NCBI RefSeq assembly: GCF_014055025.1
Contig: NZ_CP059571.1
Location: 1,984,001-2,048,000 of the forward strand
Direction of reading: 5' to 3'
Length of the DNA: 64,000 nt
Origin: Neisseria bacilliformis
Lineage (GTDB): Bacteria > Pseudomonadota > Gammaproteobacteria > Burkholderiales > Neisseriaceae
Below the pieces are notes generated by a model. The model was not told the origin of the DNA. It ran no database searches and saw only the letters and a list, made by a program, of their open reading frames with translations. Below, piece after piece: positions 1 to 64,000 of this stretch (its first letter is position 1; each line of letters opens with the position of its first letter). Both the position numbers and the translations under genes were made by a program.

Positions 1-2072
1 ATCAGCGGCTTGGCCGAGGCAAACAGCAACAGCGGCAGCAGCGAGGCGTAAAACAGAGCGGCGGCGGCAGCGGCCGTCTGAAAACCGCGTTCCCACGCTG
101 CCGAACCCTCGCGGCGGTATTGCGCCCATGAAAAATACAGCAGCCCGCCGCCGGCCGCCGCCAGCAGCGCGGCGGTGGGCGAACCCTGTATCAGGCCGCC
201 GGAAACACCCGCGCCGACGCGGAACGCGGCAAGCTGCGCCAGAGCCGCGAGCAGATACACCGCCAGCGCACTCAGGCGCAGATGCGGCAGCCTTTGGCGC
301 AGGCCGAACCAATACACCAGCGCGGCTTCCAGCGTCCACAGCGAAGCCGTATCCGCGCCGTTGAAAAACAGCGGCACCGCCAGCGTCGCCCACACCAGAG
401 CCAGCGCGGCAAACGCCTGCCGCAGCGGCCGCAGCCCGCCTTCGCCGCGCAGCAGCAGCGCGAAGAGCGCGTAGGCGGCGGCAAAGCCCAGCGCAGACCA
501 GCCCGCCCCGTGCGGCCAGTGTTTCACCATCGCCCATTGCAGGCCGAAGGCGGCAAAGGCCGTGCCGAACAGCAGCGTGTGGTCGGGCAGCGGCACACGC
601 ATCCCGTGCGCCGCGATGCGCGTGAAGATTTCGTCCAGCGTCGCATTGTCGGCCAGCGGCGGCGCGTCGTCCGCCTCCGCATCCAGCAGGCGGCGGCGGG
701 CGAAAAACAAGGCCACCAGCGTGTACAACAGCCAGTGGTACAGCAAAAACGGTTCGACAGAAGCAAACAGCGGCGGCGCGTAATCGCGCAGCCCCCACGC
801 CGCCCCAATCAGAAACGTGCCCGCGAAACCGGTCAGATTCAGCGGCCGCCACGCCTTAAACCACGCCACCGCCGCCACGCCCGCGTTCAACAGCGCGAGA
901 TAGGAAAACAGCACCACATACTGCCCGCTGCCGTCCGACACCAGCAGCGGCGCGGCCAAACCGCCGACCAGCGCGGCCTGCGCCATCGGCTGCGCATCCT
1001 GTTTCACCGCCATCGCCGCCGCAGCCGCCACCAAAGCCGCCATCGCCGCAAACACCACCGGCGCAGGCAACAGCGGATGCAGCTTCAAAGCCGCCAGCGC
1101 GGTGAGGTACATCACCGCCATGCCGAAGCCTTCGAGCACCAAGCCGTACTCGCGGCGGCGGCCTTGCAGCTTCCAGCCCGCAAGCGCGGCGGCCAAACCC
1201 GCCCCCGCCACTGTCAGATAACGCAGCCCCACCGGAATCTGCACCCGCTCCGAAGCGTAGCGCAGCAGAAAGGCCAGGCCGAGAAACAGCACCACCACGC
1301 CCGTTTTCAACAGCGGATTGCCGCGCACAAACCACGCCCAAAGCGTGTTTCCGGCATCCTGCGGCGCGGTGGGCACGTTTTCAGACGGCCTGCGCGGGGC
1401 AGAGGCCGTCTGAAAACCGCGTTGCCAATCCTGCTGCGCGGCAGCATCCGCTCCGCGCGCTTGCGGCTCGGAGGCCGTCTGAAAACCTTGCGGAACAGCG
1501 GCTTCGGCGGCTGCGGCAAAATCCGCGCCGTCAGACAGCGCAGCCGTTTCACGCGCAGGCGCAGAGGCCGTCTGAAAATCCTGTTGCAAACCTTGCTGCG
1601 CGGCAGCATCCGCCCCGCGTGTTTGCGGCTCGGAGGCCGTCTGAAAACCCTGTTGCGCCGGTGCGGCAAAGGTTTCGGAAACGTCATCCCCGCGTGCCTG
1701 CGGCAAAGCCGTGTTTTCTCGCGCCGCCCGCAGCCGCGCCAATGCCGACTGCGGCGCGGATTGCGGCGCGTCCGCCCTGGCGGCGGCGGGCTCGGGCGGA
1801 TTGCCCGCAGGCACGGCGGCGGGCGCGTCCAACGTCTGCGGCGGCGCGGCATCCGCCTGCGGCGCGGCCCGTAAACCTTCCAGCCGCGCCACCCGCCGCC
1901 GCAAATCGTCCACCTCGCGGCGCAGCGCGTCCGCCTCATCCCGCCCGCGCCCCCGCTCCGCTTCAAACAGCCAGGCCGCCGCCCACAAAGCCGCGCCGGT
2001 CAGCAGCCCCGCCACTGCGTCGCCAACCAGCAAACCAATCAGCGCGGCCGCGCAAAACAGGATGTATTTCAT
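1..2072 (-). CDS. DUF2339 family multi-spanning membrane protein (3' end outside window)
   Basis: The frame is open from the ATG at 2072 to the left edge, at least 690 codons, so the C-terminus is missing. An N-terminal membrane segment (ILFCAAALIGLLVG) is followed by a short coiled-coil-like stretch (DEADALRREVDDLRRRVARL) and then a long Ala/Pro/Gln-rich linker. From about residue 230 the protein is a near-continuous run of hydrophobic helices beginning NPLLKTGVVVLFLGLAFLLR, typical of DUF2339. The biochemical role of this family is unknown. The linker contains several in-frame DUS, read as FQTAS, and a duplicated segment (1432-1487 and 1594-1649). Family call from memory of the signature; confident that it is a real gene. 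Confidence 0.8.
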   Translation of the reverse strand, partial: MKYILFCAAALIGLLVGDAVAGLLTGAALWAAAWLFEAERGRGRDEADALRREVDDLRRRVARLEGLRAAPQADAAPPQTLDAPAAVPAGNPPEPAAARADAPQSAPQSALARLRAARENTALPQARGDDVSETFAAPAQQGFQTASEPQTRGADAAAQQGLQQDFQTASAPARETAALSDGADFAAAAEAAVPQGFQTASEPQARGADAAAQQDWQRGFQTASAPRRPSENVPTAPQDAGNTLWAWFVRGNPLLKTGVVVLFLGLAFLLRYASERVQIPVGLRYLTVAGAGLAAALAGWKLQGRRREYGLVLEGFGMAVMYLTALAALKLHPLLPAPVVFAAMAALVAAAAAMAVKQDAQPMAQAALVGGLAAPLLVSDGSGQYVVLFSYLALLNAGVAAVAWFKAWRPLNLTGFAGTFLIGAAWGLRDYAPPLFASVEPFLLYHWLLYTLVALFFARRRLLDAEADDAPPLADNATLDEIFTRIAAHGMRVPLPDHTLLFGTAFAAFGLQWAMVKHWPHGAGWSALGFAAAYALFALLLRGEGGLRPLRQAFAALALVWATLAVPLFFNGADTASLWTLEAALVYWFGLRQRLPHLRLSALAVYLLAALAQLAAFRVGAGVSGGLIQGSPTAALLAAAGGGLLYFSWAQYRREGSAAWERGFQTAAAAAALFYASLLPLLLFASAKPL
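1432..1649 (-). repeat. In-frame DUS-bearing direct repeat inside the DUF2339 gene
   Basis: Two near-identical segments of about 56 bp at 1432-1487 and 1594-1649 are offset by 162 bp (54 codons). Each ends in AGGCCGTCTGAA. They encode a repeated peptide of the form GFQTASEPQARGADAAAQQ in the linker. Confidence 0.8.
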
Positions 2073-2130
2073 ACCATTCTCCCGCAGGAACAATCTGCGG
2101 CGGATTGTAAACGCCAAACCGCCGCACGGC

Positions 2131-2177
2131 AAAAAGGCCGTCTGAAAAACGGATTTCGCTTTTTCAGACGGCCTTTT
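2131..2177. terminator. Inverted DUS pair
   Basis: AAAAGGCCGTCTGAAAA and its reverse complement are separated by about 10 bases and followed by a T run. It lies upstream of the divergent DUF2339 and mutL genes, so here it may be uptake-related rather than a gene terminator. A second pair with a longer loop lies at 2267-2321. Confidence 0.6.
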
Positions 2178-2339
2178 GCCGTTGAAGCAGGCTGTGCGGC
2201 GCAAGCCGCGCACGCGGTTTCGACACAGCAGCGGCATGGCGCAAACACAAATCCGCAGCGCAGCAAAAAGGCCGTCTGAAAACGCATGCGCCCCGTCCGT
2301 AAGCCGTTTTTCAGACGGCCTCCCCTACGCCCCATGCCT

Positions 2340-2345
2340 TATAAT
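2340..2345 (+). promoter_or_regulatory. Possible -10 box of mutL
   Basis: TATAAT ends 31 bases before the mutL ATG. No convincing -35 box is seen at the right spacing; the inverted DUS lies there instead. Confidence 0.4.
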
Positions 2346-2376
2346 GCCGCCTTTTCCCGCCCGCACGAGACCCGCC

Positions 2377-4281
2377 ATGCCCCGCATCGCCGCCCTGCCC
2401 GACCACCTTGTCAACCAAATCGCCGCCGGCGAAGTGGTCGAACGCCCCGCCAACGCCCTCAAAGAAATCGTCGAGAACAGCATAGACGCCGGCGCAACCG
2501 CCATCTCCGTCGAAATCGAAGGCGGCGGCGTGAAACTGCTGCGCGTTACCGACAACGGCGCGGGCATCCACCCCGACGACCTCGCCCTCGCCCTCTCGCG
2601 CCACGCCACCAGCAAAATCAGCGGTTTGCGCGATTTGGAACGCGTCGCCAGCATGGGTTTTCGCGGCGAAGGGCTGGCCAGCATCGCCTCCGTCAGCCGC
2701 CTCACCCTCACCAGCCGCCAAAGCGGCGAGGGCCACGCCCGCACCATCCGCGCCGAAGACGGCAGCCTCTCCCCCGTATCCGCCGCCGCCGCGCCCGAAG
2801 GCACCACCGTCGAAGTGGCCGACCTCTTCTTCAACACCCCCGCCCGCCGCAAATTCCTCAAATCCGACAACACCGAAGCCGCCCACTGCGCCGCCATGCT
2901 CGAACGCCTCGCGCTCGCCTTCCCCGCCACCGCCTTCTCTCTCACCCGCGAGGGCAAACCCGTTTTCAAACTCCCCCCGCAAACGCTGGAAGCGCGCGCC
3001 GCCGCCATCGTCGGACACGATTTTCAGACGGCCTCCCTGCCCGTTTCCGCCCAAGCCGGCGGCATGACGCTTTACGGCCTCATTGCCAAACCCACCTTCG
3101 CCAAAGGCAAAAGCACGCAGCAATACTGCTTCGTCAACCGACGCTGCGTGCGCGACAAAGTCATCCTCCACGCCGTCAAACAAGCCTACCGCGACGTCCT
3201 CCACCACGCCCTCGTCCCCGCCTTCGTCCTCTTCCTCGATCTCCCCCCCGAAGCCGTCGATGCCAACGTCCACCCCGCCAAAACCGAAATCCGCTTCCGC
3301 GACAGCAGCGCGGTGCACCAGTTTGTCTTCCACACCCTCGACAAAGCCCTCGCCGACACCCGCGCCGACCGCACCGAAAGCATCGGCAACGCCGGCGCGC
3401 TGCTGCACCAAATCGCCGGCATCCCCGACGCAGACAGGCCGTCTGAAAACCCGCAAAACCCGTTTTCAGACGCCCCAAACGCCCCAACCGGCGGCGGCAA
3501 AACCGCCCCCGCCCCCTACGCCCGCGCCCCGCAGCAGCGCAGCCTCGGCCTCAACGAAAGCCGCCGCGCCCTCGACACCTACGCCGAACTCTACCGCCGC
3601 AGCCCGCAGGAAGACCACGAACTCGCCGCCCTCGAACACAGCCGCCGCCTCCCGCCTGAGCGGCCGTCTGAAAACCCGTCCGACAACCCGCCCGAACACC
3701 CCCTCGGCTACGCCATCGCCCAACTTTTGGGCATCTACATCCTCGCCCAGGCCGAAGACAGCCTGCTGCTCATCGACATGCACGCCGCCGCCGAACGCGT
3801 CAACTATGAAAAAATGAAACGCCAGCGCGACACCCAAGGCCGCCTCAACAGCCAAAGCCTGCTCATCCCCGTTACCTTCGCCGCCAGCCGAGAAGAAACC
3901 GCCGCCCTCGCCGAACACGCCGACAGCCTGCGCGCCTACGGCCTCGACCTCTCCGCCGTCGGCGAAAACCGCATCGCCGTGCGCGCCGTGCCGCAAATGC
4001 TCGGCACGTCCGACATCGAAAGCCTCGCCCGCGACATGCTGCGCGACTTCGCCGAACACGGCGCGTCGCAGCAAATCGAAGCGCGCGAAAACCGCCTCCT
4101 CGCTACCATGTCCTGCCACGGCTCGGTGCGCGCCGGCCGCCGCCTCACCCTGCCCGAAATGAACGCCCTGCTGCGCGACATGGAACACACCCCCCGCAGC
4201 AACCAATGCAACCACGGCCGCCCCACCTGGGTGAAACTCACCCTCAAAGAACTCGACGCCCTCTTCCTGCGCGGCCAGTAA
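2377..4281 (+). CDS. mutL: DNA mismatch repair protein MutL
   Basis: MutL couples mismatch recognition by MutS to strand incision. The 634-residue product has the N-terminal GHKL ATPase (E30-N34-D37 in the EIVENSIDAGA motif, DNGAGI near 59, GFRGEGLASI). A disordered linker follows, then a C-terminal dimerisation/endonuclease domain. The endonuclease metal motif is present as DMHAAAERVNYE from residue 467 (family consensus DQHA-x2-E-x4-E, with Met for Gln), with SCHGS and CNHGRP further on. Neisseria lacks MutH, so a nicking MutL is expected. The start at 2377 (MPRIAALPDHL) matches the family; the open frame upstream is DUS-rich and not coding. At least three in-frame DUS sit in or near the linker (DFQTAS, DRPSENP, ERPSENP). 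Confidence 0.96.
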   Translation: MPRIAALPDHLVNQIAAGEVVERPANALKEIVENSIDAGATAISVEIEGGGVKLLRVTDNGAGIHPDDLALALSRHATSKISGLRDLERVASMGFRGEGLASIASVSRLTLTSRQSGEGHARTIRAEDGSLSPVSAAAAPEGTTVEVADLFFNTPARRKFLKSDNTEAAHCAAMLERLALAFPATAFSLTREGKPVFKLPPQTLEARAAAIVGHDFQTASLPVSAQAGGMTLYGLIAKPTFAKGKSTQQYCFVNRRCVRDKVILHAVKQAYRDVLHHALVPAFVLFLDLPPEAVDANVHPAKTEIRFRDSSAVHQFVFHTLDKALADTRADRTESIGNAGALLHQIAGIPDADRPSENPQNPFSDAPNAPTGGGKTAPAPYARAPQQRSLGLNESRRALDTYAELYRRSPQEDHELAALEHSRRLPPERPSENPSDNPPEHPLGYAIAQLLGIYILAQAEDSLLLIDMHAAAERVNYEKMKRQRDTQGRLNSQSLLIPVTFAASREETAALAEHADSLRAYGLDLSAVGENRIAVRAVPQMLGTSDIESLARDMLRDFAEHGASQQIEARENRLLATMSCHGSVRAGRRLTLPEMNALLRDMEHTPRSNQCNHGRPTWVKLTLKELDALFLRGQ

Positions 4282-4301
4282 CGCAGGAGGCCGTCCGAAC
4301 A

Positions 4302-4384
4302 GTAGGGTGGGTCTCGACCCACCGTTTGCAGACTTCCCTGCAAATACCGCCGTGCATGGAATGGTGGGTCAAGATCCACCCTAC
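4302..4384. repeat. GTAG palindrome pair, family A (copy A1)
   Basis: Begins GTAGGGTGGGTC, ends in CCACCCTAC. Two copies of a palindrome with arms GGTGGGTC/GACCCACC face each other across about 40 bases. Length is 83 bp, as in copies A2 and A3. A partial family B unit follows at 4394-4422. Confidence 0.8.
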
Positions 4385-4469
4385 GTAAGCTGCCGTAGAG
4401 TGTGCGGCAGCCACGCACGCGGTTTCTGTCTGCCGTCGGTTTGCCCGACACCGCACGCAACCCAAACCA

Positions 4470-4512
4470 AAAGGCCGTCTGAAAACCGCAAAACAGCTTT
4501 TCAGACGGCCTG
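4470..4512. terminator. Inverted DUS pair upstream of the NERD gene
   Basis: AAGGCCGTCTGAAAAC pairs with GTTTTCAGACGGCCT-like sequence; it ends about 28 bases before the next start codon and can form a strong hairpin. It could terminate mutL transcription. Confidence 0.6.
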
Positions 4513-4540
4513 AAAACCCAAACGCAAACAAAGGAAAACC

Positions 4541-5581
4541 ATGATCATCAAACACGCGCAAAGCCGCGACCGCGACATCGAAGAACTCACCGCCCTGCTC
4601 GCCCTGCCCCACGTCGGCAGCGCAACCAAGCGCAAAATCGAAAGCGAAATCCGCAAAATCCGCGCCGGCATGGCCGGAGAAAAGGAAGCCGCCTACAACA
4701 TCGACTTCCACTACGGCGAACACAAAGAAAACTGGGTGGTCATCCACGACTTGCGCGTGGAATACCAAGGCAGCACCGCCCAAATCGACCACCTGCTGAT
4801 CAACCGCTTTCTGGAAATCTACCTCTGCGAAAGCAAACAGTTCGGCGAAGGCGTGGCCGTCAACGAACACGGCGAATTTTCTGCCTTCTACCAAGGCCGC
4901 CCCTACGGCATCCCCTCGCCCATCGAACAAAACGAACGCCACCGCCTGCTGCTCAAACGCATGTTCGACGACGGCGAAATCGAAGTGCCCACCCGCCTCG
5001 GCCTGCGCATGAAACCCAACTTTTACAGCCTGATTCTGGTCGGCAACTCCGCACGAATCATCCGTCCGAACAATGGCAAAAACGTCAAACACCTGGACAG
5101 AATCATCAAGAACGAGCAAGTGCGCAAAAGAATCAACAAAGATACAGACGAAGTCAGCATCGTCGGAACGCTTGCCGTCGCCAAACTGATTTCCTGCGAA
5201 ACCCTGCGCGACTTCGCCGAATACCTCGCCTCCTTCCACTGCCCGCCCCGCTACAACTGGAAAGCCCGCTTCGGCATCACCGACCCCGCGCCGCAGCCCG
5301 CCACACCGGCGCGGCCGCAACACCAAAGCCCGGGGCGGCAAACCGCGCAGCCGCATACCCCGCCGCCCGCCGCCGCACCCACCTGCGCCCCGCCGCCCGA
5401 TCCGGCACCCGCCCCGCCACCCGCGCAAGCCGCCGCCGAACCCCGCCTGCGCCTGTTCTGCGCCGACTGCAAAAAAACCGTTACCGAAACCGTCGCCCGC
5501 TTCTGCTGGAACAACAAAAACCGCTTCCACGGCAAGTTGTACTGCTTCAACTGCCAGAAAAACCACCCGCAGCCGAAATAG
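4541..5581 (+). CDS. NERD-domain (nuclease-related) protein with C-terminal zinc ribbon
   Basis: 346 residues. The N-terminal part is a NERD domain: helical segment, AGEKEAAYNID, then the PD-(D/E)xK-like core with QIDHLLINRF followed by LCESKQFG, giving the Asp and Glu-x-Lys expected of this nuclease fold. Residues about 245-305 are a Pro/Ala-rich linker (PQPATPARPQHQSPGR). The C-terminus has two Cys pairs (CADC and CFNC) about 30 residues apart, a zinc-ribbon arrangement. AGGAAAACC precedes the ATG. NERD proteins are suspected DNA-processing enzymes, but substrates are unknown. A shorter, membrane-tethered NERD protein is at 48049-48672. Stand-alone gene between repeat clusters. Confidence 0.8.
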   Translation: MIIKHAQSRDRDIEELTALLALPHVGSATKRKIESEIRKIRAGMAGEKEAAYNIDFHYGEHKENWVVIHDLRVEYQGSTAQIDHLLINRFLEIYLCESKQFGEGVAVNEHGEFSAFYQGRPYGIPSPIEQNERHRLLLKRMFDDGEIEVPTRLGLRMKPNFYSLILVGNSARIIRPNNGKNVKHLDRIIKNEQVRKRINKDTDEVSIVGTLAVAKLISCETLRDFAEYLASFHCPPRYNWKARFGITDPAPQPATPARPQHQSPGRQTAQPHTPPPAAAPTCAPPPDPAPAPPPAQAAAEPRLRLFCADCKKTVTETVARFCWNNKNRFHGKLYCFNCQKNHPQPK

Positions 5582-5601
5582 CCGGCCGCCCCGTATAAAG
5601 G

Positions 5602-5640
5602 CAGAGGCCGTCTGAAAAGTGTTTTTTCAGACGGCCTCTG
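5602..5640. terminator. Inverted DUS hairpin after the NERD gene
   Basis: CAGAGGCCGTCTGAAAA and its complement are separated by only a few bases. The stem extends beyond the DUS (CAGA/TCTG) and includes a T6 run, about 20 bases after the stop codon. Confidence 0.7.
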
Positions 5641-5650
5641 CCGCTTGGCA

Positions 5651-5809
5651 GGGTCTGTTGACATTCAACTTTTGCAGCGGATTTTGCGTCATAAAACGGC
5701 AGATGCAAGGCGAAAACATGAGCCAATGCCATCCATTGGCGAATGTTTTTAACGCGGCAGATGCCGGTTTAGGGCGAAAAAGCCACTGCAAAAGTTGAAT
5801 GTCAACATA
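5651..5809. mobile_element. MITE-like 162-bp family, copy M1
   Basis: Starts GGGTCTGTTGACATTCAACT and ends in AGTTGAATGTCAAC with a few more bases: about 20-bp terminal inverted repeats. The interior contains AACGCGGCAGATGCCGG, related to the CCGCGTCAAAA core of other copies. No protein is encoded. Confidence 0.75.
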
Positions 5810-5875
5810 GCACAAGCCACGCACGCGGTTGGGGCTGTTGGGGCTGGCGGAAAATGTTGAGGCCGTCTGAACCTT

Positions 5876-5958
5876 GTAGGGTGGGTCTCGACCCACCGTT
5901 TGCAAACTTCCCTGTAAATGCCGCCGTGTATGCAACGGTGGGTCAAGAACCACCCTAC
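5876..5958. repeat. GTAG palindrome pair, family A (copy A2)
   Basis: 83 bp, from GTAGGGTGGGTC to CCACCCTAC, directly after a DUS (GGCCGTCTGAAC). Confidence 0.8.
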
Positions 5959-5999
5959 GCAAGCTGCGTTTTTTGGAAAACGCTTTGCCGATAAGGTTT

Positions 6000-6034
6000 G
6001 AGGCCGTCTGAAAACCGATTTTTCAGACGGCCTC
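6000..6034. terminator. Inverted DUS hairpin
   Basis: GAGGCCGTCTGAAAACCG followed by TTTTTCAGACGGCCTC; compact hairpin with T run. Confidence 0.6.
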
Positions 6035-6119
6035 TGCCGCTTGGTAGGGTGTGGCGCAAGCCACGCACGTGGTTGGAGCGGTTGGGACTGGCGGAAAATG
6101 TTGAGGCCGTCTGAACCTT

Positions 6120-6202
6120 GTAGGGTGGGTCTTGACCCACCGTTTGCAAACTTCCCTGCAAATGCCGCCGTGTATGCAACGGTGGGTCAAAACCCACCCT
6201 AC
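6120..6202. repeat. GTAG palindrome pair, family A (copy A3)
   Basis: 83 bp, from GTAGGGTGGGTC to CCACCCTAC; the copy of A2 in the second unit of the tandem repeat. Confidence 0.8.
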
Positions 6203-6239
6203 GCAAGCTGCGTTTTTGAAAACGCTTTGCCGATAAGGT

Positions 6240-6284
6240 TTGAGGCTGTCTGAAAACCGGATTTTCGGTTTTCAGACGGCCTCT
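6240..6284. terminator. Inverted DUS hairpin, downstream of the minus-strand DUF2322/upp genes
   Basis: AGGCTGTCTGAAAACCGG pairs with CCGGTTTTCAGAC-type sequence; one arm carries a G-to-A class mismatch in the DUS. It ends 20 bases beyond the stop codon at 6305. Confidence 0.6.
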
Positions 6285-6304
6285 CTGTTTTCGCGCCGTT
6301 CTGT

Positions 6305-6622
6305 TCAGGCTTCGATCGGTTCGAGTGTCAGGTTCAGTTTTTTCGCTTTCACTTCAAACAGCAGGTCGATGTTGGGGTGTTTGCCTGGGTTGGCCGCCGC
6401 GTCGGTGGTGTGTTCGGCGAAGAGGGTGAGGCCGCGTTCGGCGGATTCGGCATTCAGGCGGCCGGAGTATTCTTGGGCGAGGGCGTTGTAGAGTTTGAGC
6501 GAGCCGAGTTTGCCGGGGGCGGCGGGGATGGTGCGGACGATGTTGCCCGCCGCGTCGCGCACGTTGAGGCCGGACAGGTGGGCGATGTCGCTCATGGTTG
6601 CGAGGCTGTCTTGAAAGCTCAT
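6305..6622 (-). CDS. Small conserved protein, probably DUF2322 family
   Basis: 105 residues from the ATG at 6622, preceded by the ribosome-binding sequence AAAGGAAACC. It opens MSFQDSLATMSDIAHLSGL and contains the conserved-looking run APGKLGSLKLYNALA and NPGKHPNIDLL. No signal peptide or membrane segment, so cytoplasmic. I match it from memory to DUF2322, a family without known function. It lies just downstream of upp on the same strand, separated by a DUS and a CG-rich palindrome. Confidence 0.6.
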   Translation of the reverse strand: MSFQDSLATMSDIAHLSGLNVRDAAGNIVRTIPAAPGKLGSLKLYNALAQEYSGRLNAESAERGLTLFAEHTTDAAANPGKHPNIDLLFEVKAKKLNLTLEPIEA

Positions 6623-6727
6623 GGGGTTTCCTTTGGAGGCGGTTGGGAAGACGGGAGGCCGTCCCCGTCTGCACGGGGATGACGTTTCTGAAAATGCGGT
6701 TTGCGCTTTTTCAGACGGCCTCAAATG

Positions 6728-7354
6728 CTATTTGGTGCCAAATATTTTGTCGCCCGCGTCGCCCAGGCCGGGGATGATGTAGCCGTTTTCGTTGAGGTGG
6801 CTGTCGAGGGCGGCAGCGTATATGGTTACGTCGGGATGGGCTTCGTTCACCAGTTTCACGCCTTCGGGGGCGGCGACGAGGACGAGGGCTTTGATGTTGG
6901 GGCAGCCTTTCTTTTTTAAGAGGTCGATGGTGGCCACCATCGAGCCTCCGGTGGCGAGCATGGGGTCGATGATCAGGGCGGGACGCTGGTCCATTTTGCT
7001 GACGAGTTTTTCAAAATAGGACACGGGTTTGAGGGTTTCTTCGTCGCGTTGCAGGCCGACGACGCTGATTTTGGCGGTGGGGATGAGGTCGAGCACGCCG
7101 TCGAGCATGCCCAGGCCGGCGCGCAGGATGGGGACGACGGTGAGGGTTTTGCCTTTGATGCGCTCGCCTTGTATGGGGCCGCACCAGCCTTGCAGGGTGT
7201 AGGTTTCGGTTTCGATGTCGCGGCTGGCTTCGTAGGCCAGCAGCCGCGCCAGCTCGCCGGTGAGGGTGCGGAATTTGTAGGTGCTACAATCGGCTTCGCG
7301 CATCAGGGCGAGTTTGTGGCGGACAAGGGGGTGGTCGATGATACGGATGTTCAT
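6728..7354 (-). CDS. upp: Uracil phosphoribosyltransferase
   Basis: Salvages uracil to UMP using PRPP in the cytoplasm. The 208-residue product has the family length and motifs: [15 protein letters not shown] at the start, [10 protein letters not shown], the PRPP-binding loop [10 protein letters not shown], and the C-terminal uracil site [12 protein letters not shown] ending FGTK. The start at 7354 is chosen by homology. A TATAAT box lies 33 bases upstream. It is transcribed divergently from the GbsR/MarR-type regulator at 7442. Confidence 0.96.
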
Positions 7355-7387
7355 GGCGGATTGGTTTGAGGGTGGAAAACGGCGCGG

Positions 7388-7393
7388 ATTATA
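7388..7393 (-). promoter_or_regulatory. -10 box of upp
   Basis: On the minus strand this reads TATAAT, with a weak -35 (AAGACA) 17 bases upstream. It lies in the divergent upp/regulator gap. Confidence 0.5.
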
Positions 7394-7414
7394 GCGGCGC
7401 GGCGGATTTCTGTC

Positions 7415-7443
7415 TTGACGGAAATTGGGGAAAACCGAATAAT
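7415..7443 (+). promoter_or_regulatory. Possible promoter of the GbsR/MarR gene
   Basis: TTGACG, 17-base spacer, AATAAT. The -10 overlaps the ATG at 7442; if real, translation would start at the ATG at 7451 on a nearly leaderless message. Confidence 0.35.
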
Positions 7444-7984
7444 GCGCGCCATGAAACTGAACCCGACCACGCAAAAATTCGTGCTCCACTGGGGCGAGAT
7501 GGGCTCCAAATGGGGCGTAAACCGCACGGTGGCGCAAATCCACGCGCTGCTCTACATCATCGGCCGACCGATGAACGCGGAGGAAATCAGCGAAACGCTC
7601 ACCGTCGCGCGCTCGAATGTGAGCAATAGCATCAGGGAGCTGCAAAGCCTGAAACTGGTGCAGACGGTGCACCAGCTGGGCGACCGGCGCGATTATTTCA
7701 CCACGTCCGACGATGTGTGGGTGCTGGTGAAAACGATTGTGGAGCAACGCCAGCAGCGGGAAATCGAGCCGACGCTGCATTTTCTCAACGAGCTGATCGC
7801 CACGCCGGAATTCGCGCAGGAAAACGAGCAGGTGCAAAAACGCATCCGCGACACGCGCGAGTTTATGGACATTGCCACGGGCTGGACGCGCGAGATGATC
7901 CGGCTGCCCGCAGGCACGCTGGCGCAGGTGCTGAAACTGGGGGCGAAGGTGCAGCGGTTTTTAAGCGGGGGGCGCAAGGAGTAG
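7442..7984 (+). CDS. GbsR/MarR family transcriptional regulator
   Basis: About 180 residues. The N-terminal half is a winged helix: [35 protein letters not shown] as recognition helix, then a wing GDRRDYFTT. The C-terminal half is helical ([20 protein letters not shown]) and probably mediates dimerisation. GbsR-like regulators in other bacteria control osmolyte or efflux genes; no target is evident here. The start is uncertain: ATG at 7442 has a GGGGA upstream, ATG at 7451 is equally plausible. Convergent with the patatin gene across an inverted DUS. Confidence 0.8.
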
Positions 7985-7999
7985 GCTTGCACGGTATGA

Positions 8000-8048
8000 A
8001 AAAGGCCGTCTGAAAAACCAATAGAACGGGTTTTCAGACGGCCTCTTT
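8000..8048. terminator. Bidirectional inverted DUS terminator
   Basis: AAAGGCCGTCTGAAAA and its complement flank a 16-base loop between two convergent genes (regulator and patatin). Confidence 0.7.
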
Positions 8049-8075
8049 GCCGCAGACAAATGCGGTATTGCGCAT

Positions 8076-9573
8076 TCACATCGCCGCCGAAGCGGCCTGT
8101 TCGGGCGGCGTTTCTTTGCTTTTGCCCGCGTCTTTGCCGCCTGCGGTTTCCGGCTCGGGGATGGGGGCGGTGGCGGGTTCGGGCAGGGCGAGGTCTTTGG
8201 TGAGACGGCGGTATTCGTCGGAGCGCGAGAGCAGGACGCGGCCGGCTTCTTTGAGGTTGTTCACGTCGTGGGCGGGCAGGTAGAAGCTGGTGGGGATGTT
8301 GAGCACGCGCTCGCGCAGGCCCGATTGCGGCAGGTCGCGCAGGTTGAGGCTGACGAAATACATGTCCACCGGTTTGCTGCTGTTTTTGCCGTTTTTCACG
8401 TCGGTGTTCCATTGGTCGACGAAGGCGCGGAAGCGGCGCAGGGTTTCCTGCGAGTATTTGTCGATGGGGATGTCGATGATGGCGTTGGTTACGGCGCGCA
8501 GGCCGGGCACGGCGGCAGTTTTGTCGATGCCGTTGGCGGGATCGTTTTGCGCGTTGACGTTGATGATGACTATTTTGCGCACGCTGGTTGTTGCGCACGC
8601 GCGAGTAGAGCGACGCGCCGTAGAGGTCGCTCATGTCCAAAAGGCTGCGCAGGCCGAGGTTGTCGGTGAGGCCGCCGTCGAGCAGGTGGATGTAGGGGCG
8701 GTTTTTGCCGTCCTGGTAGTTCATGATGTTCTGCATCACCATTTCGAGGCGGGTCTGCTGTTGCAGTTTGTCGCCGCCGTTGTCGTCGGTTACGGCGTCA
8801 ACCACTTGTTCGGGCAGGCGGTAGCCGCAGTTGCCGCCGTTGTTGTTGATGGTGAGCGGGGCGAACACCAGCGGCACCGCGCTGGATGCGGCCACGGCGC
8901 GGGCGATGGGCAGGTCGGAGAGGTTCAGGCACAGGGCGTCGAAATATTCCTGGGTGAATTCGAAGCGGTTGCCGGCGGACATGTCGGTGGCGGTGATGAC
9001 GGCGAAGGGGCCTTTGCCGTGGCGGTGGAGGTCGCCGAAGGTGGCGTTTTTAAACAGGGTGGTTTCAAACTGTTCCTGCAACAAATCGCCGCGCCCGAAC
9101 TCGGGCGAGGTGAGGCGCGGCAGGTTGGCGAAGGAGAAAATCTGTTTGGAAACCTGGCGTTGGAAGTTCTGTTTTAAAAACCGCCGCTCGAAGGCGGGGA
9201 TGGTGTCTCGGCCGTGCAATGAGAAGTAGGCCGCCAGCACCGAGCCGCCCGACACGCCGTACACCAAGTCCACTGCATCAAGCATGGTCTGCTGCCGGCC
9301 GCCTTTGTAAAGCGGCTGTTTGTCCAATTCTTCCAGCACGCCGTAGCCCAAGGCGGCCGCCCGCGTGCCGCCGCCGGAAAACATCAGCACCACCAGCATG
9401 TCGTCTTCGGCGGGCTTTTTGCGGTAGGCCGTGTCCAGGCGGTAGCCCTCCGCACGGTCAACCTTGGCGATGGTGGCGACGGGCTGGTATTGGAATTTGG
9501 CGCAGGCCGACAGGGCAAGCAGCAGGGCGGGCAGCAGCAGGGCTTTGAGGCCGTCTGAAAAACGTTTGTTCAT
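8076..9573 (-). pseudogene. Patatin-like phospholipase lipoprotein, frameshifted
   Basis: The first frame from 9573 encodes a signal peptide with lipobox (LLLALSAC). A patatin domain follows, with the oxyanion loop GGGTR, nucleophile motif GVSGGS and the DGG of the catalytic dyad (LLDGGLTDNLG). Around 8580-8600 the frame breaks. The rest of the protein (RKIVIINVNAQNDP to PEQAASAAM, stop at 8076) continues in another frame. The break lies at two 8-base direct repeats (TTGCGCAC at 8575 and 8591). Removing one repeat plus the spacer (16 bp) restores a single frame, SRVRKIVIINVNAQ. The catalytic residues are upstream of the break. It may be a true lesion, a slippage variant or an assembly error. 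Confidence 0.8.
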
Positions 9574-9596
9574 GGTGTTGTCCTTGGTTTAAGAAC

Positions 9597-9643
9597 TTGT
9601 TTTCAGACGGCCTTTTGACACGTTGAGGCCGTCTGAAAAACAC
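9597..9643. repeat. Outward-facing DUS pair
   Basis: TTTTCAGACGGCC, short loop, GGCCGTCTGAAAA: the opposite order from the terminator-like pairs. It lies between the patatin gene and the gene at 9728. Confidence 0.6.
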
Positions 9644-9727
9644 AGTGGTCTGCCGGTATTCGGCCTTGCGGCGGTGTTTTGGGCAAGAACACCGCCGCAA
9701 GGCCAATTGCCGGCAGTCCCGATATTT

Positions 9728-10447
9728 TTACTCCGACTGCCCGTCGGCGCGGGAGAGCCATGCGCCCAGTTGCGGATCGGACTGTTCCAACAGTTCGTAA
9801 GGTTCGGGCGGCTGTTCGGCAAGGGTGTAGCGTTTGCCGCTTTTGAGCCTTGCCCAGCGGTCTTGCTGCGGTTTGGGCGTTGCGCCGTTTTCTTCTTCAA
9901 AAATAGGGATGTAGCCTGTGGCTTTGATTTTGCGGGCGGGGAAATTGATGCTGACGGCGGTGCCGTAGCCGCCGTTGCGCATATAGCTGCTTGAATCCGC
10001 GCCGATAAGGGTGAATTTGCCGTGTTGCAGGCGGTATGTGTAGGCTGTTTGGCTGACGCTGTATGAGCCGCAGGAGAGCCAGTGGTTCATATTGAGGGTG
10101 AATGTTTGGTTTTTGACGGCAAGGCTGTTTTCGCCCAGCGGGTCTTCCAAACAGGGGGTGTCGCGGTTGTGTTCTGCGGGCAGCCATGTGGCGCGGGCGG
10201 CGGGTTGGAAGCCGTTTGCGCCGGCAAGCAATACGGTGAGGCGGCGAGGGTTGAGGTTGAGCGTCGGTGCGCCGAGGTTTTCGTTTTTGATGATTTTTTG
10301 CGGGTCCTGCGCCTGCTCGATGATGACTTTGTCGGCACGCCCGTCGCCGTTGAGGTCGCCACTGGCTTGTTGGACGGTTTTCCATGCGGGGGCGGCGAGG
10401 GTCAGGCCGGGCAGCATCAGAGCGAGAAGGATAAAGGCGGGTTTCAT
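9728..10447 (-). CDS. Hypothetical secreted protein with EF-hand-like DLNGDGRAD motif
   Basis: 239 residues. A signal peptide (FILLALMLPGLTLAAPA) is followed by GDLNGDGRADKVII, a calcium-binding dockerin/FG-GAP-like loop typical of secreted repeat proteins. The rest is a single beta-rich domain with two Cys (PCLEDP, LSCGS). No enzyme motif is recognised. It is probably periplasmic. It lies upstream of the patatin gene on the same strand but is separated by a DUS pair, so a shared transcript is uncertain. Confidence 0.7.
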   Translation of the reverse strand: MKPAFILLALMLPGLTLAAPAWKTVQQASGDLNGDGRADKVIIEQAQDPQKIIKNENLGAPTLNLNPRRLTVLLAGANGFQPAARATWLPAEHNRDTPCLEDPLGENSLAVKNQTFTLNMNHWLSCGSYSVSQTAYTYRLQHGKFTLIGADSSSYMRNGGYGTAVSINFPARKIKATGYIPIFEEENGATPKPQQDRWARLKSGKRYTLAEQPPEPYELLEQSDPQLGAWLSRADGQSE

Positions 10448-10553
10448 GAGTATGTCCTTGTGTTTGGATAACGATTGGGGTTGAGACGGCCGAAAACGGC
10501 GTTTGGCGTAACACGATGCCTTTTCAGACGGCCTCTTTGATTTGGGGATGTAG

Positions 10554-11159
10554 CTACTGCACCTTCTCGCCGATTTTGCCTTCCCTGCCCGCGAGCAGGT
10601 TTTGGATATTGCTCTTGTGGCGGTACAGCACCAACAGCGCGATGGCCGCCGTTACCGCCGCCCAAGAACGGTGCGGCATCAGGAAAAACGCCGCAAACGG
10701 GCTGACCAGCGTTGCCAGCAGCGCGGCCAGCGACGACACTTTGAAACCGAACGCCGCCACCAGCCACACCGCCGCGCACACCAGAGCCGTCGGCCACGAC
10801 AGCGCGAGCAGCACGCCCAGCGCGGTGGCCACGCCCTTGCCGCCCTTAAAGCCGAAAAAAACAGGCCACATATGGCCGACCAGCGCAAAGAGCGCGGCCA
10901 GCGCAACGGTGATGTCGGCCAAACCCAGCGGCTCTTGCAGCAGCTTCGCCAGCAGCACCGCCGCCACACCTTTGAGCGCGTCGCCCAAAAGCGTGAGCAC
11001 CGCCGCCGTTTTGCGGCCGCTGCGCAAAACATTGGTCGCCCCCGGATTGCCCGAGCCGTAAGTGCGCGGGTCGGCCATCCCCAGCCCTTTGGACACGATG
11101 ACGGCAAACGACAGCGACCCGATCAGATAGGCCGCCGCAACAATCAGGAAATCAAACAT
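10554..11159 (-). CDS. plsY: Acyl-phosphate:glycerol-3-phosphate acyltransferase PlsY
   Basis: Inner-membrane enzyme that transfers an acyl group from acyl phosphate to glycerol 3-phosphate, the first step of phospholipid synthesis. The 201-residue product has about five membrane helices and the signature loops SGNPGATNVLRSGRK, LGDALKGV and FKGGKGVATALGV. The start at 11159 (MFDFLIVAAAYLIGS) is chosen because the longer frame upstream has no homology. It is divergent from folB with 59 bases between starts. This plsY/folB arrangement is common in proteobacteria. Confidence 0.95.
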   Translation of the reverse strand: MFDFLIVAAAYLIGSLSFAVIVSKGLGMADPRTYGSGNPGATNVLRSGRKTAAVLTLLGDALKGVAAVLLAKLLQEPLGLADITVALAALFALVGHMWPVFFGFKGGKGVATALGVLLALSWPTALVCAAVWLVAAFGFKVSSLAALLATLVSPFAAFFLMPHRSWAAVTAAIALLVLYRHKSNIQNLLAGREGKIGEKVQ

Positions 11160-11218
11160 AATCCGTCCGCATTGCTTTAAAATCCGCCGCATTCTATCCG
11201 AAAACGGAGTGCGACAAA

Positions 11219-11569
11219 ATGGACAAAATCTTTCTGCACGGCATGAAGGCCGAAACCCTGATCGGCGTATACGAATGGGAGCGCAAACAGCCGCAAACCC
11301 TCGTCATCGACCTTGACATCGGCCTGCCGCCGCGCAGGGGCAGCGACGACATCGCCGACACGGTGCACTACGCCGAAGTGTGCCAGGCCGTGCGCGACAG
11401 CCTGCGCCGCCAGGACTTCTTCCTTTTGGAAACGCTGGCCGAACACATCGCCGCGCTGGTGCTCGACGGCTTTGCCGCCGTGTGGGTGAAAGTGCGGCTG
11501 GTCAAACCCGGCATCCTGCCCGACGTGCGCGAAACCGGCGTGGAAATCGAACGCGAAAAGGCCGTCTGA
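11219..11569 (+). CDS. folB: Dihydroneopterin aldolase FolB
   Basis: Converts 7,8-dihydroneopterin to 6-hydroxymethyl-dihydropterin in folate synthesis. 116 residues, family length: MDKIFLHGMKAETLIGVYEW start, DDIADTVHYAEV core, ETLAEHIA with the catalytic region, and KPGILPDVRETGVEIER at the end. The last three codons and stop (GCC GTC TGA) are formed by a DUS, giving a C-terminal KAV tail. Confidence 0.95.
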   Translation: MDKIFLHGMKAETLIGVYEWERKQPQTLVIDLDIGLPPRRGSDDIADTVHYAEVCQAVRDSLRRQDFFLLETLAEHIAALVLDGFAAVWVKVRLVKPGILPDVRETGVEIEREKAV

Positions 11570-11627
11570 AAACAAGCCGCTCCGCCACCGCCGCCGCGCG
11601 GCGTTTTCCGCTTTTCAGACGGCCTCT
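11559..11627. terminator. Inverted DUS pair overlapping the folB stop codon
   Basis: The first DUS contains the folB TGA. The second follows a GC-rich loop that is itself palindromic (GCCGCCGCGCGGCG). Confidence 0.6.
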
Positions 11628-11880
11628 CCTTTTGGCGTACACACAATACGCCGATGTATAGTTTGCGTAAAAAACAGGCAGTTTTTCGCGTTTGTGTATT
11701 GTTTTTCCCACAATTTTCCGTAAAAAACCGTTTGCCCCGCCTAATGCTTGACGCTGCCGCTTAACAAAGGTAAAAAGACGGTTAAGCCGATTGGGGCAGT
11801 TACTCTAAAACGATAACAGCGTCTTACCGTAAACCCGAAAGGCTTGGTTTGATTAATTTTTTATGGAAAGTAGTAGATTT
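11628..11880 (+). promoter_or_regulatory. Long AT-rich leader of the cold-shock gene
   Basis: About 250 bases without a gene, much more AT-rich than the surroundings. TTGACG at 11748 is followed 17 bases later by TAAAAA, a plausible promoter. That would leave a 5' leader of roughly 100 bases, as in cspA-type mRNAs that are controlled by leader structure. Confidence 0.45.
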
Positions 11881-12084
11881 ATGGCAACCGGTACAGTCAA
11901 ATGGTTTAACGACGCAAAAGGTTTTGGTTTCATCACCCCCGACGAAGGCGGCGACGATCTGTTCGCACACTTCTCCGCCATCAACATGGACGGTTTCAAA
12001 ACCCTGAAAGAAGGCCAAAAGGTCTCCTTCGACGTAACCAGCGGCCCCAAAGGCCTGCAAGCCGCCAACATCCAGGCAGCGTAA
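11881..12084 (+). CDS. Cold-shock domain protein
   Basis: Single-stranded nucleic acid binding protein, 67 residues, the usual length. RNP1 (KGFGFI) and RNP2 (LFAHFS) motifs are intact, starting [11 protein letters not shown] longer ATG 18 bases upstream (11863) is less likely because the family begins MATGTVKWF. Monocistronic or followed weakly by the small gene at 12161, with a hairpin between them. Confidence 0.95.
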
Positions 12085-12112
12085 ACAGATAGCCGGCTTG
12101 ACCGGTTGGAAA

Positions 12113-12143
12113 CACGGCGGGTTTTGCACCCGCCGTTTCTTTG
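12113..12143 (+). terminator. Rho-independent terminator after the cold-shock gene
   Basis: ACGGCGGG, 7-base loop, CCCGCCGT, then TTCTTT. It ends 18 bases before the next ATG. Confidence 0.75.
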
Positions 12144-12160
12144 GCAAAAAAAGGGAAAAC

Positions 12161-12373
12161 ATGTCCGACTACCAAACCGCGCAACGGCAGCTCGCCGAAA
12201 TGATCGAATATCTGCGCACCCACCAGTCCGCCGACTGCGCCGCCGCCGAAAAAGAAGACGACGACCTCGTGCGCCTCAGCCTGCAACAACGCATCCTCAC
12301 CCCGTCCGACAGCGTAACCATCGAACGCATCGGCGCGTATTACGAAAAATTTTTCACTGGGCGCAGCAGATAA
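12161..12373 (+). CDS. Small acidic hypothetical protein
   Basis: 70 residues, predicted cytoplasmic, largely helical (YQTAQRQLAEMIEYLRTHQ) with an acidic middle (AAEKEDDDL). An AAGGGAAAAC ribosome-binding sequence precedes the ATG. It lies directly downstream of the cold-shock gene, beyond its terminator-like hairpin, so read-through may allow coupled expression. Family not recognised. Confidence 0.6.
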   Translation: MSDYQTAQRQLAEMIEYLRTHQSADCAAAEKEDDDLVRLSLQQRILTPSDSVTIERIGAYYEKFFTGRSR

Positions 12374-12383
12374 AACACCGAAA

Positions 12384-12427
12384 GAGGCCGTCTGAAAACC
12401 ATAACACGTTTTTCAGACGGCCTTTCT
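12384..12427. terminator. Inverted DUS hairpin after the small acidic gene
   Basis: AGAGGCCGTCTGAAAACC and complement with about 10-base loop and trailing T/C run. Confidence 0.65.
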
Positions 12428-12519
12428 TCTTTATTGGCGATAGGGCAAAACATATTGCACATAACACCGCTGCCCTACCCTACCCGCCGCACCGCCAAAA
12501 TCCCATTCGGCCGCACGCA

Positions 12520-12549
12520 AAAAAGCCCGGAAACCATTCCGGGCTTTGT
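12520..12549 (-). terminator. Rho-independent terminator of tspA/fimV
   Basis: Stem AAAGCCCGGAA/TTCCGGGCTTT with a 6-base loop; on the minus strand it is followed by a T run. It begins 14 bases after the tspA stop codon. Confidence 0.85.
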
Positions 12550-12562
12550 GCTTTCAGGCTGT

Positions 12563-15496
12563 TCAACCGCCGATACGCGCCAGCAGCTCTTTCGATTTGG
12601 CTTGGATTTCGCCGTGCGATTCGTCGATCAGCTCGTACAGCGTTTCGCGTGCCGCGTCGGGGTCGCCGATTTCGATGTACATTTCCGCCAGCTCGTATTT
12701 GGCTTCCAGCGGGGCGGTCATGCCGACGGATTCGGAAACGAAAGCCGGTTTGCTGTCGCCGCCCTCGTCTGCCGCTTCGAGGCTGCCCCAGTCGATGTTT
12801 AAATCATCGGCAGTATCGAGCTGGGTGTCGTCGAAGGTAACGCTGCTGGTGAGATCGACATCGGAATCGTCTCCCTGCCAGCCGGCCGGCTCAGGCTGCT
12901 GCGGCGCGGGTTCGGGCTGCGCGGCGGCGGCAAACGGATCGGCCAAAGGTTCGGCTTCGGCAAAACCGGTCGGCGCGGTCGAGGCCGTCTGAACCTGCGG
13001 GATTTCTTCCTGCACGGCAGGAATCTCGAATGCGGGAATTTCCGGTGTTTCCACCGCCGGTGTTCCAAAGGAAACCACCGTTTCGGCTTCCGGCTCTTGA
13101 ACAAAGGCATCCGCCAGTTCGATTTTCGCCGCATCTTCCTCTGCCGCAGGCAGATCAAACGGCGGCAATCCGGCATCTGCCTGTACGGCTGCCGTTTCTG
13201 CCGAAGCCGCTTTTTCTTCAACGGCTTTGGGAATGTCGGCGGCAAAGGCGTCGGCGGTAAATTCCAAAGGCGGCTCGACAACTTCTTCGCCTTGGAAAAA
13301 TTCCGGCTGTTTGGCGGCAGGCGCGGGAATTTCTTCGGCCACAGGGGCGGCAGGCTCGAAATCAAAATCCAGCGGGGCTTTGGTTTCGACAGAGGCCGTC
13401 TGAATTTCCGCCGCAGATATCGTCTGCGCTGCGGCTGACGGAGTTTCTTCAAGCGCAGGTTCGGCAAACGGCTCGAATGCCAGCGGGGCTTCGCTGTCGT
13501 CAAAAACGGGGGCGGTTTCTTTGGGCGCGGGTGCACTGGTTTCCTGTGCGGGTGTTTCAGCAACAGGCGTGAAATCGAAATCCGGCAGGGTTTCGCGTTC
13601 GGCTTCTGCGGCGGCAGAGGCCGTCTGAATTTGTGCTGCGGGCTCGGCTGCGGCTTCTTGGAAAGGCGCGGCCGCAATATCGTCTTGCGCCCACGAAAGC
13701 GGCTCGGGCTCGGGCGACGGTGCGGCAGGCGTTGCCGATAAGGGTTCTGCTACGGGTTTTGAAGGTTCGGCAGCTTTGGGTTCGGCAGATGCTGCACTGC
13801 TCGCCCAAGAAACGACCGGCTCGGGTTCAGCGGGACGCGCCGCTTTTTCTGCCGCGCGCTGTTTCTCGTGCAATGAGAAGGCATCGCCGGTCGCCCACGA
13901 AGAAACCGCTTCTTCCTCATGCGCGGGCGCGGCGGGTTTCGCCGCAGCAGGCTGCGGTTTGACGGGGGCGGGTTCGTCCGGCTCGAAAATGCTTTCGGTG
14001 GACTCGATGCTGTCCCAGTCGGCGTTTTGGCGGCGGCGGGTTTCTTCGTCGTCGGTTACCGCGCTGCTGGCAATACCGGCCTGCGGAATGTCGAGCGTGC
14101 TCAAATCGAGGTCGAACGACGCGTTGTCCGCCGCAGCAGCAGCTGTGTCAACCGAATTGAAAAACACCACGTCGTCTTCGAGATCACTGTCGTCCAAACC
14201 GTCCTGCACCTGCACGCTGTCGGCTTGGCCTTTGGTAATCGGGGCTTTGGGGTGCTCGGGCTTGGCGATGGGCTGGTGCAGGCGGATGCCTTCCTGCTCG
14301 TCAAAAGGCGTTTCGCCGCCGTCGGTTTCCGGTGCGGGTTTGCGACCCAGCTTGCCTTCGCGTACCAGTTTGAACACCAAAAAGGCGATGGTCAGACCCA
14401 ATCCGCCTGCCAGCAGCCATTTCCACAGCGAGCCGTCGGATTCTTCCTCAGCGGCGGGCTGCTGCTCCGCTTTCGGTGCGCTTGGCGCGGGCGGCGGGGC
14501 TTCGGCTTCTGCGGATGCGGGCTGCTGCTCAGCCGCGTCCTGCCCAGCCTGCCCGTCATCGGTTTGCGGCGGGGTGTTTTCTTGTTCCTGCGCGGTTTGG
14601 GGCTTTTCCGCTTCGGGGACGGGGGACTGCTGTGCGGCGGCCGGTTTGTTGTCCGCCGCGCTGTCTGCCGCTTCGGGGGAAGCGTCGGACGGGGATTTGA
14701 ACGAAGCGGGCAGGGTCAGGGTAATGCCGGAGAACAGGCGGTTGGGATTGCCGCCGAGTTTTTTCGGATTGGCCTTGATGAGGGCACGCACGGCCTGGTC
14801 GGCGGTCATGTTGTCGGGACGCAGCTTGTCGGCGATGATGAACAGGGTTTCGTCCGGCTGTACGGTGTAGAGCCTTTTTCCCTGCTGCCTGTTTTGCGCC
14901 TGCCGCTCTTTTTCGGCTTTGGCCTTGGCTTCGCGTTCCAAACGCGCGGCTTCTTCCTGTTCGGCGCGGGCGGCTTTGGCCAGGCGTTCGGCTTCTTTTT
15001 TCTTTTCGAGGGCTTCTTTTTCCAGCCGCGCGGCTTCTTCCTTGGCGGCCTTGTCTTTTTTCGCCTGCTCGGCCTTATCCTGTTTTTCCTGCCCGGCTTT
15101 GTCCTGTTTGGCCGCGTTTTCTTTCTTCTCCGCCGCCAGCGCGGCTTTCGCTTTCGCGCTCGACGGGTCGATGACTGCGGTGTACTGGCGCGACTGGCCT
15201 TTCACGCCCATCTGGAAAACGATGACCGGATCTTTGATGGCCGCAGCGGAACTCAGGCTGACCAGCGCGTCGTCGCCGGATTTGCGGACAGTGGCTTTCA
15301 GACGGCCATCTGAAAATGTGGGCTTGGTGCCTTTCAATAATTCCTTCGCTTCTTTTCCGGTAACTTTCACGGTGGCGGAAAAGGGCTCGCCCAAACTGGA
15401 ATTGACGCGCAAACCGCCAAGCGCGGCCATGCTTCCCGACGAGGCCAACAACGATACGGACAACGCTATCAGCTTGATTTTACTGTTCGCTTTCAA
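12563..15496 (-). CDS. tspA: FimV/TspA family peptidoglycan-binding polar protein
   Basis: 977 residues if started at the TTG at 15496, which has GAGGG 8 bases upstream and gives a clean signal peptide (LIALSVSLLASSGSMAAL). An ATG at 15559 would lie inside the likely promoter. Order: FimV N-terminal domain (residues about 25-120), a Lys/Glu/Ala-rich coiled coil (AARLEKEALEKKKEAERLA), a LysM-like domain (PDETLFIIADKLRPDN), one membrane helix near residue 365 (WLLAGGLGLTIAFLVFKLV), a long acidic Ala/Glu/Pro region, and the C-terminal FimV helical domain (YELAEMYIEIGDPDAARETL). The family supports polar localisation and type IV pilus assembly; in Neisseria the homologue is TspA. Several in-frame DUS give IQTAS/VQTAS peptides in the acidic region. 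Confidence 0.9.
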   Translation of the reverse strand: MKANSKIKLIALSVSLLASSGSMAALGGLRVNSSLGEPFSATVKVTGKEAKELLKGTKPTFSDGRLKATVRKSGDDALVSLSSAAAIKDPVIVFQMGVKGQSRQYTAVIDPSSAKAKAALAAEKKENAAKQDKAGQEKQDKAEQAKKDKAAKEEAARLEKEALEKKKEAERLAKAARAEQEEAARLEREAKAKAEKERQAQNRQQGKRLYTVQPDETLFIIADKLRPDNMTADQAVRALIKANPKKLGGNPNRLFSGITLTLPASFKSPSDASPEAADSAADNKPAAAQQSPVPEAEKPQTAQEQENTPPQTDDGQAGQDAAEQQPASAEAEAPPPAPSAPKAEQQPAAEEESDGSLWKWLLAGGLGLTIAFLVFKLVREGKLGRKPAPETDGGETPFDEQEGIRLHQPIAKPEHPKAPITKGQADSVQVQDGLDDSDLEDDVVFFNSVDTAAAAADNASFDLDLSTLDIPQAGIASSAVTDDEETRRRQNADWDSIESTESIFEPDEPAPVKPQPAAAKPAAPAHEEEAVSSWATGDAFSLHEKQRAAEKAARPAEPEPVVSWASSAASAEPKAAEPSKPVAEPLSATPAAPSPEPEPLSWAQDDIAAAPFQEAAAEPAAQIQTASAAAEAERETLPDFDFTPVAETPAQETSAPAPKETAPVFDDSEAPLAFEPFAEPALEETPSAAAQTISAAEIQTASVETKAPLDFDFEPAAPVAEEIPAPAAKQPEFFQGEEVVEPPLEFTADAFAADIPKAVEEKAASAETAAVQADAGLPPFDLPAAEEDAAKIELADAFVQEPEAETVVSFGTPAVETPEIPAFEIPAVQEEIPQVQTASTAPTGFAEAEPLADPFAAAAQPEPAPQQPEPAGWQGDDSDVDLTSSVTFDDTQLDTADDLNIDWGSLEAADEGGDSKPAFVSESVGMTAPLEAKYELAEMYIEIGDPDAARETLYELIDESHGEIQAKSKELLARIGG

Positions 15497-15554
15497 AATT
15501 AATCCCTCTGACTGACTGCGGCGCAATCCTGCCGCAAGGCTTTTACAGCCGCGT

Positions 15555-15584
15555 ATCATATCTTTTCTTGCCCCGCATTGCCAA
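15555..15584 (-). promoter_or_regulatory. Probable tspA promoter
   Basis: On the minus strand TTGGCA, 18-base spacer, TATGAT, ending 58 bases before the TTG start. Confidence 0.5.
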
Positions 15585-15812
15585 ATTTAACGGCTTTTGA
15601 ATCAGATTTGACGCTTTTTAATGTTGCTATCACGCGATTACACGTTTTGCGCCGCCACCCGCCGCCGCTGTTTTTCAGACGGCCTGCCGTATGGTTTGCG
15701 CGGAGTATGCGGGCGGCTTATTTGCTTTGTTTTGTAAAGAAAGACGACGGAAACAGGTGCAAAAAAAGGCCGGGGGCTGTATGATGGCGGTTTTCATTTG
15801 AAGACGCACCGC
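15585..15812. other. Divergent tspA/yciB intergenic region
   Basis: With the preceding promoter this makes a gap of 316 bases. It holds one isolated DUS (reverse orientation near 15674) and AT-rich stretches; no repeat family or gene is seen. Confidence 0.5.
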
Positions 15813-16364
15813 ATGAAAGCAGCAAGCGACCTGATAGCCGTCATCCTGTTTTTCCTGACCTACATCATCACCAAAAACATCATTCTGGCCACGTCCGTCG
15901 CCATCGTTGCAGGCTTGGCGCAGGCGGCGTTTTTGTGGTGGAAATACAGGAAACTGGAAACCATGCAGTGGGTTTCGCTGCTGCTGATAGTCGTCTTCGG
16001 CGGCGCAACCGTGCTCACGGGCGACCGCACCTTCATTATGTGGAAACCCACCCTGCTCTTTTGGGCGGGCGCGCTGGCGATGCTTGTCGGCAGCCTGATG
16101 AAGAAAAACGGCCTGCGTGCCGTGCTGGGCAAAGAAATCGAGCTGCCCGAACACATGTGGAAAAGGCTTACCGCCGCCTGGATTGTGTTTCTCGCCGTGA
16201 TGGGCGCAATCAATCTGGCCGTGGCCTACCCCTTTACCGCCGAACGCGAAGCCGTATGGAACAACTACAAATTCTTCGGCTCCACCGCGCTGATGTTTCT
16301 TTTCTTTCTGGCGCAGGGCATCTACCTGAGCCGCCACCTCAACAAGGAACCGCAAAATGACTGA
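15813..16364 (+). CDS. yciB: Inner membrane septation protein YciB (IspZ)
   Basis: 183 residues with about five membrane helices (LIAVILFFLTYIITKNIILA; WVSLLLIVVFGGATVLTGD; PTLLFWAGALAMLVGSLM; TAAWIVFLAVMGAINLAVA; FFGSTALMFLFFLAQGIYL). The conserved FIMWKPTLLFW and WNNYKFFGS stretches identify the family, which is needed for normal septation and envelope integrity. The start at 15813 is preferred to 15798 by family length. It overlaps yciI by 8 bases, so the two are translationally coupled. Confidence 0.93.
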   Translation: MKAASDLIAVILFFLTYIITKNIILATSVAIVAGLAQAAFLWWKYRKLETMQWVSLLLIVVFGGATVLTGDRTFIMWKPTLLFWAGALAMLVGSLMKKNGLRAVLGKEIELPEHMWKRLTAAWIVFLAVMGAINLAVAYPFTAEREAVWNNYKFFGSTALMFLFFLAQGIYLSRHLNKEPQND

Positions 16365-16653
16365 ACAATACTACATGCTGCTGGCCACCGACGGCGAAGG
16401 CGTGCACGAAACGCGCATGGCGGCGCGCCCCGCCCACCTTGCCCGCTTGGAACAGCTCAAAGCCGAAGGCCGCCTGCTCACCGCCGGCCCCAACCCCATG
16501 CCCGAAGACCCGGAACGCGTGTCCGGCAGCCTGATTATTGCCGCCTTCGACTCGCTCGACACCGCCCAGGCGTGGGCGGAGCAAGACCCCTATGTCGAAG
16601 CGGGCGTATACGAAGAAATCCTCATCAAACCCTATAAAGCCGTGTTCAAATAA
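16357..16653 (+). CDS. yciI: YciI family protein
   Basis: 98 residues with a dimeric alpha/beta-barrel ferredoxin fold. YYMLLATDGEGVHETRMAARPAHLARL contains the conserved pattern with His and the following Asp region (SLDTAQAWAEQDPYVEAGVY). The family resembles muconolactone isomerases but its physiological reaction is unknown. The start overlaps the end of yciB by 8 bases, and bolA begins 2 bases after its stop, a tight operon. Confidence 0.9.
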   Translation: MTEQYYMLLATDGEGVHETRMAARPAHLARLEQLKAEGRLLTAGPNPMPEDPERVSGSLIIAAFDSLDTAQAWAEQDPYVEAGVYEEILIKPYKAVFK

Positions 16654-16654
16654 G

Positions 16655-16939
16655 ATGCAGAGCATGGAACACGAAATTCAGACGGCCTTATCGCACCTGA
16701 ACCCCGACGTATTCGAGTTTTCCGACGAAAGCCACCTCCACGCGGGACACGCCGGCAACAGCGGCGGCGGCCACTACCGCATCCTCATCGTCAGCGGCGC
16801 GTTTGAAAACGTCTCCCGCATCATGCGCCAGCGCATGGTGAAAGAGCCGCTCGAAACGCACTTTTGCACCGGCCGCATCCACGCCCTCGCCATCCGCGCC
16901 CTCACGCCCGACGAATTTTTCAACCGAAGCAACCCCTAA
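16655..16939 (+). CDS. bolA: BolA family protein
   Basis: 94 residues. The class II KH-like fold has the signature HAGHAGNSGGGHYRILIVSGAF and the C-terminal VKEPLETHFCTGRIHALAIRAL. His and Cys positions suit [2Fe-2S] sharing with a monothiol glutaredoxin, the established role of this family. A second ATG at 16664 is possible. Third gene of the yciB-yciI-bolA-ppiC run; 16 bases separate it from ppiC. Confidence 0.9.
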   Translation: MQSMEHEIQTALSHLNPDVFEFSDESHLHAGHAGNSGGGHYRILIVSGAFENVSRIMRQRMVKEPLETHFCTGRIHALAIRALTPDEFFNRSNP

Positions 16940-16955
16940 CCGAAAGAGCGAAAAC

Positions 16956-17828
16956 ATGAAAAAAACCCACCTTGTCCAGGCACTCGTCCTCGCCGTCCTC
17001 TCCGGCAGCCTCGCCGCACAAACCCTCGTAACCGTCAACGGCAGCAAAATCGACAGCAGCGAGGTCGACCGCTACGTCAAAGCCCTGCGCGCGCAAAACC
17101 CCCAGGTTCCCGACAGCCCCGAAATCCGCTCCGAACTCCTGGGCGACATCGTAACCCGCACCATCGTCGTCCAAGAAGCCCGCCGCCTCAAACTCGACCA
17201 AGGCAAAGAATACAAAGCCGCCATCGAAAACGCCCGCAAAGCCGCGCAAAAAGAAGGCGCGGACAAAAAACCCGGCTTCAAACAGCAATGGGAAGACTAC
17301 CAAAACGAACTGCTCAACCAAGCCTTCGTCGCCCACATCGTCCGCACCCAGCCCGTCAGCGACGCCGAAGCGCGCAAAAACTACGAAGAAATGCAAAACT
17401 TCTACAAAGGCAGCAGCGAAGTCCAAATCGGCGAAATCCTCACCCAGAAAAAAGACGACGCCGAAAAAGCCATCAAAGACCTCAAAGCCAACAAACCCTT
17501 CGTCGAAACCGCCCGCAAATACTCCGCCGACCCGCAGGTCAAACAAACCGGCGGCATCAACAAAGAATACGACCCCCTCAAAGACCTCGAAGCCGCCGCC
17601 CCGCCCGTTTACAACGCCGTCAAAGACCTCAAAAAAGGCCAGTTCACCACCACCCCCGTTGAAGGCAACGGCGCATACGGCGTGTTCTATATCAACGACA
17701 AACGCTCCGTACAAATCCCCGCCTTCGAGCAGATCAAAGCCAACATCACCCGCAGCCTGATGCAGCAGAAAGTCAACCAGGCCATCAGCAGCCTCACCGA
17801 AAAAGCCACCATCACCCCGGCCAAATAA
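16956..17828 (+). CDS. Periplasmic parvulin-type peptidyl-prolyl isomerase
   Basis: 290 residues: signal peptide (LVQALVLAVLSGSLAAQ), N-terminal chaperone-like helical region, a central PpiC parvulin domain (EVQIGEILTQKKDDAEKAI, FVETARKYSADPQVKQTGG, LKKGQFTTTPVEG, YGVFYIND), and a C-terminal helix. It should help fold outer-membrane or secreted proteins. RBS AAAGAGCGAAAAC precedes the ATG. Homologous to the PpiC/SurA-like lipoprotein-independent foldases of Neisseria. The next gene downstream is a diverged relative. Confidence 0.9.
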   Translation: MKKTHLVQALVLAVLSGSLAAQTLVTVNGSKIDSSEVDRYVKALRAQNPQVPDSPEIRSELLGDIVTRTIVVQEARRLKLDQGKEYKAAIENARKAAQKEGADKKPGFKQQWEDYQNELLNQAFVAHIVRTQPVSDAEARKNYEEMQNFYKGSSEVQIGEILTQKKDDAEKAIKDLKANKPFVETARKYSADPQVKQTGGINKEYDPLKDLEAAAPPVYNAVKDLKKGQFTTTPVEGNGAYGVFYINDKRSVQIPAFEQIKANITRSLMQQKVNQAISSLTEKATITPAK

Positions 17829-17864
17829 AACCCGTCCGGCCAACGACACGGCGGCGTTCCCACT

Positions 17865-18026
17865 GGGGCTGTTGACATTCAGCTTGCGAGCGGCTTTTTG
17901 AGTAAAAAATACCCGAATGCAAGGAAAAAAGCGCAGCAAGGTTGGACACCTTGCGAGCATTTTGACGCGGCAGGCGGGTGTTTTTTGCCAAAAACACTGC
18001 CGCAAGGCTGATTGTCAACACACCCT
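17865..18026. mobile_element. MITE-like 162-bp family, copy M2
   Basis: Begins GGGGCTGTTGACATTCAGCT and ends in GATTGTCAACACACCCT; exactly 162 bp. Interior core: CAAGGTTGGACACCTTGCG palindrome and TTTTGACGCGGCAGGCGGG. It lies between the two PPIase genes. Confidence 0.8.
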
Positions 18027-18061
18027 AAGGCACGCCGCCGCAAACACAAACAGGAAAAACC

Positions 18062-18808
18062 ATGAAACACAAAACCCTACTCACCACCCTCACCCTCGCC
18101 TTCGCCGGCATAGCCGTCGCCGCCGCCCCCGCTGTGGACAAAACCCGCGTCGAAGCCGTGCTCAAACAAGTGCAGGAAATGGCACCGCCCGAAGCGGGCG
18201 CGCCGCCCGCCGACCTGCGCGCCACCATCGAAAAACGCCTGGCCGCCGACGACCTCCTTAAAGCCGAGGCTCTCAAACTCGGCCTCGACAAAAAGCCCGA
18301 AGTGCGCGCACAGTGGCAGAATCTGGAATCCGGCTTCTACGCCGAACAATACGCCAAACACCTCGAAGCCGCCGCCGCCGTCAGCGACGAAGAACTCCGC
18401 GCCGCCTACGCCGAACAAACCCGTGCCGTCAAACTGCAACAAGTCGGCTTCCCCAGCGAGGCCGAAGCCCTGCAAGCCCAACAGCTCCTGCTCAAAGGGC
18501 TCAGCTTTGAAGAACTGATGAAACGCCACCCCAACCCCGCGCAGGAACAGCTCTCCGGCTTCGTCGCCCTCGCCCAGCTCCCGCCGGAGTTCGCCGCCGC
18601 AGCCGCCACCATGCAGCGCGGCCAAATCAGCCACAAACCCGTCGCCTTCCAAGGCAGCTACTACCTGCTGAAAATCGCCGCCACCGAACAGGCCGAAAAC
18701 GCCCCGCCGTTTGAAGAACTGAAAGACCAAATCGCCGCCCTGCTCAAACAGCGCAAAGCACAGGAACAAATCGCCACCCTGCTCAAAGCAAACGGACTCG
18801 AACCCTAA
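18062..18808 (+). CDS. Secreted PPIase-like (SurA/PpiC-related) protein
   Basis: 248 residues: signal peptide (LLTTLTLAFAGIAVAAA), helical N-terminal region (TIEKRLAADDLLKAEALKLG) and a reduced parvulin-like domain (LQQVGFPSEAEALQAQQLLL, SFEELMKRHPNPAQEQLSGF, MQRGQISHKPVAFQGSYYLL). Compared with the upstream gene the PPIase core is shorter and several catalytic-type residues are not obvious. It may act as a chaperone rather than an isomerase. Its promoter may now lie in or after the MITE-like insertion just upstream. AACAGGAAAAACC precedes the ATG. Confidence 0.8.
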   Translation: MKHKTLLTTLTLAFAGIAVAAAPAVDKTRVEAVLKQVQEMAPPEAGAPPADLRATIEKRLAADDLLKAEALKLGLDKKPEVRAQWQNLESGFYAEQYAKHLEAAAAVSDEELRAAYAEQTRAVKLQQVGFPSEAEALQAQQLLLKGLSFEELMKRHPNPAQEQLSGFVALAQLPPEFAAAAATMQRGQISHKPVAFQGSYYLLKIAATEQAENAPPFEELKDQIAALLKQRKAQEQIATLLKANGLEP

Positions 18809-18829
18809 GCCCGCGCCGGCACACTGGAA

Positions 18830-18871
18830 GGCCGTCTGAAAAACCATCTTTACGGATTTTCAGACGGCCTG
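18830..18871. terminator. Inverted DUS hairpin after the second PPIase gene
   Basis: AAGGCCGTCTGAAAAACC, short loop, GGATTTTCAGACGGCCT; 20 bases after the stop. Confidence 0.7.
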
Positions 18872-18898
18872 TTTATACCCCGCCACGCCGAACCCAAC

Positions 18899-19000
18899 GT
18901 AGAGCGTGTCGTCCCAAGGCGACGCACGCGGTCTCTGCTGTATCAGGTATTCCGTCCATCACGCTCCACCCACAAAAACCGCGTGCGTGGCTGCACCGCC
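18899..19000. repeat. GTAG palindrome pair, family B (copy B2)
   Basis: Begins GTAGAGCGTGTCGTCCCAAG and ends with the inverted half CCGCGTGCGTGGCTGC. The right GTAG end is degraded. Confidence 0.65.
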
Positions 19001-19009
19001 TTGTATGCA

Positions 19010-19052
19010 AGAGGCCGTCTGAAAAACCTTAAACAGATTTTCAGACGGCCTG
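19010..19052. repeat. Second inverted DUS pair, followed by remnant repeats
   Basis: AGAGGCCGTCTGAAAAACC and complement. The rest of the gap to the insertion sequence holds a family B remnant (19080-19108), isolated DUS at about 19147 and 19219, and a family C unit. Confidence 0.6.
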
Positions 19053-19170
19053 TTTATATCCGGCCATACCGAAGCCCCGTAGCGTGTGCCGCCACGATGC
19101 ACGCGGTTTTTGTTTGGCGGTGATATTTGAGGTCAGGATAACAGGAGGCCGTCTGAAAATTGAGGAAGGA

Positions 19171-19197
19171 GCAGTCGGGTATTTATGCCCGACCTGC
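19171..19197. repeat. Family C palindrome, single (copy C1)
   Basis: Arms GTCGGGTAT and ATGCCCGAC framed by GCAG and CTGC in place of GTAG/CTAC. Confidence 0.6.
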
Positions 19198-19236
19198 GCT
19201 GCTGCCCGAAATGCAAAAGGCCGTCTGAAACCTTTT

Positions 19237-19949
19237 GGGGCTGTACTAGATAAGCAGTCATGTTAGACTGTAAAAATGAAGATAACCCGTTGTAAACTAA
19301 AAAAGAGTATTCAAAAGAAACTGCTCCAATTTTTTGTACTCGAAGTTACCGCCCGTTCAGCTGCCGATTTATTGGGCATCCACCCCAATTCGGCAGTGCT
19401 GTTTTACCGCAAGGTTCGCGTAGTCATCAGCCATCATCTCTCGTTGGAAGCCGATATGGTTTTTAACGGCTCGGTCGAGTTGGACGAGAGTTATTTCGGC
19501 GGACACCGCAAAGGCAAACGCGGGCGCGGTGCGGCAGGCAAGGCGGCGGTTTTCGGTATTCTCAAACGCGGCGGCAAGGTCTATACCGTAGTGGTTGAAA
19601 ACGCCAAAAGAGAAACCTTACTGACTGTTATCACAAAGAAAATCATGCCGGACAGCATTGTCTATACGGATTGCCTGGGCAGCTATGACGTATTGGATGT
19701 GAGTGGCTTTACCCACCAACGCATCAACCACAGCAAGCTGTTTGCCGACAGGCAGAACCACATCAACGGCATTGAAAATTTCTGGAATCAGGCAAAGCGC
19801 GTACTGCGCAAATACAACGGAATCGACCGAAAATCTTTCCCGCTGTTCTTGAAAGAATGCGAGTTCCGTTTTAACTTTGGCACACCTTCCGAGCAGCTCA
19901 AAGTGCTGCGTCGGTGGTGTGGAATTTAGGGCTTATCTAGTACAGCCCC
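19237..19949 (+). mobile_element. IS1595-family insertion sequence (IS1016-like), complete
   Basis: 713 bp bounded by perfect 19-bp inverted repeats GGGGCTGTACTAGATAAGC (19237-19255 and 19931-19949), with one intact transposase. The 8 bases on either side (AACCTTTT left, TTATTAAA right) do not match, so no target duplication is seen. The left flank carries AG-DUS; the right flank begins with an Eikenella-type DUS. Confidence 0.9.
19276..19929 (+). CDS. IS1595 family (IS1016-type) transposase
   Basis: 217 residues, full length. Short helix-turn-helix N-terminus (SAADLLGIHPNSAVLFYRK) and an ISXO2-like DDE domain: Asp in VELDESYFGGHRKGKRGRG, Asp in SIVYTDCLGSYDVL, and N/E region GIENFWNQAKRVLRKYNGI. 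The GGHRKGKRGRG pattern is typical of the IS1016 group found in Neisseria and Haemophilus. No internal stop, so probably active. The stop codon lies immediately before the right inverted repeat. Confidence 0.93.
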   Translation: MKITRCKLKKSIQKKLLQFFVLEVTARSAADLLGIHPNSAVLFYRKVRVVISHHLSLEADMVFNGSVELDESYFGGHRKGKRGRGAAGKAAVFGILKRGGKVYTVVVENAKRETLLTVITKKIMPDSIVYTDCLGSYDVLDVSGFTHQRINHSKLFADRQNHINGIENFWNQAKRVLRKYNGIDRKSFPLFLKECEFRFNFGTPSEQLKVLRRWCGI

Positions 19950-20184
19950 TTATTAAAAGGCTACCTGAAAACATAATCGGCAAACAAAAGGCAGCCTGAA
20001 AACCGCCAGCCGCGTGCGTGGCAAAGCCCACCCTACTCATGGGCATGGAAACCTGTTTTTCAGGCTGTCGCAAAGGTCGTCTGAAAACCCAACCCCAAAA
20101 ACCCGCAAGAATCGGGTCGTTCACCTTCGGTCTTTTCCTTAAAATTCCCTCTGTTACCAACTTACTGACAAAACAGGAAAAACC

Positions 20185-20946
20185 ATGCAAAACGATTTTT
20201 TGAATCTGAACAACAAGGTCGCCGCTGTTATCGGCGCGTCGTCGGGTATCGGCAGGGCGACGGCGTTGCTGTTGGCAAAACAGGGCGCGGCGGTGGTGTT
20301 GTGTGCGCTGCGGGCGGACGAACTGGCGCAGACGGCGGCGTTGGTACGCGAAGCGGGTGGCAGGGCGGAAACGGTGGCGGGCGACGCGCGGCAGCCTGAA
20401 ACCCATGCGGCGGTGGTGCGCACGGCGGAACAGGTTTTCGGCGGGCTGGATATTGCCGTCAACAATGTCGGTGCGTTGGGTGCGTACAAGCCGCTTGCCG
20501 AGTTGTCGCCCGATGAATGGCGCGACACGCTGGATAGCAATCTCACCACCGCCTTTTTGGGTGCACGCAGCCAGATTCCCGCCATGCTGCGGCGCGGCGG
20601 CGGTGCGCTGGTATTTACGTCCAGCTTTGTCGGCAACAGCGTCGCCCTGCCGAACCTGTCGGCTTACGGCACGGCAAAAGCGGCGTTGTGCGCGTTGGTG
20701 AAGGGCATTACCGCCGATTATGCGGCGCAGGGCATCCGTGCCAATGCGGTGCTTGCGGGCGGCGCGGACACGGATATGGCGGGCAACGCGGAGCAGAAGG
20801 CATGGGCGGCGGGCTTGCACGCGGTCAAACGCATCGCGCAGCCTGAGGAGATTGCCTCGGTGATCGCTTTTCTTGCCGGCCCGGCGGCGAGTTTTGTAAC
20901 GGGCGCATCGCTGTTTGCCGACGGCGGCAATTCGTCGGTGAAGTAG
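20185..20946 (+). CDS. Short-chain dehydrogenase/reductase (SDR)
   Basis: 253 residues, classical SDR length. Rossmann motif GASSGIGRATALLLA near residue 12, NNVGALG, catalytic Ser in TSSFVGNS and YGTAKAAL as the Tyr-x-x-x-Lys pair, then the C-terminal GASLFADGGNSSVK that resembles FabG-like reductases. Cofactor specificity and substrate are unknown. ACAGGAAAAACC precedes the ATG. It sits within the imported block; a near-Kingella DUS (CGGCAGCCTGAA) lies inside the coding sequence at 20389. Confidence 0.88.
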   Translation: MQNDFLNLNNKVAAVIGASSGIGRATALLLAKQGAAVVLCALRADELAQTAALVREAGGRAETVAGDARQPETHAAVVRTAEQVFGGLDIAVNNVGALGAYKPLAELSPDEWRDTLDSNLTTAFLGARSQIPAMLRRGGGALVFTSSFVGNSVALPNLSAYGTAKAALCALVKGITADYAAQGIRANAVLAGGADTDMAGNAEQKAWAAGLHAVKRIAQPEEIASVIAFLAGPAASFVTGASLFADGGNSSVK

Positions 20947-21257
20947 CGGGTTTCGTCTTTGCCCGACGGCGTTTCAGGCTGCCTGAAAGAGTGGCGTAGC
21001 TCGGGCATTTATGCCCGACCTGCAAACTGCGCGGGAATGACGGCGTGTTTTGCGGTTCCGGGTTTTGCAAAGGTTTCGGCCTTTCTGCATTTTCAGGTAG
21101 CCTGAACGCACCCAAAGGCCGCTTCGTTTCTTTTTTGAGGACAGTCCGAGATTGCGCTGTCATTACCCCGTCCTTACAATCGCATCCGGCCGAGCCGTTT
21201 CAGGCAGCCTGAAACAGCTCTTTTCCAGACCAACCCCCTTTCCAAAAGGAAATCCCC
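20947..21257. other. Intergenic region with foreign DUS and a family C palindrome
   Basis: Holds a Simonsiella/Kingella-type DUS palindrome (20975-20988), a GTAG family C unit (20996-21023), a dRS3 half-like CGCGGGAATGACG, an Eikenella-type DUS (minus, 21092-21103) and a Kingella-type DUS (21202-21213). No gene. Confidence 0.6.
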
Positions 21258-21785
21258 ATGAAAAAACACATCCTCCTCACCGCCGCCCTTGCCTTAACGG
21301 CCGCCGTCCCCGTCCTGGCCGCCGACAAAGCGTCGCCCATGTTGCCCATTTTGGAACGCTATCACGTGCAAGAAGGCGACGCATGCGGTTTAACCGTTGA
21401 AAAAACCTTCCAATACGGCGGCGCAACCTACGTTCTCTATTCCTCGGCCGGCTATTTCGCCTCCCAGAGCAAGCCCAGCCACGAACACTGCGATGGCGGC
21501 GAGGCGACATTTACCTTCAGGCTGGCCGAAATCCGCAACAAGCGCGTGGTGAACGACGATTTGTTCTCCGGCATCAACATCAACACCCGCTTCCTCGACG
21601 TCAACAGCGTCCGCTTAAACGGCGCAATCCTCACCTTTAAAAACAACGAACTGGGCAAAGACCCCGAAACGGGCGAAGCAGACGACAACCGCTACGCCGC
21701 CGATATCTATCTCAACCAGTTCAATTTGAAAACGCGCCGCGTCATCAAGCACGAATTTATCGGACGCGACAAATCAAACGGTTAA
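21258..21785 (+). CDS. Hypothetical secreted protein
   Basis: 175 residues. Clear signal peptide (LLTAALALTAAVPVLAADKA) and a mature domain of about 150 residues with two Cys (EGDACGL, HEHCDGG), probably a disulfide, and a beta-rich composition (YVLYSSAGYF). Periplasmic or outer-membrane associated. Ribosome-binding sequence AAAGGAAA lies upstream. Family not recognised; located in the imported block between the SDR and ada. Confidence 0.65.
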   Translation: MKKHILLTAALALTAAVPVLAADKASPMLPILERYHVQEGDACGLTVEKTFQYGGATYVLYSSAGYFASQSKPSHEHCDGGEATFTFRLAEIRNKRVVNDDLFSGININTRFLDVNSVRLNGAILTFKNNELGKDPETGEADDNRYAADIYLNQFNLKTRRVIKHEFIGRDKSNG

Positions 21786-21966
21786 GCAGGACAGGTCGGG
21801 CATTCATGCCCGGTTTTTTTAAATCCGCCGGCAAAGGCAGCCTGAAAACCCATCCGCACCCAATCCACAGCAAGCAAGTTTGTTTTAACGTTTCAGGCTA
21901 CCTGAAATACTGTCGGGCAAACTGCAAAAGCGTTTTCCCTTTTATCCAAAACAAACTGAAAATACG

Positions 21967-22143
21967 ATGACCACCGCCCAACAAATCCAATTCGAGCGCA
22001 TCGCCGCCGCGATAGAGTTTCTCTACGACCACCACCGCGAGCAGCCCGACCTGGCCGCCGTTGCCGCACACGTCCACATCAGCCCCCAGCACTTGCAGCG
22101 GCAATTTCAGCAGTGGGCGGGCTTAGGGTGTGTTGGCAATTAA
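21967..22143 (+). pseudogene. ada, N-terminal AraC-type helix-turn-helix fragment
   Basis: 58 codons ending in a TAA inside the MITE-like insertion M3. The peptide IERIAAAIEFLYDHHREQPD-type start followed by LAAVAAHVHISPQHLQRQF and QQWAGL is the first half of the AraC-type DNA-binding domain found in Ada proteins lacking the N-terminal phosphotriester domain. Removing the 162-bp insert joins QQWAGL directly to GPKKMLQHIS in the same frame, so this and the next entry were one gene. Confidence 0.88.
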
Positions 22144-22287
22144 CGTTTTGGCGGCTTTCCCGCCATAAAACGGCATCTGCCGCGTTAAAAATACTCGCCT
22201 ATGGACGGCATAGGCTCGCATTTTTGCCTTGCATCTGCCATTTTCTGACGAAAAATCCGCTTCAAAAGTTAAATGTCAACACACCCC
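22126..22287. mobile_element. MITE-like 162-bp family, copy M3, inserted in ada
   Basis: Begins GGGTGTGTTGGCAATTAACG and ends in AAATGTCAACACACCCC. Exactly 162 bp, a multiple of three, but the first reading through it meets TAA after five codons. Interior has CCGCGTTAAAAATACTCGCC like the other copies. Confidence 0.88.
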
Positions 22288-22956
22288 GGCCCGAAAAAAA
22301 TGCTGCAACACATCAGCATCGAAAACGCCAAGCGCATTCTGCACGCCCAAGGCAGCGTGCAGGATGCCGCGCTGGCAAGCGACCTAAGCGGCACCGGGCG
22401 GCTGCACGACCTCTTTACCACCATAGAAGGCATGACCCCGGGCGAATACAAAAACGGCGGCGCCGGCCTGCAAATAGACTGGCAGCTCGCCGCCAGCCCC
22501 TACGGCAGAGTGTTGGTCGCCAACACCGGCAAAGGCATCTGCTTCCTCAGTTTCGCCGACGACCCCGCCGCCGAACGCGCACGCCTGCAAGCCCTTTTCC
22601 CCAATGCCGAACTGCGCAACGCCGCCAGCCAAATGCAGGCGCAAGCCTTGCATGCGCTACAACAGCCGCCGCAGCAACCGCTCGCCCTGCACATCAAAGG
22701 CACGCCGTTCCAACTCAAAGTCTGGCAGGCCTTGCTCAACATCCCGTGTGGGCAGCTTGCCGACTACGGCACACTCGCCGCGCGCATCGGACATCCCAAA
22801 GCCTGCCGCGCCGTCGGTACCGCAGTCGGCAGCAACCCCGTCGCCGTGCTGATACCCTGCCACCGCGTTATCCGCCAAACCGGCATGGTCGGCGGCTACC
22901 GCTGGCATCGCGGGCGGAAAATCGCCCTGTTGGGCAAAGAATTGGAATCAGCATGA
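22273..22956 (+). CDS. Methylated-DNA--protein-cysteine methyltransferase, remainder of interrupted ada
   Basis: 227 residues starting at an ATG inside the right end of the MITE-like element. Residues 1-60 are the second half of the AraC-type domain (LQHISIENAKRILHAQGSVQ, GMTPGEYK). The rest is a complete O6-alkylguanine transferase domain: FQLKVWQALLNIPCGQLADY, the helix RAVGTAVGSNP, and the methyl-acceptor site IPCHRVI with Cys196, then GGYRWHRGRKIALL. The repair activity could survive while the regulatory half cannot bind DNA normally. No good ribosome-binding site is seen before the new ATG. ATGA overlap with alkB. Confidence 0.85.
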   Translation: MSTHPGPKKMLQHISIENAKRILHAQGSVQDAALASDLSGTGRLHDLFTTIEGMTPGEYKNGGAGLQIDWQLAASPYGRVLVANTGKGICFLSFADDPAAERARLQALFPNAELRNAASQMQAQALHALQQPPQQPLALHIKGTPFQLKVWQALLNIPCGQLADYGTLAARIGHPKACRAVGTAVGSNPVAVLIPCHRVIRQTGMVGGYRWHRGRKIALLGKELESA

Positions 22957-23573
22957 ACTTGTTTGCCACGCACCCCGACGACAACCTGCTGCCCTACGAC
23001 GGCATCATTAACGACTACGGCGTCATCTTCACCCCGCAGCAAGCCGATGATTACCTTGCCTATTTGGAAGAACACATCGCATGGCGGCACGACGAAGCCG
23101 TTATTTACGGCAAACACATCACCACCGCCCGCCAAGTCGCATGGTACGGCGCACAAAATTTCGCCTACACCTATTCGGGCGCGACCCGCATCGCACTACC
23201 GTGGGACAGCGTGTTAGCCAACATCAAACAGCAGGTAGAACAACACATTGCCGCCGTCAGCCCCGTCTGCTTCAACTCCTGCCTGCTCAACCGCTACGCC
23301 GACGGCAGCCAGGGCATGGCGTGGCATAGCGACGACGAAGCCTGCTTGGGCAAAGACACCGTTATCGCATCCGTCAGCTTCGGCGCGACGCGGAAATTCG
23401 CGTTCAAACACAAACAAACGCAGGAAAAACGCGAACTCATGCTGCAACATGGGCAGCTCATCGTCATGCGCGGCAGCACCCAGACCCATTGGCGGCACGC
23501 CATTATGAAAAGCAGCAAAATCCACACTCCGCGTATTAACCTGACCTTTCGCACCATGCTGGCGCAGGGGTAG
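22953..23573 (+). CDS. alkB: AlkB family 2-oxoglutarate/Fe(II)-dependent DNA dealkylase
   Basis: 206 residues. Oxidatively removes methyl groups from N1-methyladenine and N3-methylcytosine. Visible features: nucleotide-recognition region RQVAWYGAQNFAYTYSG, NSCLLNRYADGSQGMAWHSD with iron ligands H125 and D127, distal His in THWRHAI, and 2-oxoglutarate-binding R-x-N-x-T-x-R (PRINLTFR). The start codon overlaps the ada stop (ATGA), so ada-alkB formed an alkylation-repair operon. A Kingella-like DUS variant follows the stop. Confidence 0.92.
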   Translation: MNLFATHPDDNLLPYDGIINDYGVIFTPQQADDYLAYLEEHIAWRHDEAVIYGKHITTARQVAWYGAQNFAYTYSGATRIALPWDSVLANIKQQVEQHIAAVSPVCFNSCLLNRYADGSQGMAWHSDDEACLGKDTVIASVSFGATRKFAFKHKQTQEKRELMLQHGQLIVMRGSTQTHWRHAIMKSSKIHTPRINLTFRTMLAQG

Positions 23574-23593
23574 GGCAGCCTGAAAACGGCGTA

Positions 23594-23663
23594 GTAGGTC
23601 GGGCATTGATGCCCGACAAACACCGGAAAATTGAAAAACGTCGGGCATAAATGCCCAACCTGC
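23594..23663. repeat. Family C palindrome pair (copy C4)
   Basis: GTAG plus arms GTCGGGCAT/ATGCCCGAC, a 25-base middle, then the inverted unit ending CTGC. Confidence 0.75.
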
Positions 23664-23682
23664 CCTGCCTCCAAACACCGTC

Positions 23683-23778
23683 GTTCCCGCGCAAACGGGA
23701 ATTTTGTCGGATTCAAGCAACAGTTTGTTTATTCAAAAACAATCGGATGCCAAACAAGATTCCCACCTGCGCGGGAAT
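23683..23778. repeat. dRS3 pair (NIME-like unit)
   Basis: Two copies of the ATTCCC-N8-GGGAAT repeat: 23683-23702 (first base G instead of A) and 23759-23778 (perfect), 96 bp outer to outer. In Neisseria such dRS3 repeats flank intergenic mosaic elements and are targets of filamentous phage integration. Confidence 0.75.
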
Positions 23779-23887
23779 GACGTTTCTGAAAAACGGGTTT
23801 CGTGTCTTTGTGCAGGGTGTACGGCTTGCTGCGCACGCGGTTTGCGGTTTCGGCTACCGTTTGAATATTCCCGCGTGCGCTGCAAAC

Positions 23888-23946
23888 AACAGGCCGTCTG
23901 AAAACGCGGTTTCGGTTTTGCCGGAGCGTTTTCAGACGGCCTGTTG
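23888..23946. repeat. Inverted DUS pair with extended stem
   Basis: CAACAGGCCGTCTGAAAACG pairs with CGTTTTCAGACGGCCTGTTG: 20-bp arms, the first AG-DUS to the right of the imported block. Confidence 0.75.
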
Positions 23947-23968
23947 TGCGGTGGCATATGGTAGTAGA

Positions 23969-24039
23969 GTAGGTCGGGCATTGATGCCCGACAAACGGCA
24001 GCAGATTTGACAAACGTCGGGCATGAATGCCCGACCTAC
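23969..24039. repeat. Family C palindrome pair (copy C5)
   Basis: GTAG head and CTAC tail both intact; arms GTCGGGCAT and ATGCCCGAC in each half. 71 bp. Confidence 0.8.
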
Positions 24040-24077
24040 CGGCTTGACCCGCCGTTCCACCGGTACCGTTATTGATT

Positions 24078-24099
24078 AGTGGGTCGAGATCCACCCTAC
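24078..24099. repeat. Family A half unit (copy A4)
   Basis: GTGGGTCGAGATCCACCCTAC; followed by a reverse DUS that ends 6 bases before the mtgA stop codon region. Confidence 0.65.
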
Positions 24100-24126
24100 A
24101 TCAGGTTTTCAGACGGCCTTTCGCCC

Positions 24127-24810
24127 TTATTCTTCGGGCAGTTCGGCCGAGCCCATGCGGCGCAGGATGGTGTTGGTTTTGGCGCGCAGGCGGCGGCTTT
24201 TGGGGTTGTCGGCAAAGAAGAGGGGGGCGGGGACGCGGGCGGCGAGGGCGGCGGCCTGCTGTTTGCTGAGGCTGGCCGCGCTTTTGCCGTAGAAGTGTTG
24301 GGCGGCGGCTTCCGCGCCGTACACGCCGTAGTCCCATTCGATGATGTTGAGATACAGCTCGAAGATGCGGTCTTTGTCGGTGGTGGCTTCGAGCATGGCG
24401 GTGATGGCGGCTTCTTCGCCTTTGCGGATGTAGCTCTGCCATTCGCTCAAAAACAGGTTTTTGGCCAGCTGCTGGCTGATGGTGGAGCCGCCGCCTTTGA
24501 TTTTGCCGCTTTTTTCGTTGCGGCGGGCGGCGTTGCGGATGCCGTTCCAGTCGAAGCCGCTGTGTTCGGCGAAGGCGGCGTCTTCGGAGGCGATGAGGGC
24601 TTTTTTGAGGTTGTCGGAGATGTCGGGGTAGGCGCGCCAGCGGTAGTCGAGGGGGATGTCGCGGCCTTCGCTGCGGAATTCGGCCATGCGGGCGGTCATG
24701 AACGCGCTGTGGTGGGGGGCGAGGGCGCGGTAGGTGATGATGCCGCCGTAAACGTAGGCGTTAAACAGGATGAAGAGGGCGAACGGGAGGGCGAGTATCC
24801 ATTTGAGCAT
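24127..24810 (-). CDS. mtgA: Monofunctional biosynthetic peptidoglycan transglycosylase
   Basis: Polymerises lipid II into glycan strands at the inner membrane. 227 residues with one N-terminal membrane anchor (WILALPFALFILFNAYVYG) and a GT51 domain: catalytic Glu in IASEDAAFAEHSGFDW, GGSTISQQLAKNLFLS, KDRIFELYLNIIEWDYGVYG with the second Glu, and AAQHFYGKSAASLS. Start at 24810 is one base after the aroE stop (TGA-A-ATG), inside a DUS, so translation is probably coupled. Last gene of ampG-aroE-mtgA. Confidence 0.95.
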   Translation of the reverse strand: MLKWILALPFALFILFNAYVYGGIITYRALAPHHSAFMTARMAEFRSEGRDIPLDYRWRAYPDISDNLKKALIASEDAAFAEHSGFDWNGIRNAARRNEKSGKIKGGGSTISQQLAKNLFLSEWQSYIRKGEEAAITAMLEATTDKDRIFELYLNIIEWDYGVYGAEAAAQHFYGKSAASLSKQQAAALAARVPAPLFFADNPKSRRLRAKTNTILRRMGSAELPEE

Positions 24811-24811
24811 T

Positions 24812-25624
24812 TCAGACGGCCTTTCTCAATGCGGCGATGACAGGGGCGGTGGCGGGGGTGTGGCCGCGCCAGAGGCGGTAGGATTCGGCGGCCTGGCAGA
24901 CGAGCATGCCGAGGCCGTCGGCGGTTTGCGCCGCGCCGTTTTTTGCGGCGGCGGTTTGGAAGGCGGTGGCGGTGTCGGCGTAGGCCATGTCGTAGGCGAG
25001 AGCGCAGTTTCGGTAGGCGGTTGGCGGAATGTCGGGGGCGGTGCCGGCGAGGCTGCCGGAGGTGCCGTTGACGATGATGTCGAAACCGCTTTTCAGACGG
25101 CCTGTTTCGACGGCGGCGATGCCGAAGCGGCGGGCGAGGGCTTGGGCTTTTTCGTGGGTGCGGTTGGCGATGGCGAGTTCTGCGGGGTTTTCGGCCAGCA
25201 GGGGCTGCAACACGCCGCGCACCGCGCCGCCCGCGCCGAGGACGAGGATGCGTTTGCCGCAGAGGGGGATGCCGAGGTTGCGCGTGATGTCGGAGACGAG
25301 GCCGAGTCCGTCGGTGTTGTCGGCGCGGATGAGGCCGTCTGAAAACGGGATGAGGGTGTTGGCCGCGCCTGCGGCGGCGGCGCGTTCGGCGCATTCGTGC
25401 GCCAGCTCGGCGGCCCGGGTTTTGAAAGGCAGGGTTACGTTCGCGCCCGCGCCGCCCTCGGCGAAAAAGGCGGCGATCTCGCGCGCGAAGGTTTCGGGCT
25501 GCGACAGGCGGCGTTCGTAGCGGATAGACACGCCCTCCTGCGCGGCGAACATTTGGTGGATTTGCGGCGATTTGCTGTGGGCGACGGGGTTGCCGAACAC
25601 GGCGTAAAGCGGGGCGGGGGTCAT
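24812..25624 (-). CDS. aroE: Shikimate dehydrogenase
   Basis: Reduces 3-dehydroshikimate with NADPH in chorismate synthesis. 270 residues: substrate site SKSPQIHQMF, catalytic Lys in LPFKTRA, NTDGLGLV, NADP-binding GAGGAVRGVL and NRTHEKAQALA, C-terminal DGLGMLVCQAAESYRLW. Two in-frame DUS give PFSDGL and GRLKSG, another FQTAA. The stop codon is supplied by a DUS (GCC GTC TGA). The start overlaps the ampG stop by 4 bases. Confidence 0.95.
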   Translation of the reverse strand: MTPAPLYAVFGNPVAHSKSPQIHQMFAAQEGVSIRYERRLSQPETFAREIAAFFAEGGAGANVTLPFKTRAAELAHECAERAAAAGAANTLIPFSDGLIRADNTDGLGLVSDITRNLGIPLCGKRILVLGAGGAVRGVLQPLLAENPAELAIANRTHEKAQALARRFGIAAVETGRLKSGFDIIVNGTSGSLAGTAPDIPPTAYRNCALAYDMAYADTATAFQTAAAKNGAAQTADGLGMLVCQAAESYRLWRGHTPATAPVIAALRKAV

Positions 25625-27156
25625 GGTTGTTCCTTGTCTGCCGTGTTTTCAGACGGCCTGTAAACGTATTTGGCGGTCAGCCACAGCAGCAGCAAAACCG
25701 GCACGCCCAACAGGGCGGTGAAGAGGAAGAAGCCGGGGTAGCCGATGTTTTGCACCATGGAGCCGGAGTAGCCGCCCAGCGTTTTGGGCAGCAGGGTCAT
25801 CAGCGAGCTCAACACGGCATACTGCACGGCGGTGAAACGGATGCTGGTAAGCGAGGAAAGGAAGGCGACGAACACCGCGCCGGCGAGGCCGGAGGCGAGG
25901 TTGTCGCAGCCCACGGCCAAATAGAGGAACAACACGTCGTGCCCCCGGTAGGAGAGCGCGACAAACAGCAGGTTGGTGGCCGACGCGAGCACCGCGCCGG
26001 CGGTCATCATCTTCATCAGCGAAAACCGCTGCGACAACAGCCCGCCGAGCAGGCCGCCCGCCACCGCCATCACCACGCCGAAGGTCTTTACCGCCGCCGC
26101 GATTTCCTCCTTGGCAAAGCCCATGTCCTGATAAAACACGTTCGCCACCACCCCTGCCACAATGTCGGACACGCGGTACATGCCGATCAGAGCCAAAAGC
26201 AGCAGCGCGGCACGGCCGTAGCGGTGGAAAAAATCGGCCACGGGCGACACCCAGGTGGCGCGCACCAGGTCGGCGGACACCAGCTTCGCCGCCGTCAAAA
26301 GCCGCGCCGCCGCCAAGGCCGCCGCCGCCGCCGCACCCAGCCGCAGCGTTTCCCAAAACAGCTTGGAGAACGCGCCTTGCGCCTGCGGCAGCAGATCGCC
26401 CGCATAGGCAAAGGTCGTCGCGAAGGCCGCCGCCGACGCGGCAAACAGCAGCAGCAGGCGCAGATTGTCCGCCGCGCCCTGGGGGGCCGTCTGAAAACCC
26501 GCCCCCGCCTGCGGCTCGCGGATGAAGAAAGTCGTCAGCACCCCCGCGCCCATTACCGCCGCCATCGCCAGATAAGTCTGCCGCCACGCCGCGTAGGAAT
26601 AATGTTCCGCCGACGAGCCGAGTTTGGCCGCCAGAAACAAAGCCCCCGCGCCCGACACAATCATGCCCACGCGGTAGCCCGCGTTATACGTGGCCGAAGC
26701 CGCCGTCAGAATGCCCGCGTCGCCGCCCGCCGCCTCGATGCGGTAGGCGTCGATTACAATGTCCTGCGTGGCCGAAGCAAAGCCCAGCAGCACCGCCGCC
26801 GCCGCCATATAGGGCAGCGCGTCCGCCGAAGCCGGATTCACGCAGGCCATCCACGCCGCCGCCGCCATCATCAAAACCTGCGACAGCAGCAGCCACGAGC
26901 GGCGTTTGCCCAAACGGCGCAACAGCGGCAGCGGCAGCGTGTCGGCAAGCGGCGACCAGACGAATTTGAAGGAATAGGCCAACGCCGCCCAGCTGAACAT
27001 GGTAACCGTCTCCCGCGCCACACCCGCCTCGCGCAGCCACAGCGACAGGCTGGAAAACACCAGCATCAGCGGCAGTCCGGCGGAAAAACCGAGAAACAGC
27101 AGCGAAAGCACGCGGGAATCGAGATAAACGGCGGCGGGATGGCGGGCGGCAGGCAT
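25621..27156 (-). CDS. ampG: AmpG-family muropeptide permease (MFS)
   Basis: About 511 residues, 12-14 membrane helices. Imports GlcNAc-anhydroMurNAc peptides for cell-wall recycling. Family features: VYLDSRVLSLLFLGFSAGLP at the start, SFKFVWSPLADTLPLP in the second helix/loop, FASATQDIVIDAYRIE, and YQDMGFAKEEIAA. A longer start at 27189 overlaps a TACAAT box and is disfavoured. Two in-frame DUS lie in loops (GFQTAP, RPSENT near the C-terminus). First gene of the operon, consistent with muropeptide uptake beside a transglycosylase. Confidence 0.9.
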   Translation of the reverse strand: MPAARHPAAVYLDSRVLSLLFLGFSAGLPLMLVFSSLSLWLREAGVARETVTMFSWAALAYSFKFVWSPLADTLPLPLLRRLGKRRSWLLLSQVLMMAAAAWMACVNPASADALPYMAAAAVLLGFASATQDIVIDAYRIEAAGGDAGILTAASATYNAGYRVGMIVSGAGALFLAAKLGSSAEHYSYAAWRQTYLAMAAVMGAGVLTTFFIREPQAGAGFQTAPQGAADNLRLLLLFAASAAAFATTFAYAGDLLPQAQGAFSKLFWETLRLGAAAAAALAAARLLTAAKLVSADLVRATWVSPVADFFHRYGRAALLLLALIGMYRVSDIVAGVVANVFYQDMGFAKEEIAAAVKTFGVVMAVAGGLLGGLLSQRFSLMKMMTAGAVLASATNLLFVALSYRGHDVLFLYLAVGCDNLASGLAGAVFVAFLSSLTSIRFTAVQYAVLSSLMTLLPKTLGGYSGSMVQNIGYPGFFLFTALLGVPVLLLLWLTAKYVYRPSENTADKEQP

Positions 27157-27183
27157 GGGCGGGATGGCGGGAAACGGCAAAGG

Positions 27184-27192
27184 TGGCATTGT
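27184..27192 (-). promoter_or_regulatory. Possible extended -10 of ampG
   Basis: On the minus strand TGCTACAAT; no clear -35. It lies 30-40 bases upstream of the ATG at 27156. Confidence 0.35.
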
Positions 27193-27341
27193 AGCAAAAG
27201 GCCGCCCCCGCCTGCGCGGGGATGACGTTTCCGAACAAACGCGGCACTCGCGCAGGGCTTTTGAACGGGTTTTATGTTAAAATGCTGCCGCCATGCGGCC
27301 GCATGGCGCAACATTTCTTAACCTTTTACGAGGAACAAATC

Positions 27342-27917
27342 ATGAAAAAAACACTCGCCATCGCGCTCGCCGCCCTCCTGCCCGCCGCCGCCCTGGCCGA
27401 CACCCCGGGATTCTACGTCCAGGGCGACTTGGGTCATGCCACCGTAAAATACAAAGAAGACGGCGACAGCTGGAAAACCAAAGGTTTCAGCCCGCGCCTC
27501 TCCGCCGGCTACGATTTCGGCGACTTCCGCGTCGCCGCCGACTACACCCACTATAAAAAATACGACGAAACCTTAACCGACCAGTTCGGCACGGATCATT
27601 TTGAAGCCAAAGCCCGCAGCATCGGCGTATCGGGCATTTACGATTTCGACACCGGCACCCCGGTCAAACCCTATGTCGGCGCGCGCATCGGCATCAACCG
27701 CATCTCCCTCGAAGCCACCGAAACCGCCCCGGGCTTCTACGAAAAAGAAAGTTACAGCAAAACCAAACTCGGCCTCGGCGCGATGGCCGGCGTAAGCTAC
27801 GACATCAGCGACAACATCGCCCTCGACGCAGGCTACCGCTACAACCACTGGGGCAAATTCGACGGCGTGAAAGTCCACAGCAACGAATTCCACGGCGGCG
27901 TGCGCGTCAAATTCTAA
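27342..27917 (+). CDS. nspA: NspA-like outer membrane beta-barrel protein
   Basis: 191 residues: signal peptide (LAIALAALLPAAALA) and a barrel of about eight alternating strands (FYVQGDLGHATVKY, FSPRLSAGYDFGDFRVAADY, KPYVGARIGINRISL, KLGLGAMAGVSYDISDN, ALDAGYRYNHWG) ending in the aromatic VKF typical of BAM substrates. It belongs to the opacity/NspA family, small surface proteins that bind factor H or glycan in pathogenic Neisseria. ACGAGGAACAAATC precedes the ATG. Confidence 0.85.
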   Translation: MKKTLAIALAALLPAAALADTPGFYVQGDLGHATVKYKEDGDSWKTKGFSPRLSAGYDFGDFRVAADYTHYKKYDETLTDQFGTDHFEAKARSIGVSGIYDFDTGTPVKPYVGARIGINRISLEATETAPGFYEKESYSKTKLGLGAMAGVSYDISDNIALDAGYRYNHWGKFDGVKVHSNEFHGGVRVKF

Positions 27918-27937
27918 ACGCCGCGCGTCAAGACCAC

Positions 27938-27979
27938 AGGCCGTCTGAAAACCCGTTTTTCCGGTTTTCAGACGGCCTC
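27938..27979. terminator. Inverted DUS hairpin after nspA
   Basis: CAGGCCGTCTGAAAACCCG, short loop, CCGGTTTTCAGACGGCCT; 20 bases after the stop. Confidence 0.75.
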
Positions 27980-28019
27980 ATCACAGATAAAACCGCCAAA
28001 CCGACCACAGGAGCGAACC

Positions 28020-28460
28020 ATGTCCCGTCCCGCCGTTGCCCCGCCGCAAAACGTCTGTTTCCAAACCCTGCTCGCCGTGCGCGTGGGCGACCTCAACTAC
28101 GGCGGCCACCTCGCCAACGACGCCGTGCTGCGGCTGGTGCACGAAGCCCGCGTCCGCTGGCTCGCCTCGCTCGGCCTCAGCGAATTGGACATCGGCGGCT
28201 GCGGCCTCATCATGACCGCCGCCGCCGTGCAGTACCACGCCCAAGCCTTCCACGGCGACGAATTGCGTGCCGACACCGGCATCGCGCAGCTTTCCGCCGC
28301 CGGCTTCCGCCTCGACACCGCGCTGGTACGCACCGCCGGCAACATCCCCGTCGCCACAACGCAATGCCACATGGCCGCCTTCGACTACCCCGCCGAGCGC
28401 GTGCGCCGCCTGCCCCACGCCCTGCGCGAACGGCTGGCAGCCTTGGCAGAGGCCGTCTGA
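28020..28460 (+). CDS. Acyl-CoA thioesterase-like hotdog protein
   Basis: 146 residues, 4-hydroxybenzoyl-CoA thioesterase (4HBT) fold. The active-site helix region is VGDLNYGGHLANDAVLRLVHEARVRWLA, followed by strands HAQAFHGDELRADTGIAQLS and FRLDTALVRTAGNIPVATTQ. Substrate unknown; FcbC/YbgC-like. The final GCC GTC TGA is a DUS, giving an EAV tail. Ribosome-binding sequence AGGAGCGAACC lies upstream. Stand-alone gene. Confidence 0.82.
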   Translation: MSRPAVAPPQNVCFQTLLAVRVGDLNYGGHLANDAVLRLVHEARVRWLASLGLSELDIGGCGLIMTAAAVQYHAQAFHGDELRADTGIAQLSAAGFRLDTALVRTAGNIPVATTQCHMAAFDYPAERVRRLPHALRERLAALAEAV

Positions 28461-28625
28461 AAAACACGTTTTTGGCTGCGCCGAAGCAACGTAGGTCGGA
28501 TTCTTGAATCCGACGTTTCCCCGCAGGGAAAAATCAAGCCCGTTTTGGCGGCTGTCGGATACAAGTATCCGACCTACGGCCACTCCGTTTTGGCTGCGCC
28601 GAAACTTTGTTTTCAGACGGCCTTT
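28451..28625. repeat. Composite DUS element split by a GTAG family D pair
   Basis: Left half: DUS then TTTTTGGCTGCGCCGAAGC. Right half: TTTTGGCTGCGCCGAAAC then inverted DUS. Between them lies a complete family D pair (28491-28576), so one repeat appears nested in another. Confidence 0.65.
28491..28576. repeat. GTAG palindrome pair, family D (copy D1)
   Basis: GTAG plus arms GTCGGAT/ATCCGAC, then an inverted unit with spacer ACAAGT ending CTAC. 86 bp. Confidence 0.75.
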
Positions 28626-28677
28626 TGCCGCGGGACAAAGAACGCGGCCTGCCGCTTTGTTTGCTAAAATGCGTGCC

Positions 28678-28709
28678 CTGCCGGATGCGTCCGGCAGCTT
28701 CTTTTTGCC
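28678..28709 (+). terminator. Rho-independent-type hairpin
   Basis: CTGCCGGA-TGCG-TCCGGCAG followed by CTTCTTTTT. It lies in the gap between the thioesterase and norM, downstream of a TAAAAT box, and may be a leader or terminator. Confidence 0.5.
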
Positions 28710-28789
28710 CCTGCGCCCGCGCCGCGTTTTTTTCAGACGGCCTCTTGCGGCGTGAGGCCGTCTGAAAACCCTGCCAATCGGAAACCTTT

Positions 28790-30169
28790 ATGCTGCTGGA
28801 CATCAACCGCTATTCCTTTACCGTGTTCGCCAAAGAAACCAAAGCCCTGGCCGCGCTGGCCTGGCCGATGATGCTGGCGCAGGTGGCGGCGGTGGGGCTG
28901 GGCTTTGTCGATACGGTGATGGCCGGCGGCGCGGGCAAGGCGGATTTGGCGGCGGTGGCTTTGGGCAGCGCGGCATTTGCCACGGTGTTCATCACTTGGA
29001 TGGGGGTGATGGCCGCGCTCAATCCGGTGGTGTCGCAGCTGCACGGCGCGGGCGAGGCACGCGCGGTGGGCGAGGCGGGGCGGCAGGGGCTGTGGTTCGG
29101 CCTGCTGCTGGGGCTGGCGGGGATGGGACTGCTTCTGGCGGCGGTGCCGCCCTTTTTGTGGTATCTCGACCTGCCGCAGCCGGTGGAGGACATGCTGGCG
29201 CAGTATCTTTGGTTTACCGCGCCCGCGATGCCGGCGATGATGCTCTACCGCGCGCTGCACGCCTACACCACCAGCCTCGGGCGCACGCAGGCGGTGATGT
29301 GGGTGAGCTGGGCGGGGCTGCTGCTGAACATCCCGCTCAATTATGTGTTTGTGTACGGCAGATTCGGCCTGCCCGCGCTGGGCGGGGCGGGCTGCGGGCT
29401 GGCGACGATGCTGGTGTGCTGGTTTGAGGCGGCCGCGCTGTGGCTGTATGTGAAACGCGCGGCGTTTTTCCGCCCCTTCGGCCTCGCGGGCGGCTTTTCC
29501 AAACCCGATTCCGCCATGCTGCGCCAGCTTTGGCAGCTGGGCTGGCCGTCGGGCTTGTCGTATTTTCTCGAAGCAAGCCTGTTTACCTTCATCATGTTCC
29601 TCATCGCCAAATTCGGCGAGGATTATGTGGCCGCGCAGCAGGTGGTCATCAGCCTCACCGGCATCATCTATATGATTCCGCAGGCTTTGGGCGCGGCGGT
29701 TACCGTGCGCGTCGGCTTCGCGCTGGGGCGGCGGCAGAAGCGGCGGGCGCGTTACATTGCCGGTGCGGGCATCGCCTCGGGGCTGGCTCTGGCCTGCTGC
29801 ACCATGCTGCTGCTGATGCTGCTGCGCAGGCCGTTGGCGTCCGTTTACACCTCCGATGCGGCGGTGCGCGCTCTGGCCGCGCAGGTGCTGCTGTTTGCCG
29901 CCCTGTTCCAGCTTTTCGACTTCACCCAGTGCATCGCCTCCTACGCCCTGCGCGGCTACAAAATCACCAAAGCCCCGATGCTGATCCACGGCACGGCCTT
30001 TTGGGGCTTCGGCCTCTTGCCCGGCTGGCTGCTGGCCAACTTCGCCGCGTTGAAAATCTTCGGCTTCTGGACCGCCCTCATCTTCTCGCTCGCCTGCGCC
30101 GCCGTGCTGCTTTTGTGGCTGCTGGAAAAACACAGCAAAGCCGTGCTGCTTGATAAAGGACTGTCGTAA
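28790..30169 (+). CDS. norM: MATE family multidrug efflux protein NorM
   Basis: 459 residues, 12 membrane helices, sodium- or proton-coupled drug exporter. Characteristic regions: ETKALAALAWPMMLAQVAAV, VDTVMAGGAGKADLAAVALG, NPVVSQLHGAGE, GLGNIPLNY-like LLLNIPLNYVFVYGRFGLP and GGAGCGLAT. Length matches Neisseria NorM. The stop codon abuts the murB ATG with no gap, so the two are cotranscribed. A composite DUS pair sits just upstream of the start. Confidence 0.93.
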   Translation: MLLDINRYSFTVFAKETKALAALAWPMMLAQVAAVGLGFVDTVMAGGAGKADLAAVALGSAAFATVFITWMGVMAALNPVVSQLHGAGEARAVGEAGRQGLWFGLLLGLAGMGLLLAAVPPFLWYLDLPQPVEDMLAQYLWFTAPAMPAMMLYRALHAYTTSLGRTQAVMWVSWAGLLLNIPLNYVFVYGRFGLPALGGAGCGLATMLVCWFEAAALWLYVKRAAFFRPFGLAGGFSKPDSAMLRQLWQLGWPSGLSYFLEASLFTFIMFLIAKFGEDYVAAQQVVISLTGIIYMIPQALGAAVTVRVGFALGRRQKRRARYIAGAGIASGLALACCTMLLLMLLRRPLASVYTSDAAVRALAAQVLLFAALFQLFDFTQCIASYALRGYKITKAPMLIHGTAFWGFGLLPGWLLANFAALKIFGFWTALIFSLACAAVLLLWLLEKHSKAVLLDKGLS

Positions 30170-31189
30170 ATGGACATTATTGCAAACGCCGACCTGCGCC
30201 CCTTCAACACCTTCGGCCTGCCCGCCCGCGCCCGTTATTTCGCCGAACTCACCGATGCCGCGCGGCTGCCCGATCTGTGCGCCCTGCCGTTTTTCGAGCG
30301 GGAAAAAGTCCTCTGGCTCGGCGGCGGCAGCAACATCATCCTGCGCGGCGATTATCCCGGCCTCGCCGTGCGCCTCGCCAACCGGGGCATACGCGAAACC
30401 CGCCGCGCACCCGGACACGTCTGGCTCGAAGCGCAGGCCGGCGAAAACTGGCACGGCTTTGTGCGCCACACCCTCGCGCTGGGCTTGAACGGCCTGGAAA
30501 ACCTCAGCCTCATCCCCGGCACCGTCGGCGCGTCGCCCGTGCAGAACATCGGCGCGTACGGTGTGGAGGCCAAAGACCTGATCGACACGGTCAACTGCTA
30601 CGATTTGGCCGAACACCGCTTTGTCTCCCTCGCCAACGCCGAATGCCGCTTCGCCTACCGCGACAGCCTGTTCAAACGCGAAGGGCGCGGCTGCTACGTC
30701 ATCACCTCCGTCGTGTTCAAACTCGCCGAACGCTTCACCCCCCGCACCGCCTACGGTGATCTGGCCGACGTGCTGGCCGCAAGCTGCCCCGGCCGCGAAA
30801 TCACCGCCGCCGACGTGTCCGCTGCCGTCTGCCGCATCCGTCGCGCCAAACTGCCCGACCCCGCCCGCCTGGGCAACGCCGGCAGCTTCTTCAAAAACCC
30901 CGCCGTACCCGCCGCCCAAGCCGCCGCCCTCGCCGCCGCCCACCCCGCCATGCCGCGCTACCCGCAAAGCGACGGCACGGTGAAACTCGCCGCCGGCTGG
31001 CTCATCGAGCAATGCGGCCTCAAAGGCCGCAGCATCGGCGGCGCGGCGGTGCACGACAAACAGGCACTGGTGCTGGTCAACACCGGCCGCGCCACCGCCG
31101 CCGACGTCGCCGTCCTCGCCGCGCTGGTGCAAAACACCGTCGCCGAACGCTTCGGCGTAGAGCTGGAAAGCGAACCGGTGTGGGTGTGA
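30170..31189 (+). CDS. murB: UDP-N-acetylenolpyruvoylglucosamine reductase MurB
   Basis: FAD enzyme that makes UDP-MurNAc. 339 residues, type I MurB: NTFGLPARARYF, FAD-binding WLGGGSNIILRGDYPGLAVR, NGLENLSLIPGTVGASPVQN, AYRDSLFK, catalytic Ser in GNAGSFFKNP and a C-terminal region ending in ELESEPVWV. It starts immediately after norM, an unusual pairing that may simply be transcriptional convenience. Confidence 0.95.
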   Translation: MDIIANADLRPFNTFGLPARARYFAELTDAARLPDLCALPFFEREKVLWLGGGSNIILRGDYPGLAVRLANRGIRETRRAPGHVWLEAQAGENWHGFVRHTLALGLNGLENLSLIPGTVGASPVQNIGAYGVEAKDLIDTVNCYDLAEHRFVSLANAECRFAYRDSLFKREGRGCYVITSVVFKLAERFTPRTAYGDLADVLAASCPGREITAADVSAAVCRIRRAKLPDPARLGNAGSFFKNPAVPAAQAAALAAAHPAMPRYPQSDGTVKLAAGWLIEQCGLKGRSIGGAAVHDKQALVLVNTGRATAADVAVLAALVQNTVAERFGVELESEPVWV

Positions 31190-31197
31190 ACAAAAAT

Positions 31198-31247
31198 GCA
31201 AAAGGCCGTCTGAAAACCTTGTTAGGGGATTTTCAGACGGCCTTTTG
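31198..31247. terminator. Inverted DUS hairpin after murB
   Basis: AAAAGGCCGTCTGAAAACC and complement, 8-base loop, trailing TTTT. Confidence 0.75.
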
Positions 31248-31248
31248 A

Positions 31249-31273
31249 GTAGGTCGGGCATTTATGCCCGACA
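31249..31273. repeat. Family C palindrome, single (copy C6)
   Basis: GTAG plus GTCGGGCAT/ATGCCCGAC. A family B remnant (GCGTGCGTCGCC ... CACACCCTGCG) follows near 31330-31370. Confidence 0.7.
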
Positions 31274-31399
31274 TTTTTCAATCTGCCGGTGTTTTCGGGA
31301 AACGCGCGGATTTGTCGGGCGGCAGAGACCGCGTGCGTCGCCTCGGGGCGGCACACCCTGCGTCAGCGGCGCAAATCGGGCGGCGTGTTTCCCGTGTTT

Positions 31400-31463
31400 G
31401 AGGCCGTCTGAAAACGAAGTTTCGGCGCGGCCAAAAGCGAATTTTGCTTTTTCAGACGGCCTC
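31400..31463. repeat. Composite DUS element
   Basis: DUS, loop containing GTTTCGGCGCGGCCAAAAGC, inverted DUS. It may also terminate rarA, whose stop is at 31467. Confidence 0.65.
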
Positions 31464-31466
31464 TGT

Positions 31467-32780
31467 TTATTTTTCCCGCTCCGCCGCCGCGTCGTCGAGC
31501 GATTTGAGCCAGGCGAGTTTTTCGCCGATTTTGATTTCCAGCCCGCGCGGGACGGGTTGGTAGAAATCGGGTTCGGCGAGGCCGTCGGGCATGTAGCTTT
31601 CGCCGGCGGCGTAGGCGTGCGGTTCGTCGTGGGCGTAGCGGTATTCGCGGCCGTAGCCGAGTTCTTTCATCAGTTTGGTCGGCGCGTTGCGCAGGTGGAC
31701 GGGCACTTCGTCGCTGGCGTTTTCTTTCACGAAACGGCGCATTTGGTTGTAGGCCGAGTAGCCCGCGTTGGATTTGGCGGCGGCGGCGAGATACAAAACG
31801 GCCTGCGCCAGTGCCAATTCGCCCTCGGGCGAGCCGAGCCGTTCGTAGGTGGCGGCGGCATCGTTGGCGATTTGAAAGGCGCGGGGGTCGGCCAGCCCGA
31901 TGTCTTCCCACGCCATGCGCACGATGCGGCGGGCGAGGTAGCGCGGGTCGGTGCCGCCGTCGAGCATACGGCAAAACCAATACAGCGCGGCATTGGGGTG
32001 CGAGCCGCGCACGGATTTGTGCAGGGCGGAGATTTGGTTGTAAAAACTTTCGCCGCCTTTGTCGAAACGGCGGATCTGCGCGCCGAGGCTGTCGGCGAGA
32101 AATTCGGCGGTGAGGGTGTTCAGGCCGCGCATGGCGGCGGCGCGTAACAGTTGTTCCAACAGGTTGAGCAGACGCCGCGCGTCGCCGTCGGCGGTGTTGA
32201 CAAGCAGTTCGCGTGCGTCTTGTTCGATGGCGAAATTGCGGTATTCGGGCAGGGCAAGCACTTTGCCGGTAAGCGCGTTCAAATCGTCGGCGGACAGGGA
32301 TTGCAGCACATAAACCTGGGCGCGGCTGAGCAGGGCGGGGTTGACTTCAAACGAGGGGTTTTCGGTGGTTGCGCCGATAAAGGTTAAAAGGCCGCTTTCC
32401 ACATGGGGCAGAAACGCGTCCTGCTGGGCTTTATTGAAACGGTGTACTTCATCGACAAACAAAATCGTGCCGCGCCCCTGTTGCAGGGCGATTTCGGCTT
32501 TGTCGATGGCTTCGCGGATGTCTTTCACGCCGGAAAACACGGCGGACACGGGCAGAAACTGGGCGTTGAAACTCTGCGCCAGAATCCGCGCCAGCGTGGT
32601 TTTGCCCACGCCCGGCGGCCCCCAGAGCAGCATGGAATGCGGTTTGCCGCCTTCCACCGCCACGCGCAGCGGTTTGCCCTCGCCGATCAGGTGCTGCTGG
32701 CCGATGACGTCGGCAAGCGTGTGCGGGCGCAGGCGTTCGGCCAGCGGCGCGTCGGGTTGGCGGGTGAAGAGGTCGGACAT
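31467..32780 (-). CDS. rarA: Replication-associated recombination ATPase RarA (MgsA)
   Basis: 437 residues, AAA+ clamp-loader-like protein that acts at stalled forks. Walker A GPPGVGKTTLA, Walker B FVDEVHRFNKAQQDAFLPHVE, sensor 1 FIGATTENPSFEV, arginine finger ALLSRAQVY, and the C-terminal tetramerisation region (RGSHPNAALYWFCRMLDGG, MAWEDIGLADP). Start at 32780 (MSDLFTRQPDAPLAERLRP) fits the family; the longer frame upstream reads through a DUS. A TATAAT box is present upstream. Confidence 0.95.
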   Translation of the reverse strand: MSDLFTRQPDAPLAERLRPHTLADVIGQQHLIGEGKPLRVAVEGGKPHSMLLWGPPGVGKTTLARILAQSFNAQFLPVSAVFSGVKDIREAIDKAEIALQQGRGTILFVDEVHRFNKAQQDAFLPHVESGLLTFIGATTENPSFEVNPALLSRAQVYVLQSLSADDLNALTGKVLALPEYRNFAIEQDARELLVNTADGDARRLLNLLEQLLRAAAMRGLNTLTAEFLADSLGAQIRRFDKGGESFYNQISALHKSVRGSHPNAALYWFCRMLDGGTDPRYLARRIVRMAWEDIGLADPRAFQIANDAAATYERLGSPEGELALAQAVLYLAAAAKSNAGYSAYNQMRRFVKENASDEVPVHLRNAPTKLMKELGYGREYRYAHDEPHAYAAGESYMPDGLAEPDFYQPVPRGLEIKIGEKLAWLKSLDDAAAEREK

Positions 32781-32835
32781 GGCGGAGCTTTCGTGTGGAA
32801 ACGTTTTTTTCAGACGGCCTCGAAGGGCTGCGGCC

Positions 32836-32841
32836 ATTATA
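32836..32841 (-). promoter_or_regulatory. Possible -10 box of rarA
   Basis: Minus strand reads CTGTATAAT, about 55 bases upstream of the rarA start; no clear -35. Confidence 0.4.
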
Positions 32842-32901
32842 CAGCCGGGCGGTTTGCGGTAGAATGCACACCTTTACAACGTTTAATTGAAAGACACAGA
32901 G

Positions 32902-33312
32902 ATGAACAAAATTTTTGCAGCAGCGGTTTTGGCGGTATTGTTGGGCGGATGCGCGGACACGGGCGGCGGCATGTCGCTGGGCAGCCTGATGGGCGGCAAT
33001 ACGCAGCAGTCCGCCTCTTCCGGCGGGATGCTCGGCGGCATGGGCGGCACGCTGGTGAAAAGCGTGATCGAAAACCAGTGCCGCAGCGAATTGCAGGGGC
33101 GCAACGAATGGCGCGTGATCGCGCTGGCGATGAGTGCCGACAAACAGGCCGAATGGGAAAACAAAATCTGCGGCTGCGCCAGCGAGGAAGTGCCCAACCA
33201 GCTCTCGGCCAACGAGCTGATGAGCATGGTCAACGCCAACACCCGCACCCAAGCCATGGCCAACGTTACCGCCAAAACGGTTACCGCCTGCTTCAAACGC
33301 CTCTATCGTTAA
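32902..33312 (+). CDS. Hypothetical lipoprotein
   Basis: 136 residues. Lipobox LLGGC gives a lipidated Cys at about residue 17. A flexible Gly/Ser/Met-rich segment follows (GGGMSLGSLMGG, GGMLGGMGG). The C-terminal domain has three more Cys (ENQCRSELQ, KICGCASEEVP, VTACFKRLYR). The start at 32902 gives a proper signal peptide. Function not recognised; homologues appear to be short envelope lipoproteins. Monocistronic, bounded by a DUS pair. Confidence 0.7.
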   Translation: MNKIFAAAVLAVLLGGCADTGGGMSLGSLMGGNTQQSASSGGMLGGMGGTLVKSVIENQCRSELQGRNEWRVIALAMSADKQAEWENKICGCASEEVPNQLSANELMSMVNANTRTQAMANVTAKTVTACFKRLYR

Positions 33313-33318
33313 ACCCCT

Positions 33319-33360
33319 TTTTCAGACGGCCTCTGCGCGCCGACAGAGGCCGTCTGAAAC
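33319..33360. repeat. Outward DUS pair forming a 16-bp stem
   Basis: TTTCAGACGGCCTCTG, 8-base loop, CAGAGGCCGTCTGAAA, between the lipoprotein and thrC. Probable terminator of the former. Confidence 0.65.
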
Positions 33361-33387
33361 CTGAAAACCCGCAAAAAAGGCCGGAAC

Positions 33388-34800
33388 ATGAACTACATCA
33401 GCACGCGCGGCAACACCGCGCCCAAAACATTCAGCGAAGTTTTGCTTATGGGTCTCGCCCCCGACGGCGGCCTGATGCTGCCCGAGCGTTACCCGCAGAT
33501 CGACGCGGCAACGCTGGACAAGTGGCGCGGCCTCTCCTACCCAAATTTATCCTTTGAAATCATGCGCCTGTTCGCCACCGACATTCCGGAAGACGACTTG
33601 CGCGCCATTATCGGCAACACCTACACCGAAGAAGCCTTCGGCACGCAGGCCATCACCCCCGTGCGCACCCTTTCAGACGGCCTCAAAATCCAAGCACTCT
33701 CCAACGGCCCGACGCTGGCCTTCAAAGACATGGCGATGCAGTTTCTCGGCAATGCCTTCGAATACGTGCTGAAAAAAGCGGGCGCGACGCTGAACATCGT
33801 CGGCGCGACCAGCGGCGATACCGGCTCGGCCGCCGAATACGCCCTGCGCGGCAAAGAAGGCGTGCACGTGTTCATGATGTCGCCCGAGGGCAAAATGAGC
33901 GCGTTCCAGCGCGCGCAGATGTACAGCCTGCACGACGCAAACATCCACAACATCGCCGTGAAAGGCATGTTTGACGACTGCCAGGACATCGTCAAAGCCG
34001 TGCAGAACGACGCTGCGTTCAAAGCGCAATACCGCATCGGCACGGTCAATTCGATCAACTGGGGGCGCGTGATGGCGCAAATCGTCTATTACTTCGCCGG
34101 CTATTTTTACGCCACACAGAGCAACGCCGAAACCGTCAGCTTCTGCGTGCCCAGCGGCAACTTCGGCAACATCTGCGCGGGGCACATCGCCAAACAGATG
34201 GGCTTGCCGATCGGCCGCCTGATGGTCGCCACCAACGAAAACGACGTGTTGGACGAGTTTTTCAAAACCGGCCGCTACCTGCCGCGCAGCGCGGCGCAGA
34301 CCCATGTTACGTCCAGCCCCTCGATGGACATCTCCAAAGCCTCCAATTTCGAGCGTTTCGTGTTTGACCTGGCCGGCCGCAACCCCGCCGAAATCCGCGC
34401 CCTGTGGGAACAAGTCGCCTCCGGCGCAGGCTTCGATTTAGGCGGCCTGCTCGACGAAGCACGCGGGCAATACGGCTTTGTTTCCGGCAAGTCCACCCAC
34501 GCCGACCGCCTCGCCACCATCCGACGGGTGTACGAAGAAGACGGCGAACTCATCGACCCGCACACCGCCGACGGCGTGAAAGTCGCCCGCGAACTGCGCG
34601 AAAACGGCGAAACCGTCGTCTGCCTCGAAACCGCCCTGCCCGCCAAGTTTGCCGACACCATCCGCGAAGCCCTCGGCGGCAGCGTCGCCATCCCCCGTCC
34701 CGCCAAACTCGAAGGGCTGGAAAACCTGCCCCAGCGCGTGCAGACCGTGCCCGCCGACGCCGACGCGGTGAAAAACATCATCCGCCGCGTGCTCGATTAA
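33388..34800 (+). CDS. thrC: Threonine synthase
   Basis: PLP enzyme converting O-phosphohomoserine to threonine. 470 residues: MNYISTRGNTAPKTFSEVLL start, PLP Lys in LAFKDMAMQFLG, GATSGDTGSAAEYAL phosphate-binding loop, NSINWGRVMAQIVYY and CVPSGNFGNICAG. The long subclass (about 470 aa) is usual in Gram-negatives. One in-frame DUS (TLSDGLK). AAGGCCGGAAC precedes the ATG. A truncated MITE copy begins 5 bases after the stop. Confidence 0.96.
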   Translation: MNYISTRGNTAPKTFSEVLLMGLAPDGGLMLPERYPQIDAATLDKWRGLSYPNLSFEIMRLFATDIPEDDLRAIIGNTYTEEAFGTQAITPVRTLSDGLKIQALSNGPTLAFKDMAMQFLGNAFEYVLKKAGATLNIVGATSGDTGSAAEYALRGKEGVHVFMMSPEGKMSAFQRAQMYSLHDANIHNIAVKGMFDDCQDIVKAVQNDAAFKAQYRIGTVNSINWGRVMAQIVYYFAGYFYATQSNAETVSFCVPSGNFGNICAGHIAKQMGLPIGRLMVATNENDVLDEFFKTGRYLPRSAAQTHVTSSPSMDISKASNFERFVFDLAGRNPAEIRALWEQVASGAGFDLGGLLDEARGQYGFVSGKSTHADRLATIRRVYEEDGELIDPHTADGVKVARELRENGETVVCLETALPAKFADTIREALGGSVAIPRPAKLEGLENLPQRVQTVPADADAVKNIIRRVLD

Positions 34801-34805
34801 AGCGG

Positions 34806-34965
34806 AAAGCGGTGTTTTTGGCAAAAAACACCCGCCTGCCGCGTCAAAAATGCGCGCAAGGTGTCCAAGCTTGCTGTGCTTTTTTCCTTGCATCCGGGCA
34901 TTTTTTACTCAAAAAACCGTCTCGCAAGCTGAATGTCAACAACCCCTAATGTCAACAGCCCCTAA
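34806..34965. mobile_element. MITE-like 162-bp family, copy M4, left end lost
   Basis: Inverted relative to M2. The shared core GCCTGCCGCGTCAAAAATG and CGCAAGGTGTCCAA is present, as is the right end AAGCTGAATGTCAACAACCCC, followed by a second partial end ATGTCAACAGCCCC. The left terminal repeat is missing. Confidence 0.75.
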
Positions 34966-34975
34966 GGAGCCCGAT

Positions 34976-35635
34976 ATGAAAAAAAACCTCTTCGCCGCCC
35001 TCATCTGCGCCCTTGCCGCCGCAGCCGCCGCCCAAGACTACGCCCTCTACGACCGCCCCACCGAGTCCGGCGGCATCAGCATCACGGGCAAACGTTTTTC
35101 CCTCAATACGGCCAGCCAGCGCGGCAACCTCTGCGACCTCGAAGGCAGCATCCAGAACAAGGAATACCGCGACGGCAAAGGCTGCGTCGTCCGCTTCCGC
35201 TTCTCGGGCAAAGACCGCGTCGAACTTGAAGTGCCCGAATCCGCCCAAACCGCCTGCCGCGAATACTGCGGCCTGAACGCAGGCTTTACCGGCAGCTACG
35301 CCGTCCTGCCCGCCGCCTGCACCGAACAGGGCGGCAAAGCCGCAGAAAAACGCTTTCAGACGGCCTACCGCGCCAAACAATACCGCCAAGCCGCCCAAAT
35401 CAAGCAGCAGTACATCGCAAGCTGCGGCAAATTCATCAGCTTCACCGAGCGCATGCACGCTGCCAACGACTTGGCCGTCAGCCACAAAAACGCCGGCGAC
35501 AAAGCCGCCTGCCGCCGCGCCCTCGCCGCCATAAAAACCTGGCTCGACCCCGAGTTCGATCCCGGCTACATCTACGAAGAAGACTACAAACGCGAAGCCG
35601 AAGCCGCCGCCTTCAACAAAAAACAATGCCTGTAA
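34976..35635 (+). CDS. Hypothetical secreted cysteine-rich protein
   Basis: 219 residues: signal peptide (LFAALICALAAAAAAQD), then a domain with at least seven Cys (NLCDLEG, GCVVRF, AQTACREYCGLNAGF, PAACTEQ) that suggests disulfides in the periplasm, and a helical C-terminal third (KQYRQAAQIKQQYIASCGKF). One in-frame DUS gives RFQTAYR. No family recognised; a lysozyme-inhibitor-like or stress role is only a guess. The promoter and ribosome-binding region (AAGGAGCCCGAT) begin where a MITE copy ends. Confidence 0.7.
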   Translation: MKKNLFAALICALAAAAAAQDYALYDRPTESGGISITGKRFSLNTASQRGNLCDLEGSIQNKEYRDGKGCVVRFRFSGKDRVELEVPESAQTACREYCGLNAGFTGSYAVLPAACTEQGGKAAEKRFQTAYRAKQYRQAAQIKQQYIASCGKFISFTERMHAANDLAVSHKNAGDKAACRRALAAIKTWLDPEFDPGYIYEEDYKREAEAAAFNKKQCL

Positions 35636-35743
35636 ACCGGTTAAGGCCGTCTGAAAACCCGTTTCCCGTTTTCAGATTGAAGCAGAAAAGGGAAAACCCG
35701 ATAAAATCCGGTTTCCCTTTTTCACATCCCCCCGCCTTCCCGC

Positions 35744-36541
35744 ATGAACCCGAACACCCCCGCACCCGCCCACGACTTCCCCGCCATCCTCGCCCGCCTT
35801 GCCGCGCAGCAAACCGCAGGCATCGCCTGCCACACCCTTTCAGACGGCCTTACCGTTTGGGTGCGCAAAGCCGGCCCGCGCAACGCCGCTTGGCGTTACG
35901 CCCTTTTGGGCATGATTACCCGCCCCCTGCGCCTGGGCGTACTCAAACCCGTGCCCAACCTCGGCGGCGAAAAAGCCGTCGCCACCGAAGCGCGCCGCCT
36001 GCGCCAGCTTGCCGCCGCCGGCATCCGCGTGCCCGAACTGCTCGCCGAACAAAGCGACGCCCTGCTTTTGGGCAGCTTGGGCGGCATCTCTCTGGAAGAC
36101 CGTATCGAACAGGAAGCCAAAGGCGGCCACCTCACCGCCTGGGCGGCCGGGCTGGACGCCATCGGCCAAGTGCACGCGCGCGGCCAGTTCCTCAGCCAGG
36201 CCTTCGCCCGCAACATCATGGCCGACGGCGGCAGCATCGCCTTTCTCGATTTTGAAGACGACCCCTCAGAAGTCCTCAGCCTCGAACAATGCCAAAGCCG
36301 CGACTGGCTCTGCTACCTGCACTCCACCGCCCTGCTGCTCAAACGCCACGGCCTGCTTGCCCAAGCCGCCGCCCTGTGGCACGACAAACGCTCCGCCCGG
36401 CCGGAAAACATCCGCCGCCTCGTCGCCCAAACCGCCCGCCCCGTCGCCTGGATGCGCCGCCTTTCCAGCCCCAAATGGGGACGCGACGTCCTGCGCATCG
36501 CCGCCCTCGCCGCCCTGTTCGCACAGGCGGATTCGGACTGA
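35744..36541 (+). CDS. Protein kinase-like (LPS/Kdo-kinase superfamily) protein
   Basis: 265 residues, cytoplasmic. It has a kinase-like fold: an N-lobe with LGGEKAVATEARRLRQLAAA giving the Lys/Glu pair, and a C-lobe with GQVHARGQFLSQAFARNIM as catalytic loop (His-x-x-Gly ... Arg-Asn) and IAFLDFEDDP as the metal-binding DFE. Related to InaA/WaaP-type and RIO-like kinases. Substrate unknown; phosphorylation of a sugar or envelope component is a guess. One in-frame DUS (TLSDGLT). Confidence 0.7.
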   Translation: MNPNTPAPAHDFPAILARLAAQQTAGIACHTLSDGLTVWVRKAGPRNAAWRYALLGMITRPLRLGVLKPVPNLGGEKAVATEARRLRQLAAAGIRVPELLAEQSDALLLGSLGGISLEDRIEQEAKGGHLTAWAAGLDAIGQVHARGQFLSQAFARNIMADGGSIAFLDFEDDPSEVLSLEQCQSRDWLCYLHSTALLLKRHGLLAQAAALWHDKRSARPENIRRLVAQTARPVAWMRRLSSPKWGRDVLRIAALAALFAQADSD

Positions 36542-36556
36542 AACCGCCGTAAAGCA

Positions 36557-36604
36557 CAGAGGCCGTCTGAAAAAAACGTTTTACGTATTTTCAGACGGCC
36601 TCTG
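36557..36604. terminator. Inverted DUS hairpin after the kinase-like gene
   Basis: CAGAGGCCGTCTGAAAAAAACG and complement with extended stem, 17 bases after the stop. Confidence 0.75.
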
Positions 36605-36611
36605 CCATTAG

Positions 36612-36679
36612 GTAGGGTGGGTCTCGACCCACCGTTTGCGGAAAGCGGTATGATTGTGGTGGGTCAAGACCCACCCTGC
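36612..36679. repeat. GTAG palindrome pair, family A (copy A5)
   Basis: 68 bp; GTAGGGTGGGTC to CCACCCTGC. Interior GTTTGCGGAAAGCGGTATG differs from the 83-bp copies. Confidence 0.8.
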
Positions 36680-36693
36680 GTATTCCGCCGCAT

Positions 36694-36801
36694 GTAGGGT
36701 GTGTGGCGCAGCCACGCACACGGTTTGGGCGGCCCGCATGGCCGGACGGGATCCGTGAGACGGCAGGGAACGCGTGCGCCGCCTCGGGGCGGCACACCCT
36801 A
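36694..36801. repeat. GTAG palindrome pair, family B (copy B3)
   Basis: 108 bp; GTAGGGTGTGTGGCGCAGCC to GGCACACCCTAC; arms are the GCC/GGC variant. Confidence 0.8.
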
Positions 36802-36837
36802 CGTCGGCTGCGTTTTCAGACAGCCTCTGCCATTTTG

Positions 36838-36905
36838 GCAGGGTGGGTCTCGACCCACCGTTTGCGGGAAACGGCATGATTGTGGTGGGTCAAGACCCAC
36901 CCTAC
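36838..36905. repeat. GTAG palindrome pair, family A (copy A6)
   Basis: 68 bp, same interior as A5; left head is GCAG. Copies A5 and A6 flank B3. Confidence 0.75.
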
Positions 36906-36952
36906 GTCGGCGGCGAAGCGGCAGAGGCCGTCCCGCGTAGGCGGGGGCGGCC

Positions 36953-37810
36953 TCAGTCGCGCGATACGGCGATGGTGTGTTTGATGTGTTTGAGGTTGGC
37001 GACGATGGTGAAGGTCATCATCACCAGCAAAGCCCACGAGCTCCATTTGCCGATGTGTACGGCCGACCATGCGCCGATTTGGTTGGGGTAACGCCACAGT
37101 CCGGCGAAGGTGCCGATGTTTTCCGCCAGCCAGATGAAAAAACCGATAAGGACGAAGGCCAGAAGCAGCGGCATTTTGCGCGGGATGTCGCAGGGGGTGA
37201 AGACGACGGTGGTACGGGCGTAGAGGCCGAGGGCGAAAGCGGCGAGGTACCAGCGGTAGTCGCCGATGTAGTGGTGGGTGAAAAAGTTGAGGTAAATCAG
37301 CAGGGAGCAGAGGGTGGCCAGCCAGTAGGGCGGGTGGCTGCGGATGCGCAGGTCGAATAGCCGCCAGGCTTGGATGATGTAGCTGCCCACGGCGGCATAC
37401 ATGAAGCCGGCAAACAGCGGCACGCCGCCGATTTTGCTGAATGCGGGGTCGGGGTAGCTCCACGAGCCGACGGCGGCGGAGGTTTTGAACAGTTCGAGCG
37501 CGAAGCCGACGATGTGGAAAAGGGTGATGGATTTGACTTCGTCCCACGTTTCGAGTTTGCAAACCAGCATGGCGGCCTGCACGGCCAGCGCGAACAGCAG
37601 CAGGATGTCGTAGCGGGCGACGCCGAGCCAGCCGCCGCGCGGCACGGCGAATATGGCGAGGAAGAAGAGGCCGGCAAACAGGCAGGAGCGGGCTTCTTTG
37701 AGGCCGAAAAACCAGAATTCGAGGGCGAAACGGCGGATGCCGCGCAGGCCGGGGCGCGGGGGATGGCGGGTAAGCCATGCGTCGAGGGGGTTTTGCGTGA
37801 GGGGCTGCAT
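36953..37810 (-). CDS. DUF817 family membrane protein
   Basis: 285 residues with about eight membrane helices. The family-like centre is VGSWSYPDPAFSKIGGVPLF followed by AGFMYAAVGSYIIQAWRLFD, with TRHPPRPGLRGIRRFALEFW near the start and a C-terminal NLKHIKHTIAVSRD. The function of DUF817 is not known. Stand-alone on the minus strand; a composite DUS element lies upstream. Confidence 0.8.
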   Translation of the reverse strand: MQPLTQNPLDAWLTRHPPRPGLRGIRRFALEFWFFGLKEARSCLFAGLFFLAIFAVPRGGWLGVARYDILLLFALAVQAAMLVCKLETWDEVKSITLFHIVGFALELFKTSAAVGSWSYPDPAFSKIGGVPLFAGFMYAAVGSYIIQAWRLFDLRIRSHPPYWLATLCSLLIYLNFFTHHYIGDYRWYLAAFALGLYARTTVVFTPCDIPRKMPLLLAFVLIGFFIWLAENIGTFAGLWRYPNQIGAWSAVHIGKWSSWALLVMMTFTIVANLKHIKHTIAVSRD

Positions 37811-37849
37811 GTTTCAGACGGCCTTTCGGGTCGGGCGCAGGCAAGGGGA

Positions 37850-37908
37850 AGAGGCCGTCTGAAAGCTGTGTTTCGGCTGCGCCGAAGCTGCGTTTTCAGA
37901 CGGCCTGT
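37850..37908. repeat. Composite DUS element
   Basis: DUS, loop TTTCGGCTGCGCCGAAGC, inverted DUS; it ends just beyond the purine permease stop and may terminate that gene. Confidence 0.75.
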
Positions 37909-37915
37909 TGCGTGT

Positions 37916-39259
37916 TTACACGCCGAGGAACCAGAATTTGGCCGCCCACAAAACGGCGACGATCCACACCATCGGCGGCACGTCGCCTGCGCGGCGGCAC
38001 AGGAGTTTGATGGCGGCGTAGCTGATGAAGCCCATGGCGATGCCGTCGGCGATGGAGTAGGTGAAGGGCATGAAGACGATGGTGACGAAGGCGGGGGCGG
38101 CTTCGGTGAGGTCTTCCCAGTCGATTTCGAGCACGGAGCGCAGCATGTGGATGCCGATGTAGAGCAGCGCGGGGGCGGTGGCGAAGGCGGGTACGGTGGC
38201 GGCCAGCGGGGAGAACCACAGGCAGGCGAGCATGAGGATGCCGACGGTTACGGCGGTGAGGCCGGTGCGCCCGCCTGCGGCCACGCCCGCCGCGCTTTCC
38301 ACGTAGGGGGTTACGGAGGATGTGCCCATCGCCGCGCCGGCGACGATGGCGGTGGAGTCGGCCAAAAGGGCGCGTTTGAGGCGGGGCAGTTTGCCGTTTT
38401 CCAGCAGTCCGGCGCGGTGGGTGGTGCCGACGAGGGTGCCGGTGCTGTCGAACAGGTCGACAAGGAAGAAGACGAAGATGACGGCGATCATGCTGCCGTG
38501 GAACAGGCCGTTGAAGTCCATGGCCAGAAAGGTGGGTTGCAGGCTGGGGATGGCGGAGACGATGCCTTTGAATTCGGTCTGCCCCAGCGGGATGCCGAGG
38601 AGGGTTACGGCGAGGATGCCGAGGATGATCGCGCCGCGCACGCGCAGGTAGTCGAGGAAGATGATGAGGAAGAAGCCGAGCAGGGCGAGCAGCACCGGCC
38701 AGTTGGGGCTTTTCGCGCCGTCGGCGGCTTTGAGGTAGATGTCGTTCATTTTCACCAGCGTGGCGTCGCTGGATATGATGATGCCGGCGTTTTTCAGGGC
38801 GATAAGGGCGAGGAAGAGGCCGATGCCGGCGGCGATGGCCATTTTCAGGCTCATGGGCAGGGCGTTGACCAGCATTTCGCGCAGTTTGAAAAAGCTGAAC
38901 AATAAGAAGACGATGCCGGACACGAACACGGCGGCCAGCGCGACCTGCCAGGGCACGCCCATGCCTTTGACCACGGCGTAGGTGAAGTAGGCGTTCAGCC
39001 CCATGCCGGGGGCGAGGGCGATGGGGTAGTTGGCCGCCAGTCCCATCACGAAGCAGCCGATGGCGGCGGAGATGCAGGTGGCGACGAACACCGCGCCGAA
39101 GTCCATGCCGGTTTGCGACAGGGTGGCGGGGTTGATGACGACGATGTAGCACATGGTCAGGAAGGTGGTGATGCCCGCCATGATTTCGGTGCGCACGCCC
39201 GTGCCGTGGGCGGTGAGGCCGAAGAATCGGTCGAGCGGGCTGTTTGCCGGTCGGTTCAT
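37916..39259 (-). CDS. NCS2 (AzgA-like) purine permease
   Basis: 447 residues, 12-14 membrane helices. Proton-coupled adenine/guanine/hypoxanthine uptake is expected from the AzgA/PbuG subgroup: RTEIMAGITTFLTMCYIVVI, APGMGLNAYFTYAVV, DLFDSTGTLVGTTHRAGLL and TSSVTPYVESAAGVAAGGRT. RBS not obvious. Upstream lies a TATAAT box. Together with upp it suggests active nucleobase salvage. Substrate range cannot be read from sequence. Confidence 0.88.
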   Translation of the reverse strand: MNRPANSPLDRFFGLTAHGTGVRTEIMAGITTFLTMCYIVVINPATLSQTGMDFGAVFVATCISAAIGCFVMGLAANYPIALAPGMGLNAYFTYAVVKGMGVPWQVALAAVFVSGIVFLLFSFFKLREMLVNALPMSLKMAIAAGIGLFLALIALKNAGIIISSDATLVKMNDIYLKAADGAKSPNWPVLLALLGFFLIIFLDYLRVRGAIILGILAVTLLGIPLGQTEFKGIVSAIPSLQPTFLAMDFNGLFHGSMIAVIFVFFLVDLFDSTGTLVGTTHRAGLLENGKLPRLKRALLADSTAIVAGAAMGTSSVTPYVESAAGVAAGGRTGLTAVTVGILMLACLWFSPLAATVPAFATAPALLYIGIHMLRSVLEIDWEDLTEAAPAFVTIVFMPFTYSIADGIAMGFISYAAIKLLCRRAGDVPPMVWIVAVLWAAKFWFLGV

Positions 39260-39295
39260 GATTTAACAAACTTTAAGTCGGGTAAAGGGGGCGGC

Positions 39296-39301
39296 ATTAT
39301 A
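39296..39301 (-). promoter_or_regulatory. Possible -10 box of the purine permease
   Basis: Minus strand GGCTATAATG, about 37 bases upstream of the start codon; -35 weak. Confidence 0.4.
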
Positions 39302-39377
39302 GCCTAATTGTGTACAAAGCCGCGCGCAGGGGCGCAAGGCTGAATGCCGACAGACCCCGGGAATGCGGCGCAAATGT

Positions 39378-39420
39378 TTTCAGACGGCCTCTGCGCAGGC
39401 AGGAGGCCGTCTGAAAAGGG
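39378..39420. repeat. Outward DUS pair
   Basis: TTTTCAGACGGCCTC, 8-base loop, GAGGCCGTCTGAAAA directly after the stop codon of the small membrane gene at 39423. Confidence 0.65.
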
Positions 39421-39422
39421 GT

Positions 39423-39821
39423 TCAGACAAACCAGCCGGTCGGCGTAACCGGCTGGTTGTCGATCAGGCGCACGATGCCGAAAATCACGCGGAACAGATA
39501 CCACAGGCCGGTGAGGCCAACCAGCGGGTAGAGGAAAAACAGCGGAAACTTAACCGCATAGCTCAAAGCCACCAGCAGTATCGGCAGGCCGATAAAGCCC
39601 AACAGCGTGCCCCAGAAGGTGCGGATCAGATAGGGGATATGCGTGGCGTACACCGCGTCGGTAACGGTGTCGCGCTTGGCGTAGGCGATGATCAGGCCGA
39701 TCAGCGCGGCGATGCCGGCGGTGAAAACGGTTACGATGTAGAGGCCGTAAACCAGATACAGGAAATTGCGCTGTTTGTCGCGCTCGGCGTTGGCGGAAGA
39801 ATTGGCGGGCAGGTTGTCCAT
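39423..39821 (-). CDS. Small membrane protein (DUF4870-like), paralogue 1
   Basis: 132 residues, three or four membrane helices. Core YLVYGLYIVTVFTAGIAALI, THIPYLIRTFWGTLLGFIG and GLTGLWYLFRVIFGIVRLID align with the next gene upstream (paralogue 2), including the end PVTPTGWFV. Function unknown. Ribosome-binding sequence AGCAAGGACAAGC. The pair clearly arose by duplication. Confidence 0.75.
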   Translation of the reverse strand: MDNLPANSSANAERDKQRNFLYLVYGLYIVTVFTAGIAALIGLIIAYAKRDTVTDAVYATHIPYLIRTFWGTLLGFIGLPILLVALSYAVKFPLFFLYPLVGLTGLWYLFRVIFGIVRLIDNQPVTPTGWFV

Positions 39822-39900
39822 TTTGCTTGTCCTTGCTGGAAAATAATCAAGCCGTCATTTTAACCAAACTTCACACGCGGCAGGAGGCCGTCTGAAAAGT

Positions 39901-40317
39901 TCACATCAGCCAGCCCTCGGCGGTAACCGGCCGCCCGTCGAGCAGGCGCACGATGCCGTAGGCCACGCGGAACACGTACCACACCCCCGTCAGCCACACA
40001 ATCGGAATCCCGATCAGGATCACCGACAGCACCCCGCCCACGGCCAAGCCGATCAGCGCGCCCCAAAACGTGCGGATCAGATAGCGCAGATGGCTCTCAT
40101 ACAGCGTGCCCGCCATCTCGCCCTGCTTCAAGGCGGCCACCACCACCCCGGCCACCGCCGCCATCCCCACCGTGAAAATACTCGCCGCATAAAGCCCGTA
40201 CACCAGATACACATAATTGCGCCGACGCTCCTCGCGCCAGTCCGGCTGCCGCGCCTGCGGGTTTACGGGCTCCACATCGATCACATCGTCGTCGCGCCCA
40301 CGGTAACGCCTGTCCAT
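39901..40317 (-). CDS. Small membrane protein (DUF4870-like), paralogue 2
   Basis: 138 residues from the ATG at 40317 (MDRRYRGRDDDVIDVEPVNP), with AAAGGATG upstream. It has a longer charged N-terminus than paralogue 1. Shared core: YLVYGLYAASIFTVGMAAVA, SHLRYLIRTFWGALIG, TGVWYVFRVAYGIVRLLDGR and final TAEGWLM. An AG-DUS separates the two genes. Unknown function. Confidence 0.75.
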   Translation of the reverse strand: MDRRYRGRDDDVIDVEPVNPQARQPDWREERRRNYVYLVYGLYAASIFTVGMAAVAGVVVAALKQGEMAGTLYESHLRYLIRTFWGALIGLAVGGVLSVILIGIPIVWLTGVWYVFRVAYGIVRLLDGRPVTAEGWLM

Positions 40318-40437
40318 AAAACATCCTTTCAAAACACCGGAAAAACGGCGGCCACTTTACCCCCGGGCACGCCGCAAAGCAAACAGGCCGTCTGAAATTA
40401 CGCTATACTGCCGCCCTTTCCCCGCGCCCATCCCTTT

Positions 40438-41430
40438 ATGAAAAAAGCGTTTTACACCGTTTTCACCCTCGCCCTCCTTGCCGCCCTTGCCGCCGCCTTC
40501 CTGCTGTTCGCCCCCAAAACCCACCCCGACCCATACCGCCTCAGAATCGGCGGCGGGCAGGGCATCGGCACGGCCGCCGCCCGCCTCCAAGCCGACGGCA
40601 TCGTCTACAACCGCCACATCCTCACCGCCGCCGCCTATTTCCTCGGCATCCACAACAAACTGCACGCGGGCAGCTACAAACTGCCGCAGCGCGTGTCCGC
40701 CTGGCAAATCCTGCAACGCCTCAAACAAGGCAACAGCGACACCGTCAGCGTGCGCATCGCCGAAGGCAGCCGCTTTTCCCAAATGCGCCAAGCCATCGCC
40801 CAAACCGCCGATTTGCAGCACGACACCGCAGCATGGAGCGACGAACAAATCCTCAAAGCCGTCGATCCCCAAGCCACCGGCAGCCCCGAAGGACTGTTCG
40901 CCCCCGACACCTACGAAACCGAAGCCGGCGGCAGCGACCTGCAAATCTACCGCCTCGCCTACCGTACCATGCGCCGCAACCTCGACCGCGCCTGGGAAGA
41001 ACGCCAAAGCGGCCTGCCCTACAAAACCCCCTACGAAATGCTCACCCTCGCCAGTATCATCGAAAAAGAAACCGGCCACCCCGACGACCGCCGCCACGTT
41101 GCCGCCGTGTTTGTCAACCGCCTCAACAGCGGCATGAAGCTGCAAACCGACCCCGCCGTCATCTACGGCATGGGCAAAGCCTACACCGGCCGCATCCGCA
41201 AAGCCGACTTGCAGCGCGACACGCCCTACAACACCTACACCCGCGCCGGCCTCACCCCCACCCCCATCGCCCTGCCCGGCAAAGCCGCCCTCGAAGCCGC
41301 CGCCCACCCCTCGGCCGAACAATACCTCTACTTCGTCTCGCAAATGGACGGCAGCGGCAAAAGCGCGTTCAGCCACACCCTCGACGAACACAACGCCGCC
41401 GTGCGCCGCTATATTCTGAAACAGAAATAG
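40438..41430 (+). CDS. mltG: Endolytic murein transglycosylase MltG
   Basis: Inner-membrane lytic transglycosylase that cuts nascent glycan strands. 330 residues: one N-terminal helix (FTLALLAALAAAFLLFAPK), a LysM-like region (LHAGSYKLPQRVSAWQILQR, VRIAEGSRFSQM) and the YceG domain with catalytic Glu in TLASIIEKETGHPDDRRHVA, FVNRLNSGMKLQTDPAVIYG and YNTYTRAGLTPTPIALPG. TATACT lies 29 bases upstream. In many proteobacteria mltG precedes tmk; here it stands alone. Confidence 0.95.
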   Translation: MKKAFYTVFTLALLAALAAAFLLFAPKTHPDPYRLRIGGGQGIGTAAARLQADGIVYNRHILTAAAYFLGIHNKLHAGSYKLPQRVSAWQILQRLKQGNSDTVSVRIAEGSRFSQMRQAIAQTADLQHDTAAWSDEQILKAVDPQATGSPEGLFAPDTYETEAGGSDLQIYRLAYRTMRRNLDRAWEERQSGLPYKTPYEMLTLASIIEKETGHPDDRRHVAAVFVNRLNSGMKLQTDPAVIYGMGKAYTGRIRKADLQRDTPYNTYTRAGLTPTPIALPGKAALEAAAHPSAEQYLYFVSQMDGSGKSAFSHTLDEHNAAVRRYILKQK

Positions 41431-41459
41431 CCAACGCGCGCCGGCAGGTGTTTTATGCG

Positions 41460-41498
41460 CAAAGGCCGTCTGAAAACACATTTTCAGACGGCCTTTCA
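41460..41498. terminator. Inverted DUS hairpin after mltG
   Basis: AAAGGCCGTCTGAAAAC with only a 4-6 base loop; 30 bases after the stop. A short family B unit (41507-41540) and a second inverted DUS (41571-41616) follow, the latter serving the convergent glnA. Confidence 0.75.
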
Positions 41499-41506
41499 CC
41501 GCCTAG

Positions 41507-41540
41507 GCAGGGTATGTCGCCCCAAGGCGACGCACCCTAC
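41507..41540. repeat. Family B unit, short form (copy B4)
   Basis: GCAG head, one palindrome with arms TGTCGCC and GGCGACGCA, CTAC tail. Only one palindrome is present between the ends. Confidence 0.65.
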
Positions 41541-41570
41541 GTCTGGTTCGCCACAGGCGGGATATCGGAA

Positions 41571-41616
41571 AGGCCGTCTGAAAAAACTGTAAAACAGGTT
41601 TTTCAGACGGCCTTTG
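41571..41616. terminator. Inverted DUS hairpin after glnA
   Basis: AAAGGCCGTCTGAAAAAAC pairs with GTTTTTCAGACGGCCTTT, 16 bases beyond the glnA stop. Confidence 0.75.
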
Positions 41617-41631
41617 CTTTAAAAAACGGCC

Positions 41632-43050
41632 TTACAGGCTGTAATACATTTCAAATTCCAGCGGATGCGGCGCCATGCGGATGCGGCGCACGTCTTCTTC
41701 TTTGAAGGCGATGTAGCTGTCTATCCAGTCTTTGCTGAACACGCCGCCGCGCAGCAGGAATTCGTGGTCGGCTTTGAGCGCGGCGAGGGCTTCTTCCAAA
41801 GAGGCGCAGACGGTTGGGACGAGCGCGTCTTCTTCCGGCGGCAGGTCGTAGAGGTTTTTATCGGCTGGGTCGCCCGGATGGATTTTGTTTTGAATGCCGT
41901 CCAAACCCGCCATCAGCAGGGCGGCGAACGCCAAGTATGGGTTGGCGGTCGGGTCGGGGAAACGCGCTTCGATGCGGCGTGCCTTGCTGCTGTTCACGGA
42001 CGGGATGCGGATGGACGCGGAACGGTTTTTGGCAGAGTAGGCGAGTTTGGTCGGTGCTTCAAAATGCGGCACGAGGCGTTTGTAGGAGTTGGTGGACGGA
42101 TTGGTAATCGCGTTCAGGGCTTTGGCGTGTTTGATGATGCCGCCGATGTAGTAGAGCGCGGTGTCGCTCAAGCCGGCATAGCCGTCGCCTGCGAACAGGT
42201 TTTGGCCGTCTTTCCAGATGGATTGGTGGACGTGCATACCGCTGCCGTTGTCGCCCATGATGGGTTTGGGCATGAAGGTGGCGGTTTTGCCGAAGTTGTG
42301 GGCGACGTTTTGGATAACGTATTTCATGTCTTGGGTTTGGTCGGCGCGTTTGACCAGAGTGGCGAAGCGCGTGCCGATTTCCATTTGGCTGCCGGTGCCG
42401 ACTTCGGCGTGGTGGACTTCGACTTCGATGCCGAGTTCTTCCAAAATGTTCACCATGGCGGAGCGCAGGTCCTGTCCGGCATCAATCGGAGCGACGGGGG
42501 CGTAGCCGCCTTTGACGGTAGGGCGGTGGCCGGTGTTTTGACCGTCCATGTGCAGGCCGCTTGCCCATGCGCCGCTTTCGGACGTGATTTCGTAACGGGT
42601 TTTGTGCATGTCGGTTTCAAACTCTACGCCGTCGAAGACGAAGAATTCGGGTTCGGGGCCGAAGTATGCCGTGTCGCCGATGCCGGAGGATTTGAGGTAG
42701 GCTTCGGCGCGGCGGGCGATGGAGCGCGGGTCGCGGTCGTAGCCTTGACCGTCGGCAGGGTCGATCACGTCGCAGGTGAGGACGACGGTGGTATCGTCGT
42801 AAAACGGATCGACAAAGGCGGTGGCGGGGTCGGGGCGCAGCTGCATGTCGGAAGCCTGAATGCCTTTCCAGCCGCCGATGGACGAGCCGTCAAACGCCTG
42901 CCCGTTTTCAAACCATTCTTCGGGGTCGTCGAGCACCACGCGGGCGGGGACGGTGAAATGGTGCTGCTTGCCTTTGGTGTCGGTAAAGCGCAAATCGACA
43001 AAGCGGGCTTCGTTTTCTTCGATGAGTTGCACGGCGGATTGGACGGACAT
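41632..43050 (-). CDS. glnA: Glutamine synthetase, type I
   Basis: ATP-dependent ammonia assimilation. 472 residues, GSI-beta length: [20 protein letters not shown] start, [56 protein letters not shown] and [17 protein letters not shown]. The adenylylation Tyr is present in [20 protein letters not shown] precedes the ATG. The expected regulators (glnB, glnE) are not in this window. Confidence 0.97.
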
Positions 43051-43141
43051 GGTTGGCTCCTGAGTGGCTGGGAAAAAGACGGGCGGGAATATAAACACGC
43101 TGCCTGAAATTATCAACAATTTTACGCGGCGGGCGGGGCAC

Positions 43142-43199
43142 GGAGGCCGTCTGAAAAAGCGTTTTGGCTGCGCCGAAGCTGCGTTTTCAGACGGCCTCT
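43142..43199. repeat. Composite DUS element
   Basis: DUS, loop TTTTGGCTGCGCCGAAGC, inverted DUS, upstream of glnA. Confidence 0.75.
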
Positions 43200-43208
43200 G
43201 CCGCTTAC

Positions 43209-43314
43209 GTAGGGTGTGTCGCCCCAAGGCGACGCACGCGTTCCCAGCCGCTTCAACAAATCCGCATTTTCCTGCAAACCCAAACCGCGTGCGTGGCTGC
43301 GCCACACACCCTAC
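43209..43314. repeat. GTAG palindrome pair, family B (copy B5)
   Basis: 106 bp, intact GTAG head and CTAC tail; arms GTGTGTCGCC/GGCGACGCAC on the left and GCGTGGC/GCCACAC on the right. Confidence 0.85.
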
Positions 43315-43340
43315 GTATGATTCGCCACGGCGGAATCGTG

Positions 43341-43385
43341 GAAAGGCCGTCTGAAAACGGCAAAACCTTTTTTCAGACGGCCTTG
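43341..43385. terminator. Inverted DUS pair overlapping the end of ccoI
   Basis: AAAGGCCGTCTGAAAACGGC, short loop, TTTTTTCAGACGGCCTT; the second DUS contains the stop codon of the metal ATPase. Confidence 0.7.
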
Positions 43386-45844
43386 CGCAGGCGCAGGGCG
43401 TTGGCCAGCACCAGCAGGGAGCTGCAACTCATGCCCAGCGCGGCGAGCCAGGGGGTTACGAGGCCGGCAGCGGCCAGCGGGACGGCGGCGAGGTTGTAGG
43501 CGGCCGCCCACCAGAGGTTTTGGCGGATGACGGCGGCGGTGCGGCGGGCGCAGCGCACGGCGTCGGGGATGGAGGACAAGTCGTCGTTCAAGAGGATGAT
43601 GTCCGCGCCGGAGCGGGCGGTGTCCGCGCCGCCGGCCACGGCGAAGGAGACGTCGGCGGCGGCCAGCGCGGGGGCGTCGTTGATGCCGTCGCCCGCCATC
43701 AGCACGACGCGCCCCCGCGCCTGCAAAGCCTGTATGTAGGCGGGTTTGTCTTCGGGGGCGGCTTCGGCGCAAAAGGCGGCGATGCCGAGGCTTGCGGCCA
43801 GCGCGGCCACGGCGGCTTGGCGGTCGCCGCTGAGCAGGTGGGGGGCGAGGCCGGCCTGTTTGATCTCGGCGAGCATGGCGGCGGCGGCGGGTTTGGTTTG
43901 GTCGGACAGGACAAACAGGGCTTGGAAGCCTTGGCTGCTGCCCAGCGCGGCGAGTGTGCCGCATCCGGCGTATTGCGCGGCCTGCGGCGGGACTGTGCCC
44001 GCGAGTTCGGCAACGTAGGCGGGTTTGCCCAAACGCCATTCGCCGCTTTGGCCGTTGATGTCGAGCACGGCGCACACGCCGCCGCCGGGGCGGTTGCCGC
44101 GTTCGCGCGCTTGGATGTCGAGGCCGTCTGAAAAAGGTGTTTGCACGGCGAAGGCGCGGGCGGCTGGGTGTTCGGACTGGGCTTCGAGCACGTGGGCGAT
44201 GTGCAGGGCTTCGCTTCGGGTGAGGCTGCCTGTGGGGATGGTTTCTTCGATTTTCAGACGGCCTTCGGTGAGCGTGCCGGTTTTGTCGAACACGGCGTCG
44301 GTGGCGGCGGCGAGGGTTTCCAGCGCGCTGCCGCCCGCGACGAGGATGCCCTGCCGCGCCAATGCGCCGGTGGCGGCGGCCAGCGCGGCGGGGGTGGCCA
44401 GCGAGAGGGCGCAGGGGCAGGTGATGACCAGCAGGGACACGGTTACCCACAGTGCCTGATGGATGCCCGCGTACCACCACCAGCCGAGAAACACAGGCAG
44501 GGCAAACAGCAGCATGGCCGAGACGAAGCGCGAGGCGTAGCGGTCGGCGGCCAGGGCGATGCGCGGTTTTTGCGACAGGGTTTTGTCGAGCAGGCGGGCG
44601 ATGTGCGAGAGGCGGGTGTCCGCGCCGGTGCGCACCACGCGCACAATCAGCGGCGCGGCGGTGTTGAGCGTACCGGCGGTTACCGCGTCGCCTTCTCCTT
44701 TGGCCACGGGCAGGCTCTCGCCGGTGAGCATGGCTTCGTCGGCCTCGCTCGCTCCGGAGAGCACTTCTCCGTCGGCGGGGAACACTTCGCCTGCCTTCAC
44801 CAGCACGGTGTCGCCCGCGTTCAGCCGCACCACCGCCGCTTCTTCGCTTTCGCTGCTGTGCGGATAATCGGGCAGCAGATGGCAGAAGGCGGGCACGAGT
44901 TTCACCAGCCGCTCGGCCGCGTCGCCCGCCTTGCGCCGCGCGCTCTGTTCCATAAACCGCCCCAGCGACAGCAGGAATACCAGCATCGCCAGCCCCTCGA
45001 AATACATGCCCTGGCCGGCGTTGGTCAAAAGCGCGTACACGCCCGCGCCGAAGGCCAGCCAGATGGAAAGCGCGATGGGCGTGTCCATGCCCGCGCGGCG
45101 GTTGCGCCAGTCGCGCAGGCAGCCTTGGTAAAACGGCACGGCGGCATAGCACACCACGGGCAGCACCATCAGAAAGCCGCCCCAGTGCAGGATGGTGAGA
45201 AACTGCGGCTCGATGTCGCCGTAAAGATAGGTGGGCAGGGCGAACATCATGGTCTGCATCATGCACATCCCCGCCACCGCCAGCCGCACGATGGCTTTTT
45301 TGCGCGACTTCTGCGCCGCCTCCTCGGCTTTGTGCGCGTCGTAGGGCAGCGCGGCATAGCCGGTTTGGCGCACCGCCAGCAGGATGTCCGAGAGCGCGGC
45401 GCGTTCTTCATCCCAGCGCACGCGGGCTTTGAGCGTGCTGTAATTGAGTTCGGCCGACACCACCCCCGGCAGGCGCAGCAGGCGTTGTTCGATCAGCCAC
45501 ACGCAGGCGGCGCAGGTAACGCCGTCCAGCATCAGCACCGCCTCGCGCCCGCCGCCCTCGGGCGTTTCGACAAAATCGCGCTGCACCTCGGGCAGATCGT
45601 AGAGCTTCAACTGCGCCAGCAGTTCCGGCGGCGGCAGCGCGGCCTGCGCGGCATCGGCGGTGCGCTGTTTGTAATAATTGCCCAAACCCGCGCCGATAAT
45701 CCCCTGCGCCACCGCCTGACAACCCGCGCAGCAGGTCGGATACTCGATTTCTTCATAAACGACGGGCAGATGCGTCCCCTGCGGCACGGGCAGGCCGCAG
45801 TGGAAACAGCGTGTTTCCTGTGTTTCGTGTGCTTCGTTTTTCAT
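43373..45844 (-). CDS. ccoI: P-type copper ATPase, CcoI/FixI type
   Basis: 823 residues. N-terminal Cys-rich domain ([21 protein letters not shown]) typical of CcoI/FixI, then an HMA metal-binding domain with CAAC, eight membrane helices, TGES in [12 protein letters not shown], the intramembrane TCPCAL, phosphorylation site [12 protein letters not shown], and [11 protein letters not shown]. CcoI-type ATPases deliver copper to cbb3 cytochrome oxidase, the terminal oxidase of Neisseria; the cco genes are not in this window. Two in-frame DUS (PFSDGL, EGRLKI). The C-terminal KAV and stop are a DUS. Confidence 0.88.
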
Positions 45845-45869
45845 GGCGGCGGATTGTACACGCTTCGCA

Positions 45870-45915
45870 AACAGGCCGTCTGAAAAGCCCGAAACGGTTT
45901 TTCAGACGGCCTGTT
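45870..45915. terminator. Inverted DUS pair upstream of ccoI
   Basis: ACAGGCCGTCTGAAAAGCCC and complement, 15-base loop, within the repeat-only region 45845-46210. Confidence 0.6.
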
Positions 45916-45940
45916 CCATCCCGCCCATGCCGAACCCAAG

Positions 45941-46048
45941 GTAGGGTGTGTCGCCCCCAGGCGACGCACGCGTTCCCTGCCGCTTCAACCAATCCGCGCG
46001 TTTTCCGAAAAGCCAAACCGCGTGCGTGGCTTGCGCCACATACCCTAC
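45941..46048. repeat. GTAG palindrome pair, family B (copy B6)
   Basis: 108 bp, GTAGGGTGTGTCGCC to CCACATACCCTAC. Confidence 0.85.
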
Positions 46049-46062
46049 CTTGGCGGCGGGAC

Positions 46063-46130
46063 GCAGGGTGGGTCTTGACCCACCACAGCCATGCCGCTTC
46101 CCGCAAACGGTGGGTCGAGACCCACCCTAC
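46063..46130. repeat. GTAG palindrome pair, family A (copy A7)
   Basis: 68 bp; same length class as A5/A6 but with the interior inverted (CATGCCGCTTCCCGCAAACG). Confidence 0.8.
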
Positions 46131-46145
46131 CCTATCGCGCAAAAG

Positions 46146-46193
46146 GCAGAGGCCGTCTGAAAACGTACAAAACGCTTTTTCAGACGGCCTCTT
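46146..46193. terminator. Inverted DUS hairpin after thiG
   Basis: CAGAGGCCGTCTGAAAACG, loop of about 14, inverted DUS and CTCTTTG; 18 bases beyond the thiG stop. Confidence 0.75.
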
Positions 46194-46210
46194 TGCTGAC
46201 AAACGGGCGT

Positions 46211-46999
46211 TCAATATTCCGCCGAATGCCAAAACGGCTGGCCGACAGTGGGCGTGGAAGCCTGCGCCTGTTCGCGGGCTTCAACGGGATCGGCTTCGCG
46301 GGCGGCACGACCGGCGGCAACGGCTTGGGCGAAGGCGCACGCCATTTTGGCGGGGTCGCCCGCGCGGGAGACGGCGGTGTTGAGCAACACGCCGTCAAAA
46401 CCCCATTCCATCACCTGCGCGGCCTGCGAGGGCAGCCCCAAGCCTGCGTCGATGATCAGCGGCGTGTCGGGCAGGCGTTCGCGCAACACGCGCAGGGCGT
46501 AGCCGTGCACCACGCCCAAACCGGTGCCGATGGGGGCTGCCCAAGGCATCAGGGCTTGGCAGCCCGCGTCGAGCAGGCGGCGGCAGGCGATGAGGTCTTC
46601 GGTGCAGTAGGGCAGCACTTTGAAACCGTCGTCAATCAGGATTTTGGCGGCTTCGACGAGCTGGAACACGTCCGGTTGCAGGGTGTCGTCGTCGCCGATG
46701 AGTTCCAATTTAATCCAGTCGGTTTCAAACACTTCGCGTGCCATTTGGGCGGTAGTAACGGCTTCCTGCACGCTCTGGCAGCCTGCGGTGTTGGGCAGCA
46801 CGGGGATGCCGGTCTGCTGCAAAAGCTCCCAAAAACCCTGCCCGTGGGTTTCGCCCGCGCTTTGGGCGCGGCGCAGGGCAACGGTAATCATCGCCGGCTG
46901 CGCGGCTTCGACGGACTGGCGCAATACGTCAGGGCTGGGATAGGCGGCCGTGCCCAGCAGCAGGCGCGAGGGGAAGGTTTGGTTGTAGAGTTTCAGCAT
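46211..46999 (-). CDS. thiG: Thiazole synthase ThiG
   Basis: Forms the thiazole phosphate moiety of thiamin from DXP, ThiS-thiocarboxylate and dehydroglycine. 262 residues, TIM barrel: [58 protein letters not shown] with the Schiff-base Lys, [33 protein letters not shown] and [14 protein letters not shown]. Distal gene of the thiamin cluster; a family A half palindrome separates it from thiS. Confidence 0.96.
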
Positions 47000-47023
47000 G
47001 GTTGTTCCTTGGGGCGTTATTTT

Positions 47024-47044
47024 GGTGGGTCAAGACCCACCCTG
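47024..47044. repeat. Family A half unit (copy A8) between thiS and thiG
   Basis: GGTGGGTCAAGACCCACC then CTGC, in the 59-base intercistronic gap; followed by a reverse DUS. Confidence 0.7.
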
Positions 47045-47058
47045 CATTTTCAGACGGC

Positions 47059-47253
47059 CTATCCGCCCACCACGGGGCGGACGATGTCGATTTTGTCGTT
47101 TTCGTTCAACACGGTTTCAGCGTAGGCGGATTTGGCCACAAACGCGGTGTTCACCGCCACGGCAAAGGGCTTTTGTGGCGCGGTTTGGGCAATCAGGTCG
47201 GCAACGGTACGGCCGTTGAGTTCGGCGTGTTCGCCGTTGAGGATAATGTTCAT
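47059..47253 (-). CDS. thiS: Sulfur carrier protein ThiS
   Basis: 64 residues, ubiquitin-like beta-grasp protein. The C-terminal Gly-Gly (VRPVVGG) is adenylylated and thiocarboxylated to donate sulfur to ThiG. MNIILNGEHAELNGRTVADL and AVAVNTAFVAKSAYAETVL match the family. RBS AGGAACACCCG lies just upstream. Confidence 0.95.
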   Translation of the reverse strand: MNIILNGEHAELNGRTVADLIAQTAPQKPFAVAVNTAFVAKSAYAETVLNENDKIDIVRPVVGG

Positions 47254-47267
47254 CGGGTGTTCCTAAT

Positions 47268-47334
47268 GTAGGGTGGGTCTTGACCCACCGGTGCACAGAT
47301 TCGGATGTTTGTGGCGGGTCGAGACCCACCCTAC
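47268..47334. repeat. Family A pair (copy A9) between thiE and thiS
   Basis: 67 bp, intact GTAG and CTAC. It overlaps the thiE stop codon: the TAG of thiE is part of the element's GTAG end. Confidence 0.8.
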
Positions 47335-47945
47335 TCCCACAACGCCTGAAACGCCTTCACCACGGCTTCGGGGTTTTCGGCTTCGGTAACGGCGCGGACG
47401 ACCGCCAGCGACGACACGCCGGTTTGCAGCACTTGCGCGGCGTTGCCCAAATCGATGCCGCCGATGGCGACTACGGGCGTGCTGCCCGCCTGGCGCACAT
47501 ATTCGCGCAGTTTGTCCAAGCCCTGCGGCGCGGTGGGCATTTGCTTGGTGGTGGTGGGGAAAATCGCGCCGCTGGCCACATAGCTGGGGTGCACCGACAG
47601 GGCGCGGGCAAGCTCGTCAACGGAATGCGTGCTCAAACCGAGGCGCAGCCCTGCGGCGGCGATGGCGGCCAGGTCGGCGGTGTCCATGTCTTCCTGCCCG
47701 AGATGCACGCCGTATGCGCCCGCCGCGATGGCTTCGCGCCAATGGTCGTTGATAAAAAGCTGCGTTTTGCTGCCCGCGCAGGCGGCGACGCATTCGGCAA
47801 TTTCGCGGCGCAACGCCTCGCCCGATAAGGTTTTGCAGCGCAACTGCACCGTGTCCGCGCCCGCTTTTACCATCCGCGCCACCCACTCGGCGGTGGAGAC
47901 GACGGCGTAGAATTTGAGCGGGGATTTTAAGGGCGGGAATGTCAT
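47331..47945 (-). CDS. thiE: Thiamin-phosphate synthase ThiE
   Basis: Joins HMP-pyrophosphate and thiazole phosphate. 204 residues, TIM barrel: AGADTVQLRCKTLSGEALRR, FINDHWREAIAAGAYGVHLG, GLSTHSVDELARA, YVASGAIFPTTTKQM, PVVAIGGIDLGNAAQVLQTG. The stop codon lies in a family A palindrome. Its upstream neighbour on the same strand is the NERD gene, 103 bases away behind a DUS pair. Confidence 0.95.
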   Translation of the reverse strand: MTFPPLKSPLKFYAVVSTAEWVARMVKAGADTVQLRCKTLSGEALRREIAECVAACAGSKTQLFINDHWREAIAAGAYGVHLGQEDMDTADLAAIAAAGLRLGLSTHSVDELARALSVHPSYVASGAIFPTTTKQMPTAPQGLDKLREYVRQAGSTPVVAIGGIDLGNAAQVLQTGVSSLAVVRAVTEAENPEAVVKAFQALWE

Positions 47946-47962
47946 GTTTGTCCTTTTTTGTG

Positions 47963-48002
47963 TTTCAGACGGCCTTTTGATTTGGAGAGGCCGTCTGAAA
48001 AG
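47963..48002. repeat. Outward DUS pair
   Basis: TTTCAGACGGCC, short AT-rich loop, GGCCGTCTGAAAA between the NERD gene and thiE. Confidence 0.6.
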
Positions 48003-48048
48003 CCAATGATGTAGCTTGGGTCGCTACCCAATATTTTGCTGACGAATT

Positions 48049-48672
48049 TTAATTCCGATGGCGTTCGCGCAAACGGGCTTTATGTTCGCGCAATTTCCCG
48101 CTGTCGGCTCTGTATTCTTCCGATGAGAGTGTGCGGATAACGGCTTCAAGCTCATTTTCGCTTAATAAGGCCGTCTGAAAACTTTCAATATATTCGGCGG
48201 CGCGACGCAAGCGGCAGACGTTCGGCGGCATTTCGGTTTTAAACTCGCAATCGCCGAGAAACACGACCAGCGAATGAAATTTGGCTTCGGGCAGTTTCAG
48301 CAGCGCGGCGAGTGCTTTGATATGGGCGTAATTCTGCCGCAGCGGGTTTTGAAAATAGTGCTTTTCTTTATAAATCGTCTGTGTCCACCGCGCCTGTTTT
48401 TCGCCACCGAAAATCCAGCCGGAGTAATTTTTGGTTTCGACCACGAATATCCCGTATGCCGATACATAAATATGATCGATTTGGGTTGTGCCGTTGCGCG
48501 AAGGAATAATCAGATCATGAAATTCCCGATACACGCTTCCATCCAGCTCGCCGCCCAAACGCGAACGCACGGCAGCTTCGCCCATTTTTCCCTTTACTGT
48601 CGGACTGCGTAAAAACGCGCCCAACAGCGATACGGCGATTGCTAAAAGCAGCAGCCACATCAGATTGCCCAT
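48049..48672 (-). CDS. Membrane-anchored NERD-domain protein
   Basis: 207 residues. One N-terminal membrane helix (LMWLLLLAIAVSLLGAFL) and then a NERD domain: KGKMGEAAVRSRLG, GTTQIDHIYVSAYGIFVVET followed by KNYSGWIFG, giving the Asp and Glu-x-Lys expected of PD-(D/E)xK nucleases. The C-terminus is basic (REHKARLRERHRN). The start at 48672 has GGGAAAACAAT upstream. Related to, but distinct from, the zinc-ribbon NERD protein at 4541. Its place inside a thiamin cluster suggests insertion, not a thiamin role. Confidence 0.8.
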   Translation of the reverse strand: MGNLMWLLLLAIAVSLLGAFLRSPTVKGKMGEAAVRSRLGGELDGSVYREFHDLIIPSRNGTTQIDHIYVSAYGIFVVETKNYSGWIFGGEKQARWTQTIYKEKHYFQNPLRQNYAHIKALAALLKLPEAKFHSLVVFLGDCEFKTEMPPNVCRLRRAAEYIESFQTALLSENELEAVIRTLSSEEYRADSGKLREHKARLRERHRN

Positions 48673-48728
48673 ATTGTTTTCCCTTATCTTTTTTTTATTT
48701 TCAGACGGCCTTGGAACAGTCTGTGGTA

Positions 48729-48751
48729 TCGGATACAAGTATCCGACCTAC
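48729..48751. repeat. Family D half unit (copy D2)
   Basis: ATCGGATACAAGTATCCGAC then CTAC; followed by a CG-rich palindrome (GGCCGCCCTCGCGCAGGC). Confidence 0.65.
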
Positions 48752-48789
48752 GAGAGGCCGCCCTCGCGCAGGCGGGGACGGCCTCTGCC

Positions 48790-49236
48790 CTATTTCACCG
48801 CTTTGAGCAGCGTTTTGCCCTGTTTGTTTTTCAACACCAGCGCGCCGTTGTCAAATCCGTAGGCGGCGGTTCGGCGCAGGGCGGACGACAGCGCCTGTTC
48901 GCGCTTCATCAGCGCGGGTTCGCAGGCCATCAGGGTGGAGGCGGTGTCGCCGAATTTCAGGCTTGCGCCGTCGGCCTGATAGCTGCCGAACAGGCTGTTG
49001 CAGCCCGCGCTGCCGTTGAATGCGGAACGTGCCGCATCAAACGAGATGCGGGCGCGGGCATCGGCAGGCAGGGTTTGGCCGCCCAACTCGGCAATGCGCC
49101 ATTCGCCCGCCAGCGTCGGTGCGGGAGCTTGGGCGCGGGTTTGCGGCGCAGGGGCGGGTTCGGCGGCCTGCTGGGCTTCGGGCGCGGCGCAGGCGGCGAG
49201 GGCGAAGAGTGCGGCGGTTGGCAGAATGGTTTTCAT
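48790..49236 (-). CDS. META/HslJ-domain lipoprotein
   Basis: 148 residues: lipoprotein signal (TAALFALAAC), Ala/Pro/Gln linker, and a META domain (LAGEWRIAELGGQTL, ARISFDAARSAFNGSAGCNS, LFGSYQADGASLKFGDTAST, MACEPALMKREQAL). HslJ-like META proteins are heat-inducible and linked to novobiocin resistance in E. coli. Adjacent on the same strand to the NERD gene; both sit between thiO and thiE. Confidence 0.85.
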   Translation of the reverse strand: MKTILPTAALFALAACAAPEAQQAAEPAPAPQTRAQAPAPTLAGEWRIAELGGQTLPADARARISFDAARSAFNGSAGCNSLFGSYQADGASLKFGDTASTLMACEPALMKREQALSSALRRTAAYGFDNGALVLKNKQGKTLLKAVK

Positions 49237-49267
49237 GATGCGGTCTCCTTATAAATTGGCCGGATGT

Positions 49268-49350
49268 TTTTTCAGACGGCCTCAAACAGGCATGAGGCCG
49301 TCTGAAAAAGCGTTTCGGCTGCGTCGAAGCTGTGCTTTCAGACGGCCTTT
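49268..49350. repeat. Overlapping DUS pairs with composite loop
   Basis: An outward pair (49268-49309) shares its second DUS with a composite element whose loop is GTTTCGGCTGCGTCGAAGC, ending in an inverted DUS at 49349. Confidence 0.7.
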
Positions 49351-49367
49351 GCGTTGTGCGTGATTCG

Positions 49368-49439
49368 GTAGGGCGGGTCTTGACCCACCGTTTGCAGGAA
49401 TCATGCTTCATGGCTGCGGTGGGTCAAGACCCACCCTAC
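49368..49439. repeat. GTAG palindrome pair, family A (copy A10)
   Basis: 72 bp between thiO and the META gene; GTAG head and CTAC tail intact. Confidence 0.8.
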
Positions 49440-49472
49440 GTCAGCACGGCAAATCCGCCGCCGTCTGAAAAC

Positions 49473-50564
49473 TCACAACCTAATATACGCCAATCCGCTC
49501 TCTTCGTCGAAATCGGGCGCGGGCTTGCCGTCAAACAAACAGTCGGCCAGGCGCACGGCGGCGGCGGTTACGGCGGGGGCGATCATGAAGCCGTGGCGGA
49601 ACAGGCCGTTGATTTCGATGATACGCGCGGCGGTGTCGTAGCGGATTTCGGGGTTGTGGTGGTTGAGCGTGGGGCGCAGTCCGGTGCCGGTTTCCACCAC
49701 CTGCGCTTCGCCGAAGGCGGGGTGGACGGCGTAGAGTGCCGACAACAGCTCCAAGCCGCTGCGTACGCTCACGGGGGCTTGGCTTTCGCTTTCGAGCTGG
49801 GTTGCGCCGATCACAAACAGGTGGTTTTCTTTCGGGGCGATGTAGAGCGGATAGCGCGGGTGCAGCAGGCGCACGGGGCGGCGCAATTCGACTTCGGGGG
49901 CATACACGCGCACGACTTCGCCGCGCACGCCGCGCAAGCGGCTGCCGTTTTCAGACGGCCTGTTGTTCCAAGCGTCTTTTGCGCCGTAGCCGCGACAGTC
50001 GATGATCCAGTCGTATTGCCCTGCGAGCTTCTCGGGCGCGGTTTCGGTGTGCCAATGCGTTTTTACGCCGAGGGTGTCGAGCTGGTCGGCCAGGGCGTTC
50101 AACACTTGGCGGTTGTCAAGCTGGCCTTCGTCAGGCAGATAAAGGCCGTCTGAAAAACGCCCCGCAAGCTGCGGCTCGTTGGCGGCGATGTCGTCTGAAT
50201 GCCAGTGCACGCTTTGTGCGCCGGCTTTGTTCAGCCGCTGTTCAAACTGCACGGCAAGAGGTTTGTCCTGCGTGTGCCACACAATCAGGCTGCCGTTTTC
50301 CTGCATCATGGCGCTGGTTTTCAGACGGCCGATGATGCCGCGCCAGAGGGCGACGCTTTTTTCGCCGAGCAAAATGGCTTCGGGCGTGGCGTCGGCGGCT
50401 TCGGCAGCGGGCGCGAGCATGGCGGCGGCCACGTAGGCGGCGGCGTTTTCGCCCGCCCTGCCGCCTTTTTCAAACAGGCTGACGGCACAGCCGCGCTCGG
50501 CAAGCTGCATGGCGGTGAGGCGGCCGGAGAGTCCGCCGCCGACGATGGCGATGTTGGAGGTCAT
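49473..50564 (-). CDS. thiO: Glycine oxidase ThiO
   Basis: FAD enzyme producing dehydroglycine for thiazole synthesis. 363 residues: dinucleotide-binding SNIAIVGGGLSGRLTAMQLA, substrate domain RLLHPRYPLYIAPKENHLFV, and FAD-binding C-terminus GTGLRPTLNHHNPEIRYD and NGLFRHGFMIAPAV. Start at 50564 (MTSNIAIVGGG), RBS AAGGAAACCC. Three in-frame DUS give GRLKTS, RFSDGL and NRPSENG. Follows cytX; a family A half unit lies between. Confidence 0.92.
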   Translation of the reverse strand: MTSNIAIVGGGLSGRLTAMQLAERGCAVSLFEKGGRAGENAAAYVAAAMLAPAAEAADATPEAILLGEKSVALWRGIIGRLKTSAMMQENGSLIVWHTQDKPLAVQFEQRLNKAGAQSVHWHSDDIAANEPQLAGRFSDGLYLPDEGQLDNRQVLNALADQLDTLGVKTHWHTETAPEKLAGQYDWIIDCRGYGAKDAWNNRPSENGSRLRGVRGEVVRVYAPEVELRRPVRLLHPRYPLYIAPKENHLFVIGATQLESESQAPVSVRSGLELLSALYAVHPAFGEAQVVETGTGLRPTLNHHNPEIRYDTAARIIEINGLFRHGFMIAPAVTAAAVRLADCLFDGKPAPDFDEESGLAYIRL

Positions 50565-50600
50565 GGTGGGTTTCCTTCTAGTTGGGTTGGACAATCATCC

Positions 50601-50622
50601 GTAGGGTGGGTCTTGACCCACC
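50601..50622. repeat. Family A half unit (copy A11) between cytX and thiO
   Basis: GTAG head and one palindrome GGTGGGTC/GACCCACC in the 91-base gap. Confidence 0.7.
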
Positions 50623-50655
50623 ATTGCACGAATTCGGATATTTTTGGTGTTTCTT

Positions 50656-51849
50656 TCAGACAGCCTTTCTGCCAAATACACCGCGCACGGCCACGGTCAG
50701 CACTGCCACCGCCGCCATCACGGGCGCGGTCAGGCCGATACCGCTCTCCCAGCCCGTTGCCAGTAAATAACGGTATAACACAAAGCCCGCCAGCCACACC
50801 GCCAGCCCCGCCCAGTCGAAATCGAGGCCGGTGTCGCGGCGTTTCATCACGAAAAAGTCGGTAATCATCACCGCCGCCATCGGCGCGAACACCGAGGCAA
50901 TCCAAAGCAGAAAGCCCTCGTATTCGCTCATGGTGAGGAACACCGCCAGCACCGTGCCGATGACCGTTACCGCCACGGCCACGGGAATTTCGGCAAAGCC
51001 GCGCCAGATATTGTTTGCGCTCACGCCGGCGGAATAAGTGTCGAGAAACGCCGTGGTAACGGTGGACACCACCACCACAAACACGCCCGCCGACACCAGC
51101 CCCGCGCCCAGCAGAATCTGCGCCGCGTCGCTCTGCCCCGTAAACAGCGCGGCCGCCAAGCCCAGCGCGTACATCCAGCAGCTGGTCAGCGTGTAAGACA
51201 CAGCCGAGGCGGCCGCAGCGGCTTTGGGGCATTGCGAATGGCGCGTGTAGTCTGCCGCCAGCGGCAGCCACGACAAAGGCATCGCCGCCGACAATTCCAC
51301 CGCCGTGCCGAAACTCATCTCACCCGCAGGTGCGACGGCAGCAGGCGTTGCGCCGAACACTTTCCAACTGAGCCACAGCATAATCAGCAGCATCGCCGCC
51401 ACAATCATGATTTTCAGACGACCTGTCTCCCGCGCCCCCGCCAGCAGCCACACCACAATCAGCGCACCAATCGCCAAAGCCCACAGCAGATACGAATCCG
51501 CCGCAAACAAGCCCGCGCCCAAAGCCGCGCTCACTTGTGCGCCGTAAAACACCATCACCGCCGTCCAGCCCACAAGCTGCAACACATTGGCCGCCGAAAA
51601 CAGCACCGACCCGCGCCGCCCGAACGACAGGCGCACGCTCTCCATCGCGCTTTTGCCCGTGGCCGCGCCGATATACGCCGCCGCAAAAAACAGCAGCCCG
51701 CCGATGACGTGGCCGAGTATCTGCGCCAGCATCCCGCGCTCCCAGCCCAAAGGCGCAAACAGCGTACCGGCGGCGATTTCGGTTACAGACACCGACGCGC
51801 CGAACCAAATCAGCGCGGCGGAAGAAGCAGAAAGGGGTTTGCCCGACAT
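50656..51849 (-). CDS. cytX: Putative hydroxymethylpyrimidine transporter CytX (NCS1)
   Basis: 397 residues, 10-12 membrane helices, nucleobase-cation-symport-1 family. ALIWFGASVSVTEIAAGTLF, ATGKSAMESVRLSFGRRGSV, PLSWLPLAADYTRHS and YSAGVSANNIW are typical of the CytX group, imported HMP precursor uptake beside thiamin genes. A TPP riboswitch precedes it, supporting this over cytosine transport. C-terminal KAV and stop come from a degenerate DUS (AGGCTGTCTGAA). AAAGGACATTC precedes the ATG. Confidence 0.88.
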   Translation of the reverse strand: MSGKPLSASSAALIWFGASVSVTEIAAGTLFAPLGWERGMLAQILGHVIGGLLFFAAAYIGAATGKSAMESVRLSFGRRGSVLFSAANVLQLVGWTAVMVFYGAQVSAALGAGLFAADSYLLWALAIGALIVVWLLAGARETGRLKIMIVAAMLLIMLWLSWKVFGATPAAVAPAGEMSFGTAVELSAAMPLSWLPLAADYTRHSQCPKAAAAASAVSYTLTSCWMYALGLAAALFTGQSDAAQILLGAGLVSAGVFVVVVSTVTTAFLDTYSAGVSANNIWRGFAEIPVAVAVTVIGTVLAVFLTMSEYEGFLLWIASVFAPMAAVMITDFFVMKRRDTGLDFDWAGLAVWLAGFVLYRYLLATGWESGIGLTAPVMAAVAVLTVAVRGVFGRKAV

Positions 51850-51954
51850 GAATGTCCTTTGCAGATTGTTTTGAAACTTTCAAACAGATTGCCGGAGCGC
51901 GTCGGGGGAAATGGCGGAATACGGAGAAATTGAAGTGCCGCAAAAGGCGTTTGA

Positions 51955-52047
51955 CACTTGCTCCCTACGCAGGCACGACCCCGACAGGTTCAACGGATTC
52001 CACGTTTCGCGGTCTCAGCCCCGCACAACAGGCGGCGCACTCCGACA
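51955..52047 (-). promoter_or_regulatory. TPP (THI-box) riboswitch
   Basis: On the minus strand: CGGAGTGCGCC, GGGGCTGAGACC, CCGTTGAACCTG, GTGCCTGCGTAGGGAGC in the order of the TPP aptamer (P1 strand, CUGAGA of the pyrimidine-sensing arm, UGAACCUG, and the closing GCGUAGGGA). It lies about 105 bases upstream of cytX. The remaining leader to the start codon holds no other clear element. Confidence 0.93.
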
Positions 52048-52193
52048 AGAATGAATGGCGCGCAGTTTACACAAAATAACGGCTTTTGGCAAAAGCAGAC
52101 ATTGGCCGAGGCTATCGGGAACATCCGCCCGCCGCCCGCACGGCGCAAGCCGCAAACGCGTTTTCAGACGGCCTCTGTATTTTGCGCGATTCG

Positions 52194-52219
52194 GTAGGGT
52201 GGGTCCCGACCCACCCTAC
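52194..52219. repeat. Family A single palindrome (copy A12)
   Basis: GTAG and CTAC directly frame one palindrome: a minimal 26-bp form, flanked by reverse DUS on both sides. Confidence 0.75.
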
Positions 52220-52313
52220 TGTTTTGCAGTTTTCAGACGGCCTTTGTTGAAAAAACCATGCCGGATACTTAAAATCCGGCTTCTTCTTTTCAACCAGATA
52301 TGGAGCAAACCCG

Positions 52314-52754
52314 ATGAAAAACCGCTTGGCCTACGCCCTTGCCGTTCCCCTGATGTTTGCCGCCCTCCCCGCCGCTGCGGACGATACCGTGCTGTTTTCC
52401 TGCACCACCGCCAAAGGACAGCCCGTCGAAATACGCGGCAGCGGCAAGCCGCAAGACGGCCAGCAGTTCGGCTACCGCGTCGGCAAACAAACATTCAGCA
52501 GCGAAGCCGTTTACAGCCGCTGCACCGGCAAAAACGGCAACAGCCGCCAAACGCTCGATGCCGAGCATGAGGGCACGGCCTACCGCCTGCTGGTCGAAGA
52601 CAGCACCAAACGCCCCAACACCCGCGCCACCCTGCGCATCGGGGCGGACGGTGCCAAATCCGGCAAAGGCACCCGCACCCTGGTCTGCCGCCCCGGCACC
52701 GTGCACGCCGACGCCCTCAGCGGCCTGGGCAGCATCAGCAGCCCCTGCGATTAA
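52314..52754 (+). CDS. Hypothetical secreted protein
   Basis: 146 residues: signal peptide (LAYALAVPLMFAALPAAAD) and a mature domain with four Cys (LFSCTTAKG, YSRCTGKNG, TLVCRPG, SSPCD), probably two disulfides. Beta-rich, periplasmic or secreted. AGATATGGAGCAAACCCG precedes the ATG. No family recognised; some resemblance in layout to small periplasmic inhibitors. Followed by an inverted DUS. Confidence 0.7.
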   Translation: MKNRLAYALAVPLMFAALPAAADDTVLFSCTTAKGQPVEIRGSGKPQDGQQFGYRVGKQTFSSEAVYSRCTGKNGNSRQTLDAEHEGTAYRLLVEDSTKRPNTRATLRIGADGAKSGKGTRTLVCRPGTVHADALSGLGSISSPCD

Positions 52755-52779
52755 CGCACACGCCCCGCGCCATTCACGC

Positions 52780-52824
52780 AAAAGGCCGTCTGAAAAGCGT
52801 TTTGCACGTTTTTCAGACGGCCTC
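52780..52824. terminator. Inverted DUS hairpin
   Basis: AAAAGGCCGTCTGAAAAGCG and complement, 26 bases after the stop of the secreted protein. Confidence 0.7.
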
Positions 52825-52834
52825 CGATATTCAG

Positions 52835-52941
52835 GTAGGGTGTGTCGCCCCAAGGCGACGCACGCGTTCTTTGCCGTATCACCAAATCCGCGCTTTTCCC
52901 AACAGCCCAAACCGCGTGCGTGGCTGCGCCACACACCCTAC
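52835..52941. repeat. GTAG palindrome pair, family B (copy B7)
   Basis: 107 bp, intact ends; closely matches B5 and B6, including AACCGCGTGCGTGGC. Confidence 0.85.
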
Positions 52942-52950
52942 CTAACGGCA

Positions 52951-53014
52951 AGAGGCCGTCTGAAAACCCGTTTTACAGGTTTTGGCTGCGCCGAAACTTC
53001 GCTTTCAGACGGAC
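52951..53014. repeat. Composite DUS element
   Basis: DUS, loop with TTTTGGCTGCGCCGAAAC, inverted DUS with one changed base (TTCAGACGGAC). Confidence 0.65.
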
Positions 53015-53068
53015 TCCAATCCTTCCCCAAGCGCAAGCCGCGCACGTGCCGCCCGGACGCGTTTCCCA

Positions 53069-53074
53069 TATAAT
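53069..53074 (+). promoter_or_regulatory. Possible -10 box of the PTS operon
   Basis: TATAAT about 60 bases upstream of the EIIA start; a DUS (53096-53107) lies in the leader. Confidence 0.4.
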
Positions 53075-53134
53075 GCCGCTTCCCACAACACCAAAAGGCC
53101 GTCTGAAAAAACAAAACGGCCGCAGGAACACATC

Positions 53135-53545
53135 ATGATCGGCATCATCATCGTAACCCACGAAACCCTCGGCAAAGCCTACGCGGAGCTGGCCTGCCAT
53201 TTTTTCCCCGAAGTGCCCGCCTGCGTGCGCATCCTCGGCGTGGCGCGCACCGAAGACCACGAAGACGTCATCCGCCGCATCAGTGCCCTCATCGACGAAA
53301 CCGCCGCCCCAAACGGCACGCTGGTGCTGGCCGACATCTTCGGCGCAACCCCGTGCAACGGCGCGCGCAAGCTGGTCGTGCCCGGCCGGGTCGCCATGCT
53401 CACCGGCCTGAACGCGCCAATGCTTATCAAGGCCGTGCAATACTGCGTCGGCGCGGACAATCTGGAAAACTTCACCGAATCGGTGCGCCAAGCCGCCGTA
53501 AACGGCATCATCGCCGTTACCCGGGCGGGCGAAACAGAAAGCTGA
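53135..53545 (+). CDS. PTS EIIA component, mannose family
   Basis: 136 residues, single EIIA-Man domain. Phospho-acceptor His9 in IIIVTHETLGKAYAEL; LVLADIFGATPCNGARKL is the conserved active-site loop (DIFGATP). No EIIB, EIIC or EIID domain is fused or adjacent. HPr starts 4 bases after the stop. The arrangement EIIA-HPr-EI is typical of the regulatory PTS of beta-proteobacteria. AGGAACACATC precedes the ATG. Confidence 0.92.
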   Translation: MIGIIIVTHETLGKAYAELACHFFPEVPACVRILGVARTEDHEDVIRRISALIDETAAPNGTLVLADIFGATPCNGARKLVVPGRVAMLTGLNAPMLIKAVQYCVGADNLENFTESVRQAAVNGIIAVTRAGETES

Positions 53546-53549
53546 AACC

Positions 53550-53819
53550 ATGCTCAAACAAGACATCGAAATCATCAACAAACTCGGCCTGCACGCCCGC
53601 GCGTCCAGCAAATTCGTTCAGACGGCCTCCCCCTTCAAAAGCGAAGTCTGGGTAACGCGCAACGGGCAGCGCGTCAACGGCAAAAGCATCATGGGGCTGA
53701 TGATGCTCGCCGCCGCCAAAGGCAGCACGGTTACGCTGGAAACCGACGGCGCGGACGAAACCGCCGCCATGCAGGCACTGGCCGGCCTGATCAACGACCG
53801 TTTCGGCGAAGGAGAATAA
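53550..53819 (+). CDS. ptsH: Phosphocarrier protein HPr
   Basis: 89 residues. His15 in NKLGLHARASSKFVQTAS accepts phosphate from EI; Ser46 in GKSIMGLMML is the HPr-kinase-type regulatory site. A reverse DUS inside the gene encodes VQTAS. It starts 4 bases after EIIA and ends 1 base before ptsI. Confidence 0.96.
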   Translation: MLKQDIEIINKLGLHARASSKFVQTASPFKSEVWVTRNGQRVNGKSIMGLMMLAAAKGSTVTLETDGADETAAMQALAGLINDRFGEGE

Positions 53820-53820
53820 T

Positions 53821-55572
53821 ATGGGCATCGTGCTGCACGGCGTGGCGGCGGGCAAAGGCATCGCCATCGGCCGCGCCCATCTGGTTGTGCGCGGGCGCGG
53901 CGAAGTGCCGCAATACACGCTGGCCGAAAACGAAACCGCCGCCGAAATCGCGCGTTTTGAAGCGGCGGTGAAAACCACCCGCCGCCAGCTCGAACAAATC
54001 CGCAGCGCGATTCCCGAAAACGCCCCTACCGAACTGGGCGCGTTCATCTCCCTGCACCTGATGCTGCTCACCGACGTAACCCTCTCGCGCGAACCGGCCG
54101 ACATCATCGAAGAGCAGCAGATCAACGCCGAATGGGCGTTAAAAATCCAAACCGACCGCCTGTCCGCCCAGTTTGACGCCATGGACGACGAATACCTGCG
54201 GGCGCGCAAACAAGACATGCTGCAAGTGGCCGAACGCATCCACAACAACCTCATCGGCAGCGGCAACGAGCTCAACCTCGACGCCAACCTCCTCGACGAC
54301 ACCATCCTCATCGCCAACGACCTCTCCCCCGCCGACACCGTCCAATTCAAAGAACAGCGCGTAACCGCCTTCGTAACCGACGCCGGCGGCCCCACCAGCC
54401 ACACCGCCATCCTCGGCCGCAGCCTCGACATCCCCTCCGTCATCGGCCTCTCCAACGCCCGCAGCCTCATCAGCGAACACGAATGGGTGATTGTGGACGG
54501 CATCAACGGCATCCTCATCATCAACCCCGACGACATCGTAACCGCCGAATACCGCCGCCGCCTGCGCGCCTACAAAAGCAAACAGCGCGAACTGAACAAA
54601 CTCAAAAACACCGCCGCCACCACCGCCGACGGCACCCAAATCGAACTGTCCGCCAACATCGAAACCGCCGACGACATCAAAGCCCTGCACACCCTCGGCG
54701 GCGACGGCGTCGGCCTCTTCCGCAGCGAATATCTCTACCTCAACCGCGACACCCTGCCCGACGAAGAAGAACAATACGCCGTCTATGCCAACCTCGTAAA
54801 AAAACTCAAAGGCAAACCCCTCACCATCCGCACCGTCGACTTGGGCGTAGACAAAAACCCCCGCTGGTTCGGCCAAAACGCCACCCCCAACGGCAGCCTC
54901 AACCCCGCCCTCGGCCTCACCGGCATCCGCCTCTCCCTGGCCGAACCCGTCATGTTCCGCACCCAGATGCGCGCCATCCTGCGTGCCGCCACCGAAGGCC
55001 CCGTCAAAATCATGTGGCCGATGATCACCTCCGTGGACGAAATCAAACAATGCCGCGTCCACCTCGACACCGCCCGCCGCCAGCTCGCCGAACGCGGCGA
55101 AACCTTCGGCAGCGTGCAGGCCGGCTGCATGATCGAAATCCCCTCCGCCGCCCTCACCGTGTCCAGCCTGCTCAAACACGCCGACTTCATCTCCATCGGC
55201 ACCAACGACCTCATCCAATACACCCTCTCCGTCGACCGTGGCGACGACGCCGTCAGCTACCTCTACCAGCCCGCCCACCCCGCCATCCTGCGCCTGCTCG
55301 CCCACATCCTGCGCACCGCCCACCGCATGAACAAACCCGTCTCCCTGTGCGGCGAAATGGCCGGCGACACCCTCTACACCCGCCTGTTGCTGGGCATGGG
55401 GCTGCGCAGCTTCTCCATGAACACCAACAACATCCTCGCCGTAAAAGACATCGTCATCCACAGCAGCATCGACCGCCTCGAACAAGACATCCTGCGCATC
55501 CTGCGCAACGAAGACCCCGACAAAGCAGACAAACTGCTCAAACAGCTCAACAGCCAGGAAGAGGCCGTCTGA
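53821..55572 (+). CDS. ptsI: Phosphoenolpyruvate-protein phosphotransferase (EI)
   Basis: 583 residues, full-length EI. Active His194 in GGPTSHTAILGRS, PEP-binding GVGLFRSEYLYLNRD, DLGVDKNPRWFG, FSIGTNDL-like ISIGTNDLIQYTLSVDRGDD and the active Cys loop SLCGEMAGD. It transfers phosphate from PEP to HPr. The final Glu-Ala-Val and stop are a DUS; a second DUS completes a hairpin right after. Third gene of a three-gene operon. Confidence 0.97.
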   Translation: MGIVLHGVAAGKGIAIGRAHLVVRGRGEVPQYTLAENETAAEIARFEAAVKTTRRQLEQIRSAIPENAPTELGAFISLHLMLLTDVTLSREPADIIEEQQINAEWALKIQTDRLSAQFDAMDDEYLRARKQDMLQVAERIHNNLIGSGNELNLDANLLDDTILIANDLSPADTVQFKEQRVTAFVTDAGGPTSHTAILGRSLDIPSVIGLSNARSLISEHEWVIVDGINGILIINPDDIVTAEYRRRLRAYKSKQRELNKLKNTAATTADGTQIELSANIETADDIKALHTLGGDGVGLFRSEYLYLNRDTLPDEEEQYAVYANLVKKLKGKPLTIRTVDLGVDKNPRWFGQNATPNGSLNPALGLTGIRLSLAEPVMFRTQMRAILRAATEGPVKIMWPMITSVDEIKQCRVHLDTARRQLAERGETFGSVQAGCMIEIPSAALTVSSLLKHADFISIGTNDLIQYTLSVDRGDDAVSYLYQPAHPAILRLLAHILRTAHRMNKPVSLCGEMAGDTLYTRLLLGMGLRSFSMNTNNILAVKDIVIHSSIDRLEQDILRILRNEDPDKADKLLKQLNSQEEAV

Positions 55573-55607
55573 AAAAACCCCCTTCTCCGTTTTCAGACGG
55601 CCTCTGA
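55559..55607. terminator. Inverted DUS hairpin overlapping the ptsI stop codon
   Basis: AGAGGCCGTCTGAAAAAACC, loop, GGTTTTCAGACGG-type arm; the first DUS carries the ptsI TGA. Confidence 0.75.
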
Positions 55608-55614
55608 TATTCAG

Positions 55615-55702
55615 GCAGGGTGTGTTGCCCCAAGCCAACGCTCACGTTTTATGCCGCACAACGAATCCGTGTGTCAGACAGCACAAGTTGCATGCGCGGC
55701 AA
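55615..55702. repeat. Family B element, degraded (copy B8)
   Basis: GCAGGGTGTGTTGCCCCAAG head; the right half CATGCGCGGC lacks its CTAC end. Confidence 0.6.
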
Positions 55703-55733
55703 CCCGTTTTTCAGACGGCCTCTTGCCGTTTAG

Positions 55734-55821
55734 GTAGAGTGTGTGGCGCAGCCACGCACGCGGTTTGGCTTGTCGGAAAAAGCGCGGATTTGTTGAAGCG
55801 GCAAAGAACGCGTGCATGGCA
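55734..55821. repeat. Family B element (copy B9)
   Basis: GTAGAGTGTGTGGCGCAGCC head, right half GCGTGCATGGC. Confidence 0.65.
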
Positions 55822-55881
55822 AGAGGCCGTCTGAAAACACAGCTTCGGCACAGCCAAAATCCGTTTTTCAGACGGCCTCTA
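55822..55881. repeat. Composite DUS element
   Basis: DUS, loop AGCTTCGGCACAGCCAAAA, inverted DUS. Confidence 0.7.
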
Positions 55882-55891
55882 ATATATTCAG

Positions 55892-55995
55892 GCAGGGTGT
55901 GTTGCCCCAGCGACGCACACGTTTTATGCCGCACAACGAATCCGTGCGGTGCCAAACAGCATGAACCGCCTGCATGGCCTGTACCACACACCCTG
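55892..55995. repeat. Family B pair (copy B10)
   Basis: GCAGGGTGTGTTGCCCCAGC to CACACACCCTGC. Copies B8, B9 and B10 fill the ptsI-argB gap; a composite half (56007-56064) follows, with a CATCCCCGCG/GGCGGGGACG palindrome before argB. Confidence 0.7.
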
Positions 55996-56153
55996 CCCCC
56001 GTAACAAAGGCCGTCTGAAAGCGCAGCTTCGGCGCAGCCAAAAACCCGTTTCCCCGTTTTCAGAAACGTCATCCCCGCGTTTATGCCCCGAAGGGGTACT
56101 GGCGGGGACGGTCGCAACCACCCCGCAACTACTGCAAACAAGGAGAACCCGAC

Positions 56154-57032
56154 ATGACCACCCCCAACGCCCCCGCCGCACTCAAAGCCGCCGTCCTGTC
56201 CGAAGCCCTGCCCTACATCCGCCGCTTCGCCGGCAGCGTCTTCGTCATCAAATACGGCGGCAACGCCATGACCGAACAACACCTCAAAGAAGGCTTCGCC
56301 CGCGACACCGTCCTGCTCAAAATGATCGGTATCCACCCCGTCATCGTCCACGGCGGCGGCCCCCAGATTAACGAAATGCTGGAAAAAATCGGCAAAAAAG
56401 GCGAATTCGTCCAAGGCATGCGCGTAACCGACGCCGAAACCATGAAAATCGTTGAAATGGTGCTCGGCGGATCGGTCAACAAAGAAATCGTCTCCCTCAT
56501 CAACCGCAGCGGCGGCCGCGCCGTCGGCATCACCGGCCGCGACGACCGCTTCATCCGCGCACAAAAACTGCTGCTCGACATCCCCGGACAAAAAAGCGCG
56601 GACATCGGCCAAGTCGGCACCGTCGCCGCCATCGACACCGCACTCGTGCGCCACATCATCGCCCACGGCGGCATCCCCGTCATCGCCCCCGTCGGCGAAG
56701 ACGAAAACGGCGCGGCCTTCAACATCAACGCCGATTTGGTGGCCGGCAAACTGGCCGAAGAAATGCAGGCCGAAAAACTGCTGATGATGACCAACACCGG
56801 CGGCGTCATGGACAAAAACGGCAGCCTGCTCCCCCGCCTCGACACCCGCCGCATCGCCGAACTGACCGCCGACGGCACCCTCTTTGGCGGCATGCTGCCG
56901 AAAATCCAATCCGCGCTCGACGCCGCAACCCACGGCGTCAAAGCCGTCCACATCATCGACGGCCGCACCCCCAACGCCCTGCTGCTGGAAACCCTCACCG
57001 ACGAAGGCATCGGCACCATGATTTCCGCCTGA
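56154..57032 (+). CDS. argB: Acetylglutamate kinase
   Basis: Phosphorylates N-acetylglutamate in arginine synthesis. 292 residues: [91 protein letters not shown] and [20 protein letters not shown]. The N-terminal extension before the kinase core fits the arginine-inhibited hexameric class. AAGGAGAACCCGAC precedes the ATG. Monocistronic here. Confidence 0.96.
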
Positions 57033-57079
57033 AACGCGGCGGCATACAGAAACAACGAAAATGCCCGTCCCGAAACGGA

Positions 57080-57138
57080 TAGAGGCCGTCTGAAAACGCG
57101 GTTTCGGCGCAGCCAAAAACGTTTTTCAGACGGCCTCA
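57080..57138. repeat. Composite DUS element after argB
   Basis: DUS, loop GGTTTCGGCGCAGCCAAAAA, inverted DUS; probable argB terminator. Confidence 0.7.
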
Positions 57139-57204
57139 ATCCGCTCCCGCCCATGCACATGCCGCCGTCCGCATATGGAAAAAAATAGAAAGCATCCGGT
57201 TTGT

Positions 57205-57294
57205 GTAGGGTGGGTCTCGACCCACCAATAACAGTTGCTCCTTTAAATACAACTATCTGTATTATTGGAAATGGTGGCTCAAGACCCACCCTAC
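57205..57294. repeat. GTAG palindrome pair, family A (copy A13)
   Basis: 90 bp; the interior is AT-rich (CAATAACAGTTG ... ATTATTGG) and unlike the other copies, yet both ends are conserved. Confidence 0.75.
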
Positions 57295-57385
57295 GCAATC
57301 TGTATGATGGATTTCTTATTTTGTTCCGCCATAAAACAGCATCAGCCAACCGCACACAAACGCCCACCCATTCCGAAACACATAG

Positions 57386-57441
57386 AGGCCGTCTGAAAAA
57401 CGTTTTTGGCTGCACCGAAACCGCGTTTTCAGACGGCCTCA
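57386..57441. repeat. Composite DUS element
   Basis: DUS, loop TTTTTGGCTGCACCGAAACC, inverted DUS. Nothing else is seen in the argB-rpsI gap. Confidence 0.7.
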
Positions 57442-57542
57442 ATCCGTTCCCAGCCGTCGTGCGACACATCACCATCCGCATAGCCCGCATCAGGGATACG
57501 ACTTCCCGAACGCTGCCCGATAACACACCGATAACACAAACG

Positions 57543-57574
57543 CAAAAACCCTGCCGCGAAGGCAGGGTTTTGAC
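57543..57574 (-). terminator. Rho-independent terminator of rplM-rpsI
   Basis: Minus strand AAAACCCTGCC, short loop, GGCAGGGTTTTTG; 11 bases after the rpsI stop. Confidence 0.9.
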
Positions 57575-57584
57575 AAACATCCGG

Positions 57585-57977
57585 TTAGCGTTTGGAGAAC
57601 TGTTTGGCGCGGCGGGCTTTGCGCAGGCCGGGTTTTTTACGTTCCACCTCGCGCGCGTCGCGGGTAACGAAACCGGCTTGGGACAAGGCGGGTTTCAACG
57701 CGGCGTCATAATCGATCAGGGCGCGGGTGATGCCGTGGCGGATGGCACCGGACTGACCGGTTTCGCCGCCGCCGATAACGTTGACTTTAATGTCGAAGGC
57801 TTCGGCGTTTTCGGTCAGAACCAAGGGCTGGCGCACGACCATGCGGCTGGTTTCGCGGGCGAAGAATTCGTCGACGGGGCGGCCGTTCACGATGATTTGG
57901 CCGCTGCCTTTTTGCAGGAATACGCGGGCAACCGAACTTTTGCGGCGGCCTGTGCCGTAGTAGTATTTACCGTTCAT
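57585..57977 (-). CDS. rpsI: 30S ribosomal protein S9
   Basis: 130 residues. [20 protein letters not shown] at the start and the conserved basic tail [18 protein letters not shown] that reaches the P-site tRNA. It starts 9 bases after the rplM stop, the universal L13-S9 operon. Confidence 0.98.
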
Positions 57978-57986
57978 GTTGCGTCC

Positions 57987-58418
57987 TTATTTCAATTCCA
58001 AAACTTTGGGCTGTTGTGCGGCATGGGTGTGTTCCGCACCTGCATACACTTTCAGTTTTTTGATCATGGCGTAACCCAGGGGGCCTTTGGGCAGCATGCC
58101 TTTCACGGCTTTTTCCAATGCGCGGCCGGGGAATTTTTCCTGCATCTGGCGGAAGGTGCGCTCGTAGATGCCGCCGGGGAAGCCGGAGTGGCGGTAGTAT
58201 TTTTTGCCTTCGAATTTGTCGCCGGTTACACGCAGTTTGTCGGCGTTGATGACGATGATGTAGTCGCCGGTGTCAACATGCGGGGTGTATTCGGGCTTGT
58301 GTTTGCCGCGCAGGCGGCTGGCGACTTCGGCTGCTACGCGACCGAGGACTTTGTCCTGCGCGTCGATAACGAACCATTCGCGCTTCACCTCGTGCGGTTT
58401 GGCTGAAAAGGTTTTCAT
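57987..58418 (-). CDS. rplM: 50S ribosomal protein L13
   Basis: 143 residues. [20 protein letters not shown] start, [32 protein letters not shown] and [20 protein letters not shown]. The start at 58418 matches the family; a longer frame would read into the promoter. First gene of rplM-rpsI. Confidence 0.98.
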
Positions 58419-58452
58419 AGGGTTAATCCAATAGAGATATAGAAAGCTGCGG

Positions 58453-58481
58453 ATTTTAGAGTGTTGCCGGACTTCTGTCAA
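58453..58481 (-). promoter_or_regulatory. Sigma70 promoter of rplM-rpsI
   Basis: Minus strand TTGACA, 17-base spacer, TAAAAT, ending 34 bases before the rplM ATG. Near-consensus, the best promoter in the window. Confidence 0.85.
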
Positions 58482-58503
58482 TGCGCTGCGGGCGGTGGGA
58501 AAG

Positions 58504-58540
58504 GAAAAGCACCGCCTTGATGCGGTGCTTTTTTTCGGGG
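58504..58540. terminator. Hairpin terminator between 6S RNA and rplM
   Basis: AAAAGCACCGC, 6-base loop, GCGGTGCTTTTTTT. T runs on both strands; it can terminate the zapA-6S RNA transcript before the rplM promoter. Confidence 0.8.
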
Positions 58541-58542
58541 AT

Positions 58543-58745
58543 TCCCCGCAGGCGGCGTTTCAGCTCAATCCGCTTGAACCTTGTCAAACAAGGCGGCCGT
58601 CTCGGACGGCTTCGGGTGCGTTTCCAAAGGAACGCTCGCGCCCGCCGCACTCCCGACGACCTGAAGCGAACTTATTGGTTCAAAGGAATGTATGCCTTGG
58701 CGCACGCCGCAGGGAAAAACTGTTTGGTCTGCCGCCTCAGGGCAC
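58543..58745 (-). ncRNA. ssrS: 6S RNA
   Basis: Binds sigma70-RNA polymerase in stationary phase. The minus strand from the zapA stop has a rod-like layout: the 5' end CCCTGAGGCGGC pairs with 3' GCCGCCTGCGGGG. In between are TCCTTTGAACCAATAAGTTC and GACAAGGTTCAAGCGGATTG on opposing sides of a central region. Position directly downstream of zapA is the conserved 6S location in proteobacteria. Length about 200 nt; exact ends are inferred and the 5' end overlaps the zapA stop. Confidence 0.75.
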
Positions 58746-59036
58746 TTTGGCGAGTGCTTTGTCGCAGGCTTGAACCATGTCGCTTATTCTACGCTCAAAA
58801 TCGCCGATTGCCAAACCGTCCTGTATGGATATTTTCAAGAGGTCGTGGATGGCGTTGAGGGCGGCGACGATGAGGATTTTGTCGGTTTCGACGATGCGCC
58901 CGCCGCTTTTGACGGCTTCGGTTTTCTGGTTGAGCAGGGCGACGGCCTGCATGAGGATGTCTTTTTCGCTTTCGGGAGTGCCGATGCTGAATGTGCGCCC
59001 CATGACGCTGACGGGGATTTGTTCGGTGCGGCTCAT
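58737..59036 (-). CDS. zapA: Cell division protein ZapA
   Basis: 99 residues. Bundles FtsZ filaments at the septum. MSRTEQIPVSVMGRTFSIGT start, ILMQAVALLNQKTEAVKSGG, DKILIVAALNAIHDLLKI and a C-terminal coiled coil. It overlaps the preceding coiled-coil gene by 4 bases (ATGA) and is followed by the 6S RNA gene. Confidence 0.92.
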   Translation of the reverse strand: MSRTEQIPVSVMGRTFSIGTPESEKDILMQAVALLNQKTEAVKSGGRIVETDKILIVAALNAIHDLLKISIQDGLAIGDFERRISDMVQACDKALAKVP

Positions 59037-59392
59037 TCGTTTGTTCCTTTGCTGTTGCCGGTTTCGTTTTCAGACGGCCTCTGCTGCGGCAGGCGGGCGA
59101 GGACGCGGCGGATTTCGGCGGCGGCCTGTTCGAGCAGGGCGCGGTAGGCGCGGTTTTCGGCTTCGAGTTTGTCGATTTTGCTTTGCAGGTTTTCTTTGAG
59201 TTTGTCCACTTGCACGAGCAGGGCTTCGCTCAGTTCGTCCACGGCGGCCTGGTGCTGGTCGTCGCGGCGTTTCTGTTCGGCTTTGAGGCGGACGTTTTCG
59301 ATTTGCTGTTTGCGGTTTTCGCCCAGGAGGGTGTCGAATTTCTGGGTAAGCTGGTAGACGCGGGCTTCGAGTTTTTCGAGGTGTTCGTTCAT
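59033..59392 (-). CDS. Coiled-coil protein, ZapB-like
   Basis: 119 residues from the ATG at 59392. A continuous heptad pattern fills most of the protein (LEKLEARVYQLTQKFDTLLG, KLKENLQSKIDKLEAENRAY). Its placement before zapA with an ATGA overlap, as in many beta-proteobacteria, supports a cell-division role similar to ZapB (TIGR02449-type). The last 15 residues include a DUS-encoded RPSEN. Confidence 0.78.
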   Translation of the reverse strand: MNEHLEKLEARVYQLTQKFDTLLGENRKQQIENVRLKAEQKRRDDQHQAAVDELSEALLVQVDKLKENLQSKIDKLEAENRAYRALLEQAAAEIRRVLARLPQQRPSENETGNSKGTNE

Positions 59393-59405
59393 GTTTGCTC
59401 CATGA

Positions 59406-59567
59406 GGGGCTGTTGGCAATTGGTATTGCGGTGGCTTTTACGTCATAAGGAGGCATCTGCCGCGTTGCAAATCCCCGCAAGGTGTTCAACCTTGCTGCGG
59501 TTTGCGCCTTGCATCTGTCGCCTTATGACGCAAAATCCGCTACGCAGACCAATTGCAAACAACCCCC
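59406..59567. mobile_element. MITE-like 162-bp family, copy M5
   Basis: Begins GGGGCTGTTGGCAATTGG and ends CCAATTGCAAACAACCCCC. Interior CATCTGCCGCGTTGCAAATC and CGCAAGGTGTTCAACCTTGC match the M2/M4 core. It lies 13 bases upstream of the coiled-coil gene start. Confidence 0.8.
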
Positions 59568-59601
59568 GGCCCGTCTGAAAAAGTGTTTTCAGACGGGCTG
59601 T
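59568..59601. terminator. Variant inverted DUS hairpin after gpsA
   Basis: GGCCCGTCTGAAAAAG and TTTTCAGACGGGC: both arms carry the same C for G change, so the stem is kept while the DUS core (GCCGTCTGAA) is altered. Confidence 0.65.
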
Positions 59602-59604
59602 GGT

Positions 59605-60594
59605 TTATTCGGCTTTGGTTTCGCGCAGCATCAGGCGTTCGGCGACGTGGCGGGCGTCGAGTTCGCCGCGCAGGAGTTCGACCAGGGTTTGGGTTACGGG
59701 CATGTCGGTGTGCAGGCGGCGGGCGGTTTTGAGGACTTCTTCGGCGGCTGGCACGCCTTCGGCGACGTGGCCGAGTTCGGCGAGGACTTCGGCGAGCGGT
59801 TTGCCGGAGGCGAGGCCGAGGCCGACCTGACGGTTGCGCGAGAGCGCGCCGGTGCAGGTGAGGATGAGGTCGCCCATGCCGGCCAGCCCCATCATGGTTT
59901 TTTGTTCCGCGCCGAGGGCGGCGGCGAGGCGGGTCATTTCGGCGAGGCCGCGCGTGATGAGGGCGGCGCGGGCGTTGAGGCCGTAGCCGAGGCCGTCTGA
60001 AAGGCCGGTGGCGATGGCCATGACGTTTTTCACCGCGCCGCCGACGGCGACACCGACGGTGTCGGTGTTGGCATAAAGGCGCAGAATGGCGGTGTTGAGT
60101 TCGCGGGCGAGGCCGGACACCCAGGCTTCGTTTTCGGAGGCGAGGACGACGGCGCAGGGGAGCTGTCGGGCGAGTTCCTGGGCGAAACTGGGACCGGAAA
60201 GCAGGCCTGTTCGGTTGTTTGCGGGCAGGATTTCGCGCAGCACCTGATGGGGGAGCAGGCCGGTGGAGAGCTCGAAGCCTTTGCAGGCGGCGAGGATGGG
60301 CAGTTGTCCGTATCCGGCGGCTTGGATTTGTTCGGCTGCGCCGCGCAATCCGGCGACGGGGGTGGCGGCAATGACGAGGCCGCTGCCGCTCAGGGCTTGG
60401 GCGAGTTCGGTATGTACGGTAATGGCGGGGGGGAAGGGGAAGCCGGGGAAGTAGCGTGTGTTTTCGCGCTCGGCCTGCATGGCGGCGGTTTGTTCGCGGC
60501 TGCGCGTCCACAGGGAGACGCGGTTGCCGTGCAGGGCGAAGTGTATGGCTAGCGCGCTGCCCCACGCGCCTGCTCCGATGACGGTGATGTTCAT
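59605..60594 (-). CDS. gpsA: Glycerol-3-phosphate dehydrogenase [NAD(P)+]
   Basis: Makes glycerol 3-phosphate from DHAP for phospholipid synthesis, substrate for PlsY. 329 residues: MNITVIGAGAWGSALAIHFA, LAACKGFELSTGLLPHQVL, GGAVKNVMAIATGLSDGLGY with the catalytic Lys, NARAALITRGLAEMTRLAAA and AGMGDLILTCTGALSRNRQV. One in-frame DUS (GLSDGLG) falls in a conserved position. Confidence 0.96.
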   Translation of the reverse strand: MNITVIGAGAWGSALAIHFALHGNRVSLWTRSREQTAAMQAERENTRYFPGFPFPPAITVHTELAQALSGSGLVIAATPVAGLRGAAEQIQAAGYGQLPILAACKGFELSTGLLPHQVLREILPANNRTGLLSGPSFAQELARQLPCAVVLASENEAWVSGLARELNTAILRLYANTDTVGVAVGGAVKNVMAIATGLSDGLGYGLNARAALITRGLAEMTRLAAALGAEQKTMMGLAGMGDLILTCTGALSRNRQVGLGLASGKPLAEVLAELGHVAEGVPAAEEVLKTARRLHTDMPVTQTLVELLRGELDARHVAERLMLRETKAE

Positions 60595-60683
60595 GGCTTT
60601 GTCCCCCGTGAAGCGGGCTGTTGCAAACGGGCGGCATTATGGCATTTCGGGGCTTTTTTCTCAAACGGCGGCGGTTTGGGCAG

Positions 60684-60756
60684 GGAAAGGCCGTCTGAAA
60701 AACGTGTTTTACGGTTTTAACTTCGTTGAAGCTGCGCTTTCAGACGGCCTCTTGTG
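60684..60756. repeat. Composite DUS element, variant loop
   Basis: DUS, loop GTTTTAACTTCGTTGAAGC, inverted DUS. The loop is the same hairpin type but TTCGTTGAA replaces GCGCCGAA. It lies in the 299-base gpsA-glmS gap; the stretch 60757-60843 is a degraded palindrome with no gene. Confidence 0.65.
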
Positions 60757-60842
60757 TTCCATACGGCCAAGCGTTCCCGCGCACAGACCTACGCAAGCGG
60801 CGCAGGCTGCTACGGATGGTGTACAGGGTTGCCGTTGCACGG

Positions 60843-60890
60843 CAAAAAGGCCGTCTGAAAAACGGTTTCCTTTTTTCAGACGGCCTCTGC
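60843..60890. terminator. Inverted DUS hairpin after glmS
   Basis: AAAAAGGCCGTCTGAAAAACGG and complement with T run, 4 bases beyond the glmS stop. Confidence 0.75.
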
Positions 60891-60893
60891 GCC

Positions 60894-62732
60894 TTATTCC
60901 ACCGTTACCGATTTGGCCAGATTGCGCGGCTTGTCCACGTCGGTGCCGCGTGCGAGGGCGGCGTGGTAGGCCAGAAGCTGCACGGGGATGGTGTGCACAA
61001 TCGGCGACAACACGCCCGCGTGGCGCGGGGTGCGGATCACGTGCACGCCTGCGGATTCGGCAAAATTGCTGTCCAAATCGGCAAACACAAACAGCTCGCC
61101 GCCGCGCGCGCCCACTTCCTGCATATTGGCTTTCACTTTGTCCAACAGGCTGTCGTTGGGCGCGATTACCACCACGGGCATGTTTTCGTCCACCAGCGCG
61201 AGCGGGCCGTGTTTGAGCTCGCCTGCGGGATAGGCTTCGGCGTGGATGTAGGTGATTTCTTTGAGTTTCAACGCGCCTTCGAGAGCGATGGGGTAGTGGA
61301 TGCCGCGCCCCAGAAACAGTGCGCTGTCTTTTTTGGCGAACTTCTGCGCCCATGCGGCAATCTGCGGCTCGAGGTTGAGCGCGTGCTGGATGCTGCCGGG
61401 CAGTTGGCGCAATTCTTCGGTGTAGGCGCGGGCAAGGTCGTCTGAAACGTGGCCGCGCAGTTTGCCCAGCGTTACCGCCAGTCCGAACAGCACGACAAGC
61501 TGGGTGGTGAAGGCTTTGGTGGAGGCCACGCCGATTTCCGCGCCGGCGCGGGTGTACAGCACGAGTTCGCTCTCGCGCGGCAGGGCGGATTCCATCACGT
61601 TGCAGATCGAAAGGCTGTGCTTCTGCCCCAGCGACTGCGCGTATTTCAGGGCTTCCATCGTGTCGAGGGTTTCGCCCGACTGCGAAATCGTAATCACAAG
61701 CTGCTCGGGGTCGGCAATCACGTCGCGGTAGCGGTATTCGCTGGCGATTTCCACATCGGTGGGGATTTTGGCGATGGATTCGAGCCAGTATTTGGCGGTG
61801 AGCGCGGAATAATACGAGGTGCCGCAGGCAAGGATTTTGATACTGCGGATTTGGCCGAACACGTCGCGGGCGTTCGCGCCGAAGTTTTCCGGCTCGAAGC
61901 CGCCGTCGAGGAACACTTCGGCGGTGTCGGCAATGGCGCGGGGCTGCTCGTGGATTTCTTTCTGCATGAAATGGCTGTACGGGCCCAGTTCCAGCGAGGC
62001 CAGCGACAGTTCGGACACTTTCACTTTGCGCTCGGCGGGATTGCCGGTTTTGTCGGTGAGTTTTTCAATGCCGTTTGCACTCAAGAGGGCGATATCACCG
62101 TCTTCCAGATAAGCGATGCGGCGCGTGAAGGCGATGACGGCGGAAACGTCGGAGGCGATAAAGGTTTCCTGATCTCCAAAGGCCACCAGAAGCGGGCAGC
62201 CCATGCGGGCGACCACCATTTCAGACGGCCGATCCTGCGCCATCACGGCAATCGCATACGCGCCGTGAAAACGCGCGGCGGCAGCCTGAACGGCGGCAAA
62301 CAGATCGCCGCCGTTTTGCGCGTATTCATGGTTGACGCTGTGGGCGATGACTTCGGTATCCGTTTGCGATTCAAAGGTATAGCCCAAGCCTTGCAGGCGT
62401 TCGCGCTCGGCCTCGAAGTTTTCGATGATGCCGTTGTGCACCACCGCAATCATGCCTCCCGAAATATGCGGGTGGGCGTTGGGCTCGGTAACGCCGCCGT
62501 GGGTCGCCCAGCGGGTGTGGCCGATGCCGATGTGGCCGAACACGCCTTTTTCGCGGGCGGCGTCTTCCATCAGCTGCACGCGGCCGACACGGCGCACGCG
62601 CTTGATTCTGCCCTTGGCGTTGACCGCGATGCCCGAAGAGTCATAGCCCCGGTATTCGAGGCGTTTGAGGCCGTCGGTTAAAAAATCGACGACATTGTGT
62701 TTGGCGCGTATTGCGCCGACGATACCGCACAT
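60894..62732 (-). CDS. glmS: Glutamine--fructose-6-phosphate aminotransferase
   Basis: Makes glucosamine 6-phosphate, first step to UDP-GlcNAc. 612 residues. N-terminal Cys (MCGIVGAI) of the glutaminase domain, [24 protein letters not shown]-like [11 protein letters not shown]-terminal SIS isomerase domains with [53 protein letters not shown], and final [24 protein letters not shown] precedes the ATG. One in-frame DUS (DRPSEM). glmU, the next pathway gene, lies directly upstream on the same strand. Confidence 0.97.
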
Positions 62733-62816
62733 AGAAGTTCCTTAGTATCAGATTGGAGCGGCTGCTCCGTTGGTAAAACCGCGCCGCTGACTTTCAGACG
62801 GACGCGGGGCGAAAGG

Positions 62817-62872
62817 GAAACGGTTTTTCAGACGGCCTCCTGCCGCCCAAGCGCGAAAGGCCGTCTGAAAGC
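62817..62872. repeat. Outward DUS pair with composite half loop
   Basis: TTTTTCAGACGGCC then GGCCGTCTGAAAGC followed by GCTTCAACGAAGTTAAAACC up to the glmU stop; DUS units flank the glmU-glmS gap. Confidence 0.65.
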
Positions 62873-62894
62873 GCAGCTTCAACGAAGTTAAAAC

Positions 62895-64000
62895 CTATTT
62901 CTGCTCTTTTTCGGGGCGCACCCAGCCTTCGATCACGGCCTGCCTTGCGCGGGCAAGGACGAGTTTGCCTTCGGGGCAGTCTTGGGTAATCGCGCTGCCT
63001 GCGCCGGTAGTAACGCGGTTGCCGATGGTTACGGGCGAGACGATGACGCTGTTGGAGCCGATGCGCACTTCGTCGCCGATTCGGCTGTGGTGTTTGTGCA
63101 CGCCGTCGTAGTTGGCGATGATGGTGCCTGCGCCGAAGTTGGTTTTGCTGCCGACGGTGGCGTCGCCGATGTAGGCGAGGTGGTTGGCTTTCGTACCCGC
63201 GCCGAGGGTGGCGTTTTTGACTTCGACGAAGTTGCCGATGTGCACGCCGTCGGCAAGGTTGGCGTTGGGGCGCAGGCGGGCGTAGGGGCCGATGCGGGTG
63301 TCTTGGCCGGTTTGGCAGTCTTCGAGGTGGGAGAAGGCGGAGATTTTGCTGCCTGCGCCGATTTTGGCGTTTTTGATGACGCAGTTTGCGCCGATTTCGA
63401 CGTTGTCGCCCAACTCGACTTCGCCTTCGATGACGACGTTGACATCGATCACGACATCTTGGCCGTGTTTCAGACGGCCTCTCAAATCGAAACGGGCGGG
63501 GTCGCGCAGGGTGAGGCCGGCTTTGAGCAGCTCTTGGGCTTGTTCGGCTTGGAAAATGCGCTCGAGTTCGGCAAGCTGGATTTTGTTGTTCACGCCTGCG
63601 GCAAGGTGGGAGGCGCGCACCTGCACGGGGGTAACGGCGATGCCGTCTGAAACGGCCAGCGCGATGAGGTCGGTGAGGTAATACTCGCCTTGGGCGTTGT
63701 TGCTGGAAAGGCGGCCGAGCCAGTTTTCGAGTTTGGCATTGGGCAGAACAAGAATGCCGGTGTTGGTTTCTTTCACGGCTTTTTGTTCGGGATTCGCGTC
63801 TTTTTCTTCAACGATGGCAACCACATTGCCCTCTTGGTTGCGGATGATGCGGCCGTAGCCGGTGGGGTCGGGCAATACGTCGGTGAGCAGGCCGACACCG
63901 TCGCCGGCTGCATCGAGCAGGGTTTGCAGGGTGGCGGTGTCGGTAAGGGGCACGTCGCCATAAAGCACGAGGGTGCGGCCGTTTTTGGGCAGGTGCGGCA
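62895..64000 (-). CDS. glmU: Bifunctional GlmU (N-terminus outside window)
   Basis: The visible 368 residues run from the uridyltransferase domain to the end. Seen: [63 protein letters not shown] (transferase), then the left-handed beta-helix acetyltransferase: [60 protein letters not shown] with the active His, [12 protein letters not shown]. It converts glucosamine 1-phosphate to UDP-GlcNAc. One in-frame DUS (RGRLKH). The frame stays open to the right edge. Confidence 0.96.

Follow-up and report, generated by a model that had tools for sequence, protein, structure and literature searches.

DUS dialects are regarded as a fence against gene exchange. A block of about 3.6 kb in the genome of Neisseria bacilliformis has no copy of the native AG-DUS and is dense in DUS of other dialects, raising the question of whether this DNA crossed such a fence and, if so, from where. 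An initial annotation of the stretch of 64 kb that contains the block (hereafter the window) had answered that four genes were acquired from Kingella- or Eikenella-like donors, possibly in several steps. We find that import is likely, that the proposed donor is not supported, and that a homologous cluster has been shown by sequence comparison to have crossed dialect lines in relatives.

A block without AG-DUS and its counterparts in the genome

AG-DUS is native to the window, with 125 copies. The largest gap between them, 4673 bp (19218–23891), contains the block; the second largest is 2448 bp. The absence of AG-DUS over about 3.6 kb and its return at about 23890 were thus correctly described, the next copy being at 23891. 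Within the 64 kb, exact matches to kingDUS, eikDUS and simDUS are confined to 19958–21906, inside this gap. From left to right, the block contains an eikDUS (AGGCTACCTGAA, 19958..19969, plus strand), a kingDUS (AGGCAGCCTGAA, 19989..20000, plus), a mucDUS (AGGTCGTCTGAA, 20074..20085, plus), a palindrome (TTCAGGCTGCCTGAA, 20973..20987) counted as kingDUS on the minus and simDUS on the plus strand, a minus-strand eikDUS within TTCAGGTAGCCTGAA (21092..21106), a second palindrome (TTCAGGCAGCCTGAA, 21199..21213) counted as simDUS on the minus and kingDUS on the plus strand, an exact kingDUS (21835..21846, plus) and a plus-strand eikDUS (at 21895) within TTCAGGCTACCTGAA (21892..21906). The exact matches are therefore four king, three eik, two sim and one muc; the earlier count was right for eik (three) and muc (one) and too low for king (three) and sim (one). 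Since king and sim overlap by nine bases in the two palindromes, TTCAGGC(T/A)GCCTGAA (20973 and 21199), the nine king, eik and sim matches amount to seven distinct places. The mucDUS, previously read as foreign, is no marker of the block, because two of its three copies in the window (51413 and 61435) sit in AG-DUS territory. Foreign sites had also been ascribed to the whole block, which holds for its left half; the ada–alkB half (21907–23590) is without exact foreign DUS and has a single near match, the king-like GGGCAGCCTGAA with one mismatch (23573..23584, plus), the last foreign-like site of the block.

Seven foreign places in 3641 bp represent an excess of alternative dialects. None of 6172 overlapping 3641-bp windows in 19 other stretches of the genome (377 kb) reached seven, the maximum being five. 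These stretches were chosen manually at intervals of roughly 125 kb, mostly avoiding known cluster stretches (one overlaps by 4 kb). With 49 foreign sites in 377 kb, their density is near that of the genome (361 in 2.49 Mb). The foreign-site block is real and extreme, yet not unique in the genome, because L080, a stretch around mnmG and one of eight picked for clusters, likewise reaches seven foreign places with zero AG-DUS. The block's AG-DUS gap is an outlier, but not extreme: nine of 670 gaps in the 19 stretches and the window, the block's included, have at least this length of 4673 bp.

The block is one of many foreign-dialect patches. The genome, a single contig of 2.49 Mb, holds 361 foreign (king, eik or sim) sites against 3951 AG-DUS, and a reversed control pattern gave 0 matches. 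KingDUS alone occurs 272 times, compared with 2 to 54 (median 6) in each of 45 other genomes of the genus that were searched. An even scatter of foreign dialects over the genome had been named in advance as evidence against import; sites do occur throughout, but they are clustered, with 54 of 99 successive gaps at or below 4 kb versus 25 expected (100 listed forward sites of 175). AG-DUS are sparser around them, 2.36 within 1.5 kb versus 4.50 at random places (39 places, one near a stretch end with its neighbourhood cut), while local GC does not differ (0.593 versus 0.588). Some foreign sites are on mobile DNA with matches to F-type conjugation genes (L187) or phage tail genes (L182), and others fall within or next to two core genes, alaS and mnmG. 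A single foreign site is no proof of import, since about half of those in the 19-stretch sample (26 of 49) sit in AG-free gaps shorter than 3 kb. Hybrid hairpins, which pair an AG arm with a king, eik or sim arm, occur 18 times; they are not private to this genome, with one or more present in 19 of 83 genomes.

Islands marked by a foreign dialect have been described before. In Neisseriaceae, absence of the host DUS together with an excess of an alternative dialect, king/sim dyads included, has been taken to mark horizontally acquired DNA (Hughes-Games et al. 2020, PMC7371117), and the logic of the initial annotation is that of the method described there. As in that description, the predominant DUS is missing over an outlier gap and alternative dialects are over-represented. 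The block departs from it in not being almost exclusively of a single alternative dialect (4 king, 3 eik, 2 sim). The larger islands that the paper describes extend up to 36 kb, are nearly all of one dialect and carry conjugation genes and attachment sites, whereas the block is under 5 kb, mixes dialects, lacks conjugation and integrase genes and has an insertion sequence (IS) at one edge. Small islands, hard to delimit, are also mentioned there.

Edges and genes of the block

The block had been taken to begin at 19950 and to hold genes for an SDR, a secreted protein, Ada and AlkB. Of these genes, ada is interrupted, and a 713-bp IS (19237..19949, plus strand) makes up the left end of the stretch free of AG-DUS. 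Its transposase ORF (19276–19929) matches the DDE transposase model NF033547 (151 bits, cut-off 75; 3.1e-44) and PF12762 (6.3e-31), and its terminal inverted repeats begin GGGGCTGTACTAGATAA, placing it in the IS1595 family. With this family it shares the transposase model, the inverted repeats and, at one sister copy, an 8-bp target duplication; the window copy differs in having no target-site duplication in its flanks. The genome has at least five further copies at 99% identity among the best six candidates scored, one of them shortened at one end, and only one of five two-ended copies (window copy counted) has the duplication, at 1338832. The lack of a duplication where the dialect changes on the left counts in favor of import, and its being common among the genome's IS copies counts against. 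No reciprocal flanks were seen by eye among the inspected copies. A composite transposon was rejected, as there is a single IS and the GGGGCTGTACTAGATAA matches in the window (at most one mismatch) are the two ends of this copy. By its gene content the block is not an integrative and conjugative element either, since profile matches gave no genes for an integrase, a relaxase or type IV secretion; the block's content is the IS transposase, SDR, secreted-type protein, ada pieces and alkB. On the right side is a dispersed repeat (23593..23664) that shares 86% identity with another copy around 23968–24040.

The first gene after the IS encodes an SDR-family oxidoreductase of 253 aa (20185..20946, plus; NF005681 1.3e-92, above cut-off; PF13561). 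The next (21258..21785, plus) encodes a 175-aa protein without a Pfam or NCBIfam match; by eye, its N-terminus reads like a signal peptide. In 83 genomes it has only two relatives, at 32–39% identity, in two other genomes of the same genus, so that this orphan was dropped as a pointer to the donor. Its AlphaFold2 model is of middling confidence (mean pLDDT 72.6), and a comparison with the PDB gave no match at E ≤ 0.001.

The ada gene is cut in two by a 161-bp dispersed inverted-repeat element (22126..22286, ends GGGTGTGTTGGCAATTAAC / GTTAAATGTCAACACACCC) with more copies elsewhere in the genome. The 5' piece (21967..22143, plus), which has the first part of an AraC-type helix-turn-helix, stops inside the repeat, and the right end of the repeat provides an ATG for the 3' part (22273..22956, plus, 227 aa). 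The latter contains the O6-methylguanine-DNA methyltransferase domain (PF01035 8.6e-30; TIGR00589 above cut-off; NF011964 3e-49, below cut-off). Methyltransferase and AraC-type helix-turn-helix thus do not share one frame, as they do in Ada, and the methyltransferase half is open. The last gene (22953..23573, plus, 206 aa) encodes an AlkB-type 2OG-Fe(II) oxygenase, supported by alignment and by PF13532 (2.6e-35; 122.9 bits, cut-off 31.2), with all NCBIfam AlkB equivalog matches below their cut-offs.

The interval lies between two anchors, a PPI pair (PPI1-PPI2) and mtgA-aroE. In four relatives (G012, G016, G027, G047) these bracket genes for GluQRS, transaldolase, KpsF/KdsD, LptA and LptB, whereas in N. 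bacilliformis they bracket the IS and the block. The synteny comparison proposed earlier, which corresponds to the delimitation against island-less genomes described in PMC7371117, thus gave conserved anchors with other genes between them; an empty site was sought in the relatives and none was found. The anchors are far apart or on separate contigs in G020 and G024, and in G015 the mtgA side alone was found.

The donor and a homologous cluster in relatives

A Kingella or Eikenella donor is not borne out. SDR, ada and alkB had no match among the best three candidates in each of ten genomes with at least 898 king sites, and sampled stretches of such king-rich genomes (nine of the ten) have a GC of 0.40–0.52, compared with 0.58 for the block. 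Gene trees were discarded as a donor pointer, because the window row had no supported sister either for AlkB (38 rows, with 17 of 80 named loci and 20 Neisseriaceae loci; L019 and L023 failed the length or E-value cut) or for the Ada C-part (26 rows, with 13 of 80 named loci and 12 Neisseriaceae loci). Among the 80 named loci listed, the nearest AlkB is that of Pasteurella testudinis (72%). As the whole-genome DNA searches scored three candidates per genome (six for IS copies), the absences are lower bounds.

Base composition was also set aside as proof of import, the block genes falling within the host range: their GC3 is 0.74–0.76, compared with 0.788 (sd 0.053) in a set of 45 further gene-like ORFs from the window, selected with a crude filter that may have admitted some antisense ones, and codon usage is odd for the SDR only (4th percentile). 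Nor does distance show import, because identities to relatives (SDR 70–73%, ada-alkB 68–72%) resemble those of the flanks (70–74%).

The strongest new fact concerns a homologous SDR-ada-alkB cluster, which is 95.0–95.4% identical over 4.5 kb between G020, an AG-DUS Neisseria, and G003, from an eikDUS genus (control 72.4%). Its spacers carry king3DUS, native to neither genome; the 20-kb stretches around the cluster hold 15 of the 64 king3 sites of G020 and 19 of the 70 of G003. Judged by this near-identity across an AG-DUS and an eikDUS genome and by the third dialect, the cluster is shown to have crossed dialect lines in relatives. Both genomes have the SDR-x-ada-alkB order and orientation of the window, and the same genes occur in the G014/G026/G031/G034 group, although protein identity of all these copies to the window copy is only 58–74%. 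The G020/G003 clusters have a different middle gene and lack the secreted-type gene, G020 having an isoprenylcysteine-methyltransferase-like gene in its place, and ada of G020 is one frame where that of the window is split. The tags differ too: king3DUS or mucDUS in the relatives (mucDUS in the G014, G026 and G034 stretches, those read for it), king/eik/sim in the window. Together with the hundreds of foreign-dialect sites, this repair cluster shows where and how often the dialect fence has been crossed, and it provides, with the genome, material for testing how dialects switch.

Origin of the block

The block behaves as an imported patch, with no native DUS, dense foreign DUS, an IS at its edge and a variable interval, and to this extent the initial proposal, though not its donor, stands: import is likely. 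On balance we favor a source in a Neisseriaceae lineage that writes king, sim and eik dialects and lies outside the searched collections. The DNA that starts with the IS at 19237 and reaches to about 23.6 kb would have entered as ordinary foreign DNA, by rare non-cognate uptake or carried on another element. (In N. meningitidis, transformation with kingDUS reached about 0.0002 of the frequency obtained with AT-DUS, and eikDUS gave none, according to Frye et al. 2013, PMC3630211.) Recombination may have occurred at the IS on the left and possibly at the dispersed repeat on the right, and the block was probably retained for the alkylation-repair pair that it once provided; the later decay is seen in part, in the 161-bp repeat that split ada. 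If the block was imported, the event was long ago, since its composition looks native and its genes are as distant from those of relatives as core genes are.

The same two observations are consistent with old residency, in which the genes would be as old in the lineage as the core and the king, eik and sim sites would be leftovers of a relic dialect being replaced by AG-DUS, in a block not yet rewritten. Foreign sites in or beside alaS and mnmG, the 18 hybrid hairpins and the excess of kingDUS over the rest of the genus all suit this explanation. We consider it possible but unlikely, given that some sites are on conjugation and phage genes, that relatives show the homologous cluster on the move, and that the sites cluster and avoid AG-DUS surroundings, though slow rewriting could give the same pattern.

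More tentatively still, the lineage might be "bilingual", admitting king-dialect DNA with unusual ease (272 kingDUS against a median of six in the searched genomes of the genus), either thanks to a permissive ComP receptor or in the course of a half-completed dialect switch, with the hybrid AG/king hairpins as intermediates. If this rather doubtful idea were true, the block would preserve one stage in the genome's change of uptake language, and the cluster for alkylation repair would be cargo repeatedly crossing the language barrier.

Import could also have been piecemeal, with the SDR, the secreted-type gene and ada-alkB arriving in short transformation tracts from donors of different dialects at different times. 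Exact foreign sites are confined to the left half, the clusters of G020 and G003 lack the secreted-type gene, and an eik share of three in seven places beside king is unmatched in the sampled genomes, which keeps some life in the earlier suggestion of several steps. Mixed dialects as such do not imply several steps, because king, sim and eik co-occur in single genomes (2191 king and 171 eik sites in G058, 217 and 149 in G054); as gene order and orientation are also common to the window, G020 and G003, we regard a mosaic as quite improbable. Mutation of AG-DUS into DUS-like 12-mers by chance, or an assembly error, is barely credible: nothing points to it beyond intermediate variants such as AGGCTGTCTGAA, with three occurrences in the window, whereas AG-DUS is two bases away from king and sim and three from eik, the reversed control pattern gave 0 matches against 361, the median number of king sites in the 45 other searched genomes of the genus is six, and the genome was assembled as a single contig.

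DUS dialects and gene content of the block

Exact matches to DUS dialects in the 64 kb comprised 125 AG, 4 king, 3 eik, 3 muc, 2 sim and 1 AT sites. The absence of AG-DUS over the block, claimed in the initial annotation, was confirmed: none lies between 19218 and 23891, and this gap of 4673 bp is the longest in the window (the second is 2448 bp). The annotation had listed three eik, three king, one sim and one muc site; the eik count stood, while the exact king and sim matches number four and two, and because the two strands of TTCAGGCTGCCTGAA read as a king and a sim site respectively, the block has seven distinct foreign places. Every king, eik and sim match of the window falls within 19958–21906. 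The supposed spread of foreign DUS over the whole block therefore applies to this part and not to the ada/alkB half, which has no exact foreign DUS and only the near match GGGCAGCCTGAA at 23573. The mucDUS had also been taken as foreign, but is not diagnostic, since the two others in the window sit in AG-rich parts.

An IS1595-family element of 713 bp (19237–19949; transposase NF033547) lies past the last AG-DUS and ahead of the first eikDUS. It is followed by genes for an SDR oxidoreductase (NF005681), a 175-aa protein that gave no family match in Pfam and NCBIfam profile searches, Ada, and an AlkB-type oxygenase (PF13532). A 161-bp inverted-repeat element (22126–22286) disrupts the ada gene within the AraC-type helix-turn-helix. 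This element has many relatives in the sampled genome stretches, and its right end carries an ATG at 22273, a possible start codon in frame with the methyltransferase half.

No target duplication was found at the flanks of this IS copy. Among five copies with both ends in the N. bacilliformis genome, an 8-bp duplication was present only at 1338832; at 2319269, a related element whose ends are similar, unmatched in the IS copy search, also has a duplication when its flanks are read by eye. Lying at the dialect edge and lacking a target duplication, the IS suggests recombination at this copy on the left of the block, although copies that lack one are common in this genome. On the right, a dispersed 72-bp repeat (23593) might have served as the recombination site, and the repeat that splits ada would have inserted after import. 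Cross-dialect transformation with kingDUS in N. meningitidis is described as rare, not nil (PMC3630211).

The interval and its genes in relatives

The block is flanked on the left by two peptidyl-prolyl isomerase genes and on the right by two genes that we take to be mtgA and aroE, with families assigned by profile search. The same anchors, with order and orientation kept, occur in G012, G016, G027 and G047 among 83 genomes of Neisseriaceae, where they enclose GluQRS, transaldolase, KpsF/KdsD, LptA and LptB genes (named from the G027 proteins), none of which has a match within the 64-kb window. The anchors are far apart or on different contigs in G020 and G024; for G015, the mtgA side alone was read. 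Thus, the block occupies a variable interval rather than having simply been inserted into a site that was otherwise left intact. Between the two isomerase genes lies a repeat (17855–18027) with copies at G000:C1:852474 and 586462 in the same genome, to which it is 95% identical.

A DNA search of the 83 genomes matched ada-alkB at 68–71% identity in G019, G020, G014, G034, G026, G031, G003, G036, G054 and G042, and in two pieces (69 and 72%) in G028; further genomes matched alkB alone or part of it. SDR was matched in six genomes (G014, G026, G034, G031, G003 and G020). The ten genomes with at least 898 king sites had no SDR, ada or alkB match among the best three candidates per genome. Where present, the window genes were 70–73% (SDR) and 68–72% (ada-alkB) identical to stretches of eight relatives, and the flanking control gave 70–74% against six genomes. 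Trees of AlkB and the Ada C-part did not resolve the position of the window row. Outside that row, the trees did not follow taxonomy: G003 and G020 shared a clade with G014, G026, G031 and G034 (support 100/100 in both), and Pasteurella testudinis paired with G042 (98/97 and 99/96).

G020 contains 2809 AG-DUS and G003 2836 eikDUS, which would make the latter an Eikenella- or N. shayeganii-like genome by the dialects described in PMC3630211. Their SDR-ada-alkB clusters were 95.0% identical over 3240 and 95.4% over 1319 columns, versus 72.4% over 1460 for the control. The ada-alkB part was 94–95% identical in the pairs G020–G014, G020–G026 and G003–G014, with SDR at 79–81%; controls were 72.4% (G020–G014) and 72.6% (G020–G026), and G003–G014 and G003–G026 gave no control alignment above 300 bp. 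The cluster spacers of both G020 and G003 contain king3DUS, AAGCAGCCTGCA, non-native to either by count, and the 20-kb stretches around the cluster hold 15 of 64 genome-wide copies in G020 and 19 of 70 in G003. Near-identity relative to the control, together with a DUS native to neither genome, argues that a related cluster crossed from one dialect group to another, with a king3 lineage as its probable source or intermediary. No king3-rich genome occurs among the 83 (maximum 70 sites); the king3DUS species described in PMC10715097 are K. kingae, K. negevensis and K. denitrificans. This transfer is the firmest support for the initial proposal that repair genes were imported across dialects; it concerns the relatives' cluster and does not extend to the window's own copy. 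Among the listed papers on kingDUS, DUS dialects and Neisseria bacilliformis, no title or abstract described an SDR-ada-alkB transfer.

Foreign-dialect sites across the genome

The more interesting question behind the block is why this genome contains so many king-dialect sites. Its single contig of 2,492,712 bases has 3951 AG-DUS, 272 king and 38 eik sites, and the pattern AGGCWRCCTGAA occurs 361 times (reversed control, 0); in the other 45 searched genomes of the genus, king sites range from 2 to 54, with a median of 6. An even scatter of foreign dialects over the genome had been named as evidence against import. The 361 sites are indeed genome-wide, but they are clustered and have AG-poor surroundings. 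Successive gaps between 100 of the 175 forward foreign sites were ≤4 kb in 54 of 99 cases, against an average of 25 and a highest value of 37 over 2000 random trials. In 19 stretches of the genome (377 kb), with 565 AG versus 49 king/eik/sim matches, 23 of the 49 lay inside AG-free gaps of at least 3 kb, which make up 21% of the bases, and 39 merged foreign places had 2.36 AG-DUS within 1.5 kb versus 4.50 at random (0 of 5000 resamplings as low).

Some stretches with foreign sites match F-type conjugation genes (TraC, TraW, TraU and TraH models below NCBIfam cut-offs, Pfam TraG_N and TraC_F_IV above). Others include genes for phage tail sheath and tape-measure proteins, alaS next to a GmrSD-type gene, and mnmG, whose stretch equals the block in foreign-site density. 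Core genes as well as mobile DNA are thus marked by foreign dialect, a pattern that may point to many different sorts of import or, in part, to a relic dialect. Locating islands through foreign DUS is a published approach (PMC7371117), and the conjugation-gene stretch resembles published king/sim-marked islands. In the same listed papers, no title or abstract described the block or a king-rich AG-DUS genome.

The conjugation genes are at G000:C1:2300001–2320000 (stretch L187), where kingDUS occur and AG-DUS are few (6 in 20 kb). The region 3036–7897 of L184 (G000:C1:1925001–1945000) holds alaS with king, sim and eik sites, within an AG-free gap of 6.7 kb and directly adjoined by the GmrSD-type restriction gene, which has a low GC3 (0.38); this core gene may have been replaced alongside the entry of the defence gene. 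Around mnmG, at 5750–9400 of L080 (G000:C1:96001–112000), is a second island, with seven foreign places over 3641 bp free of AG-DUS. Some hairpins are hybrids that pair an AG-DUS arm with a king, eik or sim arm, often as TTCAGACGGCCTCAAAGGC(T/A)(A/G)CCTGAA; there are 18 in this genome (e.g., G000:C1 919419, 920855, 921679, 1320145 and 1369308) and 8 in G003, with at least one in 19 of the 83 genomes.

A candidate dialect in G060 and G062

Within 17.3 kb of G060 (stretches L228 and L229) there are 16 copies of AGTCTGCCGGAA, partly in inverted pairs resembling DUS hairpins (L228 3533/3559, 5855/5881 and 7082/7098). This sequence is simDUS with two changes, has an altered CTG core, which is said to be common to all DUS dialects (PMC3630211), and is possibly an undescribed dialect; judged from titles, the papers found to contain GTCTGCCGGAA were unrelated. 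While AGTCTGCCGGAA was absent from the 8 kb of G062 examined, the shifted 12-mer AAGTCTGCCGGA occurs 404 times in G060 and 546 times in G062.
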